Positions 1 to 64,000 of a stretch of DNA of 64,000 nucleotides are shown one piece after another. Each line of letters begins with the position of its first letter. Within the stretch, counting starts at the first letter, position 1. The notes beneath the pieces are model-generated. The model was not told the origin of the DNA, searched no databases, and saw only the letters and a list, made by a program, of their open reading frames with translations. This DNA comes from an uncultured Clostridia bacterium (lineage in GTDB: Bacteria > Bacillota > Clostridia > Oscillospirales > Oscillospiraceae), in contig CAMFBN010000008.1 of NCBI GenBank assembly GCA_945948535.1, positions 1-64,000 on the forward strand, given 5' to 3'. A program made the translations under genes and the position numbers.

Positions 1-13
1 ACAAGCAAAACAT

Positions 14-47
14 AAGCGATACCTGGGTCATGGACCGGGTATCGCTT
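14..47. terminator. Intrinsic terminator-like hairpin (AAGCGATACC...GGTATCGCTT followed by ACTATTTT), probably of a gene upstream of the window
   Basis: Inverted repeat read directly, T-rich tail. Confidence 0.6.
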
Positions 48-227
48 ACTATTTTATGGCATAGGAAAGGCGAAGCCTGTGCCCGCCGTGCGCTCCGTTT
101 ACCAAGGATTATCCCATCCCGGAGCGGGGAGCCATGTACTACCTCTGCGAAAATGTCCTGCTGTGCGAGAAGGCATTTTGATTGCGCGTCAGTATCATGT
201 ATCCATCCTCCGTGCGGAAACTATTGC

Positions 228-256
228 TTGCTGTATTCAGCACAATGTGTTATAAT
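228..256 (+). promoter_or_regulatory. Predicted sigma-A promoter TTGCTG-N17-TATAAT for the polysaccharide locus
   Basis: -35/-10 hexamers with 17-bp spacing 60 bp upstream of the first CDS. Confidence 0.7.
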
Positions 257-315
257 AAGCTGAACTGTGCAGAAAATAGGGATGCCGGCCCAGGTGTCGG
301 CAAAATAAAGGATGA

Positions 316-2199
316 ATGGAAATGAAAATCAGAAGACCCGGTTTCCTGAATATAACGGTATTGTCCAAAGTTCTGCTGATTATGGCACTGGACGTGGTCA
401 CCACCATGGGTTCCTTTTTCCTTGGCCTGTGGTTTCGCTACGACTTTTCCTTTCAGGAGATTCGTGCGGAGCATCTGGCGGGCTTCCTGTCCGCCATCGG
501 CCCCTGGTGCGCCATTACCGTGGTGGTGTTTGTGTGCTTCCGGCTGTATAGCAGTATCTGGGCCTTTGTAAGCACCTCCGAGGTTTTTCGCATCATCGGC
601 GCCTATTTGGTGCTGGCGGTGCTTGGTGTGACACTGTTCCACTTTGACGGCTTCCTGATGCCCCGTGCCAGTATGGTGGTGGGATATCTGATCAGCTTCG
701 TATGCACCGTTGCCATTCGGTTTTCCTACCGCCTTTGGAGAACGGCCCAGAAAAAAATCAGCCATATGACCCATGCCTCCGGGGTGAAAAATGTCATGCT
801 CATCGGCGCTGGGGACGCGGGCCGGGCGCTGGCGCTGGAGTTCAACAACAGCGACTTCGTGAAGGACCACCTGTCCTGTGTCATTGACGACAACCCGGTG
901 AAGCTGAACAAGCGCCTTTGCGGCGCACCCATCGTGGGCAACCGCTACGACATTCCCGAAATGGTGAAGCAGTATAAAATCAGCAAGATCATTTTTGCCA
1001 TTCCCAGCTGCAGCGCGAAGACCCGCAAGGAGATTCTGGACATCTGCACCACCACCGGCTGTGAGGTTCAGCTGCTTCCGGGTATTTTCCAGATGGTCAA
1101 CGGGGATGTCAGCGTCAGCAAGCTGCGCCGGGTGGACCCTCAGGACCTGCTGGGCCGGGATCCTATTCAGGTCAATCTGGAGGAGATTTTCGGTTACATC
1201 CACGGAAAAGTGGTGTTGGTCACCGGCGGCGGAGGAAGCATCGGCAGCGAGCTGTGTCGGCAGATTGCCGGGGCGGGGCCGAGGCAACTGATTATCTTCG
1301 ACATTTACGAGAACAATGCCTACGATATTCAGATGGAGCTGAAGCGGAATTTCCCGGAGCTGAACCTTGTGGTGCTCATCGGTTCCGTGCGCAATACCAA
1401 CCGGGTGGAATCCGTGGTGGGCAGGTATCAGCCGGATCTCATTTTCCACGCCGCGGCCCACAAGCACGTGCCTCTGATGGAAGACAGCCCCAATGAAGCG
1501 ATTAAAAATAACGTCTTCGGCACCTATAAGCTGGCAAAGGCTGCCGCCAAGTATGGCGTCAAGCGGTTTGTGCTGATCTCCACGGACAAGGCGGTAAACC
1601 CCACCAACATCATGGGCGCTTCCAAGCGCCTTTGCGAGATGGTGGTGCAGATGATGAACCGGGAGTCGAAGACCGAGTTTGTGGCGGTGCGGTTCGGCAA
1701 CGTGCTGGGCAGCAACGGCAGTGTGATTCCCCTGTTTAAAAAGCAGATCGAGGAGGGCGGCCCGGTCACCGTGACCCACCCCGACATTATCCGCTATTTT
1801 ATGACCATTCCCGAGGCTGTGAGTCTGGTGCTTCAGGCGGGGTACTACGCCAAGGGCGGCGAGATTTTCGTGCTGGACATGGGCGAGCCTGTGAAGATCG
1901 ACACCATGGCACGAAACATGATCCGTCTCAGCGGCTATGAGCCGGATGTGGACATCAAGATCGTGTACACCGGCCTGCGGCCCGGCGAGAAGCTCTATGA
2001 GGAGCTGCTCATGAAGGAAGAGGGCATGCAGGAGACGGCGAACAAGCTCATTCACATCGGCAAGCCCATCGAAATGGACGATGAAAAATTCCGCCAGCAG
2101 CTGGAAATGCTTGACAAGGCCTGCAAGGCAGAGGTCAGCAATATGAAGGATATTGTGGCGGAAATTGTGCCAACCTATAAGCAGAAGCTGGAAGTATAA
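316..2199 (+). CDS. capD: Membrane-anchored nucleoside-diphosphate-sugar 4,6-dehydratase (CapD/WbpM/PglF family)
   Basis: N-terminal TM segments; GGGGSIGSELCRQI Rossmann motif; STDKAVNPTNIMGASKR; RPGEKLYEELL. Confidence 0.9.
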   Translation: MEMKIRRPGFLNITVLSKVLLIMALDVVTTMGSFFLGLWFRYDFSFQEIRAEHLAGFLSAIGPWCAITVVVFVCFRLYSSIWAFVSTSEVFRIIGAYLVLAVLGVTLFHFDGFLMPRASMVVGYLISFVCTVAIRFSYRLWRTAQKKISHMTHASGVKNVMLIGAGDAGRALALEFNNSDFVKDHLSCVIDDNPVKLNKRLCGAPIVGNRYDIPEMVKQYKISKIIFAIPSCSAKTRKEILDICTTTGCEVQLLPGIFQMVNGDVSVSKLRRVDPQDLLGRDPIQVNLEEIFGYIHGKVVLVTGGGGSIGSELCRQIAGAGPRQLIIFDIYENNAYDIQMELKRNFPELNLVVLIGSVRNTNRVESVVGRYQPDLIFHAAAHKHVPLMEDSPNEAIKNNVFGTYKLAKAAAKYGVKRFVLISTDKAVNPTNIMGASKRLCEMVVQMMNRESKTEFVAVRFGNVLGSNGSVIPLFKKQIEEGGPVTVTHPDIIRYFMTIPEAVSLVLQAGYYAKGGEIFVLDMGEPVKIDTMARNMIRLSGYEPDVDIKIVYTGLRPGEKLYEELLMKEEGMQETANKLIHIGKPIEMDDEKFRQQLEMLDKACKAEVSNMKDIVAEIVPTYKQKLEV

Positions 2200-2218
2200 C
2201 CGGAAAAGAGGGCTTTTC

Positions 2219-2836
2219 ATGTATCAGAAGTATGGAAAACGGCTGCTGGATGTGCTCCTGTCGGGCTGCGCCATCGTGGTGCTGTCTCCCGTGTACCTGC
2301 TCATCGGTCTTGCCATCAAGCTGGACGATCCCGGCCCGGTATTCTTCCGGCAGAAGCGGGTGGGTATTCACAAGACCCACTTTGAGATTTTGAAATTCCG
2401 CACCATGAAGTGCAGCACGCCCAGAGATGTGCCTACCCATCTGCTGGATAATCCGGAGCAGTACATCACCCGCGTGGGAAAGGTGCTGCGCAGGACTTCG
2501 CTGGACGAGCTTCCCCAGATTTTTCAGATTTTTACGGGGAAAATGTCTATTATCGGCCCCCGTCCGGCCCTGTGGAATCAGTTTGACCTGATTGCGGAGC
2601 GGGACAAGTACGGCGCCAACGACCTGCGTCCGGGTCTCACCGGCTGGGCACAGATCAACGGACGGGACGAATTGCCCATTGACGTAAAAGCCCGGTTTGA
2701 TGGGGAGTATGTGGAAAAAATCAGCTTCCTGTTCGATTGCCGGTGCTTTTTCGGCACGATTCTGTCCGTGCTGCGGTCCGACGGCGTGGTGGAGGGCGGC
2801 ACCGGTCAGCTGGAGAAGGAGAAAAAGGAGCAATGA
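2219..2836 (+). CDS. Initiating sugar (phosphoglycosyl) transferase, CapM/PglC/WcaJ C-terminal type
   Basis: KRLLDVLLS; DPGPVFFRQKRVG; KFRTM; RRTSLDELPQ; IIGPRP; RPGLTGWAQINGR. Start placed at internal ATG 2219. Confidence 0.92.
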   Translation: MYQKYGKRLLDVLLSGCAIVVLSPVYLLIGLAIKLDDPGPVFFRQKRVGIHKTHFEILKFRTMKCSTPRDVPTHLLDNPEQYITRVGKVLRRTSLDELPQIFQIFTGKMSIIGPRPALWNQFDLIAERDKYGANDLRPGLTGWAQINGRDELPIDVKARFDGEYVEKISFLFDCRCFFGTILSVLRSDGVVEGGTGQLEKEKKEQ

Positions 2837-3714
2837 AGCGGATTCTGATTACCGGCGCCGGAAGCTATATCGGCCTGCATGTGAAGGACTGGCTGGCGCG
2901 GCGGCCGGAGGACTATCAGGTGGAAACGCTCAGCCTGCGCGCTGAGGGCTGGCGGGAGTATTCCTTTCAGGGCTACGACGCGGTTCTTCACGCGGCTGGT
3001 ATTGTCCACCAGCCCAAATCCAAGGACGACCCCTCTCAGGCGGAGCTGTATGATCGGGTGAACTACCGGCTCACCGTGGAGGTGGCCCAAAAGGCCAAAG
3101 AGGAAGGTGTGGGCCAGTTCCTGTTCCTCAGTTCGGAGAGCGTTTACGGCCTTCACGCCCCGGTAGGAAAGGTCGTCGCCATCACGAAGGACACCCCAAT
3201 CCGCCCCGTTGACAATTACGGCATCAGCAAAGCAAAGGCGGAGGAAGGGCTTGCCGCCCTCCGGGATGTTACCTTCAAGGTAGCCATTTTACGCCCGCCC
3301 ATGATTTACGGCAAAGGCTGCAAGGGAAACTACCAGACCCTTTCGAAGCTGGCAAAAAAGCTGCCGGTCTTTCCTCTGGTGGAAAATCAGCGGTCTATGC
3401 TGTATATCGACAATCTGTGCGAGTTTATCCGACTGCTGGTGGAGGACGGGGCCGACGGTCTATATTGCCCCCAGAACGCGGAATATGTTTCGACTTCCGA
3501 TATGGTGAACCGAATTGCCCACGCAAACGGCCACGGGCTCCTGATGGTGCGGGGCCTTGGCTGGGCGCTGAAGCTGCTCGCGCCCATGACAGGCATGGTA
3601 GACAAGGCCTTTGGCAGCCTGTGCTATGACCGGGCCTTAAGCGATTACCCCAAAAACTACTGTGTAAAAACCTTTGACGAATCCATTTTGGAGACGGAGG
3701 GGGCCGGCCAATGA
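2833..3714 (+). CDS. NAD-dependent epimerase/4-ketoreductase (CapN/WbpV-like SDR)
   Basis: ILITGAGSYIG; YGISKAKAE; ATGA overlap with previous gene; ORF N-terminal extension trimmed. Confidence 0.8.
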   Translation: MKRILITGAGSYIGLHVKDWLARRPEDYQVETLSLRAEGWREYSFQGYDAVLHAAGIVHQPKSKDDPSQAELYDRVNYRLTVEVAQKAKEEGVGQFLFLSSESVYGLHAPVGKVVAITKDTPIRPVDNYGISKAKAEEGLAALRDVTFKVAILRPPMIYGKGCKGNYQTLSKLAKKLPVFPLVENQRSMLYIDNLCEFIRLLVEDGADGLYCPQNAEYVSTSDMVNRIAHANGHGLLMVRGLGWALKLLAPMTGMVDKAFGSLCYDRALSDYPKNYCVKTFDESILETEGAGQ

Positions 3715-4928
3715 AAAAGAAAAAGGATATTCTGTTTGCCTGCCAGTTTTTTTACCCGGAGTATATTTCCTCGGCCCAGCTTCCCTTCGATACGGCAAAG
3801 GCGCTGCGTGCGGCGGGGTACTCCGTGGATGTGCTGTGCGGCTACCCCAGAGAATATTTGGACGGTTCCGGAATCCCCGTCCGGGAGACGGTGGAGGGAA
3901 TCCACATCCGGCGCCTCAAATACATCCAGCTGGACCGCTCCGGCTTTCTGGGGCGCATTGTCAACTATTTTTCCTTTACCTTTATGGTGCTGCTGAATCT
4001 GCCAAGATTCAAAAACTATCGCGCCGTTGTGGTCTATTCCAACCCGCCGGTACTGCCTTGGATTGTCTCCTGGGCAAAGGCACTGTTCGGAACGAAGCTG
4101 GTGTTCGTGGCCTACGACCTGTATCCCGAGGTGGCGACGGTGACGGACACGCTGGGGGAGGGAAACCCAATCTGCCGGCTGATGAATCACATCAACCGCT
4201 GTATCTGCCGCCGGGCGGACCGGATTGTGGCCCTGTCCAGCGAGATGAAGACCTACATTCTGAACCACCGGGACTATCCCAAAAACGCCGTCCGGGTGAT
4301 TCCCAACTGGTACGCCGATCACGGCGTGGTTACCCCAAACCGGGAGAATAACCCCTTCCGGCAGGTGACGAAGGGCCGGTTTACCGTGTCCTACTTCGGC
4401 AACATGGGCACCATGCAGGATATACAGACCATTTTGCAGGCGGTGCGGGAGTTACAGGACGAGGACGTGTTCTTCCTGTTCGCCGGGCACGGCAACAAAA
4501 TGGAGACCCTGAAGCAGACGGTTCAGGCGGAAGGCATCGAAAACATTGACGTCTATCCCTTCCTCCACGGGCAGGACTTCCAGAACGCGCTGGAAATCAG
4601 CGACTGCGCGCTGGTGACGCTGGTGTCCGGAGCCACGGGATTGTGCGTTCCCAGCAAAACCTACAGCTATATGATGCAGGGCATCCCGCTGTTGGCTGTC
4701 ATGGACGAGGGGGACATTGTCTCGGATATCGAAGCCGGCGCGGGCCGCTGGGTCCGAAACGGCGAGGGGGGACTTCTGGCGCAGTACATCCGGGAAATGA
4801 AAGCGGACCCGCAGAGCCTGCAGCAGATGCGCCTTACCTGCCGGCGGCTTTATGAGACGAAATACACGGAAGAAATCTGTACAAAGCAATATATTTCCCT
4901 GTTCCGGGAGCTGCTGGGGCAGGCTTAG
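3711..4928 (+). CDS. Glycosyltransferase family 4 (WbuB/CapL-like, putative L-FucNAc transferase)
   Basis: CQFFYPEYISSAQLPFDTAKAL, GT4 C-terminal fold; position next to the L-FucNAc pathway. Confidence 0.75.
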   Translation: MKKKKDILFACQFFYPEYISSAQLPFDTAKALRAAGYSVDVLCGYPREYLDGSGIPVRETVEGIHIRRLKYIQLDRSGFLGRIVNYFSFTFMVLLNLPRFKNYRAVVVYSNPPVLPWIVSWAKALFGTKLVFVAYDLYPEVATVTDTLGEGNPICRLMNHINRCICRRADRIVALSSEMKTYILNHRDYPKNAVRVIPNWYADHGVVTPNRENNPFRQVTKGRFTVSYFGNMGTMQDIQTILQAVRELQDEDVFFLFAGHGNKMETLKQTVQAEGIENIDVYPFLHGQDFQNALEISDCALVTLVSGATGLCVPSKTYSYMMQGIPLLAVMDEGDIVSDIEAGAGRWVRNGEGGLLAQYIREMKADPQSLQQMRLTCRRLYETKYTEEICTKQYISLFRELLGQA

Positions 4929-4939
4929 GAGAGAAGATT

Positions 4940-5989
4940 ATGAGCATTTTTGCCAATAAAACCCTGATGATTACCGGCGGCACCGGCTCCTTCGGCAACG
5001 CGGTGCTGAACCGTTTCCTGAACACGGACATCGCTGAAATCCGCATTTTCTCCCGGGACGAGAAAAAGCAGGACGATATGCGCCACGAATTTCAGGCAAA
5101 GCTGCCGGAAGCGGCGAATAAAATCAAATTTTTCATCGGTGACGTCCGGGACATTCAGTCGGTGAAGAACGCCATGCACGGCGTGGACTACATCTTCCAT
5201 GCCGCCGCCCTGAAGCAGGTGCCCTCCTGCGAGTTTTTCCCCATGGAGGCGGTGAAAACCAACGTATTCGGCACGGACAACGTGCTGACCGCCGCCATTG
5301 AAGCGGGTGTAAAAACCGTCATCTGCCTGTCCACCGACAAGGCGGCCTATCCCGTCAACGCCATGGGCACCTCCAAGGCCATGATGGAGAAGGTCATTGT
5401 GGCGAAGTCCCGCACCGTGTCTCCCGAGGCCACCAAAATCTGCTGCACCCGCTACGGCAACGTCATGTGCTCCCGGGGCAGCGTCATCCCCCTGTGGATC
5501 GATCAGATCAAAGCGGGCAACCCCATCACCATCACCGAGCCGAATATGACCCGGTTCATCATGTCGCTGGAGGAAGCGGTGGACTTGGTGCTCTTTGCCT
5601 TTGAGCACGGCACCAGCGGCGATATTCTGGTGCAGAAGGCCCCGGCCTGTACCATCGCGGTGCTGGCCCAGGCGGTGACGGAGCTGTTCCACCCCGGTCA
5701 CGAGATCAAGGTCATCGGCATCCGCCACGGCGAAAAGATGTATGAAACACTGCTGACCAACGAGGAGTGCGCCCACGCCATTGACCTGGGGGACTTCTAC
5801 CGGGTTCCCTGCGACAAGCGGGACTTAAACTACGACAAATATTTCCGTGTGGGCGATGTGGAGCGCAATGTCCTGACGGAGTTCAATTCCAATAATACCC
5901 AGCTTTTGAACGTGGAGCAGGTGAAGCAGAAGCTTCTGTCCCTCGCCTACATCCGGGAAGAGCTGGAAGCCATGAAGCAGGAGCGCTGA
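4940..5989 (+). CDS. capE: UDP-GlcNAc 4,6-dehydratase/5-epimerase, CapE/FnlA/WbjB family
   Basis: TGGTGSFGNAVLNRFL; FSRDEKKQDDMR; STDKAAYPVNAMGTSKAMMEK; CTRYGNVMCSRGSVIPL. Confidence 0.9.
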   Translation: MSIFANKTLMITGGTGSFGNAVLNRFLNTDIAEIRIFSRDEKKQDDMRHEFQAKLPEAANKIKFFIGDVRDIQSVKNAMHGVDYIFHAAALKQVPSCEFFPMEAVKTNVFGTDNVLTAAIEAGVKTVICLSTDKAAYPVNAMGTSKAMMEKVIVAKSRTVSPEATKICCTRYGNVMCSRGSVIPLWIDQIKAGNPITITEPNMTRFIMSLEEAVDLVLFAFEHGTSGDILVQKAPACTIAVLAQAVTELFHPGHEIKVIGIRHGEKMYETLLTNEECAHAIDLGDFYRVPCDKRDLNYDKYFRVGDVERNVLTEFNSNNTQLLNVEQVKQKLLSLAYIREELEAMKQER

Positions 5990-6007
5990 GAAACAGGAGG
6001 ACAGACC

Positions 6008-7210
6008 ATGAACATTCTGATTACCGGTGCCGCGGGCTTCGTGGGGAAAAACCTGAGCGCGGCCCTTCATTGCCTGCAAAACGGCACGGACAGAACCCGG
6101 CCCGGCCTGTCCATCGGGCAAATTTTCCTGTATGATAAGGATTCTCCCGTCTCCCTTCTGGAGGAAGCCTGCGAAAAGGCAGACTTTGTGTTCAACCTTG
6201 CTGGGGTAAACCGCCCCAAGGAGCAGGAGGAATTCATGGAGGGAAACTTCGGCTTTGCCTCCACATTGCTGGACACCCTGAAAAAGTACAATAACACCTG
6301 TCCCGTCATGCTGTCCTCCTCCATTCAGGCGACACTGGTGGGCCGCTACGCCCAAGGCGGGTACGGCCTGTCCAAGAAGGCAGGGGAGGAGCTGTTCTTC
6401 CGCTACGGCGAGGAAACCGGCGCGAAGGTGCTGGTGTACCGTTTTCCCAACCTGTTCGGCAAGTGGTGCCGCCCCAATTACAACAGCGTGGTTGCCACCT
6501 TCTGCCATAACTACGCCCACGACCTGCCCATTTCCGTCAGCGACCCGGCGGTGGAGCTGGAGATGCTGTACATCGATGATCTGGTGACGGAACTGCTGGA
6601 CGCGTTGGAGGGGAAAGAGCACCACTGTGAATTTGATGGCCTTACCACCGTCCTGACGGATGGGGGCCGCTACTGCGCCGCTCCCGTATCCCATAAGGTT
6701 ACGCTGGGCGAAATCGTCTCCCTGCTGGACAGCTTCAAGGCTCAGCCCCAGACCCTCCTCATGCCGGAGATTCCCGACGGCAGCTTTGCCAAAAAGCTGT
6801 ATTCCACCTACCTTTCCTATCTGCCGAAGGAAAAAGCAGTCTTCCCCCTGAAAATGAACGTGGACGCCCGTGGCAGCTTTACGGAGCTGCTGAAAACCGA
6901 GAATTGCGGGCAGTTCAGCGTGAATATTTCGGGGCCCGGCATCACCAAGGGTCAGCACTGGCACCACACCAAGTGGGAGTTTTTCATCGTGGTTTCCGGT
7001 CATGGCCTTATCCAGCAGCGGAAGATCGGCACGGAGGAAGTGCTGAATTTTGAAGTTTCCGGGGACAAAATTCAGGCTGTGCATATGCTTCCCGGCTATA
7101 CCCACAACATTATCAATCTGTCTGAGACAGAGAATCTTGTGACCCTGATGTGGGCCAACGAGCGCTTTGACCCCGCGCACCCCGACACTTTCTTTGAGGT
7201 GGTAGAGTAA
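6008..7210 (+). CDS. capF: Bifunctional reductase with C-terminal cupin, CapF/FnlB/WbjC family
   Basis: MNILITGAAGFVGKNL N-terminal SDR; C-terminal cupin GQHWHHTKWEFFIVVSG. Confidence 0.88.
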   Translation: MNILITGAAGFVGKNLSAALHCLQNGTDRTRPGLSIGQIFLYDKDSPVSLLEEACEKADFVFNLAGVNRPKEQEEFMEGNFGFASTLLDTLKKYNNTCPVMLSSSIQATLVGRYAQGGYGLSKKAGEELFFRYGEETGAKVLVYRFPNLFGKWCRPNYNSVVATFCHNYAHDLPISVSDPAVELEMLYIDDLVTELLDALEGKEHHCEFDGLTTVLTDGGRYCAAPVSHKVTLGEIVSLLDSFKAQPQTLLMPEIPDGSFAKKLYSTYLSYLPKEKAVFPLKMNVDARGSFTELLKTENCGQFSVNISGPGITKGQHWHHTKWEFFIVVSGHGLIQQRKIGTEEVLNFEVSGDKIQAVHMLPGYTHNIINLSETENLVTLMWANERFDPAHPDTFFEVVE

Positions 7211-8394
7211 TGGAAATGAAGCTGGACTATTCCGACATTTCTTTCAAGAATAACGGAAAATTAAAGCTGTTAATCATTGTGGGCACCCGCCCGGAGATCA
7301 TCCGGCTGGCGGCGGTGATCAACAAGTGCCGCACCTACTTTGACTGCATTCTGGCCCACACCGGGCAGAACTACGACTATAACCTGAACGGAATTTTCTT
7401 CCGGGATTTAGGCCTTGCAGACCCGGAGGTGTACATGAACGCGGTGGGCGACGATTTGGGCGCTACCGTCGGAAACATCATCAACTGTTCCTATAAGCTC
7501 ATGGCACAAATCAAGCCCGACGCCATGCTGATTCTGGGGGATACCAACTCCTGCCTGTCTGCCATCCCTGCCAAGCGGCTGCACATTCCCATTTTCCACA
7601 TGGAGGCGGGCAACCGCTGCAAGGACGAGTGCCTGCCGGAGGAGACCAACCGGCGGATTGTGGACATCATTTCCGACGTGAATCTGGCCTATTCCGAGCA
7701 CGCCCGGAAGTACCTCCATGAGTGCGGCCTGCCCAAGGAGCGGGTCTACGTCACCGGCTCTCCCATGGCGGAGGTGCTGCACGCGAATCTTGCGTCTATC
7801 GAAGCCTCCGATGTGCATAAACGTCTGGGCCTTGAGAAGGGAAGATATATTCTGCTATCGGCCCACCGGGAGGAAAACATCGACACCGAGAAAAACTTCT
7901 TCTCCCTGTTTAACGCCATCAACGCCATGGCGGAAAAGTACGATATGCCCATTTTGTATTCCTGCCATCCCCGCTCCAAGAAGCGGCTGGAAGCCACGGG
8001 CTTCCAGCTGGACAGGCGGGTGATTCAGAGCACCCCGCTGGGCTTCCACGACTATAACTGCCTGCAAATGAACGCCTTCGCGGTGGTGTCCGATTCCGGC
8101 ACCCTGCCGGAGGAAAGTAGCTTCTTCACCTCCGTGGGCCATCCCTTCCCGGCGGTGTGCATCCGCACCTCCACGGAGCGTCCCGAGGCTCTGGACAAGG
8201 GCTGCTTCGTGCTGGCGGGCATCGACGAGGGGCACCTGCTTCAGGCGGTGGACACTGCCGTGGAGATGAATCGGAACGGGGATTTCGGCATTCCGGTGCC
8301 CGATTACATTGAAGAAAACGTATCCACCAAGGTGGTAAAGATCATCCAGTCCTACACCGGTGTGGTGGACAAGATGGTCTGGCGCAAGTATTGA
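7210..8394 (+). CDS. capG: UDP-N-acetylglucosamine 2-epimerase family, CapG/FnlC/WbjD
   Basis: VGTRPEIIRLAAVI; GDTNSCLSAIPAKRLHIPIFHMEAGNRC; SAHREENID; SDSGTLPEESSFF. Confidence 0.9.
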   Translation: MEMKLDYSDISFKNNGKLKLLIIVGTRPEIIRLAAVINKCRTYFDCILAHTGQNYDYNLNGIFFRDLGLADPEVYMNAVGDDLGATVGNIINCSYKLMAQIKPDAMLILGDTNSCLSAIPAKRLHIPIFHMEAGNRCKDECLPEETNRRIVDIISDVNLAYSEHARKYLHECGLPKERVYVTGSPMAEVLHANLASIEASDVHKRLGLEKGRYILLSAHREENIDTEKNFFSLFNAINAMAEKYDMPILYSCHPRSKKRLEATGFQLDRRVIQSTPLGFHDYNCLQMNAFAVVSDSGTLPEESSFFTSVGHPFPAVCIRTSTERPEALDKGCFVLAGIDEGHLLQAVDTAVEMNRNGDFGIPVPDYIEENVSTKVVKIIQSYTGVVDKMVWRKY

Positions 8395-8415
8395 TCGAAA
8401 AAGGAGGCGGGGCGG

Positions 8416-9525
8416 GTGAAGTACCTGTTTATCAACACCGTGGCGGGCTACGGCAGCACGGGCCGCATCGCGGCGGACGAATGCCGGGAGCTGAATGCGC
8501 AGGGACACAGCTGCGTCCTCGCCTACGGACGGATGAAAACCGGCTGTGACGATATTCAGACGGTGAAAATCGGTTCGGAATTTGACGTAAACTGCCACGC
8601 ACTGGAAAGCCGGCTGCTGGATAACAGCGGCTTCGGCTCAAAGAGGGCGACCCGTGCTTTCCTCAAATGGGTGCAGGAATACGACCCGGATGTAATTTGG
8701 CTGCACAACCTCCACGGCTATTACATCCATATTGGGGAACTGTTCGACTATCTTCGCACCTGCAAAAAGAAGATCCTCTGGACGCTCCACGACTGCTGGG
8801 CGTTTACCGGGCATTGCGTGTATTTTGACTACATTCAGTGCGAAAAATGGCAGACCGGCTGCCAAAGCTGCCCTCAGAAGCGCACCTACCCGGAAAGCAT
8901 TCTTGTGGACAACAGCCGGAAGAACTACGAAAAGAAACGCAAATTATTCACCGGAATCCCGAACCTGACTCTGACGGTGCCGTCGCACTGGCTGGAGAGC
9001 CGGGTGAAGCGGAGCTTTCTGAGGGACTACCCGGTGGAGGTTATGGAAAATCAGGTGAACCGGGACATTTTCCGGCCCACACCCGGCGACTTCCGCCGTA
9101 GCCACGGTCTGGAAGACAAATTCGTCATTCTGGGCGTAGCCAGCGTCTGGGAGGAACGCAAGGGGTTAAAGGATTTTCTGGCCCTGTCCCAGATGTTGGA
9201 TACCCGGTTTCGGATTGTGCTCATCGGCCTGAACCGGAAACAGCTGGAAACCCTTCCGAAGGAAATTCTGGGCCTGCCCAGAACCGACAATATCGGGCAA
9301 TTGGTGCAGGCCTATTCCGAGGCGGATGTGTTTGTCTGCCCCAGCACGGAGGAGACCTTCGGTATGACGGTGCTGGAGGCCGCCTGCTGCGGCACCAAAA
9401 CCATCGTCTATCAGGATACCGCCTGTGAAGAGGTAGCCGCCTCCTTCGGCGGTATCGCCGTGCCCCGGGGCGCGGAGCATCTGCGCGATGCCATCATGAA
9501 GATAGCAGGGGAGGAAACAAAGTGA
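8416..9525 (+). CDS. Glycosyltransferase (GT4, colanic-acid WcaC-like)
   Basis: WTLHDCWAFTGHCVYFDYIQCEKWQTGCQSCPQ motif; PSTEETFGMTVLEAACCGT; GTG start. Confidence 0.82.
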   Translation: MKYLFINTVAGYGSTGRIAADECRELNAQGHSCVLAYGRMKTGCDDIQTVKIGSEFDVNCHALESRLLDNSGFGSKRATRAFLKWVQEYDPDVIWLHNLHGYYIHIGELFDYLRTCKKKILWTLHDCWAFTGHCVYFDYIQCEKWQTGCQSCPQKRTYPESILVDNSRKNYEKKRKLFTGIPNLTLTVPSHWLESRVKRSFLRDYPVEVMENQVNRDIFRPTPGDFRRSHGLEDKFVILGVASVWEERKGLKDFLALSQMLDTRFRIVLIGLNRKQLETLPKEILGLPRTDNIGQLVQAYSEADVFVCPSTEETFGMTVLEAACCGTKTIVYQDTACEEVAASFGGIAVPRGAEHLRDAIMKIAGEETK

Positions 9526-10784
9526 AGCAATACCCATTTCCGAAAAACCGCTGGACAGCCGCCGCCTTCGGCTTGTTCCTGTTTGCCATGCTGCTGCTGG
9601 CCCGGGACACGCTGATTACCTCCATCGTGGTCGGCTTTTACAAATCCCAGTTTCTGATGCTGGCCCTCATGGGGCTGCTGGGTCTGGTATTTGTCCTGTA
9701 CAACCGCCGGAATCTGCGGCAGATTGTGACGGACAGGCGGCTGGGCCTGATTCTGGGCTTCGGGCTGCTGCTGATCGGGGTGATGGTTCTGAAGCGGGAC
9801 TGGCAGATGATGTATCTGAGCATTCTGCTGTGCCTGATTTTCCCGGTGTTTCTGACCTTTTTTACGGATACGGGCCGGGTGGCCAAGTACTATGTGGTAA
9901 CTCTGACCCTGCTCAGCGTATACGCGCTGATCTGCACCTATGTCCTGCGGAAGCTGGGCTATGCAGGCATTGTGCCCCGCCCCTCCACCAGAACCAATGA
10001 CGCGGGCATGGTGTTCTTTGACTACGGCCTGTGCTTTGCGGTGGATCATATGTTCTGGCACCGGAATTTCGGCATTTTCCGGGAGCCGGGGGTGTACCAG
10101 TTTTTCCTGCTGCTGGGGCTGTATCTGAACCACTACCATGTGCAGTGGGAAAAAGAGAGGAGCCGCTGGATTTTCAGCATTCTGCTGGCGGTGACCATGC
10201 TTTCCACCTACTCCATCGGCGGCTTCGCGGAACTGGGCCTGTTCGCCGTGTTTGTCTATCTGGATAAGCAGTATTACCGAACCAGAGTGGGCCGCTGGGT
10301 GGGCATCGGCTGCGTCGCGGCGGCGCTGGCGGTGGTGGCAGCGGTGTTCATCCGATCCCGGATGCCGGATTTTGTCCTGTCGCCGCTGTATGAGCTGTAC
10401 GATATGTTTGTGCGCCTGACCACAGCTTCGGATTCCTCCGTAGACCGGGGAAGCGCCTTGATTACCGATCTGCGCCTGTTCCTCGATCATCCGCTGTTTG
10501 GTACAAAAATCGCGCCGGTGCTGCACGGAACCAATCACAATACCAGCTCTACGTTGATTCTGTTCGCCATTGCGGGCATTGCCGGCGGCGTGCTGCATCT
10601 GGCATCCTGGATTGCGCTGCTGTGGAAAAAGGAGCGGAACGTTCTCGGGAACCTCCTTCTGCTGCTGATTTTCCTCATGTCCTTCAACACCCAGAATCTG
10701 GTTGCCGATGTGTTTTTCTGGCTGTTCCCCGTCATGGCGCTGACCGAGCGGGGACTGCCGCTTTTCAGGAAGAAGGAGGCGTAA
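9522..10784 (+). CDS. Multi-pass membrane protein, O-antigen polymerase/Wzy-like
   Basis: Many hydrophobic segments; WHRNFGIFREPGVYQFFLLLGL (ExxxxQ-type motif of Wzy/WaaL proteins); locus context. Confidence 0.7.
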   Translation: MKQYPFPKNRWTAAAFGLFLFAMLLLARDTLITSIVVGFYKSQFLMLALMGLLGLVFVLYNRRNLRQIVTDRRLGLILGFGLLLIGVMVLKRDWQMMYLSILLCLIFPVFLTFFTDTGRVAKYYVVTLTLLSVYALICTYVLRKLGYAGIVPRPSTRTNDAGMVFFDYGLCFAVDHMFWHRNFGIFREPGVYQFFLLLGLYLNHYHVQWEKERSRWIFSILLAVTMLSTYSIGGFAELGLFAVFVYLDKQYYRTRVGRWVGIGCVAAALAVVAAVFIRSRMPDFVLSPLYELYDMFVRLTTASDSSVDRGSALITDLRLFLDHPLFGTKIAPVLHGTNHNTSSTLILFAIAGIAGGVLHLASWIALLWKKERNVLGNLLLLLIFLMSFNTQNLVADVFFWLFPVMALTERGLPLFRKKEA

Positions 10785-11603
10785 ATGGAACAGGAGCTGC
10801 TGCGTAAAGTCCAGCTGACCCTGCTGGAAATCGCTGTGGAAATCAAACGGGTCTGCGAGGAAAACGACATTCGCTACTTTCTTTCCGACGGCACCTTTCT
10901 GGGGGCTGTCCGGCATCAGGGCTTCATACCCTGGGACGACGACATGGACATGGGGATGCTCCGGGCGGATTACGAGAAATTCTGCCGCATTGCGCCCATG
11001 GCACTGAAACCGGAATACTGTCTGGAAACCTGGGATAGTGACAGCGGCTACGGCCTGCCCTTTGCCAAGGTGATGAAGCGAAATACGGTATATCTGGAAA
11101 GCAAAAAGAATACAAAAATGCGGGAAAAAGGCTTTTATGTGGACATTTTTCCCTTTGATAACGCGCCAGCCGGGAAGGAAGCGCAGCAGGCGCTGGTGCG
11201 CAGGCTGACCTCCATGGCTCGGGTGATGCTGATGAAGTGCGGCTATCAGCCCTGGATGGAGCAGGACAGAATCCTGTGGAAAAAGCGTGTGGGCTACCTG
11301 TACTACCAGCTGAAGGCCCTGTTCGTGTCCCATCAGGAGCTGGCCCGTTCCTATGACGCGCTGGCGGTGTCCTTCCCGGAAAGCGACGTGCTTCTGGAGC
11401 AGAGCGGCCGCCCCAGACCCACCTTCTTCCGGCGGCAGTGGTGCGAGGAGCTAGCGCAGTATACCTTTGAGGGCGTGACCTTTCCCGGCCCCCGGGACTA
11501 TGACGCCTACCTTACCAACCACTACGGCGACTATAGAAATCCGCCCCCGGAGGGCAGCCGGGAAAACCGGCATCAGATCATACAAATTGATTTTGGGATG
11601 TGA
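10785..11603 (+). CDS. LicD family phosphotransferase
   Basis: YFLSDGTFLGAVRHQGFIPWDDDMDMGM. Confidence 0.9.
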   Translation: MEQELLRKVQLTLLEIAVEIKRVCEENDIRYFLSDGTFLGAVRHQGFIPWDDDMDMGMLRADYEKFCRIAPMALKPEYCLETWDSDSGYGLPFAKVMKRNTVYLESKKNTKMREKGFYVDIFPFDNAPAGKEAQQALVRRLTSMARVMLMKCGYQPWMEQDRILWKKRVGYLYYQLKALFVSHQELARSYDALAVSFPESDVLLEQSGRPRPTFFRRQWCEELAQYTFEGVTFPGPRDYDAYLTNHYGDYRNPPPEGSRENRHQIIQIDFGM

Positions 11604-11604
11604 A

Positions 11605-12708
11605 ATGATGAAACGAATCCTGTTTCTGACGAATTATGCCTCGCCCTACCGGGTTCGTTTCTTTGACGAGCTTGGAAAGTCGGCGCAGGTGACGGTGCTG
11701 TATTCCGACCGGCGGGGCACCCTCAGCCATCGGGACGCCAGCTGGTTTGAAGAGGGTCAGGGCGGCTTCCGGGCTGTGCAGCTGGGCGGCGCCATGGGCA
11801 AGGGCAGAAAAACCCTGTGTCTGAGTGTGCTTCGGTGGCTCCGGCGGGATTACGACGCCATCATCGTGGCGGGCTATTCCTCGCCCACGGTGATTCTGGC
11901 CATGCTCTGGATGCGGCTGCTTCGGATTCCCTTTTACATGGAAATTGACGGCGGCCTGATCCGCGAAAGCAGCGGACTGCGCTACCGGATCAAGCGGTTC
12001 CTTGTGCGGCTTCCCAGCGGCTGGCTCAGCTCCGGCCGGTATCCCACGGAATTCCTGACCCATTACGGCGCTGACCCCGACAAAATTACTGAATACCCTT
12101 TTTCCTCCCTGTTTGCGGCGGATATTCTGCCGGACGTGCCCACAAGGGAAGAAAAATGGGAGCTGCGCCGCCGGCTGAATATCCCGGAAGAAAAAATGAT
12201 ACTCGCCGTGGGGCAGTTCATCTGGCGAAAGGGCTTTGACATTCTTTTGCAGGCGGCAACGACCCTGCCAAAGGACGTGGGCATCTACATCGTCGGCGGC
12301 GAAGCCACGGAGCGGTATCTGCAAATGCGGCAGGAACTGGGGCTGCGCAACGTCCATTTCCTCGGCTTCCGTCCAAAGGAGCAGCTGATGGAATACTACC
12401 GGGCGGCGGATGTGTTCTGCCTGCCCACCCGGGAGGACATCTGGGGTCTGGTGGTGAATGAGGCCATGGCCTTCGGCCTGCCGTTGGTGACGACAGATCA
12501 GTGTGTGGCGGGCATGGAGCTGGTGGAGGAGGGCGTCAACGGCTTCCTCACCCCCATCGAAGACCCCGAGGCCCTGAGCAATTGCCTGAACCGGGTGCTG
12601 TCTTCTGACATGGAGGCCATGGGCCGGGTGTCGCTACAGAAAATTCAGGGCTATACCATCGAAAAAATGGCCCAGGCCCATCTGCGCCTGCTGGATGAAA
12701 AGGAGTAA
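11605..12708 (+). CDS. Glycosyltransferase family 4
   Basis: RKGFDILLQA; CLPTREDIWGLVVNEAMAFGLPLV; start at ATG 11605. Confidence 0.85.
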   Translation: MMKRILFLTNYASPYRVRFFDELGKSAQVTVLYSDRRGTLSHRDASWFEEGQGGFRAVQLGGAMGKGRKTLCLSVLRWLRRDYDAIIVAGYSSPTVILAMLWMRLLRIPFYMEIDGGLIRESSGLRYRIKRFLVRLPSGWLSSGRYPTEFLTHYGADPDKITEYPFSSLFAADILPDVPTREEKWELRRRLNIPEEKMILAVGQFIWRKGFDILLQAATTLPKDVGIYIVGGEATERYLQMRQELGLRNVHFLGFRPKEQLMEYYRAADVFCLPTREDIWGLVVNEAMAFGLPLVTTDQCVAGMELVEEGVNGFLTPIEDPEALSNCLNRVLSSDMEAMGRVSLQKIQGYTIEKMAQAHLRLLDEKE

Positions 12709-12711
12709 GCC

Positions 12712-13527
12712 ATGATTCGATTCAGTGTTATTACGGTCTGTCTCAACGCCGGTCAGGCGCTTTTGGATACGGTGGCAAGCACCCTGAATCAGACCTATGG
12801 GGACTTTGAGATCATCGTGAAGGACGGCGGCTCCCAGGATGGAAGCATTGAAAAGCTTCCCCAGGACGACAGAATCCGCCTTGTCACCCGGCAGGATACC
12901 GGCATCTACGACGCCATGAATCAGGGAATTGAGGAAGCAATGGGCGATTACCTGATCTTCATGAACTGCGGCGATTATTTCTACAGCCCGGATACGCTGT
13001 GTGCCATCGCCGACGGCATCGGGGAGAGCCGGGAGCCTGTCTACTATGGAAAGTGCTTTGACCGGATGACCGGTCAGGTGCGGGCCTACCCCAGGCACCT
13101 GACCCGGATGACCTGTTACCGCACCATGATCTGTCATCAGGCCACCATTTACCGGGCGGATATCCTTAAGCAGCGTCCCTACGACCTGTCCTACCGGATT
13201 CTGGCAGACCGGGAGATGCTGTGGTATCTGGTCTGCGAAAAAAAGGTAGAGCCCAAATACCTGGACACGGTCATTGCCAATTATCAGGGCGGCGGAGAAA
13301 GCGCCAGCGAAAAGCACATCGCCCGGAACCGGGCAGACCAGCAGCGGCTGCTGGATACCTATTACCCCAAAGCGGAGCAGCTGAAATACAAGTTCCTGAT
13401 GGCCCTGACCTTCCAGAAGCTGCGGGTTTCCCTGTCCAAAAGCCCGAAATTCAGTAAGTATTATTTTAAAACCGTACAGGCGCTCTATGACTGTAAGGAA
13501 AAATTGACACACCGGAAGGGGAGATGA
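12712..13527 (+). CDS. Glycosyltransferase family 2
   Basis: FSVITVCLNAG...STLNQTYGDFEIIVKDGGSQDGS. Confidence 0.88.
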   Translation: MIRFSVITVCLNAGQALLDTVASTLNQTYGDFEIIVKDGGSQDGSIEKLPQDDRIRLVTRQDTGIYDAMNQGIEEAMGDYLIFMNCGDYFYSPDTLCAIADGIGESREPVYYGKCFDRMTGQVRAYPRHLTRMTCYRTMICHQATIYRADILKQRPYDLSYRILADREMLWYLVCEKKVEPKYLDTVIANYQGGGESASEKHIARNRADQQRLLDTYYPKAEQLKYKFLMALTFQKLRVSLSKSPKFSKYYFKTVQALYDCKEKLTHRKGR

Positions 13528-13530
13528 CCA

Positions 13531-14793
13531 ATGCGGCTTTTGTGGCTGTGTAATGTGGCGCCCAGCGAGGTGCGGCAGGCTGCCGGCGGCAGGCCGGGCA
13601 GCGGCTGGTGGCTGGATCACGCCTTCAGCGACCTGCGCAACACGGGCATCCCCATGCGGGTGCTGTACCCGGAAGAAACCGGCCGGGGCGAACTGGATGA
13701 CAAATGCAGCTACGCCACCTTCCGCCGGCCGGACAGGCATAAATACGACCCCGCCATGGAAACCTTTTTTGGGCAGGAGCTTCAGGACTTCCAACCGGAT
13801 GTGATTCACATTTGGGGCACGGAGTATGCCCATACGCTGGCAATGCTCCGGGCCTGCGAGAAGGTCGGGCTGCTGGACCGGACGGCAGTCAGCATTCAGG
13901 GGCTGTGCACGGCCTGCGCCCGGCACTATACGGAGGGCATTCCCTATGCTGTTCAGCGGCGGTTTACTTTTCGGGATTTTCTGCGGCAGGACAACATTTT
14001 GCAGCAGCAGAAAAAGTACGCCCTTCGCGGGAAGATGGAGACGAAAGCACTGCAAATCACCCGTCATGTCATCGGGCGCACCGACTGGGACCGGGCCTGC
14101 ACCGGGCAGACCGCCCCACAGGCGCAGTATCATTTCTGCAACGAGACGCTGCGTGAGCCCTTCTATACGGGCCGGTGGCGCTATGCAGAGTGCGAAAAGC
14201 ACCGGATTTTTACCTCCAGCTGCGTCTATCCCATCAAGGGCTTCCATTATCTGCTGGAAGCCTTTGCGCAGGTAGTGCGCAGGTACCCGGATGCCACGCT
14301 GGCAGTACCGGGGGTCGGCTTTCTGGACGGCGGACTGAAAAGCAGGCTCCGCCGGGACAGCTACCACAAATATCTGATGGAGCTGGCAAAGCAGTACCAG
14401 CTGGGGGACAAAATCACGTTTCTGGGAAAGCTTACACCGGAGGGAATGCGGGAGCAATATCTGCGCGCGAATGTGTTTACGCTGCCCTCCACGGTGGACA
14501 ACTCCCCCAATTCTCTGGGAGAGGCCATGCTTTTGGGTACGCCCTGCGTGGCGGCGGACGTGGGCGGTGTCAGCACCATGCTGAACCACGGCAGGGAAGG
14601 ATTCCTTTACCCTTCCGCCGACCCGGAGATGCTGGCCTATGATATCTGCCGGGTCTTTGAGATGGAAGACCGGGCGGAAACGCTGGGGGAGGAGGCATCC
14701 CGCCACGCCGCGAAAACCCATGACCCGGCGGAAAATCTGCACGACCTGCTGGATATCTACCATCGCTTGTCCGGAGAGGAGAGGGAACCATGA
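13531..14793 (+). CDS. Glycosyltransferase family 4
   Basis: IKGFHYLLEAFAQV; LPSTVDNSPNSLGEAMLLGTPCVAADVGGV. Confidence 0.85.
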   Translation: MRLLWLCNVAPSEVRQAAGGRPGSGWWLDHAFSDLRNTGIPMRVLYPEETGRGELDDKCSYATFRRPDRHKYDPAMETFFGQELQDFQPDVIHIWGTEYAHTLAMLRACEKVGLLDRTAVSIQGLCTACARHYTEGIPYAVQRRFTFRDFLRQDNILQQQKKYALRGKMETKALQITRHVIGRTDWDRACTGQTAPQAQYHFCNETLREPFYTGRWRYAECEKHRIFTSSCVYPIKGFHYLLEAFAQVVRRYPDATLAVPGVGFLDGGLKSRLRRDSYHKYLMELAKQYQLGDKITFLGKLTPEGMREQYLRANVFTLPSTVDNSPNSLGEAMLLGTPCVAADVGGVSTMLNHGREGFLYPSADPEMLAYDICRVFEMEDRAETLGEEASRHAAKTHDPAENLHDLLDIYHRLSGEEREP

Positions 14794-15773
14794 AGCAAAG
14801 CCCACGAATCAGCGTCATCGTGCCGGTATACAATGTGGCGGCCTGGCTTCCCCGGTGCGTGGACTCCATTCTCGCCCAGACCTGTAATAATCTGGAAATT
14901 CTTCTGGTAGACGACGGTTCTTCCGATGATTCCGGCAGAATCTGCGACGCTTATGCAGAAAAAGACCCCAGAATCCGGGTGATCCACAAGAAAAACGGGG
15001 GCCTCAGCAGCGCCCGAAACGCCGGGCTGGATGTGGCCACGGGGGCGTATATCGGCTTTGTGGACAGCGACGACTGGATTGAGCCGGAGATGTACGCCGA
15101 AATGCTGGCGCTGATGGAGAAGTACGACGCCCAGCTGGTCTGCGCCGGACGCTGTGATGTGGACGGCGGGACGGGGGAGAAGACCCTTGGCCTGTGTCCG
15201 GAGCGGGAGGAGTGCGTCAGCGGGGAAACGCTGGCGGGCAGGATTTTTCTGTGGGACCACTGTGATTCCAGCGCCTGCGACAAGCTCTACCGCCGGGAAT
15301 TGTTCGATGGAATCCGCTACCCCGAGGGGAAAACCTGTGAGGACATTCCCGTGACCTACCGGCTGGCGCTGAAGGCCCGGCGGGCAGTCCTCTGCGACCG
15401 TCCCTTTTACAACTATTTTCACCGCTCCGGCAGCATTTCCAAGGGCGCGGGAATCACGGAAAAAACCTTCCATTATTCCCTGCATACTGCCGTGATTCTG
15501 GAGGATATCCGAAAGAATCACCCGAATATTGCCCCCCAGGCGGAATATTTGCGGGTGCACTCCCTGTACCATATTCTCCTCCGGCTGGATCATGCCGCCC
15601 CGGATATCCGCAGAACCTACCAGGCACAGTACAGTGAGGCCCGCCGGGAACTGGCGAAACACTGGAAATTTATCCTGACCTGCCCCTGGCTTACCATGCA
15701 GCAGCGGGTCACGAATCTTCTGCTGATTGCAAATCTGTACCATATTCTGCGCCCGCTGTTTCACAGGGCGTGA
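14790..15773 (+). CDS. Glycosyltransferase family 2
   Basis: ISVIVPVYNVAAWLPRCVDSILAQTCNNLEILLVDDGSSDDSG; FVDSDDW. Confidence 0.92.
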   Translation: MKQSPRISVIVPVYNVAAWLPRCVDSILAQTCNNLEILLVDDGSSDDSGRICDAYAEKDPRIRVIHKKNGGLSSARNAGLDVATGAYIGFVDSDDWIEPEMYAEMLALMEKYDAQLVCAGRCDVDGGTGEKTLGLCPEREECVSGETLAGRIFLWDHCDSSACDKLYRRELFDGIRYPEGKTCEDIPVTYRLALKARRAVLCDRPFYNYFHRSGSISKGAGITEKTFHYSLHTAVILEDIRKNHPNIAPQAEYLRVHSLYHILLRLDHAAPDIRRTYQAQYSEARRELAKHWKFILTCPWLTMQQRVTNLLLIANLYHILRPLFHRA

Positions 15774-15785
15774 GTGGGAGCGCCC

Positions 15786-17171
15786 ATGAAACAACGTAAC
15801 CGTATCGCTTTTTTTAACATCCTAAGCACCGTGGTGCTGAAGGGCTCCGCCTTCTTTACGGGTATGATCTTTGCCCGTCTTCTGGGCGGCAGCGGCTATG
15901 GCAGCCTGAAGCTCTACAACATCTCCGTGAGCATTGTCGCCGTGCTGTTTTCCCTGCAGACCCAGACCACTCTGCCCAATGCCAAGGTGGAGTATTCCCA
16001 GGCCCAGCAGAAGGGCTATCAGTCCGCGGCCATGACGTTGTCGGTGCTTTCCTTTGGAATCTGCACCGGCATCGTGCTGCTGTTTCTGAAACCGGTGTCG
16101 GCCCTGCTGGATTTGCGGCCCGCGCTGGTGCTGCTGGTGCTGTTTCAGGCCTTCGGCACTTTCTGCACCGAGTTTTTGAACAAGAAAAATGTCTACGAGT
16201 TCCGGGCAGGCTGGAACATGATCCTGTCCCTCGTGATGACGCTGGTGCCGCTGGCACTGGCAATCCTCCTGATTCTGCAAATGCCCTACGAGACCCGGTA
16301 TATGGGCCGGGTGATTGCCAATTCCCTGTCCTACGGTCTGGTGGGCACCGGCATCTGCATCGCCATTTTGCTGCGGGGGAAGACCTTTTATCATAAGGAA
16401 TATTGGAAATTCTGCCTGATTCTGGCCCTTCCCGCAGTGTTTCACAACCTGTCCGACCTGATTCTCAATCAGATGGACTCGCTGATGCTGAACGCCCTTA
16501 TGAACACGGCTGCCGTGGGCTACTACGGCAACGCTTGGAACTTTGCCAATTTCCTGTTCATCCTGTTTCAGGCCCTGAACAACATCTGGTGCGCCTATTT
16601 CTTCGAGGAGATGAAGACGGGGGAACGGGAATCCATGCTGGCAAAATCCCGGAATTTTCTGGAGGTATTCACCATTCTGGCCTGCGGCTTTCTGCTGCTG
16701 GCGCCGGAGGTGTACCATGTGTACGCGCCGAAGGAATTCTGGGTGGCGACCATGCTGATTCCCCTGTTCGTATCGGGATATTATGTAAACTTCCTGTGCA
16801 CCTTCCCGGTGAACTTTGAGTATTACCACAAGAAGCCCAAGGTGGTGGCGGCGATTACCATTTCCTCGTCGCTGCTGAATCTGGTGCTGAATTACGTACT
16901 CATCAAGGCCATGGGCATGGCGGGCGCGGCGGTGGCGACGCTGATTTCCCACGGCCTGCAGCTGACGCTCCATCATCTTTACGCATCCCGCTTGGGAAAG
17001 AAGGACTACCCCTTCCCGCTGAAGCTGTGGGCGGCGTATCCTGTGGCATTCTGCGCCGTTCTGGCGGTGGTGTTCCTGCTGCCGAACGCATGGTTTATCC
17101 GCTGGCCGCTGGGCGCGGTTCTGGGCATTTTCATGCTCCTGCGGGTAAAACAGCGGAAGGTATTGATATAA
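15786..17171 (+). CDS. Polysaccharide flippase (Wzx-like, MVF/MATE-type membrane protein)
   Basis: Multi-pass; N-terminal FNILSTVVLKGSAFFTGMIFARLLGGSGYG typical of Wzx; start trimmed to ATG 15786. Confidence 0.85.
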   Translation: MKQRNRIAFFNILSTVVLKGSAFFTGMIFARLLGGSGYGSLKLYNISVSIVAVLFSLQTQTTLPNAKVEYSQAQQKGYQSAAMTLSVLSFGICTGIVLLFLKPVSALLDLRPALVLLVLFQAFGTFCTEFLNKKNVYEFRAGWNMILSLVMTLVPLALAILLILQMPYETRYMGRVIANSLSYGLVGTGICIAILLRGKTFYHKEYWKFCLILALPAVFHNLSDLILNQMDSLMLNALMNTAAVGYYGNAWNFANFLFILFQALNNIWCAYFFEEMKTGERESMLAKSRNFLEVFTILACGFLLLAPEVYHVYAPKEFWVATMLIPLFVSGYYVNFLCTFPVNFEYYHKKPKVVAAITISSSLLNLVLNYVLIKAMGMAGAAVATLISHGLQLTLHHLYASRLGKKDYPFPLKLWAAYPVAFCAVLAVVFLLPNAWFIRWPLGAVLGIFMLLRVKQRKVLI

Positions 17172-17177
17172 TTTTCA

Positions 17178-17206
17178 GCGGTCGGGCTTATCTGCCCGGC
17201 CGCTTT
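17178..17206 (+). terminator. Intrinsic terminator (GCGGTCGGGC-TTATCT-GCCCGGCCGC-TTT) ending the first polysaccharide unit
   Basis: 10-bp stem with one G:T-type mismatch, short T run. Confidence 0.7.
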
Positions 17207-17214
17207 ACTTGTGC

Positions 17215-17243
17215 TTGCAATTCCATAAGAAAAGATGTATAAT
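17215..17243 (+). promoter_or_regulatory. Predicted promoter TTGCAA-N17-TATAAT opening the second polysaccharide unit
   Basis: Consensus -10, 17-bp spacing, ~45 bp upstream of the next CDS. Confidence 0.75.
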
Positions 17244-17288
17244 ACACACGAAATTGTGACCATTTTTTCCTATGTGAGGCGCTAGCGT

Positions 17289-18431
17289 ATGAAGAAAAAG
17301 GTTCTGTTCGTTGCGACGGTGGTAAAAACCCACATCATGCAGTTCCATATTCCCTATCTGAAGCTTTTTCAGGAGGCGGGCTGGGAGACCGCCGTGGCCT
17401 CCCGAAATGACTATGAAAACCCGTCGGACTGCGTGATTCCTTACTGCGATACCTATTACGATATCCCCTTTGAGCGGATGCCCTGTAAGCCGAAGAACCT
17501 GAAAGCCTACAAAATGCTCAAGGAAATCATTGACCGGGAGCACTATGACATTATCCACTGTCACACCCCTGTGGGTGCGCTGATTGCCCGGCTGGCGGCG
17601 CTGGACGCCCGGAAGAAGGGCACACGGGTGATTTATACGGCCCACGGCTTCCACTTCTTCACCGGCGCGCCGCTGCAATACTGGCTGCTGTTCTATCCCC
17701 CTGAGCGGCTGCTGGCCCCGGTGACGGATGTGCTTATCACCATCAACCGGGAGGATTACGCCCGGGCCCAAAAGCGGCTCCCGGCAAAGCGAATCGAATA
17801 CGTTCCCGGCGTGGGCATCGACACCGGGAAATTCCGCAATCTGCAAATAGACCGTCAGGCCAAGCGGGCGTTGCTGGGCTTTTCTGACGAGGACTTCCTG
17901 ATGCTCACGGTGGCGGAAATGACGCCCAATAAAAACCATATTACCGTACTCAAAGCCCTTGCCGCCCTGAAAGATCGGGAGGAATTTCCCCGGATGCACT
18001 ACCTGATCGTGGGCCGGGGGGAACTATGGCAGTCTCTGGAGAAGAGCGCTGCCGAACTGGGGATTTCCGACCACGTGCACTTTCTCGGCTACCGCACGGA
18101 CGCGCCGGAGTTGTACCGCTGCTGTGACCTGTTCGTGTTCATGACCTTCCGGGAGGGCCTGTCCGTGGCTCTGATGGAGGCCATGAGCAGTGCCATGCCC
18201 ATTGTCTGCACAAAAATTCGGGGAAATACCGACCTGATTGAGGACGGCGTGTCAGGCCTGTTCTGCCGGAATTCGCCGGAAGCGCTGGCGCAAATGCTGT
18301 CCAAGGTGTATGCCGACCCGGAGAAGCGGAAGGCGCTGGGGCAGGTAGCGGCGGAGCGGTCGCTGCTGTTTGATGAAAAAACCATCCACGAACGGATGAA
18401 GGAAATCTATTTTGGGGAAGGGGGCCGATAA
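17289..18431 (+). CDS. Glycosyltransferase family 4
   Basis: HCHTPVGALIARLAAL; YTAHGFHFFTGAPLQYW; FREGLSVALMEAMSS. Confidence 0.88.
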   Translation: MKKKVLFVATVVKTHIMQFHIPYLKLFQEAGWETAVASRNDYENPSDCVIPYCDTYYDIPFERMPCKPKNLKAYKMLKEIIDREHYDIIHCHTPVGALIARLAALDARKKGTRVIYTAHGFHFFTGAPLQYWLLFYPPERLLAPVTDVLITINREDYARAQKRLPAKRIEYVPGVGIDTGKFRNLQIDRQAKRALLGFSDEDFLMLTVAEMTPNKNHITVLKALAALKDREEFPRMHYLIVGRGELWQSLEKSAAELGISDHVHFLGYRTDAPELYRCCDLFVFMTFREGLSVALMEAMSSAMPIVCTKIRGNTDLIEDGVSGLFCRNSPEALAQMLSKVYADPEKRKALGQVAAERSLLFDEKTIHERMKEIYFGEGGR

Positions 18432-18432
18432 T

Positions 18433-19401
18433 ATGCCGGGAACGCTGATTGTTTCACTGGATTTTGAGCTGTTCTGGGGAATGCTGGATGTGTGCCCTCT
18501 GGAAAAATATCAGGACAACGTTTTGGGCGGCAGAAAGGCCATCCCGCAGCTGCTGGAGCTGTTCCGGAAGCACGGCATCCACGCCACATGGGCGGCTGTG
18601 GGGTTCCTCTTTGCGGAGAACTATGACGAACTGCGCCGCTATTTCCCGGAAAACAAGCCGGGTTACGCCAACGAAAAGCTGAATGCTTACCGGGAATTTG
18701 AGAAAATCGGAAGAAACGAGCAGGAAGCGCCCTGCTTTTACGCTCCCTCGCTGCTGCAAACGATTGCCGCCGCACCGGGGCAGGAGATCGGCAGCCACAC
18801 CTTCAGCCACTATTACTGCCGGGAGGCGGGGCAGACCCCGGAGCAGTTCGCTGAGGATTTGGCGGCGGCGAAGGCCATCGCGGGCGACCACGGCTATCAC
18901 CTGACCTCGGTGATTCTGCCCAGAAACCAGTGCGAGCCGGAATACACCGACATTTTGCGTCAGGCGGGCTTTACCGCCTACCGGGACGAGGAAAACGACT
19001 GGATTTACAACAAGGTCAAAAGCGGCCTTCTTTTCAAGGTTCTGCGGACGCTGGACATGTACCTGCCGCTGACGGGGCAGGGGGGCTATACGCCCAAATG
19101 TGAAAACGGCATCTGGAACCTCACCGGCTCCCGGATGTTCCGGCCCATCAGGCCCCATCTTCCTTTGGAGCGCCTGAAAATCCGCCGCATCAAGCGGCAG
19201 ATGCTCCATGCGGCGAAAAACAGCCTGACCTTCCACCTGTGGTGGCACCCCCACAACGTGGGCGTGCGCACGGAGGAGCACCTGAAGCAGCTGGACGAAA
19301 TCTTTTCCTACTATGAGGAACTGAAGGAAATCTACGGAATGCGCAGCCTGAATATGCGGGAAGCCGCCGGGGAGTTGTCAAAACAGGAGGGCAATCAATG
19401 A
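18433..19401 (+). CDS. Polysaccharide deacetylase family protein
   Basis: TLIVSLDFELFWG; HGIHATWAAVGFLFA; EIGSHTFSHYYC; start trimmed to ATG 18433. Confidence 0.82.
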   Translation: MPGTLIVSLDFELFWGMLDVCPLEKYQDNVLGGRKAIPQLLELFRKHGIHATWAAVGFLFAENYDELRRYFPENKPGYANEKLNAYREFEKIGRNEQEAPCFYAPSLLQTIAAAPGQEIGSHTFSHYYCREAGQTPEQFAEDLAAAKAIAGDHGYHLTSVILPRNQCEPEYTDILRQAGFTAYRDEENDWIYNKVKSGLLFKVLRTLDMYLPLTGQGGYTPKCENGIWNLTGSRMFRPIRPHLPLERLKIRRIKRQMLHAAKNSLTFHLWWHPHNVGVRTEEHLKQLDEIFSYYEELKEIYGMRSLNMREAAGELSKQEGNQ

Positions 19402-20429
19402 AGGTCATGCACGTGCTCAATTCCCGCATCTACTCCGGCGCGGAGAAGGTGGTCTGCCAGATTATCAACTCCTTCCGGGGCGAGATTGAGATGGTCTATT
19501 GCAGCCCGGACAGCGATATTGTGCGGCAGATGCTTGCTGAGCAGGACGTCACCTATCTGCCCATGAAGAATATGAGCGTATCTGAGCTGCGCCGGGTCAT
19601 TCGGGAGCAGAAGCCGGATCTGATTCACGCCCACGATATGCGGGCCGGTTTTTTCAGCGCCCTGTGCTGCGGGAAAATCCCTATGGTTTCTCACATCCAC
19701 AACAATGCCTACGATGCCCGGGGATTGTCTGCCAAAACCGTGGGCTATCTGCTGGCGGGGTTCAAGGCAAAGCACATTCTTTGGGTGTCCCAAAGCTCCT
19801 TTGACGGCTATGCCTTCCATAAGCTGTTCGCGAAAAAGAGCAGCGTTTTGTATAATATCATCGATACCCAGCAGATTTATGACAAAAAAGCACAGGATTC
19901 CCATACCTACGACTATGATATGATCTATGTGGGGCGGTTGACCTACCAGAAGGACCCTCAGCGGCTGATGCGGCTGTGTGCCCGGTTAAGGCAGGACAAG
20001 CCCGATTTAAAGGTGGCCATCGTGGGCACGGGAGAATTGCTGGAGGAAGCCCAGACCCTGTGCGAAAGCCTGAATATTCAGAAAAATGTCCATTTCCTGG
20101 GCTTCCAGAGCAATCCCATCAAAATGGTGGCGGACAGCAAGGCCATGATTCTCACCTCCCGCTGGGAGGGCACCCCCATGTGCGCGCTGGAGGCCATGGC
20201 GCTGGGCACGCCCGTGGTCAGCACTCCCTCCGACGGCATGAAGGATTTGCTGGAGGACGGCGTCAGCGGCTATCTGACCGAGGACGATGAACAGATGGCC
20301 CGGGATTTGCTGAAAATTTTCGCTGATCCAGAGCACCGCAAGTATCTGGCGGATAACGCGAAGCGGAAGTTTGAATCGATTAATGACGCGGATGCCTATA
20401 AGCAGGCGATTGCTGACTGCTACAGCTGA
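19398..20429 (+). CDS. Glycosyltransferase family 4
   Basis: NSRIYSGAEKVVCQII; VGRLTYQKDPQRLMRLC; SRWEGTPMCALEAMALGTPVVST. Confidence 0.88.
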   Translation: MKVMHVLNSRIYSGAEKVVCQIINSFRGEIEMVYCSPDSDIVRQMLAEQDVTYLPMKNMSVSELRRVIREQKPDLIHAHDMRAGFFSALCCGKIPMVSHIHNNAYDARGLSAKTVGYLLAGFKAKHILWVSQSSFDGYAFHKLFAKKSSVLYNIIDTQQIYDKKAQDSHTYDYDMIYVGRLTYQKDPQRLMRLCARLRQDKPDLKVAIVGTGELLEEAQTLCESLNIQKNVHFLGFQSNPIKMVADSKAMILTSRWEGTPMCALEAMALGTPVVSTPSDGMKDLLEDGVSGYLTEDDEQMARDLLKIFADPEHRKYLADNAKRKFESINDADAYKQAIADCYS

Positions 20430-20438
20430 GGAAACACT

Positions 20439-21509
20439 ATGAAAATCATGCAGGTCATTCCCTACTTCTGCTTCGGCGGCGCGGAGATCATGTGCGAAAA
20501 TCTGACCTACGCTCTGAAAAACGCGGGGCAGGATGTGTTCGTGGTCAGCCTATACAATGAGCGTACCCCCATCGCCCAGCGCATGGAGGAAGCGGGAATC
20601 CGAATTGTATATCTCGACAAAAAGCTGGGCCTGGATTTGTCGATGGTGCCGAAACTGGCAAAGCTCATGGGGCAGGAACGCCCGGATGTGGTGCACACCC
20701 ATCTGGACGTCATCAAGTACGCGGTGCTTGCGGCGAAGCTGGCGGGCGTGAAGAAATGCGTCCATACGGTGCACAGTCTGGCCGACCGGGAGGCGGAGGG
20801 CCGGATTCAGAAAATCATCAACGGCACCTACTTCCGCCGTGGCTGGTCAACCCCCGTGGCCCTGACCCCGGAGGTGCAGGCTTCCGTTGCGGAATTTTAC
20901 GGCCTGCCTCTGGCGCGCATTCCCGTGATTTACAACGGCATCGACCTGTCCCGGTGCATCCCCAAGACAACCTATGAAACCGGGGAAACCATGACCATCC
21001 TCCACGTAGGCCGGTTCGATGTGCCCAAGAACCACGCCGGGCTGCTGGAAGCCTTTCGGCTTCTGCGGGAAACCCATCCGGAATGCCGCCTGCGGCTGGT
21101 AGGGGACGGCGATTTGCGGGCCGACATGGAAGCGCTGGCGAAGGAAAAGGGCGTTTCGGATGCTGTGGAGTTCTGCGGAATGCAGTCCAATGTGTACCCC
21201 TATCTACACAATGCGGACATATTTACGCTGCCGTCCATCTATGAAGGAAATCCTATGACCATCATCGAAGCCATGGGCACGGGTCTGCCCATCGTCGCCT
21301 CCCGTGTGGGCGGCATCCCGGACATGATTCACGACGGGGAAAGCGGCATTCTGGTGGAGCCGGAGCCACAATCCATCTGCGCCGGGTTTACCCGTCTGGT
21401 GGAGGATGGCGCGTTGCGACAGCGTCTGGGCGAAACAGCCCTACGGGAAAGCCAGACCTTTTCCGCGGAACACATGGCCCGGGACTATCTTTCCTTTTAC
21501 GGCAAATGA
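20439..21509 (+). CDS. Glycosyltransferase family 4
   Basis: PYFCFGGAEIMCENLTYAL; VGRFDVPKNHAGLLEAF; PSIYEGNPMTIIEAMGTGLPIVAS. Confidence 0.9.
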   Translation: MKIMQVIPYFCFGGAEIMCENLTYALKNAGQDVFVVSLYNERTPIAQRMEEAGIRIVYLDKKLGLDLSMVPKLAKLMGQERPDVVHTHLDVIKYAVLAAKLAGVKKCVHTVHSLADREAEGRIQKIINGTYFRRGWSTPVALTPEVQASVAEFYGLPLARIPVIYNGIDLSRCIPKTTYETGETMTILHVGRFDVPKNHAGLLEAFRLLRETHPECRLRLVGDGDLRADMEALAKEKGVSDAVEFCGMQSNVYPYLHNADIFTLPSIYEGNPMTIIEAMGTGLPIVASRVGGIPDMIHDGESGILVEPEPQSICAGFTRLVEDGALRQRLGETALRESQTFSAEHMARDYLSFYGK

Positions 21510-21518
21510 GGTGAAACC

Positions 21519-22502
21519 ATGGACACCATTTCGGTGATTGTACCGGCCTATAACATCGGCCCTTACCTAAGCAGAAGTCTTGACAGCCTGCTTGCCCAGA
21601 CCTATCCCCAGTTGGAAATTGTTGTGGTAGACGACGGCTCCACGGACAATACGGCGCTGGTCATGCGTGAATACGCCGAAAAAAGCGATAAAATCCGCAC
21701 GGTTTTCAAGGAAAACGGCGGCGTCACCTCCGCCCGTCTCCGGGGTGTCCAAGAATCCGCTGGCGACTGGATTGCCTTCATGGACGGCGACGATTATGTG
21801 GAGCCTCAGATGTACGCAAGGCTCTTGGAGAACGCCCTGAGCACCGGCGTGGACATTTCCCACTGCGGCCATCAGGTACATTACTCCGACGGGCGGATTG
21901 AATACGTCCACCAATCCGGCAAAATCCACCGGCAGGATCACCGAACCGGCCTTTGGGAGCTGCTGGACAACCGGGACGTGAGCATGAGCCTGTGCACCAA
22001 GCTGTACCGGCGGCGGCTGTTTGAAGGCCTTGAAGACTGGATGGACCCCACCATCCGCAACAATGAAGACCTTCTCATGAATTATTACCTTTTTGACCGG
22101 GCAGAATCGGCGGTTTTTGAGGGAAACTGCCCCTATCACTACATTCTGCGCCAGAATTCCGCCTCCTGCAAGGGCATCACCGAAGCCCATATCTTTGACC
22201 CCATCCGTGTGCGCCGCCTGCTTTTGGAACGGGCCGCCCCGGAAATGAAGGGCGACGTGCATCAGGCATTGCTTCGCAATCTCCTGTTTGCCTACGCCCA
22301 GGTGGATGTGAATCCCCGGCGAAATCAATATGGAACCTACCGCCAGCGGGTGCGGGAAATGCTCCTGAAGGAGCGGGAATCCTTCTACCTGCTGAGCGTG
22401 AGAAATAAAGTGCTTGCCAATATGATCTGCTATGCCCCCTGGAGCTTCCATCTGGCCTACGGCGCCTTTGTGGCTCTGTTCCAGCGGGAGGAGCAGCATT
22501 AG
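21519..22502 (+). CDS. Glycosyltransferase family 2
   Basis: ISVIVPAYNIGPYLSRSLDSLLAQTYPQLEIVVVDDGSTDN. Confidence 0.92.
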   Translation: MDTISVIVPAYNIGPYLSRSLDSLLAQTYPQLEIVVVDDGSTDNTALVMREYAEKSDKIRTVFKENGGVTSARLRGVQESAGDWIAFMDGDDYVEPQMYARLLENALSTGVDISHCGHQVHYSDGRIEYVHQSGKIHRQDHRTGLWELLDNRDVSMSLCTKLYRRRLFEGLEDWMDPTIRNNEDLLMNYYLFDRAESAVFEGNCPYHYILRQNSASCKGITEAHIFDPIRVRRLLLERAAPEMKGDVHQALLRNLLFAYAQVDVNPRRNQYGTYRQRVREMLLKERESFYLLSVRNKVLANMICYAPWSFHLAYGAFVALFQREEQH

Positions 22503-22513
22503 AAGGAGAGAAA

Positions 22514-23497
22514 ATGACCGATTTACCGCTGATCAGCGTGGTTGTTCCGGTGTACCGGGTGGAAAAATACCTTGACCACTGCATCCGGAGCATCGCGGAG
22601 CAGACCTATCCCAATCTGGAAATTCTGCTGGTGGATGACGGCTCCCCGGACGGCAGCGGCGGCATCTGTGACCGCTGGGCGGAAGCAGACAGCCGCATCC
22701 GGGTGTTTCATAAGCAGAACGCCGGAGCCGGCGCGGCCCGGAATACGGCGCTGGACGCCGCCACGGGGGAGCTGATTGCCTTCGTGGACAGCGATGACTA
22801 CCTGCATCCCAATATGTACGCTCATCTGTACGGCCTGATGAAGGACGGGGTAGATATAGCGGAGTGTGTAATTGGCATCACGGAAAACGACGACCTGCCG
22901 ATGGACGACGGAACCGAGGCGGAAATTCTGGTGTGCGACACGGAGGATGCTCTGCGCCTGCACATTCAGGACGAGATGTTCTGCCAGACGCCCCCCAACA
23001 AGCTCTACCGCCGCTCCTGTGTCGGTGATATCCGCTTCCCGGAGGGCAACCTCATTGACGATGAGTTCTTTACCTATCAGGTTCTTGGCAACGCAAAGAA
23101 GCTGGCCCATTCCTCGGCCTGTATGTACGCCTACCGGCAGCAGCCGGGCAGCGCCATGCACAAGCCCTATTCTCTGCGGCGTTTGCAGGGGCTGGACGCC
23201 AAATTACAGCGGCTTGCCTGCTTTGAGGAGCGGTTTCCGGGCCTTGTCGGGGAAGCGAAAGCCGACTTGCTGCTGACCTGTCTGGGGGCCATGCAGGGCT
23301 GCTTACGAAGCTTATCCGGCGAGGAAATGGAAGCGGCCCGTAAAAAATTGAAAACGGTTCTTGACCAGATCACGCCCTTGGAAATCCCCGAAGGGGTTTC
23401 CACCAAGCGGAAGCTGCTTCTGACCCTCGCCCAGAGGAATCTGGAACTTACCGGAAAAATTCTGAACTTTTTAATTGACATTCACCTGCTGAGCTGA
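22514..23497 (+). CDS. Glycosyltransferase family 2
   Basis: ISVVVPVYRVEKYLDHCIRSIAEQTYPNLEILLVDDGSPDGSG. Confidence 0.92.
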   Translation: MTDLPLISVVVPVYRVEKYLDHCIRSIAEQTYPNLEILLVDDGSPDGSGGICDRWAEADSRIRVFHKQNAGAGAARNTALDAATGELIAFVDSDDYLHPNMYAHLYGLMKDGVDIAECVIGITENDDLPMDDGTEAEILVCDTEDALRLHIQDEMFCQTPPNKLYRRSCVGDIRFPEGNLIDDEFFTYQVLGNAKKLAHSSACMYAYRQQPGSAMHKPYSLRRLQGLDAKLQRLACFEERFPGLVGEAKADLLLTCLGAMQGCLRSLSGEEMEAARKKLKTVLDQITPLEIPEGVSTKRKLLLTLAQRNLELTGKILNFLIDIHLLS

Positions 23498-23505
23498 GGT
23501 GTCCA

Positions 23506-24396
23506 ATGGAATTTGCATATAAAATCACGGTATTCACCCCGACCTATAACCGGGCCTACACGCTGGAAGCGCTGTACCGTTCATTACAGCGGCAAACCTT
23601 CCATGACTTCGAGTGGCTCATTGTGGACGACGGCTCCACCGACGGGACAGAGGAACGGGTTAACAAATGGCAGGCGGAGGAAAATCCTTTTCCCATCCGT
23701 TACGTCTGGCAGGAAAACGGCGGCAAATGCCGTGCCATCAATCACGGTCTGGATTTGGCTGCGGGAGAGCTGTTTTTTACCGTGGATTCCGACGATTACC
23801 TGCTTCCCGACGCGCTGGAACAGGCGAACCGCTGGGAGGCGGCGCTGCCCAAAAACGAGAAATTCTGCGCCGTTTCCGGCAATCTGGGCACCGCTCCGGG
23901 GAAGACGCCCAACGCGCCCCTGCCGGAACCCTATTATGACGGCACCGCGCTGGACCGCTACGGCGTGGTGAAGGGAGAGCGGGCGCTGCTGTTCTATACG
24001 GAGGTGCACCGGCAGTACCCTTACCCCGTCTGCGAGGGCGAGCGGTTTATGACGGAGGCCGTGGCTTGGAACCGCATGGCTGCTGACGGCTGGAAAATTC
24101 GCTTCTTTAACGAGATTCTGACCATCTACGAATACAGGGAAGACGGCCTGACTCAGGCAGGGGACGACCTGTTCTGGAACAATCTTCAGGGCACCGGCAT
24201 CTTTTTCCGGGAGAAAGCAGAATTTCTCCATGACCCTCTGCGCAAGAAGCTGACCATGTGGTACGGCTATGCCACGGAAGCGGCGGGCAGGCTTTCAGAC
24301 GCCCAGATTGCGGATTACATCGGAATGCCCCGCGTTTTGGTGCCCCCGGTGCGCTGGATGCACAGCCTTGTACAATTACGAAAGAGGAAGAGGTAA
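23506..24396 (+). CDS. Glycosyltransferase family 2
   Basis: ITVFTPTYNRAYTLEALYRSLQRQTFHDFEWLIVDDGSTDGTE. Confidence 0.9.
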   Translation: MEFAYKITVFTPTYNRAYTLEALYRSLQRQTFHDFEWLIVDDGSTDGTEERVNKWQAEENPFPIRYVWQENGGKCRAINHGLDLAAGELFFTVDSDDYLLPDALEQANRWEAALPKNEKFCAVSGNLGTAPGKTPNAPLPEPYYDGTALDRYGVVKGERALLFYTEVHRQYPYPVCEGERFMTEAVAWNRMAADGWKIRFFNEILTIYEYREDGLTQAGDDLFWNNLQGTGIFFREKAEFLHDPLRKKLTMWYGYATEAAGRLSDAQIADYIGMPRVLVPPVRWMHSLVQLRKRKR

Positions 24397-24399
24397 GCT

Positions 24400-25242
24400 A
24401 TGGCAGACTATCACACCCATATTTCCGCCAAACATAAGTGGCTGGAGCTGAATTTGAAAGAGGTCTGGAACTACCGGGACCTCATCTACCTGTTCACCAA
24501 ACGCAATTTCGTTGTCTCCTACAAGCAGACCATTCTTGGCCCGGCGTGGCTGTTTCTGACGCCTTTGCTCAGCAGTCTGGTGCAGGCCTTTGTCTTCGGT
24601 GAAATTGCCGGCATCGGCACCGACGGCGTGCCCACGTACCTGTTCTACCTGTGCAGCAACGCCATCTGGGCCTTCTTTTCCAACTGTCTGACCACCAACG
24701 CCAGTACCTTTACGGAAAATGCGGGTGTCTTTGGCAAGGTCTATTTCCCAAGACTGGTGACCCCCATATCCAATGTTATTTCCACAATCATCCGCTTTTT
24801 CATTCAGATGATTATGGTGTGCCTGTTCCTTGCCTATTTTCTGGTTCAGGGTGCCGTGCATCCCCATTGGGCGGCATGGCTGATGATTCCGGTGGAGCTG
24901 GTGCATCTGGGCATTCTGGGTATGGGCTGCGGTATTATCATTTCCAGTATGACCACCAAGTACCGGGATTTGACGGTGCTGGTGGAGTTCGGCGTACAGA
25001 TGTGGATGTACCTGACGCCCATTGTCTACCCCCTGTCCACTGCCGCTGACGGCTGGGTGCGCACGGGACTGCTCTTAAATCCCGTGACCAGCTCCGTGGA
25101 GCTGATGCGCTACGCCATTCTGGGGCAGGGCAGCCTGCACTGGGGCTTTTACGGCTTGTCCTGGGCGGTTACCATTGTGGTGGCGCTGTTGGGTATTATG
25201 ATTTTTAACAAGGTCGAGCGGACCTTTATGGATACGGTATAA
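24400..25242 (+). CDS. Polysaccharide ABC transporter permease (Wzm/TagG-like, ABC-2)
   Basis: WNYRDLIYLFTKRNFVVSYKQTILGPAWLFLTPLL, six-TM pattern, next to ATPase. Confidence 0.9.
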   Translation: MADYHTHISAKHKWLELNLKEVWNYRDLIYLFTKRNFVVSYKQTILGPAWLFLTPLLSSLVQAFVFGEIAGIGTDGVPTYLFYLCSNAIWAFFSNCLTTNASTFTENAGVFGKVYFPRLVTPISNVISTIIRFFIQMIMVCLFLAYFLVQGAVHPHWAAWLMIPVELVHLGILGMGCGIIISSMTTKYRDLTVLVEFGVQMWMYLTPIVYPLSTAADGWVRTGLLLNPVTSSVELMRYAILGQGSLHWGFYGLSWAVTIVVALLGIMIFNKVERTFMDTV

Positions 25243-25255
25243 GGAGGCGTGTGGA

Positions 25256-26551
25256 GTGGAAACAAAAGAAGTTGCTCTGCGCCTGCAAGGCGTAAAAAAG
25301 CGCTATCGGCTGGGCCAGATCGGCGGCGGCACCCTGACGGCGGATCTGCAAAGCTGGTGGGCAAGGCTTCGGGGCAGGGAAGACCCCAACACCCTCATCG
25401 GCACCGACCAGCGACTGGTGGGTAAGACCTTTATGGCCCTCAACGGCATTGACCTGACGGTGTATAAGGGCGAGGCCCTGGGCATTATCGGCAGCAACGG
25501 CGCGGGCAAGAGCACCATGCTGAAGCTGCTGTGCCGGGTCACCGCCCCCACGGAAGGTGAAATTGACCTCTACGGGCGGGTGGCCTCCATGCTGGAGGTG
25601 GGCACCGGCTTCAACGGCGAAATGACGGGTCGGGAAAACGTCTATATGAACGGCGCGATCTTAGGCATGACCAAGGCGGAAATCGACGAAAAAATGGAAA
25701 ATATCATCGAGTTTTCCGAGGTTCGGGAGTTTATCGATACGCCGGTCAAGCGGTATTCCAGCGGTATGTTTGTGAAGCTGGCCTTCTCCGTGGCGGCGCA
25801 CCTGGACAGCGAAATCATGATTATGGACGAGGTGCTGGCGGTGGGCGACGTGGCCTTCCAGCGCAAGTGCATCGACAAAATGCGCGACGTTGCCAAGCAG
25901 GAGGGCAGAACCGTTCTCTATGTCTCCCACAACATGAGCACCATTCGCCGCCTGTGTGACCGCTGCGTGGTCATGGACAAGGGCAGAATCATTTTCGTGG
26001 GCGACGTGGAGCAGGCCATCGAGCTGTACCTGAGCAACACCCACGAGCAGTGGTCGGAGAATCAGACGGAATTTGACCTGACGGAAACGTCTTCCCGTTC
26101 CCCCTACACCCCCGGCAACGCCCAGATCACCCGTGTGGAACTTCTGGATAAGGACAGTTCCCTGTACCGTTCTGGGGAGAAAATTCGCATGAAGATCCGG
26201 GTGCATACGAAGAAGGCCTTTGACGACCTGCATCTGCGGCTGGAGCTGCGAACCCGGGACGAGACCCCGGTGGGTACCATGCCGGACGTGCTCTTAGGCC
26301 GCTGTGAGGAAAATGCGGATCAGGATTATGTGGTGGAGCTGGATCCCATCAGCCTGACGGGCGGCCGCTACCGGCTGGACATGGTTCTGTTTGAGAAGGA
26401 CGACTGCGGCAACAGCTTCGATCAGGAGCTGCTGCTGCCCGCCTTTTACTTCGAGGTTCAGGAGCCGGAGGACATTGTGTGGAATCAGGCAAACTGGGGC
26501 CATATCCGGTTTCCGGCGGCAACTGTCCGGCACTGGGGCAGGGAGGGCTGA
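25256..26551 (+). CDS. Polysaccharide ABC transporter ATP-binding protein with C-terminal Wzt-type carbohydrate-binding domain
   Basis: GSNGAGKST; YSSGMFVKLAFSVAAHLDSEIMIMDEVLAVGD; ~150-aa beta-rich C-terminal extension. Confidence 0.92.
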   Translation: METKEVALRLQGVKKRYRLGQIGGGTLTADLQSWWARLRGREDPNTLIGTDQRLVGKTFMALNGIDLTVYKGEALGIIGSNGAGKSTMLKLLCRVTAPTEGEIDLYGRVASMLEVGTGFNGEMTGRENVYMNGAILGMTKAEIDEKMENIIEFSEVREFIDTPVKRYSSGMFVKLAFSVAAHLDSEIMIMDEVLAVGDVAFQRKCIDKMRDVAKQEGRTVLYVSHNMSTIRRLCDRCVVMDKGRIIFVGDVEQAIELYLSNTHEQWSENQTEFDLTETSSRSPYTPGNAQITRVELLDKDSSLYRSGEKIRMKIRVHTKKAFDDLHLRLELRTRDETPVGTMPDVLLGRCEENADQDYVVELDPISLTGGRYRLDMVLFEKDDCGNSFDQELLLPAFYFEVQEPEDIVWNQANWGHIRFPAATVRHWGREG

Positions 26552-26554
26552 GCC

Positions 26555-27697
26555 ATGGAGCGGATTCACATTTTGTTTGTCCAACATAAGCTGGTCTGCG
26601 GCGGGGCAGAGCAGGCTCTGTTCGATCTGATTGGCCTTTTGGATAAGAAACGCTTTGAGGCAAAGGTATTTGTACAGAATCCGGGCGGCGAGTGGGAGCA
26701 GAAATTCCGGGACGCCGGTATTGCGCTCGTTTACGACTATTCCTGCCGCCAGCCCACCTGGAATCCCATCAAAAAGCTGGGCAATCTTTCCAAAAAGCTC
26801 CGAATCCGGAAGGCTTACCAAGGCGGCGGCGGGGGGCTTTTGGAGGTATGCCTGCCCCATTGGGCGGATATTGTGGTATCCTACAATGTCTGGTATCATG
26901 AAGAGCTGGTGTTTGCGAAGAACGCGAAAACCGTAAAGTACATTCACGGCGATCCCGGCACCAACCCCGACTACCGGAATGAAGCGGAAAATCACCGGGA
27001 ACTGCTCAGCCGGTTTGACCGGATTGTCTGTGTTTCCCGGTCCGCGTGGAACGCGTTCCGGCAGATCAGCGGCCTGACCCAGGGGGTTGAGCTGCATTAT
27101 AACCCAATGAACAGCGAGAATGTCCGCCGCCTGGCGAATGAGGAAGCGGACCTGCCGGATTCCGACCTGCCCTATATCTGCGCGGTGGGGCGGCTTTCTG
27201 CGGAAAAGGCCTTTGAACGGCTGATTGTGATACACAAGCGCCTGCTGGATCGGGGAATTGCTCACAGACTGGTGATTGTCGGCGACGGCCCGGATGGGGA
27301 TTTCCTGCGGCGGCTGATCCGGGCCATGGGGCTGGAGGATACGGTTGTCATGGCGGGCTACCAGCCGAACCCCTATCCGTATATGAAGCACAGCCGTTTT
27401 CTGGTCAGCAGCTCCTATACGGAGGGTCTGCCGGTGATTGCCATGGAGGCGCTGTGCCTGGGCGTGCCCATGGTAACGCCCATTGACTCGGTGGGCGAGG
27501 TATTCGGCGGTGAAACCTGCGGCCTGATTACGGAAAACAGCAACGCGGCACTGGAAGATGCCATCGCGCGGATGCTGACGGATGAAAAGCTTTATCAGCA
27601 GATGAAGCAGGGCGCACAGAGCCGAAGCGCCTTTTTTGACGGAACCAGAATGGTTCGGGAAATTGAGGATCTGTTTACGGAGCTTGCGGAGAGCTGA
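26555..27697 (+). CDS. Glycosyltransferase family 4
   Basis: GGAEQALFDLIGLLDKKRFEAKVFV; VGRLSAEKAFERLI; SSSYTEGLPVIAMEALCLGVPMV. Confidence 0.9.
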   Translation: MERIHILFVQHKLVCGGAEQALFDLIGLLDKKRFEAKVFVQNPGGEWEQKFRDAGIALVYDYSCRQPTWNPIKKLGNLSKKLRIRKAYQGGGGGLLEVCLPHWADIVVSYNVWYHEELVFAKNAKTVKYIHGDPGTNPDYRNEAENHRELLSRFDRIVCVSRSAWNAFRQISGLTQGVELHYNPMNSENVRRLANEEADLPDSDLPYICAVGRLSAEKAFERLIVIHKRLLDRGIAHRLVIVGDGPDGDFLRRLIRAMGLEDTVVMAGYQPNPYPYMKHSRFLVSSSYTEGLPVIAMEALCLGVPMVTPIDSVGEVFGGETCGLITENSNAALEDAIARMLTDEKLYQQMKQGAQSRSAFFDGTRMVREIEDLFTELAES

Positions 27698-27717
27698 CCT
27701 GCGGCGGAGGAGAAAGT

Positions 27718-28686
27718 ATGGCGGTTATCAGTGTCATCGTCCCAATTTACAATACAGAAAAACTGCTTCCCAGATGTGTAGACAGCATTCTGGCCCAGAC
27801 CTTTCAGGACTTTGAGTTGATTCTTGTGGACGACGGCAGTACCGACGGCAGCGGGGGCCTCTGCGATAAATTCGCGGGGCGGGACAGCCGGATCACTGTC
27901 CTGCATCAGAAAAACAGCGGTGTGGGTGCGGCACGAAACGCGGGACTGGACTGGGTGTATGCCCATTCTGACAGCCGGTGGATCACCTTTGTGGACAGTG
28001 ATGACTGGGCCCATCCGAAGATGCTGGAATGCCTTCTGGATGCGGCGGTGTCCGGTGGTGCACAGCTCAGCATTTGCGGCTATCAGGAGCTGTCGGGTGG
28101 GGAATTGGATCCATCTGCGGGATTAACGGCACCGGAGCGCTGGAAACCGGCAGACTTCTACCTTCAGCAGCAAATTCTGGGGACGGTGCCCTGGGGCAAG
28201 CTGTATGCCAGAAGCTGCTTTGCATCCATCCGCTATCCGGTAGGAACCTACTTTGACGATGAGTATGTGACGTATCGGATCCTCTTTGCGCAGGAGTACC
28301 TGCCGGTGGTGCCGGCACGGCTGTACGCCTATTACTGGAATCCTGAGGGTCTGACGAAGAAACCCTGGAATCCCAGACGGATGGAGGTCTGGCAGGCCTA
28401 TGAGCAGCAGATCGATTTTTTCACCCGGCGGGCGGATGCGGATATGTGCGCCTTCCGGTTTCGGGAGTATCTGGAGAATGTCTACGCCCAGCTGCTTGAG
28501 GTGCGTTCGGCGCTGGAGGGGCTGGAAAAATATGAGCGTCAGATTCGCAGCCATCTGCGGCGCCTGATCTGGCGGGCGTGGCGTTTGGGCTATATTGAAT
28601 TCTGGGTGGATTATGAGATGCTTTCCGCCTGCAGCCCCATTGCGGCAAAGCTGGGCCGTTTCTGGATGGAATGCAGTGGAAAATAG
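27718..28686 (+). CDS. Glycosyltransferase family 2
   Basis: ISVIVPIYNTEKLLPRCVDSILAQTFQDFELILVDDGSTDGSGG. Confidence 0.92.
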   Translation: MAVISVIVPIYNTEKLLPRCVDSILAQTFQDFELILVDDGSTDGSGGLCDKFAGRDSRITVLHQKNSGVGAARNAGLDWVYAHSDSRWITFVDSDDWAHPKMLECLLDAAVSGGAQLSICGYQELSGGELDPSAGLTAPERWKPADFYLQQQILGTVPWGKLYARSCFASIRYPVGTYFDDEYVTYRILFAQEYLPVVPARLYAYYWNPEGLTKKPWNPRRMEVWQAYEQQIDFFTRRADADMCAFRFREYLENVYAQLLEVRSALEGLEKYERQIRSHLRRLIWRAWRLGYIEFWVDYEMLSACSPIAAKLGRFWMECSGK

Positions 28687-28704
28687 GAGAAAGGCGGGGT
28701 TTCT

Positions 28705-29679
28705 GTGCCGGAAATCAGCATTATTGTCCCGGTGTACCGGGCGGAAAAATACTTGAATGATTGTGTTGACAGCATTCTGAACCAGACGTATTCGGATTTT
28801 GAGCTGGTGCTGATTGAGGATGGCAGCCCGGACCAGAGCGGCGCCATCTGCGATGAATACGCCCAGCGGGATGACCGGGTGCGGGTGATTCACCAGAAAA
28901 ATCAGGGTCAGGCGGCGGCGAGAAATCATGCCCTGCCCATGACCCAGGGAAAGTGGCTGTGCTATGTGGACAGCGACGACACCATCCATCCCCAGATGCT
29001 GGAGCAGCTGCACCGGGCGGCGGTGGAAAGCGGCGCGGGCATCAGTATGTGCCAAATGCTGGAAGCCCCGGAACCTCCCGAGGATTATGAACAGCCGGTG
29101 GAATTTTCCTATACGCTTCTGACCATGGACGAAAAAACCCTGACGGAGCTTCACGACCGGGAGGCCTATCCCGGCTGGGTGGCCTGCGCAAAGCTGATCC
29201 GCCGGGAGTATGTGGAGGGGTATCCCTTCCATACGGGCCGGGTCTACGAGGACAACGAGGCGGTGACCCGGTGGCTTCTTCCGGCTAAGACGCTGGCGAT
29301 GCTTCCAACACAGCTGTATTTTTACCGGACGAACCCGGAAAGTACCACAAAGAGCCAGTTCAGCCTGAAAAGGCTGGATTATCTCTGGGCACTGGAAAGC
29401 ATGATCAGCTATTTTCAGTCGGTGGGCTTCCACACCCTTGCCCAGCGGTTTGTGGAGCGGTATGTGGAGGCGGCGGCCTCTGCCTGCTACGGCGTGCGCA
29501 ATGAGCTGAAACGTCCGGAGCGGGCCAACGGAATTCTGGCGGATGTTCAGAGGTTTCTGCGGCGGGAGAATCTGAAGCTGACCCGGCGGGAACGGCTGAG
29601 CCTGCTGGAAGCAGCCCACCCAAACGCCATGGGCCGCTTCTGGTCCGTGGCGGAGAAGGTGCGAAAGCTCTGGAAATGA
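28705..29679 (+). CDS. Glycosyltransferase family 2
   Basis: ISIIVPVYRAEKYLNDCVDSILNQTYSDFELVLIEDGSPDQSG; GTG start. Confidence 0.92.
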   Translation: MPEISIIVPVYRAEKYLNDCVDSILNQTYSDFELVLIEDGSPDQSGAICDEYAQRDDRVRVIHQKNQGQAAARNHALPMTQGKWLCYVDSDDTIHPQMLEQLHRAAVESGAGISMCQMLEAPEPPEDYEQPVEFSYTLLTMDEKTLTELHDREAYPGWVACAKLIRREYVEGYPFHTGRVYEDNEAVTRWLLPAKTLAMLPTQLYFYRTNPESTTKSQFSLKRLDYLWALESMISYFQSVGFHTLAQRFVERYVEAAASACYGVRNELKRPERANGILADVQRFLRRENLKLTRRERLSLLEAAHPNAMGRFWSVAEKVRKLWK

Positions 29680-29694
29680 CCGGGAGGGACACAC

Positions 29695-30465
29695 ATGGCA
29701 ATCCCAAAAGTGATTCATTACTGCTGGTTCGGCGGCAAGCCTAAGCCGAAGCTGGCGGAAAAATGCTTGAAAAGCTGGAAAAAATACTGCCCCGATTGGA
29801 AAATCGTGGAGTGGAATGAAGAGAATTTTGACCTGTCCGCCGCGCCGGACTACGTTCAGCAGGCCATGGCAGCCGGACGCTGGGCCTTTGTCACGGACTA
29901 TGTGCGGCTTTGCGCCCTGACACAGCAGGGCGGCGTCTACATGGATACGGACGTGGAGCTGGTGAAGCCCCTCGACCCGTTTTTAAAGCATCAGGCCTTT
30001 GCGGGCTTTGAGCACCCGGACCGGGTGCAGACGGGACTGCTTGCCTGTGAGAAGGATTTTCCTCTGTTCCGGGAATTCCTTCAGCACTATGACCACGCCA
30101 GCTTTCTGCTGCCGGACGGCACGCCGGATACCACCACCAACGTGCAGGTTTTGACAGATTTATGCCTGCAAAAGGGCCTTGTCTGCAATGACCGGCTGCA
30201 AACGGTGGCGGGACTGACCATCTATCCCCGGGAGGTTTTCTGCCCGGTGGATTTTGACACCAAGGTGCTGAAAAAAACCAGGAAAACCGCTGCGATTCAC
30301 TGGTTTTCAGGCTCCTGGCAGACAGAGGAGGAACGGCAGTTTCTGGAAGCCGAGGCCAAACGTATGGCAGAAGAAAGACGAAGTGAACGACGGGTAGCCA
30401 TCGGCACCCGTCTGCTGGGCGAAAAGGGCTACGAGAAGGTCAAGTCGATTCTGAAAGGGAAGTAA
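29695..30465 (+). CDS. Capsular polysaccharide glycosyltransferase (GT32/OCH1-like, DXD)
   Basis: IPKVIHYCWFGGKPKP; AFVTDYVRLCALTQQGGVYMDTDVELVKPLD. Confidence 0.9.
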   Translation: MAIPKVIHYCWFGGKPKPKLAEKCLKSWKKYCPDWKIVEWNEENFDLSAAPDYVQQAMAAGRWAFVTDYVRLCALTQQGGVYMDTDVELVKPLDPFLKHQAFAGFEHPDRVQTGLLACEKDFPLFREFLQHYDHASFLLPDGTPDTTTNVQVLTDLCLQKGLVCNDRLQTVAGLTIYPREVFCPVDFDTKVLKKTRKTAAIHWFSGSWQTEEERQFLEAEAKRMAEERRSERRVAIGTRLLGEKGYEKVKSILKGK

Positions 30466-30466
30466 C

Positions 30467-31432
30467 ATGGCAAACATCAGTGTGATCGTACCGGTCTATA
30501 AGGTCGAGGAATTCCTGAGCCGCTGCGTGGACAGCATTCTGCGCCAGAGCTATCCCGACTTTGACCTGATTCTGGTGGACGACGGCAGCCCTGACAGCTG
30601 CGGCGCCCTGTGCGACGCCTACGCGGAACGGGACAGCCGTATCCATGTGATTCATCAGGAAAACGGCGGCCTGTCCGCCGCCCGGAATTCCGGCATCGAC
30701 TGGGCCTTTGCCAGCAGCGACAGCCGCTGGCTGGCCTTCGTGGACAGCGACGACTGGGTACACCCGGATTTCTTGAAGGTGCTCTACGAGACGGCCGAGC
30801 AGACCCTCTGTAAAATCAGCGCCTGCGATTTTTTTCGCACCTCCGGCGAGGACTTCCCGGAGCAGCCCTATAATACTGCCATGCGCATTGCCAGCGCCGA
30901 TTTCTACTGCGGCGATTACCAGAACGGACAGACAGCGGTGGCCTGGAATAAGCTCTATCACAAGTCCCTGTTTAAGAATCTGCGCTACCCGGTGGGAAAA
31001 CTCCACGAGGACGAATTTACCACCTATCAGGCAGTCTATCAGGCGGGAACTGTCGGTGTGACGCCCATGGTGCTGTACGCCTACTATCAGAATCCGGGCG
31101 GCATCATGAAGGCCCCGTGGAGTCCAAAGCGGATGCACACGCTGGAGGCCTTTGAGCAGCAGATTGCCTTTGCCCGGAGCCGCAAGGATGATCGGCTGCT
31201 GAAAAAGGCGGCGGAGCAGTACCTGTTCAGCAGCTACGAGCAGCTGGAGCAGGCGTCGGTGGTGTTTGCCAAGGAACTGCGGCAGAAGCTTCGCACAGCC
31301 CTGAAGCTGACGAGAGCGTGCGGAACCTTCCGGCCCGGCTGGAAGACTCTTTGGGCCTATGAGGCCGCCTATCCCTGCAAGCCGTTTTGGTGGCTGCTGT
31401 CCAAAATCCACCGGGAGGGGGACGCGACGTGA
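30467..31432 (+). CDS. Glycosyltransferase family 2
   Basis: ISVIVPVYKVEEFLSRCVDSILRQSYPDFDLILVDDGSPDSCG. Confidence 0.92.
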   Translation: MANISVIVPVYKVEEFLSRCVDSILRQSYPDFDLILVDDGSPDSCGALCDAYAERDSRIHVIHQENGGLSAARNSGIDWAFASSDSRWLAFVDSDDWVHPDFLKVLYETAEQTLCKISACDFFRTSGEDFPEQPYNTAMRIASADFYCGDYQNGQTAVAWNKLYHKSLFKNLRYPVGKLHEDEFTTYQAVYQAGTVGVTPMVLYAYYQNPGGIMKAPWSPKRMHTLEAFEQQIAFARSRKDDRLLKKAAEQYLFSSYEQLEQASVVFAKELRQKLRTALKLTRACGTFRPGWKTLWAYEAAYPCKPFWWLLSKIHREGDAT

Positions 31433-32400
31433 ATCAGACCATTTCTGTGATTGTGCCTGTTTATAATGTGGCGGGCTACCTTCCTCAGTGCGTGGACAGC
31501 ATTTTGTCTCAGGACTACGGGGATTTGGAGATCATTCTCATCGATGACGGTTCCACGGACACGTCCGGTGAACTCTGTGACCGTTATGCGGCACTGGACA
31601 GCCGGGTGCGGGTGATCCACCAGAAAAACGGCGGCGCGGCAGCCGCGAAAAACGCCGGTCTGCGGCTTGCCACCGGGGAATATCTGGCCTTCGCGGACAG
31701 CGACGACTATCTGGAACCGGGCGCCTACGGCTTTCTGATGAAGGCTTTATTGGAAAATGGCGCGGACGCGGCGCAAGGCTCCTTCCGGGAGGTTTACCGA
31801 AACCGGGCCGAGGAACAGCGGATTTCGGAGGAAATCTTGGAGGGCTATGACTACCTTCTCCGGTTTCCCAAGGATTTTTCCTGTGCGCTGCTGTGGAACA
31901 AGCTGTACCGGCGGGCGCTTTTTGACGGTGTGTTCTTTGAGGAAGGGCACAAGATTGACGACGAATATTTTACCTATCAGGGCTTTTTGCAGCCCCGGAA
32001 GGTGGTGCGCGCCGACCGTATTGTCTACAACTACCGAAAGCGGGCTTCCAGCGTCATGAGCTCTCCGGAATCGGCGGAGCGGCTGGTGCTGGACTGTCTG
32101 GACAGCGCGGCGAAGCGCCGTCGGAAAATTTTGGACACCCTGCCGCAGCTTCGGGAGCCCTTTGATGAAAACTATCTGGACGTAATCTGGTACTTGTCCG
32201 GCAACGAGGGCAGCACGGAGAGAACCCTGCAAGCTCTAAAGGACAGCCTGCATTCCTATCTGCGGGAAAAGGGGAGAACCCGCCCACCGGTATATTTGTG
32301 GTGGGGGCTGGCAAAGCTTTGGCTGATCCCTGTGCCCCGGCTGCTGACGCTCTGCAAACGTACCTGCAAGCAGATTGATTTATCGGATTATTTTGACTGA
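31429..32400 (+). CDS. Glycosyltransferase family 2
   Basis: ISVIVPVYNVAGYLPQCVDSILSQDYGDLEIILIDDGSTDTSG; GTG start overlapping previous stop. Confidence 0.92.
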   Translation: MNQTISVIVPVYNVAGYLPQCVDSILSQDYGDLEIILIDDGSTDTSGELCDRYAALDSRVRVIHQKNGGAAAAKNAGLRLATGEYLAFADSDDYLEPGAYGFLMKALLENGADAAQGSFREVYRNRAEEQRISEEILEGYDYLLRFPKDFSCALLWNKLYRRALFDGVFFEEGHKIDDEYFTYQGFLQPRKVVRADRIVYNYRKRASSVMSSPESAERLVLDCLDSAAKRRRKILDTLPQLREPFDENYLDVIWYLSGNEGSTERTLQALKDSLHSYLREKGRTRPPVYLWWGLAKLWLIPVPRLLTLCKRTCKQIDLSDYFD

Positions 32401-32413
32401 TGGCAAAAAAAGC

Positions 32414-32441
32414 TTGCAATTTCGGAACTTTTTGGTATACT
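32414..32441 (+). promoter_or_regulatory. Predicted promoter TTGCAA-N16-TATACT upstream of prfB
   Basis: Hexamers read directly. Confidence 0.6.
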
Positions 32442-32472
32442 GGGAATCGGCAATTTGACGAAATGAGAGAGT

Positions 32473-33606
32473 ATGGCTATGAATATTGAATTTGACGCGT
32501 ATAAGCAGAAATTGAACGACTGCCGCCCGGCGCTGGAGGGCTTGGCGGATTCTCTGAATGTGGAGGGCCTGCGCAGTGAGCTGGAGCGGCTCCACGCCAT
32601 GCAGGAGGCCCCCGGCTTCTGGGACGACCCGGAAAAGAGCCAGAAGATCGTGGTCAAGACCCGGCAGACGGAAAATAAAATTGAACGGTACGAAAAAATG
32701 CTCTCCACCTGGGACGACCTCATGACCATCTGCGAAATGGCGGAGGAAGAGGACGATGACTCCATGCTGGAGGAGCTGAAGGAAGGGTATGAAACCCTGG
32801 CGGAGGAGATGGAGACCTGCCGTCTGGAAACCCTGCTCACCGGCCATTACGACAAGAACAACGCCCTTATGAGCTTTCACGCCGGCGCAGGCGGCACCGA
32901 GGCCCAGGATTGGGCCCAGATGCTCTACCGGATGTACACCCGCTGGGCGGAACGCCACGGCTTTACCTATAAGATTCTGGACTATCAGGAGGGCGACGAA
33001 GCGGGCATCAAGTCTGCCGACATCCTCATCGAGGGCGAGAATGCCTACGGCTTCCTGAAGGGCGAGAACGGCGTCCACCGGCTGGTTCGGGTGTCTCCCT
33101 TTGATGCCAACGCCCGCCGTCAGACCTCCTTCTCCGCCATCGAGGTCATTCCGGAAATCGAGGATGATTCTCAGGATGTGGACATCCGCCCCGAGGACTA
33201 CGAGATGCAGGTCTACCGTTCCTCCGGCGCCGGCGGCCAGCACATCAACAAGACCTCCTCCGCCGTCCGCCTGATTCACAAGGCCACGGGCATCGTGGTG
33301 TCCTGCCAGACCGAGCGGAGCCAGTTCCAGAACAAGGAGACCTGTCTGAAAATGCTGCGCTCCAAGCTGGTGGAGATCAAGGAACGGGAGCATCTGGACA
33401 AGATTTCCGACATCAAGGGCGTGCAGCAGAAGATCGAGTGGGGCAGCCAGATCCGCAATTACGTGTTCATGCCCTACACGCTGGTAAAGGACACCCGCAC
33501 CGGCTGCGAGACCTCCAACGTGAACGCGGTCATGGACGGCGCGCTGGACCCCTTCATCGAAAGCTACCTGAACTGCCTTGCCACCGGCAATTGGGTGCAG
33601 AAATAA
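32473..33606 (+). CDS. prfB: Peptide chain release factor 2
   Basis: GGQ motif (SSGAGGQHINKTSSAVRL), SPF tripeptide (RVSPFDANARRQTSF). Confidence 0.96.
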   Translation: MAMNIEFDAYKQKLNDCRPALEGLADSLNVEGLRSELERLHAMQEAPGFWDDPEKSQKIVVKTRQTENKIERYEKMLSTWDDLMTICEMAEEEDDDSMLEELKEGYETLAEEMETCRLETLLTGHYDKNNALMSFHAGAGGTEAQDWAQMLYRMYTRWAERHGFTYKILDYQEGDEAGIKSADILIEGENAYGFLKGENGVHRLVRVSPFDANARRQTSFSAIEVIPEIEDDSQDVDIRPEDYEMQVYRSSGAGGQHINKTSSAVRLIHKATGIVVSCQTERSQFQNKETCLKMLRSKLVEIKEREHLDKISDIKGVQQKIEWGSQIRNYVFMPYTLVKDTRTGCETSNVNAVMDGALDPFIESYLNCLATGNWVQK

Positions 33607-33628
33607 GCAAAAAAGTGAGATTCAGCCC

Positions 33629-33657
33629 TTGAAATTTGCATAGTCATATGCTATACT
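33629..33657 (+). promoter_or_regulatory. Predicted promoter TTGAAA-N17-TATACT upstream of secG
   Basis: Hexamers and spacing. Confidence 0.65.
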
Positions 33658-33742
33658 ATACGGGCTATTGTGAGGTTTACGGTGCTTTTCACCGAATACC
33701 GTTCGCTTTTCCGCGAATACAGGCGGAAGGAGGTTACTGAAA

Positions 33743-33979
33743 ATGGAGATTCTGAAGACTGTTCTGATCATTCTGGAGGCCCTGTGCTCTTTGGCGCTGA
33801 TCGTTGTCGTCCTGATGCAGTCCGGTAAGGAGGCTGGCCTTTCCAGCACGTTCACCGGCGCTTCCGAGACGTATCTGAGCAAGAATAAGAAGGGCAATCT
33901 GGATGCCGTCCTGGCTTCCGCTACCAAGTGGATCGCTCTGGCCTGGGTTTTGCTGACCCTGTCCCTGAGTCTGGTGTAA
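33743..33979 (+). CDS. secG: Preprotein translocase subunit SecG
   Basis: Two TM segments; VVLMQSGKEAGLSSTFTGASETYLSKNKKG. Confidence 0.93.
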   Translation: MEILKTVLIILEALCSLALIVVVLMQSGKEAGLSSTFTGASETYLSKNKKGNLDAVLASATKWIALAWVLLTLSLSLV

Positions 33980-33992
33980 TTTGGATGCCGAC

Positions 33993-34025
33993 AAGACCAC
34001 GGAAGTAATCCGTGGTCTTTTTCGT
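33993..34025 (+). terminator. Intrinsic terminator of secG (AAGACCACGGA-AGTAA-TCCGTGGTCTT + T run)
   Basis: Perfect 11-bp stem, T-rich tail. Confidence 0.85.
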
Positions 34026-34034
34026 TTTGATACT

Positions 34035-34190
34035 GATTCTCAATAGAAAACTTCAATTCGCAAGAATTGGAGTTTTTATTAGAGAATCATATGAGACGGG
34101 ATTCTGTGATTTTCCTTTCCAAAAATCACAGAATCGACAACGCCGTAAGGCGGTGTCTTCTTATTAAAGATCAAAGATTTTTAATAAGAA
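34035..34190. repeat. Array of four consecutive stem-loops (34035-34088, 34100-34135, 34136-34157, 34158-34190)
   Basis: Four back-to-back inverted repeats, first two with long arms and GATTCT...AGAATC ends. Confidence 0.8.
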
Positions 34191-34215
34191 ATAGTATGAG
34201 AAAGGATGAAACTAC

Positions 34216-34929
34216 ATGAAACCTTTGATTGCAGACTTGCATATGCACTCGATTATGAGCGGCCACGCCTTCGGAACCATCCGGGAACTGGCGGCGGCTG
34301 CGGCGGAGCGGGGACTGAAACTCATCGGTGTTACCGAGCATGGCCCCGGGATTCCCGGAACGGTGGAGCCGATTTATTTTCGGAATCTGACGGACGCCCC
34401 CAGAATGCTCTACGGCGTGGAGATGCTCTACGGCAGCGAGGTCAACATTCTGAACAACGGCACCGTGGATTTGGACGCGCGGCACCTGAACTGCCTTGAC
34501 TACGCTGTGGCGGGCATCCACGGCCTGTGCTACGAGGATGCGGGGGTGGTGAAAAACACCGACAACGTAATCCGCTGTATGGAAAACCCCAAAGTCAGGT
34601 TCATTTCCCACCCGGACTGCGACACCTACCCCGTGGATTATCCCGCGCTGGTCGCCGGGGCCAAGGCCACCGGAACCGCGCTGGAGGTAAACAACAGCTC
34701 TCTGCGCAAACCCACCATGCGTCCCGGCTGTGAGAAAAATTACGCCGCCATGGTGCCTCTGTGCATGGAAGCGGGGGTGCCCATCATTGTCAACACGGAC
34801 GCCCATGACCCCTCTGCGGTAGGAAATTTCAACCTTGCCATGGCCCTTCTGGAGAAGCTGGGGGTGGACGACGGCCTGATTCTCAACAACGATCTGGAGA
34901 AGCTGAAAAAATTTCTGCTGGAAAAATAA
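34216..34929 (+). CDS. PHP-domain phosphoesterase (YcdX-like)
   Basis: ADLHMHSIMSGHAFGTIRE; GVTEHGPGIPG; ISHPDCDTYPVD; NTDAHDPSAVG metal-ligand motifs. Confidence 0.9.
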   Translation: MKPLIADLHMHSIMSGHAFGTIRELAAAAAERGLKLIGVTEHGPGIPGTVEPIYFRNLTDAPRMLYGVEMLYGSEVNILNNGTVDLDARHLNCLDYAVAGIHGLCYEDAGVVKNTDNVIRCMENPKVRFISHPDCDTYPVDYPALVAGAKATGTALEVNNSSLRKPTMRPGCEKNYAAMVPLCMEAGVPIIVNTDAHDPSAVGNFNLAMALLEKLGVDDGLILNNDLEKLKKFLLEK

Positions 34930-35059
34930 CTTACTGTATGTTCGCATAAAATGGGGCGGGGAAGCTACAGCGCATTTGGGTAGATTTATTTTTTGCTTTG
35001 TGGTAAAATAGATTCGTCGCAAACAGAGATGTCATTAAGAACGTAAAGGAGCGATTGCT

Positions 35060-36502
35060 ATGGAAGCAAAAAGGCTGGCTGGCCTGGAGCCTGCGGCAGT
35101 GTTTGGATATTTTGAAGAAATCTGCGCCATTCCCCACGGCTCCCGAAATACGAAGATGATCTCCGACTATCTGGTCGGATTTGCGAAAGCGCATAACCTT
35201 ACCTATCTTCAGGATGAGATGAACAATGTCATCCTCTTTGCCCCCGGCACCTGCGGCATGGAGGACCGCCCTCCTGTGATTTTGCAGGGCCACATCGACA
35301 TGGTCTGTGAGAAAGAGGCGTCCTGCCCCATTGACATGGCGGCGGAGGGCCTGGACGTGACCCACGACGATACCTGCGTCTACGCCAAGGGCACCACCCT
35401 CGGCGGCGACGACGGCATTGCCGCCGCCATGGCTCTGGCGCTGCTGGCGGACGACACCACTCCTCACCCGCCTCTGGAAGTGGTCATGACCACGGAGGAG
35501 GAGATTGGTCTTTTGGGCGCTACCGCCATTGACCTGTCCCAGCTCAAAGGCCGTACCCTCATTAATCTGGATTCCGAGGCAGAAGGCGTGTTTACCGTGT
35601 CCTGTGCCGGCGGCTGTACCGCCTGCATTTCCCTGCCGGTGGAGCGTCGGGCGGTGTACGGCCCCTGTATCCGGCTGACGGTGGACGGCCTGCAGGGCGG
35701 TCATTCCGGCGCGGATATCCACCTGAAACGTGCCAACGCCGACAAAATTATGGGCGAATTTATGAGCCGGATTCAGAAGCTCATGCCCCTGTGTCTGACC
35801 TCTCTTTCCGGCGGCGCCAAGGACAACGCCATTCCCCGGTCTTGTCAGGCGACGCTGGTTGCCATGGGCATCAACTTGGAGCGCATCAACGATATCGCGG
35901 CAGCCCTGCAGGAGGAGGTTCGGACGAATTACGACGAGCCGGACGCCACGGTGCAGGCCTTTGACGTGGACGCGCTGGGCGGCAACAGCCTGTCCACCGA
36001 GTCTACCGCCAAGGTGATCAGCCTCCTGTGCTCCGCGCCCAACGGCGTGCAGAAGTGGAGCGCGGACATTGAGGGCCTTGTGCAGACCAGCCTGAATCTG
36101 GGCATTGCCAAGCTGGGTGACCGGTTCAGCGCCACCTTCTCCGTGCGCAGCAGCGTCAATTCGGAGAAGCAGGAGGTGCTCTCTCAGCTGAAGGCTCTGG
36201 CGGAGATGCTGGACGCAACCTATTCTCAGGACGGCGAGTACCCGGCATGGGAGTACCGGAAGGAATCGCACCTGCGGGACACCATGGTTCGTGTCTACCG
36301 GGAAATGTTCGCTCAGGAGCCGAAGGTGGAAGCCATCCATGCGGGGCTGGAGTGCGGCCTGTTCAGTCAGAAGCTGCCAGGCCTTGACTGCGTGTCCATC
36401 GGCCCTCAGATGCACGATATCCACACCACCCGGGAGCGCCTGGAAATCGCTTCCACCGAACGGGTCTGGAAATTCCTGCTGGAAGTGCTGAAAAATCTGT
36501 AA
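35060..36502 (+). CDS. pepD: Aminoacyl-histidine dipeptidase (M20, PepD)
   Basis: EEICAIPHGSRNTKMISDYL; LQGHIDMVCEK; GTTLGGDDGIAAAMALALL; TTEEEIGLLGA; IHAGLECGLF. Confidence 0.93.
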   Translation: MEAKRLAGLEPAAVFGYFEEICAIPHGSRNTKMISDYLVGFAKAHNLTYLQDEMNNVILFAPGTCGMEDRPPVILQGHIDMVCEKEASCPIDMAAEGLDVTHDDTCVYAKGTTLGGDDGIAAAMALALLADDTTPHPPLEVVMTTEEEIGLLGATAIDLSQLKGRTLINLDSEAEGVFTVSCAGGCTACISLPVERRAVYGPCIRLTVDGLQGGHSGADIHLKRANADKIMGEFMSRIQKLMPLCLTSLSGGAKDNAIPRSCQATLVAMGINLERINDIAAALQEEVRTNYDEPDATVQAFDVDALGGNSLSTESTAKVISLLCSAPNGVQKWSADIEGLVQTSLNLGIAKLGDRFSATFSVRSSVNSEKQEVLSQLKALAEMLDATYSQDGEYPAWEYRKESHLRDTMVRVYREMFAQEPKVEAIHAGLECGLFSQKLPGLDCVSIGPQMHDIHTTRERLEIASTERVWKFLLEVLKNL

Positions 36503-36507
36503 TAACG

Positions 36508-36540
36508 AAGAATCCACCGGCGGAAAGCCGGTGGATTCTT
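36508..36540. terminator. Intrinsic terminator after pepD (AAGAATCCACCGGC-GGAAA-GCCGGTGGATTCTT)
   Basis: Perfect 14-bp stem. Confidence 0.85.
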
Positions 36541-36702
36541 ATATTCTGTGCGTAGGGCTTATGTCATGACCCGCCCTACGCAGTTGCCTAACTAAAGCAC
36601 AATATACGCCTCTACAGTACCATAGAACGATACCGAGCGGTACCCAATGGTGTATCGATATCATACCAGCCTGCGCACGCATTGTCTGCGGCGACTCGCC
36701 GC

Positions 36703-38169
36703 TTAGCCCATGTATCTCGGTTCGCAGGTCAGATTCACGCCCAGCCGCTTAAAGGTTCTTTCGTCCACGGAGGACAGAATCACGGACGAGTGCACCTCGC
36801 AGCCCCGGAGCTTGTCCAGCTGCTCCATGGCGTATTCCGCCATGGGGTTGGTGGCGGCGCTGATGGACAGGGCAATCAGGGTTTCATCCGTGTGCAGCCG
36901 GGGATTGCGGTTGCCCAGATGGTCCACCTTCAGATGTTGAATGGGGTCCAGCGCCACGGGGGAGATGAGGTGCAGATCCTTGGGCATCCCGCCGAGGGCT
37001 TTCAGAGCGTTCAGAAGCAGGGCAGAGGAAGCGCCCAGCAGATCGGAAGTCTTGCCGGTGACGATACGCCCGTCCGGCAGTTCCATGGCGGCGGCGGGGG
37101 AGCCGGTCTCCTCGGCCCGCTGGAGAGCGGGAGCCACCACCTTGCGGTCAGCAGGGGAGACACCGGCTTTTTTCATCAGCAGGTCCAGCTTCCGCACCGC
37201 GTCCTCCACATTTTTGCCCTTTTTCTGGTCGCACAGGGCCTCATAGTACCGGCGGATGATCTCCTGCCGGGAGGCGGCGCAGGTGCCCTCATCGTCCACA
37301 ATGCAGTTGCCCGCCATGTTGACGCCCATATCCGTGGGGGACTTGTAGGGGCAGTACCCCAGAATCTTCTCGAAAATCGCCACCAGCACGGGGAAGGCTT
37401 CCACGTCCCGGTTGTAGTTGACGGTGGTAATGCCGTAGGCCTCCAGATGGAAGGGGTCGATCATGTTCACGTCGTTCAGGTCTGCCGTTGCCGCCTCATA
37501 GGCCAGATTCACCGGGTGGTTCAGAGGCAGGTTCCAGATGGGGAAGGTCTCAAACTTCGCGTAGCCCGCGGTGTTGCCCCGGATGTGCTCATGGTAGAGC
37601 TGGCTTAAGCAGGTAGCCAGCTTGCCGCTGCCGGGGCCGGGGGCGGTGACCACCACCAGTGACCGGCTGGTTTCGATGTAGTCGTTTTTGCCGAAGCCCT
37701 CTTCGCTTACAATGTGGGCGGTGTCGGCGGGGTAACCGGCGATTTCGTAGTGGTGGTACACCCGGATGCCCAGCCCCTCCAGCCGGGATTGGAAGGCCTT
37801 TGCCAGGGACTGCCCGTGATAGCGGGTCAGCACCACGCTGGACACATACAGGCCGAAGCCCCGGAACACGTCAATCAGTCGAATCACGTCCCGGTCGTAG
37901 GTGATGCCCAAATCCCCCCGAACCTTGTTCTTTTCGATATCGTCGGCGTTGATGGCAATGACCATTTCCACCTGATCCTTTAATTGCAGGAGCATCCGCA
38001 GCTTGCTGTCCGGCTGGAAGCCGGGGAGCACCCGGGACGCGTGGTTGTCGTCGTACAATTTGCCGCCGAATTCCAGATACAGCTTGCCGCCAAACTGAGC
38101 AATCCGCTCCCGGATGTGCTCAGACTGCATCTGTAAGTATTTCTCGTTGTCGAATGCCGCATTGACCAT
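36703..38169 (-). CDS. DUF1846 domain-containing protein
   Basis: [54 protein letters not shown]-loop-like [18 protein letters not shown]. Confidence 0.88.
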
Positions 38170-38285
38170 GTGCGTCGCCTCTCTTAAAAAAATCATACGC
38201 CAACATTCTACCGCATCCGACAGGAAATAGCAAGAAGAATGTGGAGAGTGAAGCGTGGAGAGTTATAGAAAGGGCTGAGGATTAA

Positions 38286-38536
38286 CCTTCCCCCTTGGGG
38301 GCAATGCATCAACTTAAGCGTTAGCGTATCGTCTGCCACCGTCATTGCGAGGAGCGCAGCGACGTGGCAATCCGTACTCTTCTTGGCACCGGGTACGTTA
38401 TCGAACTATGAAAAGGGGAACGGATTGCACCACAGGCATTCCCTTCGGTCACCACACCAGCGTGCGCGCTGGCTCGCAATGACAACAAGTGTTGCCTATG
38501 GTGCCTTAAGTTGATGACATTGCCCTTGGGGGAAGG
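38286..38536. repeat. Outer inverted-repeat element (CCTTCCCCCTTGGGGGCAATGCATCAACTTAAG ... CTTAAGTTGATGACATTGCCCTTGGGGGAAGG)
   Basis: ~32-bp near-perfect terminal inverted repeats flanking another palindromic element. Confidence 0.75.
38341..38483. repeat. Dispersed palindromic element, copy A (GTCATTGCGAGGAGCG...CGCAATGAC), nested in 38286-38536
   Basis: Terminal IR GTCATTGCG/CGCAATGAC and strong sequence match with copy B at 57734-57851. Confidence 0.85.
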
Positions 38537-38734
38537 CAAGGGGCACGAAACGGCATCAATTGTAACCGTTTAATTCTTAAGAATTTCCTAACGTCCTGAA
38601 AATAAGGTAACAAAAGTTGTGATAAAAACAGGGAAAAGCGTCGAAAATGGGAGAAAGCTGACAAATAATCACAAATTATGGGAATTGTTTGTTAAGAAAT
38701 GTAAATCGTTTTGTAATTTTTTGTAATTTTCCTA

Positions 38735-38763
38735 TTGACAAGCGAAACCACTTATGGTATCAT
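38735..38763 (+). promoter_or_regulatory. Predicted promoter TTGACA-N17-TATCAT upstream of surface-protein gene
   Basis: Consensus -35, near-consensus -10, 17-bp spacing. Confidence 0.75.
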
Positions 38764-38765
38764 TT

Positions 38766-38850
38766 GGGCATGAAAGAGATGCCAATGGAGCGCCTGTCCC
38801 CCGGCGAAGGCCGGAAGAAGGGAACCCGGCGGCAAAGATTTCTAAAACTG
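38766..38850 (+). other. Structured 5' leader RNA of unknown class (hairpins GGCAT..ATGCC and TCCCCCGGC-GAAG-GCCGG..GGGA)
   Basis: Nested complementary segments between the promoter and the RBS; no known riboswitch class recognised. Confidence 0.35.
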
Positions 38851-38879
38851 TAACCAATTTCATTAGGAGGTTAGTAAAA

Positions 38880-40226
38880 ATGAAAAACACAATGAAGAAG
38901 CTGCTTTGCATGGCTTTGGTCATCATGCTGCTGGTCTCCGCTGTGCCCGCGTTCGCTATGGCGGATGATGGTTTTGGCGATGATTTGACTCCCATGGTGG
39001 AAGATTTCAACGAGACCCCTGATGCCGCGAGTGTCAACGAGCCGGCTGTTGTGTCCAATGATCCCGTTGTTTCCGAGGGCGAGGGCGAGGTTGCCGAAGG
39101 TGGTGCTTCTCTGAAGATTTATGCCTACCTGTACACCGGCAATCAGGATTTGACTCAGTTCAAGAGCGTCAAGTCCTACTCCGGCAAGAACGTGAATGGC
39201 TCCTTGACGGTTGCCGATCTGCTGAAGAAGACTGAGTTCCTGGGACAGGGTGTGTATGACACCAATGGCATCTCTGAGTTCCAGAAGTACACCTACTATG
39301 TCAGCTTCAGCGAGGAGGGGAAGATCGGTGCTCAGGAAACCGCTGATGATCCTAACGCTGATTTGGGTGACGGCTTGCAGGCGGGTTATTACACCTTCGT
39401 CCGCGTGCGTAAGCAGATTGATGTCACCCTGATGGTGGACGGCGATACTGTTTACGGTGAGAAGACCATCAAGGCGAACACCTACGATGTGCTGAATTTG
39501 CCCACTGTTTTCAAGAACAATGGCCTGAAGGCCAACAGCGGCAACTACATCTATATGTATACCCGTGACGAGGATGATACCCCTCTTGGCAACAACTTCC
39601 GCGTTCCCGGCAATGTTGAGTCTGTGACCATCATTGGCCATCAGGATCTTCTGAGCAACAAGGCTGAGAATGATGCCAACGGTGTCGGCACTCCCGGCAC
39701 AAGTGGTGGCACCTCCGGCGGCACCACCACCGGCGGCTCCTCCGGCTCCAGCAGTGCCAATGGCAGCACCGGCAGCAACAAGTTCCCCTATCCCGTTTAC
39801 CTGAACATCTACAAGGACACTCTGGTCGGCAGCCCCGACAAGCGTGTTGAGATCACCAAGGGCGCCGCTCTGGATGGCACTGTCACCCTGAGCGAGGTCA
39901 AGAACGTGGTCAAGAACTACTATACCGCCAAGGACAGCGACGGCATCAGCTACGATGGCCTGTACATTGCTGAGGGCAACTGGGTTGCCGACTACGTAGA
40001 CGACACCGCCAAGCGCGACAGCATCGACGTCGGCACCATGCGCCAGACCGGCACTGTGTACATCAACGTTATGATCGGCAACGCCAAGGCTAAGTCCAGC
40101 TCCACCGCTGACGCTTCCAACCCCAAGACCGGTGATACCATCTTTGTTCCCATGATGGTCATGGGCCTGACCGGCACCGCTCTGGCTGCGGCTTACGTCT
40201 TCGGCAAGAAGCGTATCGCCCGCTGA
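38880..40226 (+). CDS. Secreted, putatively sortase-anchored surface protein (signal peptide, Gly/Ser/Thr linker, NPKTGD + TM + KKR tail)
   Basis: MKNTMKKLLCMALVIMLLVSAVPAFAMA signal peptide; GTPGTSGGTSGGTTTGGSSGSSSANGSTGS linker; NPKTGDTIFVPMMVMGLTGTALAAAYVFGKKRIAR. Confidence 0.82.
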   Translation: MKNTMKKLLCMALVIMLLVSAVPAFAMADDGFGDDLTPMVEDFNETPDAASVNEPAVVSNDPVVSEGEGEVAEGGASLKIYAYLYTGNQDLTQFKSVKSYSGKNVNGSLTVADLLKKTEFLGQGVYDTNGISEFQKYTYYVSFSEEGKIGAQETADDPNADLGDGLQAGYYTFVRVRKQIDVTLMVDGDTVYGEKTIKANTYDVLNLPTVFKNNGLKANSGNYIYMYTRDEDDTPLGNNFRVPGNVESVTIIGHQDLLSNKAENDANGVGTPGTSGGTSGGTTTGGSSGSSSANGSTGSNKFPYPVYLNIYKDTLVGSPDKRVEITKGAALDGTVTLSEVKNVVKNYYTAKDSDGISYDGLYIAEGNWVADYVDDTAKRDSIDVGTMRQTGTVYINVMIGNAKAKSSSTADASNPKTGDTIFVPMMVMGLTGTALAAAYVFGKKRIAR

Positions 40227-40264
40227 ATCCTGACAAAACACAAAATTACATCCTAATGAAAATC

Positions 40265-40294
40265 CCCGGCAGCGTGACCCGCTGCCGGGATTTT
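40265..40294 (+). terminator. Intrinsic terminator (CCCGGCAGCG-TGACC-CGCTGCCGGG-ATTTT)
   Basis: 10-bp perfect stem plus T run. Confidence 0.8.
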
Positions 40295-40302
40295 CGCGCC
40301 TT

Positions 40303-40417
40303 GGCTCCCCCTCTGGGGGAGCTGTCAGCGAAGCTGACTGAGAGGGTGACAAACGGTCAAGCGGAACACCCTTTCCGACCTCGCATTCGCTGGGCCACCT
40401 TCCCCAAAGGGGAAGCC
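40303..40417. repeat. Palindromic intergenic repeat (GGCTCCCCCTCTGGGGGAGCTGTCAGC...GGCCACCTTCCCCAAAGGGGAAGCC)
   Basis: Terminal inverted repeats with internal small hairpins; MITE/REP-like. Confidence 0.75.
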
Positions 40418-40433
40418 TCGTTGCAATACAACA

Positions 40434-40462
40434 TTGACAAATCATCCCAAATCGATTATAGT
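40434..40462 (+). promoter_or_regulatory. Predicted promoter TTGACA-N17-TATAGT upstream of phosphoglucomutase gene
   Basis: Hexamers and spacing. Confidence 0.75.
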
Positions 40463-40523
40463 GTATTTAGTTGAAATATGCAAAAGCATATCATTTTTAC
40501 AACAAGGGAAAAGGTGATTGAAT

Positions 40524-42206
40524 ATGTACATGGATGATTACAAGCGCTGGCTCGCCGCCGATCTGGAGGACCCCGCGCTGACCGAGGAACTGAAAAGCAT
40601 TGCTGGTCAGGACGAGCAGATTAAGGAGCGGTTCGCCGTGGCGCTGAAGTTCGGCACCGCCGGACTGCGGGGCGTGCTGGGCGCAGGCTCCAACCGCATG
40701 AACATTTATGTGGTTCGTCAGGCCACCCAGGGCCTTGCCAACTGGGTCAAGACCCAGGGCGGCAGCCAGCTGGTTGCCATCTCCTACGATAGCCGCATCA
40801 ATTCCGACGTGTTTGCCAGAACCGCCGCCTGCGTGCTGGCTGCCAACGGCATCAAGGTGCGTATTTACGACGCTCTCATGCCCGTCCCCGCCCTGTCCTT
40901 CGCTACCCGCTACTACAAGGCCAACGCCGGTATCATGATAACCGCTTCCCACAACCCCGCCAAGTACAATGGCTACAAGGCCTACGGCCCCGACGGCTGC
41001 CAGATGACCGATGATGCCGCCGCAGTGGTCTACGCCGAGATTCAGAAGACCGATATCCTCACCGGCGCGAAGATCATGTCCTTTGAGGATGGTCTGGCTC
41101 AGGGCCTGATTGAGTACGTAGGCGAGGACTGCAAGGAAGCGCTGTACGACGCCATCAAGGCCTGCTCCGTCCGGCCCGGTCTGTGCAAAACCGCCGGTCT
41201 CAAGCTGGTTTACTCCCCCCTGAACGGCTCCGGTCTGGTGCCCGTCACCCGGGTGCTGCACGACATCGGCATCGATGACATCACCATCGTCCCCGAGCAG
41301 AAGTACCCCGACGGCAATTTCCCCACCTGTCCCTATCCCAACCCCGAAATTTTCGAGGCCCTGCGCCTTGGCCTGGAACTGGCAAAGTCCTCCGGCGCTG
41401 ACCTGATGCTGGCAACCGACCCCGACGCCGATCGGGTGGGTATCGCGATTAAGTGCCCCGACGGCTCCTATGAGCTGGTCTCCGGCAACGAGGTGGGCGT
41501 TCTGCTGCTGGATTACATCTGCGCGGGCCGCATCGAGAAGGGCACCATGCCCAAAAATCCCGTTGCCGTCAAATCTCTGGTGTCCACCCCTCTGGCCGAC
41601 GCCGTCGCCGCCAACTACGGCGTGGAAATGCGCAACGTCCTCACCGGCTTCAAGTGGATCGGCGACCAGATCGCCCGGCTGGAAGCGGACGGCGAGGTGG
41701 AGCGGTTCATTCTGGGCTTCGAGGAATCCTACGGCTACCTTGCCGGTTCCTACGTCCGGGACAAGGACGCCATTGTCGGCTCCATGCTGATCTGCGAAAT
41801 GGCGGCCTACTACCGCTCCATCGGCTCCTCCATCAAGGAGCGGCTGGAAGAAATCTACGCCAAGTACGGACGGTACCTCAACAAGGTGGATTCCTTCGAG
41901 TTCCCGGGCCTTTCCGGCATGGACAAGATGGCGGGCATTATGGCATCTCTCCGGGCCAAGCCCCCTGTGGAAATCGGCGGCTACAAGGTCGTGAAGGTCA
42001 CGGACTACGAGAACACCGCCGAAACCGGCCTGCCCGCAGCCAACGTGCTGGTCTATGCGCTGGAAGGCGGCGCAACGGTGATTGTCCGTCCCTCTGGAAC
42101 CGAGCCGAAGATCAAGACTTACTTTACCACGCTGGGCAAAGACCTTGCCGAGGCCGAGGCCCAGAAAAATGTGCTGGCTGAAGCACTCAAACCCATTCTG
42201 GCGTAA
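40524..42206 (+). CDS. Phosphoglucomutase/phosphomannomutase family
   Basis: FGTAGLRGVLGAGSNRMN; ITASHNPAKYNGYKAYGPDGCQ; ATDPDADRVGIA; VRPSGTEPKIKTYF. Confidence 0.94.
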   Translation: MYMDDYKRWLAADLEDPALTEELKSIAGQDEQIKERFAVALKFGTAGLRGVLGAGSNRMNIYVVRQATQGLANWVKTQGGSQLVAISYDSRINSDVFARTAACVLAANGIKVRIYDALMPVPALSFATRYYKANAGIMITASHNPAKYNGYKAYGPDGCQMTDDAAAVVYAEIQKTDILTGAKIMSFEDGLAQGLIEYVGEDCKEALYDAIKACSVRPGLCKTAGLKLVYSPLNGSGLVPVTRVLHDIGIDDITIVPEQKYPDGNFPTCPYPNPEIFEALRLGLELAKSSGADLMLATDPDADRVGIAIKCPDGSYELVSGNEVGVLLLDYICAGRIEKGTMPKNPVAVKSLVSTPLADAVAANYGVEMRNVLTGFKWIGDQIARLEADGEVERFILGFEESYGYLAGSYVRDKDAIVGSMLICEMAAYYRSIGSSIKERLEEIYAKYGRYLNKVDSFEFPGLSGMDKMAGIMASLRAKPPVEIGGYKVVKVTDYENTAETGLPAANVLVYALEGGATVIVRPSGTEPKIKTYFTTLGKDLAEAEAQKNVLAEALKPILA

Positions 42207-42216
42207 CATACTATCA

Positions 42217-42246
42217 ACACCGGGCAGCGATGCCCGGTGTTTTGTT
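42217..42246 (+). terminator. Intrinsic terminator (AACACCGGGC-AGCGAT-GCCCGGTGTT-TTG)
   Basis: Perfect 10-bp stem. Confidence 0.8.
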
Positions 42247-42248
42247 AT

Positions 42249-42277
42249 TGCCATTTCCCGATGATTGTGATATGATG
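42249..42277 (+). promoter_or_regulatory. Predicted promoter TTGCCA-N17-TATGAT upstream of thyA
   Basis: Hexamers and spacing. Confidence 0.6.
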
Positions 42278-42303
42278 GCACAAACGATTTTGGAGGAGAG
42301 AGA

Positions 42304-43134
42304 ATGAGCTACGCCGACGAAGTATACAAGGCAACCTGCCGAAAAATCTTAGAGGAAGGCTATTCGGACGAAGGCCTTGACGTGCGCCCCCACTGGGCCG
42401 ACGGCACCCCCGCCCACACCATGAAAACCTTTGGCGTGGTGAACCGCTACGACCTGTCCAAAGAATTTCCCATCATGACTCTGCGCCGCACCTACTGGAA
42501 AAGCGCCGTGGATGAGCTGCTGTGGATCTGGCAGAAGAAAAGTAACCGCATCGCGGACTTGGGCAGCCACGTCTGGGACGAGTGGGCAGGGGAGGACGGC
42601 ACCATCGGCAAGGCCTATGGCTACCAGCTGGGAATCAAGCACCACTACAAGGAGGGCGACTTCGATCAGGTGGACCGGGTACTTTACGATCTCAAGCACA
42701 ACCCCGCCTCCCGCCGGATTCTGACCAATATTTACAATTTCGAAGACCTCCACGAGATGAACCTGTACCCCTGTGCTTACTCCATGACCTTCAACGTCAC
42801 GGGCAACAAGCTCAATGCCATCCTGAACCAGCGCTCTCAGGATATGCTGACGGCCAATAACTGGAACGTGGTGCAGTACGCCGTGCTGACCCACATGATG
42901 GCCCAGGTGTCCGGGCTTCAGGTGGGCGAGCTTGTCCACGTCATCGCCGACTGCCACATCTATGACCGGCACATTCCGGCGGTGAAGGCTATGCTGGAAC
43001 TGGACGGCTACGACGCGCCCACCTTCCATGTAGACGAAACCGTGAAGGACTTCTACGCCTTCACTAAGGATTCCTTTACCATGGAAAACTACAAATTCCA
43101 TCCCTTCAACTTTGAAATCCCCATGGCGATCTGA
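42304..43134 (+). CDS. thyA: Thymidylate synthase
   Basis: MNLYPCAYSMTFNV (active-site Cys); LNQRSQDMLTANNWNVVQYAVLTHMMAQ; HVIADCHIYDRH. Confidence 0.95.
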   Translation: MSYADEVYKATCRKILEEGYSDEGLDVRPHWADGTPAHTMKTFGVVNRYDLSKEFPIMTLRRTYWKSAVDELLWIWQKKSNRIADLGSHVWDEWAGEDGTIGKAYGYQLGIKHHYKEGDFDQVDRVLYDLKHNPASRRILTNIYNFEDLHEMNLYPCAYSMTFNVTGNKLNAILNQRSQDMLTANNWNVVQYAVLTHMMAQVSGLQVGELVHVIADCHIYDRHIPAVKAMLELDGYDAPTFHVDETVKDFYAFTKDSFTMENYKFHPFNFEIPMAI

Positions 43135-43237
43135 GCCGGTATGACCGGCTGCAAATGCGTTACGAACCTGTTCGAAAACCAAACACCAATGGGTGGGTGG
43201 CTCGACCGGAGACGTTTTACCAATTAAGGAGAGGAAT

Positions 43238-43717
43238 ATGGAACTGATTGTAGCGGTTTATGACGACTGGGGCATCGGCAAAGACGGCACCCAGCCCATT
43301 GCCCTGTCCGCCGACCGGAAATTCTTCCGGGAGACCACCCGGGGCAGCCTTGTCATTGCGGGCAGGCGCACCATTGACGACTTTCCCGGCAGAAAGCCCC
43401 TGCCCGGGCGGGTCAACGTGGCCCTGACCCGACAGGAAATCGAAATTCCCGGCTTCATCGTCTGCCACAGCCCGGCGCAAGTGTTGGAACTGGCAAAAAA
43501 GCATGACCGGGCATTCGTCATCGGCGGCGGCAGCGTCTACCGGGAAATGCTTCCCTACTGCGACCGGGCGTATATCACCAAAGTGCACATTACCCCGGAA
43601 TCTGACACTTTTTTCCCAAATTTGGACCAAGATTCCCGGTGGTATCCGGCGGAAGCCCTCCAATCCGGGGAGGAAAACGGAATTTCCTACGAAATGCTGC
43701 TCTACAAGCGCAAATAA
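43238..43717 (+). CDS. folA: Dihydrofolate reductase
   Basis: MELIVAVYDDWGIGKDGTQP; VIAGRRTIDDFPGRKPLPGR; AFVIGGGSVYREMLP; start ATG 43238. Confidence 0.93.
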   Translation: MELIVAVYDDWGIGKDGTQPIALSADRKFFRETTRGSLVIAGRRTIDDFPGRKPLPGRVNVALTRQEIEIPGFIVCHSPAQVLELAKKHDRAFVIGGGSVYREMLPYCDRAYITKVHITPESDTFFPNLDQDSRWYPAEALQSGEENGISYEMLLYKRK

Positions 43718-44455
43718 TCATTCTTCGCCCTCTTCCGGCCCCGGGAGGGGGCACCCGAATTCCTGATACAGCCCCACGGCAGCAGCGACGCCCAGCTGTT
43801 CCGCTTCTTCCAATTGCGCGGCGATATCCTCCATCGTCCGCCAGAGGGTAAACACGGCGCTGTCACTGCCAAGGGTAATTTGATAGTGACAATGCAGACG
43901 TGTATCCTCCAGCCCACCCTCCGGACAATCCCAAACGGGCAGGGGAACGTTTTTTGCGCCTTTTTCGGTTAAAACGATTTCCAGCCCTTCCATGGTGGTG
44001 TCCAGCCAGATTTCCCGCCCGCTCCACCGGGAGAGCCACATGTCCATGGATTCATCCGGCGGGACGGGCGATACAAAGACCCCGCAGTCCAAACCGTCGG
44101 CGTAAGAATCGGATACAACCACGGGGAAGGGAAGCGCCTGGCACAGATATTCGGTCAGCGTCCGCGTCTGTTCCTCACCGGGCCGCTGAAAATCCAGCAG
44201 CAGCCCCGCGCATTGCAGCCGCTCCATACAGCTGCCCAGCTCCGCCGCGATTCGTTCGGGGTCGTGGCCCTGAATGGGCGTGCTGTCATCGAGAATCAGC
44301 AGGGAACCGGCTGGCAGCCATTTGGGGAGATTGGATACACCATTTCCGCTTGACGAAAAATGACAGGCCATCCACGCCGCATAGTCGGGAAAAACAGCAT
44401 TTCCTGCCATTTCCGCGCCGGTCATGGCAAGATATCGCGCAATCGGCATGGACAA
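43718..44455 (-). CDS. Hypothetical protein (245 aa), no family recognised with confidence
   Basis: Complete ORF in its own direction, convergent with folA; contains GSLLILDDSTPIQG...CAGLLLDFQRPG. Confidence 0.65.
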   Translation of the reverse strand: MSMPIARYLAMTGAEMAGNAVFPDYAAWMACHFSSSGNGVSNLPKWLPAGSLLILDDSTPIQGHDPERIAAELGSCMERLQCAGLLLDFQRPGEEQTRTLTEYLCQALPFPVVVSDSYADGLDCGVFVSPVPPDESMDMWLSRWSGREIWLDTTMEGLEIVLTEKGAKNVPLPVWDCPEGGLEDTRLHCHYQITLGSDSAVFTLWRTMEDIAAQLEEAEQLGVAAAVGLYQEFGCPLPGPEEGEE

Positions 44456-44529
44456 ATCCTCCTTTCCGTGGTATAATCCCTCGATGGAGCATTCCGTTTA
44501 CACTATCCTATGAAATCCGGGAGGACAAT

Positions 44530-45036
44530 ATGCCCCTATCTTTTTTGCCGAAAATCATTGCGAAGAATCTAACCGACCTGAGTCCGGAGCTGCTGCGGGC
44601 CCGAAATATCCGCCTGCTGATGCTGGACTTTGACAATACCATCGTCCCCTACACCACCAATGTGCCCACCACCGAAATGACGGCGTGGCTGGACAGGATG
44701 AACAAATTGGAGGACATCCAATTGTGCATCGTATCCAACAGCCACAAGGAACGGGTGCCTGCGTTTTGCCGGGAATATGGCTTGCCCTGCATTACTTACG
44801 CCAGAAAGCCCTCCGGCAAGGGTATCCGGGAGTGCCTGAGCAGATATGGTGTTCCCGCTTCTCAGGCGGCGCTGGTGGGCGACCAGATTTACACCGACAC
44901 GCTGGGGGCAAATCTGGCGGGCGTGACCTCCATTCTGGTGGATGCCATTTCCAATCATAATTTTTGGCTGAAAGCCCGGCATGTGCTGGAACTGCCATTT
45001 ATTTTTATTGCTAGAAACAGGAGAATCAACAAATGA
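44530..45036 (+). CDS. yqeG: YqeG family HAD-IIIA phosphatase
   Basis: RNIRLLMLDFDNTIVPY; CIVSNSHKERV; ALVGDQIYTDTLGAN; start at ATG 44530. Confidence 0.9.
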   Translation: MPLSFLPKIIAKNLTDLSPELLRARNIRLLMLDFDNTIVPYTTNVPTTEMTAWLDRMNKLEDIQLCIVSNSHKERVPAFCREYGLPCITYARKPSGKGIRECLSRYGVPASQAALVGDQIYTDTLGANLAGVTSILVDAISNHNFWLKARHVLELPFIFIARNRRINK

Positions 45037-46097
45037 GAAATCTTGAAAAGTATTTATCCCTTCTGAACGGGGAAGTGAACGGCCTGCTGCTGACCTCCCG
45101 CTACAGCCGCCACTACGGCGCGGAATTCGACATCGCCGAGGGCGTGGCCATCGTCACCAAGGCCGGCTGCCGCTATTTCACCGACAGCCGCTACATCGAA
45201 TCCGCCGAGAAGAACCTGAAGGGCTTCGAGGTGCTGATGACCGACCGCCAGCACACCCCCTTCCAGCGGCTCAACGATGCCATCGCCGACTTCGGTGTGA
45301 CCACTCTGGGCTATGAGGAGGATTACCTGACCGTGGCGGAGCTGATGGGTTACGAAAAGAACCTGAACGCCAAGCTGGTGCCCTTCAACAAGCCCATTTT
45401 CGACTTCCGGGCCTCCAAGGAAAGCTGGGAGATCGACCTGATGAAAAAGGCTCAGGAGATTACCGACAAAGCCTTTGAAGAGGTTCTGCCCAGAATTCGG
45501 GTGGGTATGTCCGAGCTGGAGCTGCAGGCGGAGCTGATCTATTGTATGTACAAAAACGGCGGCACGGGCCTGGCCTTTGACCCCATCGTGGTGTCCGGCC
45601 CCAACACCAGCCTGCCCCACGGCGTTGCCGGGGAACGGAAGATTCAGGCCGGGGACTTTGTGACCATGGACTTCGGCGCTTCCTACATGGGCTACTGCGC
45701 GGACATGACCCGCACCGTTGCCGTGGGCTTTGCCACCGAGGAGATGAAGAAGGTCTACAGCATTGTGCTGGAAGCCCAGAATTCCGCCATCGCAGCGACC
45801 AAAGCCGGTGTCACCGGCGCCTATGTGGATGGCGTTGCTCGGAAGGTGATTGAAGACGCTGGCTTTGGGGAAAACTTCGGTCATGGCTACGGCCACAGCT
45901 TAGGCCTGGAAATCCATGAGGCGCCCAACATGAACACCCGGAATCAGGAGCCGCTGCCCGCAATGGCTGTGTGTTCCGCCGAGCCGGGTATTTATCTGCC
46001 GGGAAAATTCGGCGTGCGCATCGAGGATGTGACCATTTTAACAGAGGATGGCGCAATCGACATAACTGCAAGCCCCAAAAATCTCATTATTGTCTAA
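45033..46097 (+). CDS. Xaa-Pro aminopeptidase/dipeptidase (M24)
   Basis: VTMDFGASYMGYCADMTRTVAVG; GHGYGHSLGLEIHEAPNM; EPGIYLPGKFGVRIEDV. Confidence 0.93.
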   Translation: MRNLEKYLSLLNGEVNGLLLTSRYSRHYGAEFDIAEGVAIVTKAGCRYFTDSRYIESAEKNLKGFEVLMTDRQHTPFQRLNDAIADFGVTTLGYEEDYLTVAELMGYEKNLNAKLVPFNKPIFDFRASKESWEIDLMKKAQEITDKAFEEVLPRIRVGMSELELQAELIYCMYKNGGTGLAFDPIVVSGPNTSLPHGVAGERKIQAGDFVTMDFGASYMGYCADMTRTVAVGFATEEMKKVYSIVLEAQNSAIAATKAGVTGAYVDGVARKVIEDAGFGENFGHGYGHSLGLEIHEAPNMNTRNQEPLPAMAVCSAEPGIYLPGKFGVRIEDVTILTEDGAIDITASPKNLIIV

Positions 46098-46116
46098 CTT
46101 TTTTTCCGGTGCCCTA

Positions 46117-46145
46117 TTGCATAACAGCGAATTTTGCGGTACAAT
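46117..46145 (+). promoter_or_regulatory. Predicted promoter TTGCAT-N17-TACAAT upstream of efp
   Basis: Hexamers and spacing. Confidence 0.65.
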
Positions 46146-46213
46146 ATACGAGCTAAAGCTGTGAAAACAAATCGCCTCCCAAAACGGAGAGGTAGTCTTA
46201 GGAGGATAAACAC

Positions 46214-46777
46214 ATGATTTCTGCAGGTGAATTTAGAAACGGCGTTACCTTTGACATGGATGGCAAGGTTATGCAGGTTGTCGAATTCCAGCACGTGAAG
46301 CCCGGTAAGGGTGCTGCTTTCGTCCGCGTCAAGATGAAGAACGTCATCACCGGCGCCGTGACCGAGACCAGCTTCAACCCCACTGCCAAGTTCCCCACCG
46401 CCTTTGTTGAGCGCAAGAAGATGGAGTATTCCTACAACGACGGCTCCCTGTACTACTTCATGGATCAGGAGACCTACGAGCTGGAGCCCATCGACGCTTC
46501 CGCGCTGGATGATTCCTTCAAGTTTGTCAAGGAAAACGACGTTTGCACCATCATGAGCTACAAGGGCAAGGTCTTCGGCGTGGAAGTGCCCAACTTTGTG
46601 GATCTGGTGGTCACCAAGACCGAGCCCGGCTTTGCCGGCAACACCGCTACCAACGTCACCAAGCCCGCTACCGTGGAGACCGGCGCGGATGTGAAGGTGC
46701 CCCTGTTCATCAACGAGGGCGATAAGATTCAGATTGACACCCGTACCGGCGAGTATCTGGGCCGTTCCAAGGCCTGA
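46214..46777 (+). CDS. efp: Elongation factor P
   Basis: [44 protein letters not shown]. Confidence 0.96.
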
Positions 46778-46806
46778 GGCTTCGCCTGCGTTAAGGAGAG
46801 GTTATT

Positions 46807-47271
46807 ATGACGATTTCTGAAAAGTCCGCCTATCTCAAGGGCCTGATGGATGGTCTGAAGCTGAACACCGAGTCCGATGAGGGCAAGATGATCGCCGCGA
46901 TCGTGGACCTGCTGGGAGATGTGACCAAGCGCGTCACCGACATTGAGGAGACCACCATCGCCATCTCCGACGAGCTGGACGAGATCGAGGAAGACCTGGA
47001 CGCCATTGAGGACTACATTCTCGACGACGAGGATGATTACGACTTCAGTGATGACGATGATGCGCTGGATTGGGATGACGACGAGGACGAGCTGGACGGG
47101 GAGGGTCCCGAGGAGGGCTTCGACTTCGGCGACGAGAACAGCACCATCTATGAGGTGGAGTGTGCCTGCGGCGAGATCATCGACTTCGATGAGGAAGTGC
47201 TGGAGAAGGGAAGCATCGTCTGCCCCAACTGCGGCGAAACGCTGGAGTTCTCTCTGGAAGACGAGGAGTAA
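46807..47271 (+). CDS. CD1247-like acidic protein with C-terminal zinc-ribbon-like motif
   Basis: KSAYLKGLMDGL N-terminus; very acidic middle; CACGEIIDFDEEVLEKGSIVCPNCGETLEF. Confidence 0.8.
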   Translation: MTISEKSAYLKGLMDGLKLNTESDEGKMIAAIVDLLGDVTKRVTDIEETTIAISDELDEIEEDLDAIEDYILDDEDDYDFSDDDDALDWDDDEDELDGEGPEEGFDFGDENSTIYEVECACGEIIDFDEEVLEKGSIVCPNCGETLEFSLEDEE

Positions 47272-47283
47272 TTCCGTTTTATG

Positions 47284-47317
47284 AGCCTGCCGCGGTGTAT
47301 ACCGCGGCAGGCTTTTC
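47284..47317 (+). terminator. Intrinsic terminator (AGCCTGCCGCGGT-GTAT-ACCGCGGCAGGCTTTT)
   Basis: Perfect 13-bp stem with T run. Confidence 0.85.
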
Positions 47318-47344
47318 CTGTTGTGGGAAGAAAGGAAGATTCCT

Positions 47345-47881
47345 GTGAATGAACCTGAACAAAATGAAAAGAAGCAGTCAGACCGGTGGTTCCCCATTTT
47401 CTGCGCGGTCATGGTCGTACTGCTGCTTGCCAATACTTTTGTTATCAAGCTTGCGGTGGTCGATGGCCGCTCCATGTACCCGACCCTCCATGACCGGCAG
47501 CTGCTGCTGGTACTGCGCCCGGGTTATCAGCCGAAACAGGGGGATGTGGTGGTGATCCACACCGGAAACGGCATTTTCAACCGGGACTATATTGTCAAGC
47601 GGGTCATCGCCACAGAAGGCCAGACGGTGAAAATCGACTACGACCTGAACGAGGTAAGTGTGGAGGATGTCATCCTCACGGAACCCTACCTGAATTTTGA
47701 AGAGGGGGATCCCATGCTTCCCCGGGATGAGCGCAGTGTGGTCAGCGATACCGTACCGGAGGGCTGCGTGTTTGTCATGGGCGACAACCGCAACCACTCT
47801 GCCGACAGCCGCAGTGAGAAATACGGTATGATTGATAAGAGCCGGATTGTGGGTCGTGTTGTGCTGCCGGTACTGCCGTAA
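47345..47881 (+). CDS. lepB: Signal peptidase I
   Basis: VVDGRSMYPTLHDRQ (catalytic Ser); RDYIVKRVIATEGQTV (catalytic Lys); FVMGDNRNHSADSR. Confidence 0.93.
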   Translation: MNEPEQNEKKQSDRWFPIFCAVMVVLLLANTFVIKLAVVDGRSMYPTLHDRQLLLVLRPGYQPKQGDVVVIHTGNGIFNRDYIVKRVIATEGQTVKIDYDLNEVSVEDVILTEPYLNFEEGDPMLPRDERSVVSDTVPEGCVFVMGDNRNHSADSRSEKYGMIDKSRIVGRVVLPVLP

Positions 47882-47986
47882 ACTCCGCGGTTTTCCGCGT
47901 TTACATAGATATTCCGCAATGAAAGGGGATGTTTGTTATGAATACTTCATTCGTATCAACCGACACACATTTTCAGGAGGAATTCT

Positions 47987-48442
47987 ATGAACGAGGTAAC
48001 ACTTAAGAAAATTGACGAATCCAACTTTCTGGATGCTTTTCACCTGACTTTGGCCCCGGAACAGGAGAAATTTGTCTCTCATCCCATCCGAAGCCTCGCG
48101 CAGGCCTATGTCTACTACAGCCAGTGCACGCCCTTTGGAATCTACCATGGAGAGACCATGGTGGGCTATGTCATGGTGATTTATGACTACGATCTGGAAG
48201 AATATGACATCTGGCACATGATGATCGACGAAGCCCAGCAGGGCAAAGGCTATGGCAAGGCCGCTATGGAAGCCTGCCTTGCCTACATTGCCGGGAAGCC
48301 CTTCGGTGCTTCCAATCGGGTGGTGCTGACCTGCAACCGGGAGAACCCCAGAGCGCTTGCCCTGTACAAGTCCCTTGGATTTTCCGAGACCGGGAATGAG
48401 GATGAGGACGAAATTGAATTGTCGCTGGAGCTGAACGCATGA
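47987..48442 (+). CDS. GNAT family N-acetyltransferase
   Basis: IWHMMIDEAQQGKGYGKAAMEACLAYI; NPRALALYKSLGFSETG. Confidence 0.9.
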   Translation: MNEVTLKKIDESNFLDAFHLTLAPEQEKFVSHPIRSLAQAYVYYSQCTPFGIYHGETMVGYVMVIYDYDLEEYDIWHMMIDEAQQGKGYGKAAMEACLAYIAGKPFGASNRVVLTCNRENPRALALYKSLGFSETGNEDEDEIELSLELNA

Positions 48443-48447
48443 TACAA

Positions 48448-48480
48448 AAACACCCTACCGGTTTGCCCGGCAGGGTGTTT
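48448..48480. terminator. Bidirectional terminator between convergent GNAT and spmB genes
   Basis: AAACACCCTACCGG-TTTG-CCCGGCAGGGTGTTT. Confidence 0.85.
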
Positions 48481-48994
48481 ATGCTGGAAGGAACCATCGC
48501 ACCGTCCAGGAAGCCATGCAGAATCCGACAAAATCGGCAAACAAAGCGGCGGGAATGGTGTACCGGGTTTTTCGAATGCCTGCCGCGCCAAAATAGACGC
48601 TGATGGTGTAGAATGTGGTTTCCGTTGACCCAAGCATCACGGCGGCAGTCCTTCCCACGGTGGAATCGGGGCCGTAGCGTGCCATTAAATCCGCACCCAC
48701 CGCCAGCGCGGCGCTGCCGCTCAAGGGCCGCACCAGCACCAGCAGCGCCGTTTCCGGCGGAATGCCGAACCGGGCAAATACCGGGGACAGAAGCCTACTG
48801 ATGGTTTCAGCTGCGCCGGAGGCTTGCAGCATATGCACCGCGCACAGCAGCAAAATCAGTGCTGGCAGAATGGAAACGATCAGCCGCAGACCATCGGCCG
48901 CACCGGACAGCATAATGTCATAAGCGTTTTCTTTTCGCCCCAGCGCCAGTGCCATGGATACAAACAAAATCAGAGGAACAATGTAATCCGTCAT
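48479..48994 (-). CDS. spmB: Spore maturation protein SpmB
   Basis: GAADGLRLIVSILPALILLLCAVHML; RPLSGSAALAVGADLM; MLGSTETTFYTISVYFGAAGIRKTRYTI. Confidence 0.9.
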   Translation of the reverse strand: MTDYIVPLILFVSMALALGRKENAYDIMLSGAADGLRLIVSILPALILLLCAVHMLQASGAAETISRLLSPVFARFGIPPETALLVLVRPLSGSAALAVGADLMARYGPDSTVGRTAAVMLGSTETTFYTISVYFGAAGIRKTRYTIPAALFADFVGFCMASWTVRWFLPA

Positions 48995-49563
48995 CGCTTC
49001 CAGACCTTTCCCAGCAGCCATGCGGCGGTGACACCCAGTCCGGCGGACAGGAGACTGGTCAGCCATACTGCCGGAAGAATGTCGAAAGGGGTGCTGCACC
49101 CCAGCGCGGCCCGGACAGCTGCCACATTGGAAGGAATCAGCTGAATGGAGGCGGTGTTTAGTACGATCAGACGACACAGCTCGTCGGTGGCTGTGTCACC
49201 ACGTTTCAGCCGTTTTGCTGCCTGAATCCCCATGGGAGTCGCCGCGTTGCCCAGCCCCAGAAAATTCGCGCAGATATTGGCGCTGAGCTTCTCCGAAAGA
49301 ATCGGGTCTTTTCGTGTTGAAGGGAAAACGCCGTGAAGTACGGGACGAAGAAGTCTGGACAGCATTCCGGTGATTCCTGCGGCTTCCATCACGGCGGCGG
49401 CGCCGGTCCACAGGCAGATGGAACCCGCCATGGACATTCCAAGGGTCACGCCGGTCTGCGCCCCCTGCAAAACCGCAGCAGCCAGAATTCCCCCGCGTCC
49501 GTTCATCGCCGCGCACAGAATGCTGATACCGGCGATGCCTGCCCAAATCCAGCTCATCAGCAT
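48991..49563 (-). CDS. spmA: Spore maturation protein SpmA
   Basis: LSEKLSANICANFLGLGNAATPMGIQAAKRL; overlaps spmB start by 4 bp; start chosen from RBS. Confidence 0.9.
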   Translation of the reverse strand: MLMSWIWAGIAGISILCAAMNGRGGILAAAVLQGAQTGVTLGMSMAGSICLWTGAAAVMEAAGITGMLSRLLRPVLHGVFPSTRKDPILSEKLSANICANFLGLGNAATPMGIQAAKRLKRGDTATDELCRLIVLNTASIQLIPSNVAAVRAALGCSTPFDILPAVWLTSLLSAGLGVTAAWLLGKVWKR

Positions 49564-49723
49564 GGACATCCCTCCCCTGTGCTGTATCCTATGCGGCAGG
49601 GACGCCGGGATATTCGGGGAAAGCCGGACGATGGGATTGACATATCTCCCCAAAAACGATAACATAGTAAAAGAGAATGTGCTTATCGGCTTTACTCAGC
49701 GGACAGATCATGCGTAATTGTCA

Positions 49724-49903
49724 GAGTTGACAGTTGAAAGCAGAAAGTTGAAAGTGAAGGAGTCCCTGCGGGACAATTGAAGCATTATGTCTTAGAACCG
49801 GACATTCTCTTGTAAATGTGTCGTAGTCAAGATTTGTCGGGATAATTTAAATCATCCCGAAGGGATACCACAACTTTCAACTGTCAACTTTCAATTTTCA
49901 ACT
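49724..49903. repeat. Palindromic intergenic repeat (GAGTTGACAGTTGAAAG... / ...CTTTCAACTGTCAACTTTCAATTTTCAACTC)
   Basis: ~32-bp imperfect terminal inverted repeats (about 27/32 match by eye). Confidence 0.75.
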
Positions 49904-49949
49904 CAGTTACAGTTTGCCGTTTTGCTGACGGAAGTCAGGAGGAATCACC

Positions 49950-50546
49950 ATGCTGCTTTCACGTCCAATCGCAGAAAATGCTTTGGCGCAGGCGGAGCGG
50001 GCCAACCCTGGCCCCTGGGCAGACCACAGCCGTTACGTTGCCCTGGCCTGTCAGAATATTGCCAGCCGCTGCCCCAGTCTGGATGCGGATCTGGCCTATA
50101 TTTACGGCCTTCTGCACGACATCGGCAGATATGCCGGTGTTACCTCGGAGCGGCACCTGATTGACGGTTATCGTTATTGTATGGTGCGGGGATGGGAAAA
50201 AGCGGCCCAGATCTGCATTTCCCATGCCTTTATGGTGAAGGACATTTCGTCTTCCATCGGTGTGTTCGATATGCCGCCGGAGGACAAGGCGTTCATGGCA
50301 GATTTCGTCAAACACGCCGTGTATGACGATTATGATTATCTGGTGCAGCTGTGTGACGCGCTGGCGCTGCCCACGGGCTTCTGCCTGCTGGAAAAACGCT
50401 TCGTGGACGTTGCCATCCGCTATGGCACCCACCCGGCAACGGTGGATCGGTGGAAGGCGGTTCTGGCAATTAAGGCACGCTTTGAGGCAGCGATTGGCGG
50501 CTCCATTTATGACTGCCTTCCGGGCGCGGTAGAGAACAGCCTGTAA
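49950..50546 (+). CDS. HD-domain phosphohydrolase
   Basis: YGLLHDIGRYAGV HD motif; WADHSRYVALACQNIASRC. Confidence 0.85.
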   Translation: MLLSRPIAENALAQAERANPGPWADHSRYVALACQNIASRCPSLDADLAYIYGLLHDIGRYAGVTSERHLIDGYRYCMVRGWEKAAQICISHAFMVKDISSSIGVFDMPPEDKAFMADFVKHAVYDDYDYLVQLCDALALPTGFCLLEKRFVDVAIRYGTHPATVDRWKAVLAIKARFEAAIGGSIYDCLPGAVENSL

Positions 50547-50651
50547 TGCAATTGGGATGTCCACCCGTGCCACTGTGCGGCAAAAGCGGAGGCAAACCCG
50601 TTAGGACTCCGGGTGGGAAGGACGCGAGTTTCCATGGAGTCCTATGGAACC

Positions 50652-50800
50652 TCTGAACAAATCGCCTGCGGCTGAGCAGCGGATCTTTTGCTCCATCGGT
50701 GCGGTTTGAAAAACAGGAAATACATACAGTATTCCTCTGTTTTTCAAACTTCCGCTGAATCAAAATCTCTCGCTGTCAGCTCTTGCCGATTTGTTCAGAG
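50652..50800. repeat. Long imperfect palindrome (CTCTGAACAAATCG...CGATTTGTTCAGAG) with inner GTTTGAAAAACAG/CTGTTTTTCAAAC hairpin
   Basis: 14-bp perfect outer arms and 13-bp perfect inner arms. Confidence 0.8.
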
Positions 50801-50828
50801 CTTCCCGATGTTTTTTGGAGGGTAGGGA

Positions 50829-51374
50829 ATGAAAAAGACAATCTCTTTCACGGCTGTATCCATGGCAGCGCTGACAGCGCTTTGTACCCTGCTTTTCCGA
50901 AAAACGGGCGCGGACAGCTTCTTTACTCTGTCAGTGACGTTTGGGACAATTTCCTATCACTTTATCATGCGGCTGGCGGTGGGCTTCGTCGTGAACGCGG
51001 GAATGAAAAACAAGGCGGATTATACGAAAGACTGGTACCGGCTCCAACCATGGGAAGAAAAACTTTACAAATTTCTCCGCGTCAAAAAATGGAAGGGCCG
51101 GATTCCCACCTTTTCGCCGGAGAATTTCGACCTTCAGGGAAAATCCATGAGCGACATTGCCCAGGCCATGTGTCAGGCAGAGGTGGTGCATGAGGTGATA
51201 CTGGTGTTGAACTTCCTGCCGATTGCCGCGTCCCTGTGGGTCGGCGCGCTTCCGGTGTTCGTCATAACGTCCCTGCTGGCTGCCGTACCGGAACTGGCCT
51301 GCATCATCGCGCAGCGGTACAACAGACCGCGGGTGGTCAGAATCGCGGAACGTATGCAAGAAAGAAGAAAATAG
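50829..51374 (+). CDS. Integral membrane protein, possibly related to the glycosyl-4,4'-diaponeurosporenoate acyltransferase (CrtO-like) family
   Basis: Four hydrophobic segments; LRVKKWKGRIPTFSPENFDLQGKS...CQAEVVHEV resembles the KxWK...RAExxHW pattern. Confidence 0.5.
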   Translation: MKKTISFTAVSMAALTALCTLLFRKTGADSFFTLSVTFGTISYHFIMRLAVGFVVNAGMKNKADYTKDWYRLQPWEEKLYKFLRVKKWKGRIPTFSPENFDLQGKSMSDIAQAMCQAEVVHEVILVLNFLPIAASLWVGALPVFVITSLLAAVPELACIIAQRYNRPRVVRIAERMQERRK

Positions 51375-51425
51375 TCATATCGTATCATACTGTTCCGGGG
51401 CTGAAGGGCTCCGAAACATTTTTTG

Positions 51426-51454
51426 TTGACAAATCGGTCTATTAGTGATAGACT
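51426..51454 (+). promoter_or_regulatory. Predicted promoter TTGACA-N17-TAGACT of the blaI/blaR1-like operon
   Basis: Consensus -35, weak -10, overlapped by dyad operator. Confidence 0.65.
51437..51453. promoter_or_regulatory. Dyad operator 1 (GTCTAT-TAGTG-ATAGAC)
   Basis: Perfect 6-bp inverted repeat between -35 and -10. Confidence 0.75.
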
Positions 51455-51462
51455 ACAAAAAA

Positions 51463-51481
51463 GGTCTATTATAAATAGACC
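51463..51481. promoter_or_regulatory. Dyad operator 2 (GGTCTAT-TATAA-ATAGACC)
   Basis: Perfect 7-bp inverted repeat downstream of the -10, same core as operator 1. Confidence 0.8.
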
Positions 51482-51501
51482 GATTCAAAGGAGGAACATC
51501 C

Positions 51502-51873
51502 ATGGACGATTTCAGATTAGGCGTCGTAGAGACCCGGTTTGCGGAGCTGATCTGGGCGCATGAGCCCCTCAGTTCCGGCGAACTGGTGAAGCTGTGTGCA
51601 AGGGAATTGGAGTGGAAAAAATCCACCACCTATACGGTGCTGAAAAAGCTCTGTGACCGGGGTATCTTTCAAAATCAGGACGGCATTGTGACTTCCATTG
51701 TATCCCGGCAGGAATTCCAGTCCCGGCAGAGCCGCCGGTTCGTGGAGGATACCTTTTCCGGTTCTCTGCCGGCCTTCATCGCCGCTTTTGCCGATGGTGG
51801 AAATCTGACAGACAGGGACATTTCTGAAATCCGGAAAATGATCGATTCTTATTGGGGAGGCGGGAAGAAATGA
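51502..51873 (+). CDS. BlaI/MecI/CopY family transcriptional regulator
   Basis: VETRFAELIWAHEPLSSGELVKLC...WKKSTTYTVLKKLCDRGIF winged helix. Confidence 0.92.
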   Translation: MDDFRLGVVETRFAELIWAHEPLSSGELVKLCARELEWKKSTTYTVLKKLCDRGIFQNQDGIVTSIVSRQEFQSRQSRRFVEDTFSGSLPAFIAAFADGGNLTDRDISEIRKMIDSYWGGGKK

Positions 51874-54077
51874 CAGAAATATTCCTGTATCTTGCCAACA
51901 GGAGCATCACGGCGGGCTGCCTGATTCTGGCTGTTCTGGCACTGCGGCTGCTTCTGCGCAAGGTTCCCAAGAACCTGCTGCTCTGGCTGTGGGCGCTGGT
52001 TGGCCTTCGGCTTATCCTGCCGGTTTCCGTGGAAAGCGCCCTGAGCCTGATTCCCAAAGCGAAGCCCATTCCCATGGACATTGCCTATTCCCCGGCCCCG
52101 GCCATTGACAGCGGTATCGCTGTGATCGACCGGGCGGTAAACCCGGTGATCACGGAGAATCTGGCACCCGCTGTGACAGCCAGCGTCAACCCCATGCAGC
52201 TTGTGCTGCACATTGCAGCGCTGCTTTGGACTGCCGTCATGGCGGCAATGCTTCTGTATGCCGTCATCAGCTATATCCGGCTTGCCCGAAAGGTTCGGGT
52301 ATCCCTGCGTCTGCGGGACAATCTCTACCTGTGCGATGGCATCCGAACTCCTTTTATTCTGGGCATTGTCAAACCCAAAATCTACCTTCCCTCGGATATG
52401 GCCCCTGAGAACCAGTCCTATGTGCTGAAACATGAGGCCGCCCATCTGCGCCACTGTGACCACTGGTGGAAGCCGCTGGGGTACTTACTGCTTTGTGTGT
52501 ACTGGTTCAATCCACTGGTTTGGGCCGCGTATCTGCTGTTCTGCCGGGATTTGGAAATGGCCTGTGACGAGCGGGCCGTGGCGGGCATGGGGGAAGGGGA
52601 GCGGAAGGCCTATTCTTACGCTCTGCTGTCCTGCGCCGCACCCGGAAGAGCCGTGGCGGCGTGCCCGCTGGCCTTTGGGGAGAACAGCGTGAAATCCAGA
52701 ATCAAAAATGTGCTGCAATTCAAAAAGGCCGGCTTCTGGGTCATCGCCGCGGTGCTGGTGATTACCGTCATTACGGCGGTGTGCTTCCTGACCAGCCCGA
52801 AGGAGGAGCCGGAGAAAGCGACTGTGCAAACGGAATTCACAGAAGCTACGCCGGAAACCACCGTGCCGGAGGAAGGGGACTATCAGCCGCTGGATGGCTT
52901 TTACGCCTACACCAACGGGAAACTTCAGTTGGAAATTGATAAGGTTTATGGCGTCAAGAAGCGGATGGCACAGGACAAAAATGGCGAGGAATATGAGCAG
53001 ACCATTCTCCTGACGGGGCCGGGCACGGTGGTGACCATCATTGAACCGGATATGCGCGATGGAACGGAAGGGTGGCGGATTTGCGAGACGACTGGTACGC
53101 TGTCGCCGATCCCAATTACCGATGGAGAAAGAAGCAGGCACCTGGTACTCAGTTCCAACGACTATTATATTGCAGAGGTGGATTCCGCTTCCCGTAGAGT
53201 TTTGCTTTTGCAGCGAAAGGTGGAGGACATTACCTTCTACCAGCCAGCCACCGCCGCGGATGCCGATGCCTTTGACCTGAATGCCGGAAAGCTTCTTTAC
53301 GCCTACCAGCGCTTCATGAAAACCGCCCCCGGGGATTTGAATAAGCTGGCGCTGGCACTGGTGGTGATGGAGAACCACTCCCCGGAGGAATTGGTGGATA
53401 CCACCGGGCTTCCGGCGTATTTGAAGGATGAAAACACTTACCGTCAGGCATTTCCCTTTTTGAAGCCAGAGTTATCTCTGGAACGCATGAAGCAGATGAC
53501 GGTGGAAGACCTGTTGACATTGATGCTGATACGGGGCGCGGATGACGCAGCCTATGCCCTTGCCCGGTTTGACGCGGGCAGCGAGGAAGCCATGGTGGAA
53601 AAGATGAATGAGTACGTCAAATACGCCTGCATGGATACGAACTACACAGATCTCTTTGGTTACGCCGAGGGGCAGTTCACCACCGGCATGGACACCATTT
53701 TCCTTGTGAATCGAATTCTGTCCGACCCATGTCTCTCCAAAATCTGGGGGACGAGAGATTATACCTTCCGCTTCCCGGACACCGGGGAGGAATACACGGT
53801 GCAAACCACCAACTATTTGTTTGACAATCAGACCATTCCGGAGTTCTACGACGTCCGTGTGACCGGCGGCTTTGCCTATTATCGCGGGACTGCCTGCGCG
53901 GTCTGCACCGTCCGGCAGGATGGGAAAGATGTGCTGTTTGTTATTCTGGGCGCGCAGCGGAGATTTGCGGAAAATGGCTGGCAGGTGGTATACTATGGCA
54001 ATTACGAGGAAATGGGAAGCCTGATTGGCACTGTCTTCGCTGCCATGGAAAGCAGCCCGCCCCAGTTCGCGAACTGA
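51870..54077 (+). CDS. BlaR1-like M56 membrane metalloprotease fused to a D-Ala-D-Ala carboxypeptidase (S11)-like C-terminal domain
   Basis: M56 HExxH (YVLKHEAAHLRHCDHWWKPLGYLLLCVYWFNPLVW), DLEMACDE; C-terminal TVEDLLTLMLIRGADDAAYALA / MNEYVKYACMDTNYTDLFGY / VTGGFAYYRGTACAVCTVRQDGKDVLFVILGA. Confidence 0.85.
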   Translation: MTEIFLYLANRSITAGCLILAVLALRLLLRKVPKNLLLWLWALVGLRLILPVSVESALSLIPKAKPIPMDIAYSPAPAIDSGIAVIDRAVNPVITENLAPAVTASVNPMQLVLHIAALLWTAVMAAMLLYAVISYIRLARKVRVSLRLRDNLYLCDGIRTPFILGIVKPKIYLPSDMAPENQSYVLKHEAAHLRHCDHWWKPLGYLLLCVYWFNPLVWAAYLLFCRDLEMACDERAVAGMGEGERKAYSYALLSCAAPGRAVAACPLAFGENSVKSRIKNVLQFKKAGFWVIAAVLVITVITAVCFLTSPKEEPEKATVQTEFTEATPETTVPEEGDYQPLDGFYAYTNGKLQLEIDKVYGVKKRMAQDKNGEEYEQTILLTGPGTVVTIIEPDMRDGTEGWRICETTGTLSPIPITDGERSRHLVLSSNDYYIAEVDSASRRVLLLQRKVEDITFYQPATAADADAFDLNAGKLLYAYQRFMKTAPGDLNKLALALVVMENHSPEELVDTTGLPAYLKDENTYRQAFPFLKPELSLERMKQMTVEDLLTLMLIRGADDAAYALARFDAGSEEAMVEKMNEYVKYACMDTNYTDLFGYAEGQFTTGMDTIFLVNRILSDPCLSKIWGTRDYTFRFPDTGEEYTVQTTNYLFDNQTIPEFYDVRVTGGFAYYRGTACAVCTVRQDGKDVLFVILGAQRRFAENGWQVVYYGNYEEMGSLIGTVFAAMESSPPQFAN

Positions 54078-54127
54078 ATACAAGTCAGGCGGGAGCACAA
54101 TCCTGCCTGACTTTTTGTGTCAAATGC

Positions 54128-54156
54128 TTGCACCTCCCGGCGATAAGTGCTATAAT
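54128..54156 (+). promoter_or_regulatory. Predicted promoter TTGCAC-N17-TATAAT upstream of ABC exporter pair
   Basis: Consensus -10, 17-bp spacing. Confidence 0.7.
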
Positions 54157-54179
54157 CCCTCTGGAATGAGGTGACGTAT

Positions 54180-55907
54180 GTGAAAAATCTTCTGAAATAT
54201 CTGAAGGGCTACGAAAAGCAATGCGTTCTCGGCCCGCTGTTTAAGCTGCTGGAAGCGACCTTCGAGCTGCTGGTGCCGCTGGTGGTGGCGCGCATCGTGG
54301 ACAGGGGCATCAGTACCGGCGATACCGGGTACATTGTAAAAATGTGTCTGGTGATGGTGGCTTTGGGCATTATCGGCCTGATTATGGCGGTGTGCGCCCA
54401 GTATTTCTCCGCCGTAGCGGCGGTGGGCTTCTCCACCCGGCTGCGTCATGTGCTGATGGAGCATATTCTGCACCTAAGCTACAGCCAGATTGACCAGTTG
54501 GGTACCTCCACCATGGTGACCCGGATGACCTCGGACATCAATCAGGTGCAGAACGGCGTGAACCTGACTTTGCGGCTGCTGCTGCGGTCGCCCTTTGTGG
54601 TGTTCGGTGCCATGATTATGGCCTTTACCATTGATTTTCAGGCAGCGCTGGTGTTTGCCGGGGTGATTCCCGTGCTGTGCCTCATCGTTTTTGGTATTAT
54701 GCTCATTACTATGCCCATGTACAAGCGGGTGCAAGCGGCGCTGGACGGCGTGACCTCCGCCACCCGTCAGAATCTGGCGGGCGTCCGTGTTCTCCGGGCC
54801 TTCTGCAAGGAGGATACCGAAGTAGAGGGCTTTGAAGCCCAGACCGAGGGCCTGACAACTCGTCAGCTGTCCGCCGGACGGATTTCCGCGCTCATGAACC
54901 CCGTGACCTATGTGGTTATCAATCTGGCGGTGGTGCTGCTGGTGAACGTGGGCGCCGTGAAGGTGGAGCACGGGATTCTGACCCAGGGCCTTGTGATTGC
55001 CCTGTATAACTATATGTCCCAGATTCTGGTGGAGCTGATTAAGATGGCCAACCTGATTATCACATTGGCAAAGGCTGTAGCCTGCGGCAACCGCCTTTCC
55101 TCTGTGCTGAAGCTGGAAAGCGATCAGGAAAACGGAACTGAAACCGGGGATGCCCTCACCGGCGATGTGGAGTTCAAGGATGTGACCGCCCGCTACGCCG
55201 GTTCCGCCAGCCCCTCTCTGGAGCACATATCCTTCCACGCAAGGCCCGGTCAGACCATCGGCATCATCGGCGGCACCGGCTCCGGTAAGACCACGCTGGT
55301 GAATCTGATTCCAAGACTCTATGACGTCTCAGAGGGCGCGGTTCTGCTGGACGGGAAAAATGTTCGGGACTACGACATGATTTCCCTGCGGCAAAGAATC
55401 GGTGTGGTTCCCCAGAAGGCGGTATTGTTCAAGGGCACCATCCGGCAGAATCTAAAGTGGGGCAATGAGAACGCCACGGACGACGAGCTGTGGGATGCCC
55501 TGAAAACTGCCCAGGCCCAGGAAGTGGTGCAGGGCAAGGACGGCGCATTGGACGCCCCGGTGGAGCAGGGGGGAGCCAACTTCTCCGGCGGTCAGCGCCA
55601 GCGCCTGACCATCGCCCGGGCGCTGGTGCGCAAGCCCTCGGTGCTGATTCTGGATGACAGCGCTTCCGCATTGGACTACGCCACGGATGCCAACCTGAGA
55701 ATGGCTATCCGCAGCATGGACAATCCGCCTACCACCTTCATCGTCTCCCAGCGGGCGGCATCGGTACGCTACGCCGACGAAATTCTGGTTCTGGACGATG
55801 GGCTTTTGGTGGGCAGGGGCACCCATGACGAGCTGCTGGAAAGCTGCCCCACCTATCAGGAAATCTACTACTCTCAGTTCCCAAAGGAGGCGGCGGGCAA
55901 TGAATAA
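54180..55907 (+). CDS. ABC exporter half-transporter, TMD-NBD (subunit with non-canonical Walker B Asp)
   Basis: GGTGSGKTTLVNLIPRLYD; NFSGGQRQRLTIARALVRKPSVLILDDSASALD. GTG start 54180 (or in-frame 54171). Confidence 0.9.
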   Translation: MKNLLKYLKGYEKQCVLGPLFKLLEATFELLVPLVVARIVDRGISTGDTGYIVKMCLVMVALGIIGLIMAVCAQYFSAVAAVGFSTRLRHVLMEHILHLSYSQIDQLGTSTMVTRMTSDINQVQNGVNLTLRLLLRSPFVVFGAMIMAFTIDFQAALVFAGVIPVLCLIVFGIMLITMPMYKRVQAALDGVTSATRQNLAGVRVLRAFCKEDTEVEGFEAQTEGLTTRQLSAGRISALMNPVTYVVINLAVVLLVNVGAVKVEHGILTQGLVIALYNYMSQILVELIKMANLIITLAKAVACGNRLSSVLKLESDQENGTETGDALTGDVEFKDVTARYAGSASPSLEHISFHARPGQTIGIIGGTGSGKTTLVNLIPRLYDVSEGAVLLDGKNVRDYDMISLRQRIGVVPQKAVLFKGTIRQNLKWGNENATDDELWDALKTAQAQEVVQGKDGALDAPVEQGGANFSGGQRQRLTIARALVRKPSVLILDDSASALDYATDANLRMAIRSMDNPPTTFIVSQRAASVRYADEILVLDDGLLVGRGTHDELLESCPTYQEIYYSQFPKEAAGNE

Positions 55908-57639
55908 TCAGATGACCGTTCTGAAAAAGGTTCTGCGCCGCATCCGCCGCTACTGGGGAAGCCTGATAGCCTCCCTGATTCTGGCGACCATCTATGTGGT
56001 TATGACCCTGTATATCCCCATTCTGGTGGGCAATGCCATTGACTGTATCATTGACGCGGGCAGGGTGGACTTTGCCGCCATGGCTGTCCATCTGCGGGGG
56101 GTGCTGATTTGCGCCGCGGTTGCTGCGGTGTCCCAGTGGCTCATGAGCGAGCTGAATAACCGCATGACCTATCAGGTCACCCGGGATATCCGCAACGAGG
56201 CTTTCTGCCACATTCAGAAGCTGCCCCTGAGCTATCTCGATGCTCACCCCCAGGGCGACATTGTCAGCCGGGTCATTGCGGACGTGGACACCTTTGCCGA
56301 CGGCCTGCTCATGGGCTTTACCCAGCTGTTTACCGGCATTATGACCATTCTGGGCACCTTACTCTTCATGTTGCGCATCCATTGGGGCATTGCGCTGGTG
56401 GTTGTCTGCATTACGCCCCTGTCCCTGCTGGTGGCGAACTTCATCGCCACCCGAACCTACTCCATGTTCCGGCTGCAAACCGTCACCCGGGGCGAGCAGA
56501 CGGGCCTGATTGACGAAACCATCGGCAATATCAAGGTAGTCCGCGCTTTCGGCCATGAGGACGCTTCCATGGAGCAGTTTGACGAGATCAACGGACGGCT
56601 GCAAAAGGCGTCTCTGAAAGCCATTTTCTTTTCCTCTCTGGTCAATCCCTGCACCCGGTTTGTCAACTCCGTGGTCTACGCCGGCGTGGGCCTGACAGGC
56701 GCGCTGATTGCCATTGGCGGCGGCATTTCCGTAGGCAATCTGACCAGCTTCCTGAATTACGCCAACCAGTACACCAAGCCCTTCAACGAGATTTCCGGCG
56801 TGGTGACGGAGCTGCAAAACGCGCTGGCCTGTGCCGGGCGGGTGTTTGAGCTGATCGAAGCTCCGGAGCGCAGCCCCGAGCCGAAAAATCCCCAGCGCCC
56901 GGAAGCCGTACAGGGCAGCGTGGAGATTCACAACCTGAAGTTCTCCTATGTCCCCGAAAAGCCCCTGATCGACGACTTTAACCTCAGCGTGAAGCCGGGC
57001 CAGCGCATCGCCATTGTCGGCCCTACCGGCTGCGGAAAGACCACCTTTATCAATCTGCTCATGCGGTTCTACGACCCGGATGGGGGAGAGATTCTGCTGG
57101 ACGGCGTGAATACCCGGAATATGCGCCGGGACGATCTGCGGCACTGTGTGGGCATGGTTTTGCAGGATACCTGGCTCAAGGCGGGCACCATCCGGGAGAA
57201 CATCGCCATGGGCAAGCCCGATGCCACAGAGGAAGAAATCCTCGCCGCAGCAAAGCAGGCTCACGCCCACAGCTTCATCCGCCGTCTGCCCAAGGGCTAC
57301 GACACGGAGATTTCCGAGAACGGCGGCAATCTGTCTCAGGGCCAGAAGCAGCTACTGTGCATTGCCCGGGTGATGCTGTGCCTGCCGCCCATGCTGTTCC
57401 TGGACGAGGCCACCTCCTCCATCGATACCCGGACGGAAATCAAAATTCAGAAGGCCTTTGACACCATGATGCAGGGCCGCACCTCCTTTATTGTTGCCCA
57501 CCGCCTGTCCACCATCCGGGAAGCGGATTTGATTTTAGTCATGAAGGACGGGCACATCGTGGAGCAGGGAAGGCACGAGGAGCTGCTCAAAAAGCAGGGC
57601 TTCTACGCAAAGCTTTATCAAAGCCAGTTCGCCCACTGA
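55900..57639 (+). CDS. ABC exporter half-transporter, TMD-NBD (partner subunit)
   Basis: GPTGCGKTTFINLLMRFYDPDGGEI; LSQGQKQLLCIARVMLCLPPMLFLDEATSSID; start trimmed to ATG 55900. Confidence 0.92.
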   Translation: MNNQMTVLKKVLRRIRRYWGSLIASLILATIYVVMTLYIPILVGNAIDCIIDAGRVDFAAMAVHLRGVLICAAVAAVSQWLMSELNNRMTYQVTRDIRNEAFCHIQKLPLSYLDAHPQGDIVSRVIADVDTFADGLLMGFTQLFTGIMTILGTLLFMLRIHWGIALVVVCITPLSLLVANFIATRTYSMFRLQTVTRGEQTGLIDETIGNIKVVRAFGHEDASMEQFDEINGRLQKASLKAIFFSSLVNPCTRFVNSVVYAGVGLTGALIAIGGGISVGNLTSFLNYANQYTKPFNEISGVVTELQNALACAGRVFELIEAPERSPEPKNPQRPEAVQGSVEIHNLKFSYVPEKPLIDDFNLSVKPGQRIAIVGPTGCGKTTFINLLMRFYDPDGGEILLDGVNTRNMRRDDLRHCVGMVLQDTWLKAGTIRENIAMGKPDATEEEILAAAKQAHAHSFIRRLPKGYDTEISENGGNLSQGQKQLLCIARVMLCLPPMLFLDEATSSIDTRTEIKIQKAFDTMMQGRTSFIVAHRLSTIREADLILVMKDGHIVEQGRHEELLKKQGFYAKLYQSQFAH

Positions 57640-57648
57640 CAGAAAAAA

Positions 57649-57680
57649 CCCACCTTGCGAGTTTGCAAGGTGGGATTCAT
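57649..57680. terminator. Intrinsic terminator (CCCACCTTGC-GAGTTT-GCAAGGTGGG)
   Basis: Perfect 10-bp stem. Confidence 0.75.
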
Positions 57681-57733
57681 TTTGCGGCGAATCGCTGCTA
57701 AATTGTTCTTTCGTGAAGGTTCCGAATAACCAT

Positions 57734-57851
57734 GTCATTGCGAGGAGCGAAGCGACGTGGCAATCCGTATTCCTTTGGTAATGGGTACGTTATCGGAACG
57801 TGAAAAGGGGAACGGATTGCCACGCCAGTGTGCGCACTGGCACGCAATGAC
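57734..57851. repeat. Dispersed palindromic element, copy B (GTCATTGCGAGGAGCGAAGCGACGTGGCAATCCGT...ACGGATTGCC...CGCAATGAC)
   Basis: Terminal and internal inverted repeats; matches copy A at 38341-38483. Confidence 0.85.
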
Positions 57852-57897
57852 ATGCTACTTCGCTAAAATTCTCCTTTTGCCCAGTGCAATTTTCATA

Positions 57898-58968
57898 TTA
57901 CTCCATTCCCAGCGCGTTTTGCAGATACTCGGCATTCAGCTTGAGATTGCACTCCAGAACGCTGGAAGGGTAACCGTACAGGTCTATATTTTTGCTCCAC
58001 ATACTGTGGGGCAGAGTGTCGTTGTCCACCGGGATCGTCAGGGACGCCAGCTGGATGTCTTTGACCATGGGAATCAGCTCCCACAGATAATCCGTGATTT
58101 CCTGACTGGACATATCGGTGATAATCAGAGGCAGAATCTGGGTTGCCAGGTCGTGGAGCTCTAAAAGTCCCATATTCCGGCATTTTTCAATCAAGGAGGA
58201 CACAACGGCGCGCTGACGGACCACCCGCTGCCGGTCGCCGTCAATCTTCCGTATCCGGGCGTAGGCCAGCGCGTCATAGCCCATAAGCGCGTTCTGGCCT
58301 GCTTCAAAGCTTCCGACGTAGCCAACGTGATCGGTCATATATTCCGCTTCTTCTTCTGTCAGCACCACATCCACCCCGTCCATGGCATTGATGATGGCAG
58401 CGAAGGTATCGAAGCTGACTTCAATGGTGTGGTCAATGTGGACGCCGAAATTCTGCTCGATGCATTTTGCCAGCATCTCCATGCCGCCCTCTGAGGAGCG
58501 CTTCCAGGTGCTGCCCAGGGCATAACACACATTGATGCGGTTTCTTCCGCCGCTGTGCCCGGCATAGGCGGGCAGCGGTACGTACAGATCCCGCAGGAAG
58601 GAGACCATGGTCAGAGTGCGGGCCTTCCGGTTGATGGAGCACAGGAGCATGGTGTCAGACAGTTTGTTCTGCTCGTCCTCCCGGTAGTTCTGGCCCACCA
58701 GCATGATATTTGTAATGTTCTGGTCGGAAACGACCTGAGGCCAGGTGTCCTCCGGCGTTGTGGTGGCAGGTACAGTTTCCTCGGTGCCCACAATGGCGTC
58801 CAGCTCCTCCTGAGACAGGGTAGGCACGGTGTGCTCTGCGGCGTTTCCCAGCAGGCTCAGCATATGATTCCAGTACAGGCCACCGGCAATGGCGACGATC
58901 AGCAGCAGCGCCAGCACGGTTCCGACAAGGATCCAAAGCGTTTTTCTTCGATTTCTTTCAGGATTCAT
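57898..58968 (-). CDS. LytR-CpsA-Psr (LCP) family cell-wall glycopolymer transferase
   Basis: TM N-terminus; SDTMLLCSINRKARTLTMVSFLRDLYVPLP; RNRINVCYALG; YARIRKIDGDRQRVVRQR. Confidence 0.9.
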   Translation of the reverse strand: MNPERNRRKTLWILVGTVLALLLIVAIAGGLYWNHMLSLLGNAAEHTVPTLSQEELDAIVGTEETVPATTTPEDTWPQVVSDQNITNIMLVGQNYREDEQNKLSDTMLLCSINRKARTLTMVSFLRDLYVPLPAYAGHSGGRNRINVCYALGSTWKRSSEGGMEMLAKCIEQNFGVHIDHTIEVSFDTFAAIINAMDGVDVVLTEEEAEYMTDHVGYVGSFEAGQNALMGYDALAYARIRKIDGDRQRVVRQRAVVSSLIEKCRNMGLLELHDLATQILPLIITDMSSQEITDYLWELIPMVKDIQLASLTIPVDNDTLPHSMWSKNIDLYGYPSSVLECNLKLNAEYLQNALGME

Positions 58969-59078
58969 GAGAATCTCCTCCTAAACTACAGTCTATCCGC
59001 TCCAACCCAAAAAGTCTGCCCAAGAACGTCAGAGCAGGAAAAACGGGCAGCGACTGCTGCCCGCCTAAGGGGAGAAGC

Positions 59079-59459
59079 TTACTTTTCCACGATTTCCAGA
59101 ATTTCCATGGGGCAGGCCTTGGCACAGATGCCGCAGGCAATGCACTTGGAAGCGGTGTCCTTTATGACCATGACCTTCATGGGGCAGGCCTCGACACACT
59201 TGCCGCAGCCGACGCACTTCTTCTTGTTGATCATGTACACGCCGGTCTTGGGGTTCTGGGTGATGGCCTCATGCTCACAGGTGCGGGAGCACTTGCCGCA
59301 CTGGATGCAGGTGTTGGGCTTTGCACCGGTGCCCTTGGCGACGATCTGGATGCAGGACAGAGTCACGTCAGCCTGCTTGTAGAAGGCCTCAGAGCAGGCA
59401 TTCATGCACTGCAGACAGGCCATACACTCCGCGTCTTTTTTAACAGCCAGCTTTTTCAT
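59079..59459 (-). CDS. Polyferredoxin-type 4Fe-4S binding protein (126 aa)
   Basis: Four CxxCxxC...C motifs: CMACLQCMNAC, CIQCGKCSRTC, CVGCGKCVEAC, CIACGICAKAC. Confidence 0.9.
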   Translation of the reverse strand: MKKLAVKKDAECMACLQCMNACSEAFYKQADVTLSCIQIVAKGTGAKPNTCIQCGKCSRTCEHEAITQNPKTGVYMINKKKCVGCGKCVEACPMKVMVIKDTASKCIACGICAKACPMEILEIVEK

Positions 59460-59655
59460 AAAAGGATTCTCCTTTATTCTAGTTTTTGACAGTTTTTATT
59501 ATACATTGCGCGGACAGAAAATGCAATGGGGAATTTATATTTTTGTATCGAATACATAGCCAAAAATCGGGTTTCAGATATGGAGAGATTTACCAGTCTA
59601 AAGGATAATCAGGTGGTAATACTATCGTTGAAACCAAAACTTTGGAGGGAAAGAA

Positions 59656-59958
59656 ATGAAATCATTCGCGTCACTGTTTATGAGTTTTGTCCTTACCGCC
59701 GCAATGCTGACCGGCTGCGGCTGCACCAATCGGAATGCCGGTATGACCACGCCGACCACGATGCTGCCCACGACGGAGATGACGACCGAGCCTACCACGG
59801 CGCCCACCCATGCGTCCACCGAACCGACCACCACCCATGAAACCGATGAAACCATCAATCACGGCAATGGCCCGCTGGTGGAGGACACCACAGGCACCAC
59901 GGAGAACGCCACGGAACCCACCGCTCAGAACCGTTCCCGGAACATGCCGATCAAGTGA
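59656..59958 (+). CDS. Small Thr/Pro-rich putative lipoprotein
   Basis: Signal peptide with lipobox LTGC; TTPTTMLPTTEMTTEPTTAPTHASTEPTTTHET. Confidence 0.7.
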   Translation: MKSFASLFMSFVLTAAMLTGCGCTNRNAGMTTPTTMLPTTEMTTEPTTAPTHASTEPTTTHETDETINHGNGPLVEDTTGTTENATEPTAQNRSRNMPIK

Positions 59959-59961
59959 AAA

Positions 59962-59987
59962 AAGCTCAGGGCGCAAGCCCTGAGCTT
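59962..59987. terminator. Bidirectional terminator between convergent genes (AAGCTCAGGGC-GCAA-GCCCTGAGCTT)
   Basis: Perfect 11-bp stem with GCAA loop. Confidence 0.85.
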
Positions 59988-59989
59988 CC

Positions 59990-60235
59990 TTACATAAATT
60001 CTTCCCAGCCAAAAGTGATGCTGCCGTCCTCCCGCTGAATGCAGGGGATGCCGATGCCGCCCTCCTGCCGGACGGAGTCAAACAGGGGACTGCTGTCCCT
60101 GAGCTTGAGAAACGCTTTCAAATTCGCGGTTTTCTCGGCAAAATCCAGAAATTCATATTCCACTCCGGCCCGGTTCAGCGCCTCACAGCATTTCACCGTA
60201 TCCGGGCAAATCTTCATTCCGTACACTTTAAGCAT
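59990..60235 (-). CDS. Glutaredoxin-like protein
   Basis: MLKVYGMKICPDTVKCCEALNRAGVEYEFLDF thioredoxin-fold N-terminus; GIPCIQ cis-Pro motif. Confidence 0.8.
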   Translation of the reverse strand: MLKVYGMKICPDTVKCCEALNRAGVEYEFLDFAEKTANLKAFLKLRDSSPLFDSVRQEGGIGIPCIQREDGSITFGWEEFM

Positions 60236-60716
60236 GATTATGTCCTCCCAGTTTTTTTACGCGGCGCTTTCCGGTGCGTTCCTGAACCTTCAGACACAGA
60301 ATCCGTGTCCGGTCCGCCACCGCGGGATTGTAGGCAAAATTCTCAGAATGGTACTGCGCCATAATGCGGTCCAGCGCGTGCAGCTTTTCGCCCGGATCCG
60401 TCACCTCGCTGACGACGCCCCAGCCCATGACGCTTTCATAGTTCATGGTGCAGCTGTGGCCGGCCTCGTCCAGCACCAGACCGTTGGTGCACTCCATTTC
60501 AAAACCGACCTGATTGTTTTGCGCCAGCAGACCGTATTTCGTTCCGTCCGCTGCGCCGTGAACATAAAGCGTCATGCCGTCCGGCTCCATTCCAAAGTTG
60601 ACAGGCAGCAGGTAGGGGGCTGGCTGGGCGGCAATGGCCAGATGCAGCACCTCGCACCTTGACATGATCTCCACAATTTCCGAAGGGTCCGTAACGGCCC
60701 GATCATTTCTTCTCAT
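60228..60716 (-). CDS. Pyridoxamine 5'-phosphate oxidase family (NimA-like flavin-binding) protein
   Basis: CEVLHLAIAAQPAPYLLPVNFGMEPDGMTLYVHGAADGTKYGLLAQNNQVGFEME. Confidence 0.85.
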   Translation of the reverse strand: MRRNDRAVTDPSEIVEIMSRCEVLHLAIAAQPAPYLLPVNFGMEPDGMTLYVHGAADGTKYGLLAQNNQVGFEMECTNGLVLDEAGHSCTMNYESVMGWGVVSEVTDPGEKLHALDRIMAQYHSENFAYNPAVADRTRILCLKVQERTGKRRVKKLGGHNHA

Positions 60717-60725
60717 GGCAATCCC

Positions 60726-61604
60726 TCACAAAATCGTAATATAACGCAAAAGATTGCGCCTCATCCGCTCCACGCACAGCTGCGCCTGCTGGAGGTAGTC
60801 GCTCCCGTCGGATTCCGCCTGCTGCGAGGCCCGCAGGATCGAGCCGCCGCCGCAGACAATGGCCCCGTGGCCGAGTTTGTCGAAGGCCAGGGCGCAGTTT
60901 TTGGCATTGGCGCCCACCGCGCTGAAGCCGTCCACAAGCAGGAACAGGCGCTGGTATTTTGACCGGAGGGCGCGCAGGCTGTCCGGGGCGTTGGCGGCGC
61001 TCATGATGCCCACAGGGGAGTAACCGCATTTCCCGCTTAACCCTTCGGCACAGCGGTTTACGAGATCGGCGGCGGCAATGTGTACCAGACGCCCGCCGGC
61101 CAGCAGATCCTGTAATTCCGGCGCGGAGCGGTTGGCAGTCCGAATCGCCACAAAAATATCCTTTTTCGCAGTTTTGCAGCTGTTCAGAAAGGGTTTCACA
61201 CAGTCGGTGCCCAGATAGCTTAAGAGAATCAGACTGTCGCAGGGGAAAGGGGAGTGATCGGCAAAAACCACTTCAGCAGTCCGTTCGGCAGCGCGAACGC
61301 CCAGAATCTCCGGTGCGTCCAGTGTGACATAATACCCCAGTTTTTTCGCGTACGAAAGAATGGAGGCAAGCTGAACCAATCCCTCCGGGCCCAGCAGGGC
61401 AAAGCTGGAGAAGCTGACCCGGGCAGCCGGGACGGTGCCCTTCAGCGCTTCCAGCAGTTCCCGGCAGACACGCCCGTAGGCCTCGGCCTCTGAAGAAGCG
61501 CCCGACAGAATATGCGCCGGCAGCTCGGAAACGGATGCTGCCAGTTCCAGCATGACAGGGCATTTGGTTTTCCGGATTTTCTCCTGCAATACGTCAATGG
61601 ACAT
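60726..61604 (-). CDS. Orotidine-5'-phosphate decarboxylase (PyrF group 2)-like protein with altered active site
   Basis: SFSSFALLGPEGLVQLASILSYAKKLGYYVTLDAPEILG aligns with the PyrF AFFEALGPEGL..YAKELGxxVILDAKRGDIG block; SYLGTDCVKPFL; RTANRSAPELQDL. Confidence 0.7.
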   Translation of the reverse strand: MSIDVLQEKIRKTKCPVMLELAASVSELPAHILSGASSEAEAYGRVCRELLEALKGTVPAARVSFSSFALLGPEGLVQLASILSYAKKLGYYVTLDAPEILGVRAAERTAEVVFADHSPFPCDSLILLSYLGTDCVKPFLNSCKTAKKDIFVAIRTANRSAPELQDLLAGGRLVHIAAADLVNRCAEGLSGKCGYSPVGIMSAANAPDSLRALRSKYQRLFLLVDGFSAVGANAKNCALAFDKLGHGAIVCGGGSILRASQQAESDGSDYLQQAQLCVERMRRNLLRYITIL

Positions 61605-61725
61605 ACGATCGCCTCCCGCGTCTTTTTTTCATTGTATCACAAAAAATGCTGGATGAAAAGGAAAAATACACCCGGAAGGGAACGATTGTAATGTGGGCAT
61701 ACTAAGACCGGAAGGAGGGATTGCT

Positions 61726-61908
61726 ATGACCGTAAAAGGATGGGCAGTGACAGCGGGAATCGGCGCGGCAGCCGGTGCCGTGGCGGTGCTGATGATGCCC
61801 AGAACCAACCCCACCCGACGTCTTGCGGCGAAGGCTGCCAACAAGATGGAGGATGTGGCATGGAAGGTGTCCGATACCATTTCCAGCAAGCTGGATGACC
61901 TGAGCTGA
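61726..61908 (+). CDS. Small YtxH-like membrane protein
   Basis: MTVKGWAVTAGIGAAAGAVAVLMMPRTNPTRRLAAKAANKMEDVAWKVSDTISSKLDD; good RBS GGAGGG. Confidence 0.65.
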   Translation: MTVKGWAVTAGIGAAAGAVAVLMMPRTNPTRRLAAKAANKMEDVAWKVSDTISSKLDDLS

Positions 61909-61984
61909 GAAAGCCGGCGGGGGCGGATGGGCCCCCGGTACATTTTGCGGAATCCCTTGGGTTTCCTGTAGTCTTCCTCTCCGG

Positions 61985-63850
61985 TCACGGGCGGTGCTTT
62001 TCCAATTCCTTCAAAAAAGCGGTGCCGTAGCGCTGGGCCTTGACCCGGCCTATGCCGGATACGGTGAGAAATTCGTCCATGGTTTTCGGATGCTTTTTCG
62101 CCATGTCCTCCAACGTGGCGTTGGAAAATATGACGAAAGCGGGTACCTTTTCTTCCTCCGCAAGACACTTTCGCAGGGCTTTCAGGTCGGCTAGCAGCTT
62201 CGAGTCGGCGATCACCGTGCCGGACTGGGGGAAGCGCTCCCGCAGCGCTGTTTCTTCCATGGTGACGGTGACGGCCCGTCCCCGGAACAGAATCTCTGCC
62301 GACGCCGGGGTCGGTTCCAGAATCTCACCATTGCCGCAGTCCAAGTACCCCTGCTCCACCAGCTGGGCGATGATTTCCCGCAGCTCCTCCCGGGAATACG
62401 CGTTCATCAGCCCGTAGGTGCTTAAACCGTCCAGTTTGTTTTCCAGCAGGCGCTTATCCTTACTGCCCCGGAGCACCCGCACGGTCATGGTCACGGTGCT
62501 GTTGTGGCCCAGTGCGGTGGCAATCCGCCGGACGCAGGAGAGCACCATCTGTGCTTCCTTGGTGATATCCTTTGTTCCCAACGTGCCGGGGGTTCCCAGC
62601 AGAGCCGGAGGCTTTTCTTTTTTTGGCGGGGCACAGTTTCCGCAGTTGCCGCATTTCGGGGTATTGTACTGACCGAAATAGCTTAAAATGTACTGCCGCA
62701 GACAGCCCGGGGTCTGGCAGTAGTCCACCATGGCCCACAGCCGTTTCATATCCTGCTGCTTCAGCAGCGCCCGGTCCTCCTCAGGCAGTTCGCTTTCCTC
62801 ATAGGATTTCTCAATGAGAAATTTGGCGGTGACAATATCCCGCTTTCCAAACAGGAGAATGCACTCGGCAGGCTCGCCGTCCCGGCCTGCACGTCCGGCC
62901 TCCTGATAGTAGCTTTCCATGCTTTGCGGCATATTGTAGTGGATGACGTAGGACACGTTGGATTTGTCGATGCCCATGCCGAAGGCGTTGGTTGCTACCA
63001 TGACAGTTTTTCGGTCGTAGAGAAAATCCTCCTGATTTTTCCTGCGCAGCTCGTCAGGCAGCCCCGCGTGATACCGGGCGGCGGCGAAGTGCTTGTCCAG
63101 CAGAAAGGAACAGACGGAATCCACTTCCTTCCGGGTAGAGCAGTAGACAATGCCGCTTTTGTCCTTGCGCAGGGCAAGCAAAGTCAGCAGCGTTCCCCGT
63201 TTGCTGTCGGGGGTGCGGACCTCGAAGCGCAGGTTTGGCCGGTCAAAGCCCGTGACCTTTACCAGCGGATTTTGGAGGTTCAGACATTTCTGAATGTCCC
63301 GGCGGACGGTGGGAGTCGCGGTGGCGGTGTAAGCCGACACCACCGGCCTTTGGGGCAGTGCCTGCAAGAATTCGGGGATTTTCAGGTAGCTGGGCCGGAA
63401 ATCCTGCCCCCACTGGCTGATGCAGTGAGCCTCGTCCACGGCCACCAGCGAAATGGGCACCTCCCGGGCCATGGCGAGAAATCCCTCGCCCAGCAGCCGC
63501 TCCGGGGCAGCATAGAGGATTTTGTAGCGGCCCTGCCGCAGATTACGAAGAACAAGGCTCTGCTGCTCCAAACTCAGAGAGCTGTTGAGGTAGGCGGCGG
63601 GGACCCCGACACTTTTCAGGGCCAGCACCTGATCCTGCATGAGGCTGATCAGGGGAGAGATCACCAGCGTGATGCCCGGCAGCAGCAGGGCGGGAATCTG
63701 ATAGCACAGGCTCTTTCCACCGCCGGTGGGCATAACGCCCAAAACGTCCCGCCCGGAAAGCACAGCATCGATCAGCTCTTCCTGTGCCCCCCGGAACTGG
63801 GTGTAGCCAAAATAGCGGCTGAGCACCTCCAGCTTTTTATCCACCGCCAA
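61985..63850 (-). CDS. recQ: ATP-dependent DNA helicase RecQ (with HRDC domain)
   Basis: GVMPTGGGKSLCYQIPALL; VDEAHCISQWGQDFRPSYL; YYQEAGRAGRDGEPAECILLFG; C-terminal HRDC-like segment. Confidence 0.95.
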   Translation of the reverse strand: MAVDKKLEVLSRYFGYTQFRGAQEELIDAVLSGRDVLGVMPTGGGKSLCYQIPALLLPGITLVISPLISLMQDQVLALKSVGVPAAYLNSSLSLEQQSLVLRNLRQGRYKILYAAPERLLGEGFLAMAREVPISLVAVDEAHCISQWGQDFRPSYLKIPEFLQALPQRPVVSAYTATATPTVRRDIQKCLNLQNPLVKVTGFDRPNLRFEVRTPDSKRGTLLTLLALRKDKSGIVYCSTRKEVDSVCSFLLDKHFAAARYHAGLPDELRRKNQEDFLYDRKTVMVATNAFGMGIDKSNVSYVIHYNMPQSMESYYQEAGRAGRDGEPAECILLFGKRDIVTAKFLIEKSYEESELPEEDRALLKQQDMKRLWAMVDYCQTPGCLRQYILSYFGQYNTPKCGNCGNCAPPKKEKPPALLGTPGTLGTKDITKEAQMVLSCVRRIATALGHNSTVTMTVRVLRGSKDKRLLENKLDGLSTYGLMNAYSREELREIIAQLVEQGYLDCGNGEILEPTPASAEILFRGRAVTVTMEETALRERFPQSGTVIADSKLLADLKALRKCLAEEEKVPAFVIFSNATLEDMAKKHPKTMDEFLTVSGIGRVKAQRYGTAFLKELEKHRP

Positions 63851-64000
63851 CGCCTCCTTTCGTGGACTTTATGATATCACAAATTGGCGCAAGCCGCAAG
63901 AGGAAGGAGACCGGCTTCGCTTGAGGTCAGGGAGCGCTTGCCCGTCACCGCCGCGTTGGGCGTATTGCTTCACCATAGATGACGTTCAGGGTTCAGACGG

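Follow-up and report, generated by a model that had tools for sequence, protein, structure and literature searches.

BlaR1 and MecR1 are the classic example of antibiotic sensing by a covalent reaction. In these receptors of Staphylococcus and Bacillus (MEROPS M56), a four-helix M56 zinc protease with an HExxH...ExxxD site carries an outer domain of the PBP superfamily and works with a repressor of the BlaI/MecI type. In BlaR1, the extracellular loop EL1 sits in the sensor site; acylation by a beta-lactam pushes EL1 out of this site and the sensor shifts towards the membrane, and the protease, which is otherwise blocked by its autocleavage loop, then cuts BlaI at N101-F102 (PMC9834060). On the repressor side, the Bla pathway is also known to respond to peptidoglycan fragments (PMC3305447). 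The BlaR1 homologue of M. tuberculosis consists of M56 with BlaI and has no beta-lactam-acylated class-D sensor, nor any sensor domain (PMC9834060). In C. thermocellum, the DNA motif of BlaI_0696, a GTCTAT-N5 dyad obtained by DAP-seq and EMSA, is needed in two copies, and the regulon is very small and centred on its own operon, with three target promoters (PMC8457756).

Here we describe a receptor gene of this type, preceded by a repressor gene, in a 64,000-nucleotide stretch of DNA (the window) from an uncultured Clostridia bacterium of the family Oscillospiraceae, the source genome being referred to as G000. The main features are as follows:

51502 to 51873, + strand: BlaI/MecI/CopY-type repressor gene (Penicillinase_R), 123 aa
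51870 to 54077, + strand: M56-S11 receptor gene, 735 aa, with the ATG at 51870 and the stop at 54077
51891 to 52709, + strand: M56 metalloprotease domain, residues 8-280
52818 to 53234, + strand: beta-rich linker, residues 317-455
53235 to 54074, + strand: S11-fold ectodomain, catalytically degenerate, residues 456-735

The receptor is like BlaR1 and MecR1 in its zinc protease with four predicted helices, its outer PBP-superfamily domain and its repressor partner. It differs from them in that the sensor is of the S11 type and lacks the Ser, SxN and KTG, whereas theirs is class-D beta-lactamase-like, in the extra linker of ~140 aa, and in the absence of a beta-lactamase or PBP gene from the transcription unit. 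Whereas the sensor is missing from the M. tuberculosis homologue, here it has been replaced. We found no description of an M56-S11 fusion in the open-access literature.

Domain order, fold and protease site

The receptor gene is a single uninterrupted frame of 735 codons, and an ORF check and Pfam confirmed the intact M56 and S11 frame that had been proposed in the initial annotation. Peptidase_M56 was matched with an E value of 4.6e-52, and Peptidase_S11 was matched at residues 463-696 with an E value of 2e-18 (67.2 bits, relative to a cut-off of 27.6); both matches lie far beyond chance. The linker had no Pfam family match and contained strands in the models. The NCBIfam profile blaR1_generic gave 71 bits on the receptor, relative to a cut-off of 400.

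An AlphaFold model of the ectodomain, made from an alignment of 42 rows, had pLDDT values > 90 across most of the S11 part. When this model was compared with the PDB by Foldseek, it was found to have the S11 fold, matching 1es2 (the K15 transpeptidase, TMt 0.80), 4p0m (Rv2911, 0.81) and also 3mfd, and no class-D BlaR1 sensor was present among the top 50 structure matches. The PDB sequence matches of the C-terminal part were all S11-type D,D-peptidases, except for 4drt, an entry named as a designed serine hydrolase. The earlier suggestion of an S11 sensor rather than a class-D-like one is thus upheld by both Pfam and Foldseek.

The full-length AlphaFold model was dependable in the M56 part only (pTM 0.47, with the ectodomain covered by 7 rows), and because of this weakness outside M56 a contact between EL1 and the ectodomain cannot be seen in it. 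A structure search with this model gave five matches below an E value of 1e-3, every one of which was BlaR1, and its M56 part aligned to the transmembrane and protease region of BlaR1 (8exr) with a TMt of 0.53 and an rmsd of 3.0. The elements of the protease site are as follows:

52431 to 52445, + strand: zinc motif HEAAH, H188-E189-x-x-H192, aligned with H201ExxH of BlaR1
52554 to 52568, + strand: second gluzincin motif E229xxxD233, the counterpart of E242xxxD in S. aureus BlaR1 (PMC9834060)
52671 to 52676, + strand: A268-F269 of a P-x-AFGE loop, probably near the BlaR1 autocleavage loop S283-F284

Residues H188, E189 and H192 and the E229xxxD233 motif were unchanged across 36 M56 proteins, and HExxH was present in every fusion and every paralogue compared, in agreement with the HEAAH protease signature that had been noted earlier. 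Residues P266, A268, F269, G270 and E271 of the P-x-AFGE loop were likewise invariant in the 36 proteins; the alignment register of this loop relative to S283-F284 of BlaR1 is off by about 2 residues, and residues 262-270 had low pLDDT values in the full-length model.

Repressor partner, operator-like dyads and related modules

The repressor (PF03965, E 6e-20) is encoded by a gene that shares 4 nt with the receptor ORF, and an overlapping blaI was present in 7/7 orthologous loci. The C-terminal sequence SLPAFIAAFA is conserved, with a conserved AAFA(D/E) in the C-terminal part. In front of the gene, the following were found:

51426 to 51454, + strand: promoter of blaI-M56S11, TTGACA-17-TAGACT
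51436 to 51454, no strand assigned: operator-like dyad 1, GGTCTAT-N5-ATAGACT, between the -35 and -10
51463 to 51481, no strand assigned: operator-like dyad 2, GGTCTAT-N5-ATAGACC, 27 bp downstream of dyad 1

The promoter, which was identified by a promoter scan, and the two dyads GGTCTATTAGTGATAGACT and GGTCTATTATAAATAGACC were conserved in all seven loci. The half-site and the 5-nt gap are identical to those of C. thermocellum BlaI_0696, with the difference that the operator here is predicted from sequence. The exact dyad pair occurred once in the genome, at the blaI-M56S11 promoter (the reversed-pattern control gave 0), and single dyads with up to 2 mismatches were no commoner than the control. 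The genome scan for the exact dyad pair therefore gave no regulated target besides the module's own promoter, in comparison to the three target promoters of BlaI_0696.

Eight BlaI-M56 pairs, in one of which the M56 gene is a fragment, were found on contigs C1, C8, C11, C14 and C45 of the source genome (loci L146-L153). They share a promoter layout in which dyad 1 lies within the -35/-10 spacer, and in a crude scan dyad 2 was located 24-28 bp downstream in 7/8 pairs. The half-sites differ among the eight pairs, which suggests insulated parallel receptors, and the apparent presence of several such modules with varied ectodomains points to a role of BlaR1-like sensing in Clostridia that extends well past resistance to beta-lactams. 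A ninth BlaI-family gene (L154, G000:C1:148670-149017) was not preceded by a paired dyad, and none of the M56 matches was adjacent to it. In another genome, the M56S11 module forms a local cluster with a second BlaI-M56 pair and a divergent BlaI gene (L039:4461-10878, on G052:C50).

The source genome also encodes a second receptor fusion, of 1093 aa and with its own BlaI upstream (L052:1793-5071, which is G000:C14:7292-10570), a full copy of which, 96% identical, is present in G361. In this protein, M56 is joined to a VanX-like D-Ala-D-Ala dipeptidase domain (Peptidase_M15, E 4e-34), with the SxHxxGxxxD and EWWH residues intact, and to a weak SH3_3 match. Therefore, ectodomains that would recognise D-Ala-D-Ala recur in the receptor set of this genome. 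Two further M56 proteins (L049 and L050) have an ectodomain with Cys-rich repeats (for example CTQKGMENRTCQLCKHSY), and that of L049 had no Pfam match.

Catalytic residues and origin of the ectodomain

The S11 domain is homologous in fold and sequence to S11 D,D-carboxypeptidases such as E. coli PBP5, the Streptomyces K15 transpeptidase and B. subtilis DacB, and differs from these enzymes in being fused to a receptor and in lacking all three catalytic motifs. The corresponding positions are as follows:

53334 to 53345, + strand: SxxK position, D489-L-N-K492, with the Ser gone and the Lys (K492) retained
53535 to 53543, + strand: SxN position by alignment, G556-A-D558
53871 to 53879, + strand: true KTG position, F668-A669-Y670, aligned with the intact relatives L057, L059, L061 and L075

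The initial annotation had read SxxK as DLNK and SxN as GAD, as did our alignment, and KTG as VTG, which is in the wrong register: because the intact relatives read ...RVTGG-KTG-YTSQAG... in this region, VTG(G) is the stretch that precedes the KTG site, and the true position is FAY at residues 668-670. The accompanying suggestion that all three motifs are lost holds for the Ser, the SxN and the KTG, and the Lys of SxxK remains. It was found that the nucleophilic Ser is absent from 7/7 orthologues, being replaced by Asp in six and by His in G007, and that the KTG, including its Lys, is likewise absent from all seven. In the absence of both residues, the ectodomain should not be acylatable by beta-lactams, which agrees at the level of sequence with the sensor independent of acylation that had been proposed.

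Fusion orthologues were present in 7/136 genomes of the genus (G000, G007, G030, G052, G361, G369 and G377), the locus in the window being one of the seven. A survey of other Firmicutes, based on samples of the family and of the order and so compatible with fusions elsewhere, gave the fusion in this genus only, among the matches listed. In the family sample (251 genomes of 106 genera, searched with the S11 profile), no frame > 674 aa was found outside the genus among the matches listed, and ten long-frame S11 matches taken from outside the genus (596-674 aa) had no M56 domain. In the order sample (295 genomes, with the full protein as the query), no fusion was found among the matches listed, and the similarity of M56 relatives, which were ~50% identical, ended near residue 315-370, with the frames running on. 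On the basis of these samples, we rejected the idea that the fusion is common across Firmicutes.

The genus also has a standalone S11 protein of ~500 aa with an apparent signal peptide and a C-terminal membrane helix, as read from the sequence; the representative in the source genome (G000:C29, 499 aa; noted at 13037-13873) is predicted to be secreted and C-terminally anchored, and is degenerate. In one clade of these proteins the KTG is lost throughout. Among the standalone proteins sampled, the KTG was lost in 25/25 and the Ser of SxxK in 22/25, whereas the Lys of SxxK was kept in 25/25. The KTG site is thus lost in both the standalone and the fused domains, reading FAS, LQS, LPS and so on in the former. 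Unlike the fused domain, the standalone proteins are predicted to be secreted with a C-terminal helix anchor and have no M56; most of them keep the Asn of SxN, and Thr, Ala, Gly or Ser stands at the Ser position. In another genome, two degenerate S11 genes lie in tandem (L048, G002:C31:78500-83500), and a C-terminal membrane helix is encoded by one of them but not by the other.

The standalone proteins are the nearest relatives of the fused domain, both by identity (about 33-39%) and in a tree from which the motif columns had been removed before building. This tree separated the intact S11 proteins from a clade of degenerate standalone proteins and fusions (support 100/99), and within it the seven fusions were monophyletic (100/100), so that the fusion arose once. 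Since the fused domain groups with a standalone family that was already degenerate, it did not lose catalysis on its own, and as judged from the sequences the domain that M56 captured had probably lost its catalysis by then or was losing it. Intermediates were found in the genus, with fully intact proteins in G006 and G035, loss of only the Ser in G021, and alteration of only the KTG in G001. The origin is thus traceable inside one genus, from an active S11 enzyme to a degenerate anchored S11 protein to a receptor ectodomain.

Proposed mechanism and alternative readings

On balance, we incline towards the reading that 51502-54077 is a self-contained, autoregulated BlaI-M56 module in which a non-acylatable ectodomain senses peptidoglycan or its precursors. 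The receptor would probably sense a cell-wall-related ligand by binding and not by chemical reaction with penicillin, and the muropeptides or lipid II stems suggested in the initial annotation are putative ligands of this kind; the wall-derived nature of the ligand is suggested indirectly, by the S11 ancestry of the ectodomain and by the VanX-like second receptor in the genome. In the proposed mechanism, a BlaI-like dimer would occupy both GTCTAT-N5-ATAGAC dyads and repress its own promoter, and the M56 protein would span the membrane with four helices, with the zinc protease in the cytosol and the S11-fold domain outside. The ligand in the old substrate cleft would most likely be a D-Ala-D-Ala peptidoglycan stem or precursor, or else a partner protein, and reversible binding in the cleft that once held the stem peptide would be the most likely trigger. 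The binding signal would reach the protease by way of EL1 and the last transmembrane helix, and the protease, released from self-inhibition, would cut BlaI near its C-terminal A-F site and so derepress the module, with a possible output beyond autoregulation.

The identity of EL1 (residues 61-108) was 74% among the fusions and 34% to the paralogues, whereas that of TM1-2 and of the protease to the paralogues was 53 and 50%, respectively. This steeper drop in EL1 is expected if EL1 touches the ectodomain, although plain drift of a surface loop can also produce it.

A narrower proposal, which we offer tentatively and which may well be wrong, is that the sensor, a retired D,D-carboxypeptidase, reads free or membrane-bound D-Ala-D-Ala stems reversibly. 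The genome would then hold about eight BlaI-M56 modules insulated from one another, each with its own operator half-site and ectodomain, of which at least two ectodomains come from D-Ala-D-Ala enzymes. Since acylation of this natural receptor of the BlaR1 type should be impossible, it offers a test of whether reversible binding can drive the M56-BlaI pathway.

Pseudoenzymes often keep binding when catalysis is gone, and the S11 domain could be a protein-protein module that docks on a partner (such as a hydrolase, a cell-wall synthase or the standalone degenerate S11 protein) whose state it reports, a reading that we think unlikely. The loss of the three motifs may have abolished stem-peptide binding as well, leaving a protein-protein interface, and six genomes (G000, G030, G052, G361, G369 and G007) have both the receptor and a standalone degenerate S11 gene. 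However, the two genes are on separate contigs in G000, and the standalone gene of G030, ~6 kb away on the contig of the receptor, is in a different unit.

We give little credence to the view that the protein is functionally a BlaR1 that still senses beta-lactams, non-covalently or by a residual pocket. A protease of the BlaR1 type, a BlaI partner and a BlaI operator are all there, but the replacement of the acylating Ser and the absence of the KTG Lys extend to all seven orthologues, and signalling by BlaR1 requires acylation of the sensor (PMC9834060).

Two ABC half-transporter genes are located downstream of the receptor gene, directly so in 4/7 genomes, and the initial annotation had implied an operon with these exporters. 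The intervening DNA contains the following:

54082 to 54113, + strand: terminator-like hairpin with a 13-pair stem and a T-run, also found in G030
54128 to 54156, + strand: separate promoter of the ABC pair, TTGCAC-17-TATAAT, read by eye, with a weak -35 and conserved in 4 loci

This promoter carries no GTCTAT dyad. The ABC pair was found to occur without the module in the five relatives tested (G009, G053, G042, G032 and G019), and DNA homology with three module-free relatives begins at about 54112, 54121 and 54146, at or beside the ABC promoter. Moreover, in G007 and G377 the pair and the module are on different contigs, and in G052 and G007 the pair does not adjoin the module. Because of the terminator, the separate promoter and the occurrence of the ABC pair without the module, blaI-M56S11 is taken as its own transcription unit and the operon did not hold up. 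Regulation of the pair by the receptor, for drug or peptide efflux, therefore seems improbable in spite of the adjacency.

It is more doubtful still that the ectodomain senses a signal unrelated to the wall, such as a host or dietary glycan, a metal or a peptide, with no S11 specificity left. The paralogous M56 receptors of the genus have unrelated ectodomains (Big_14, SH3 and others without assignment), which indicates that ligands vary, but the surroundings of the old active site (K492, D558 and V664-T665-G666-G667) are retained in 7/7 orthologues of the receptor described here.

The dN/dS values were 0.08-0.22 for the S11 part, 0.12-0.22 for M56 and 0.19-0.45 for the linker, which is the least constrained and fastest evolving part; purifying selection on the S11 part thus resembles that on M56, which shows that the domain is not decaying. 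That the S11 part is an assembly chimera or a relic without function, as catalytic loss and the narrow distribution might suggest, is hardly credible and is contradicted by this selection and by repeated occurrence, the frame being open in seven independent assemblies with a single fusion origin.

Elsewhere in the window, two adjoining Gate-domain (PF07670) proteins are encoded on the - strand at 48479-49665, a pair that presumably resembles the SpmA/SpmB type.
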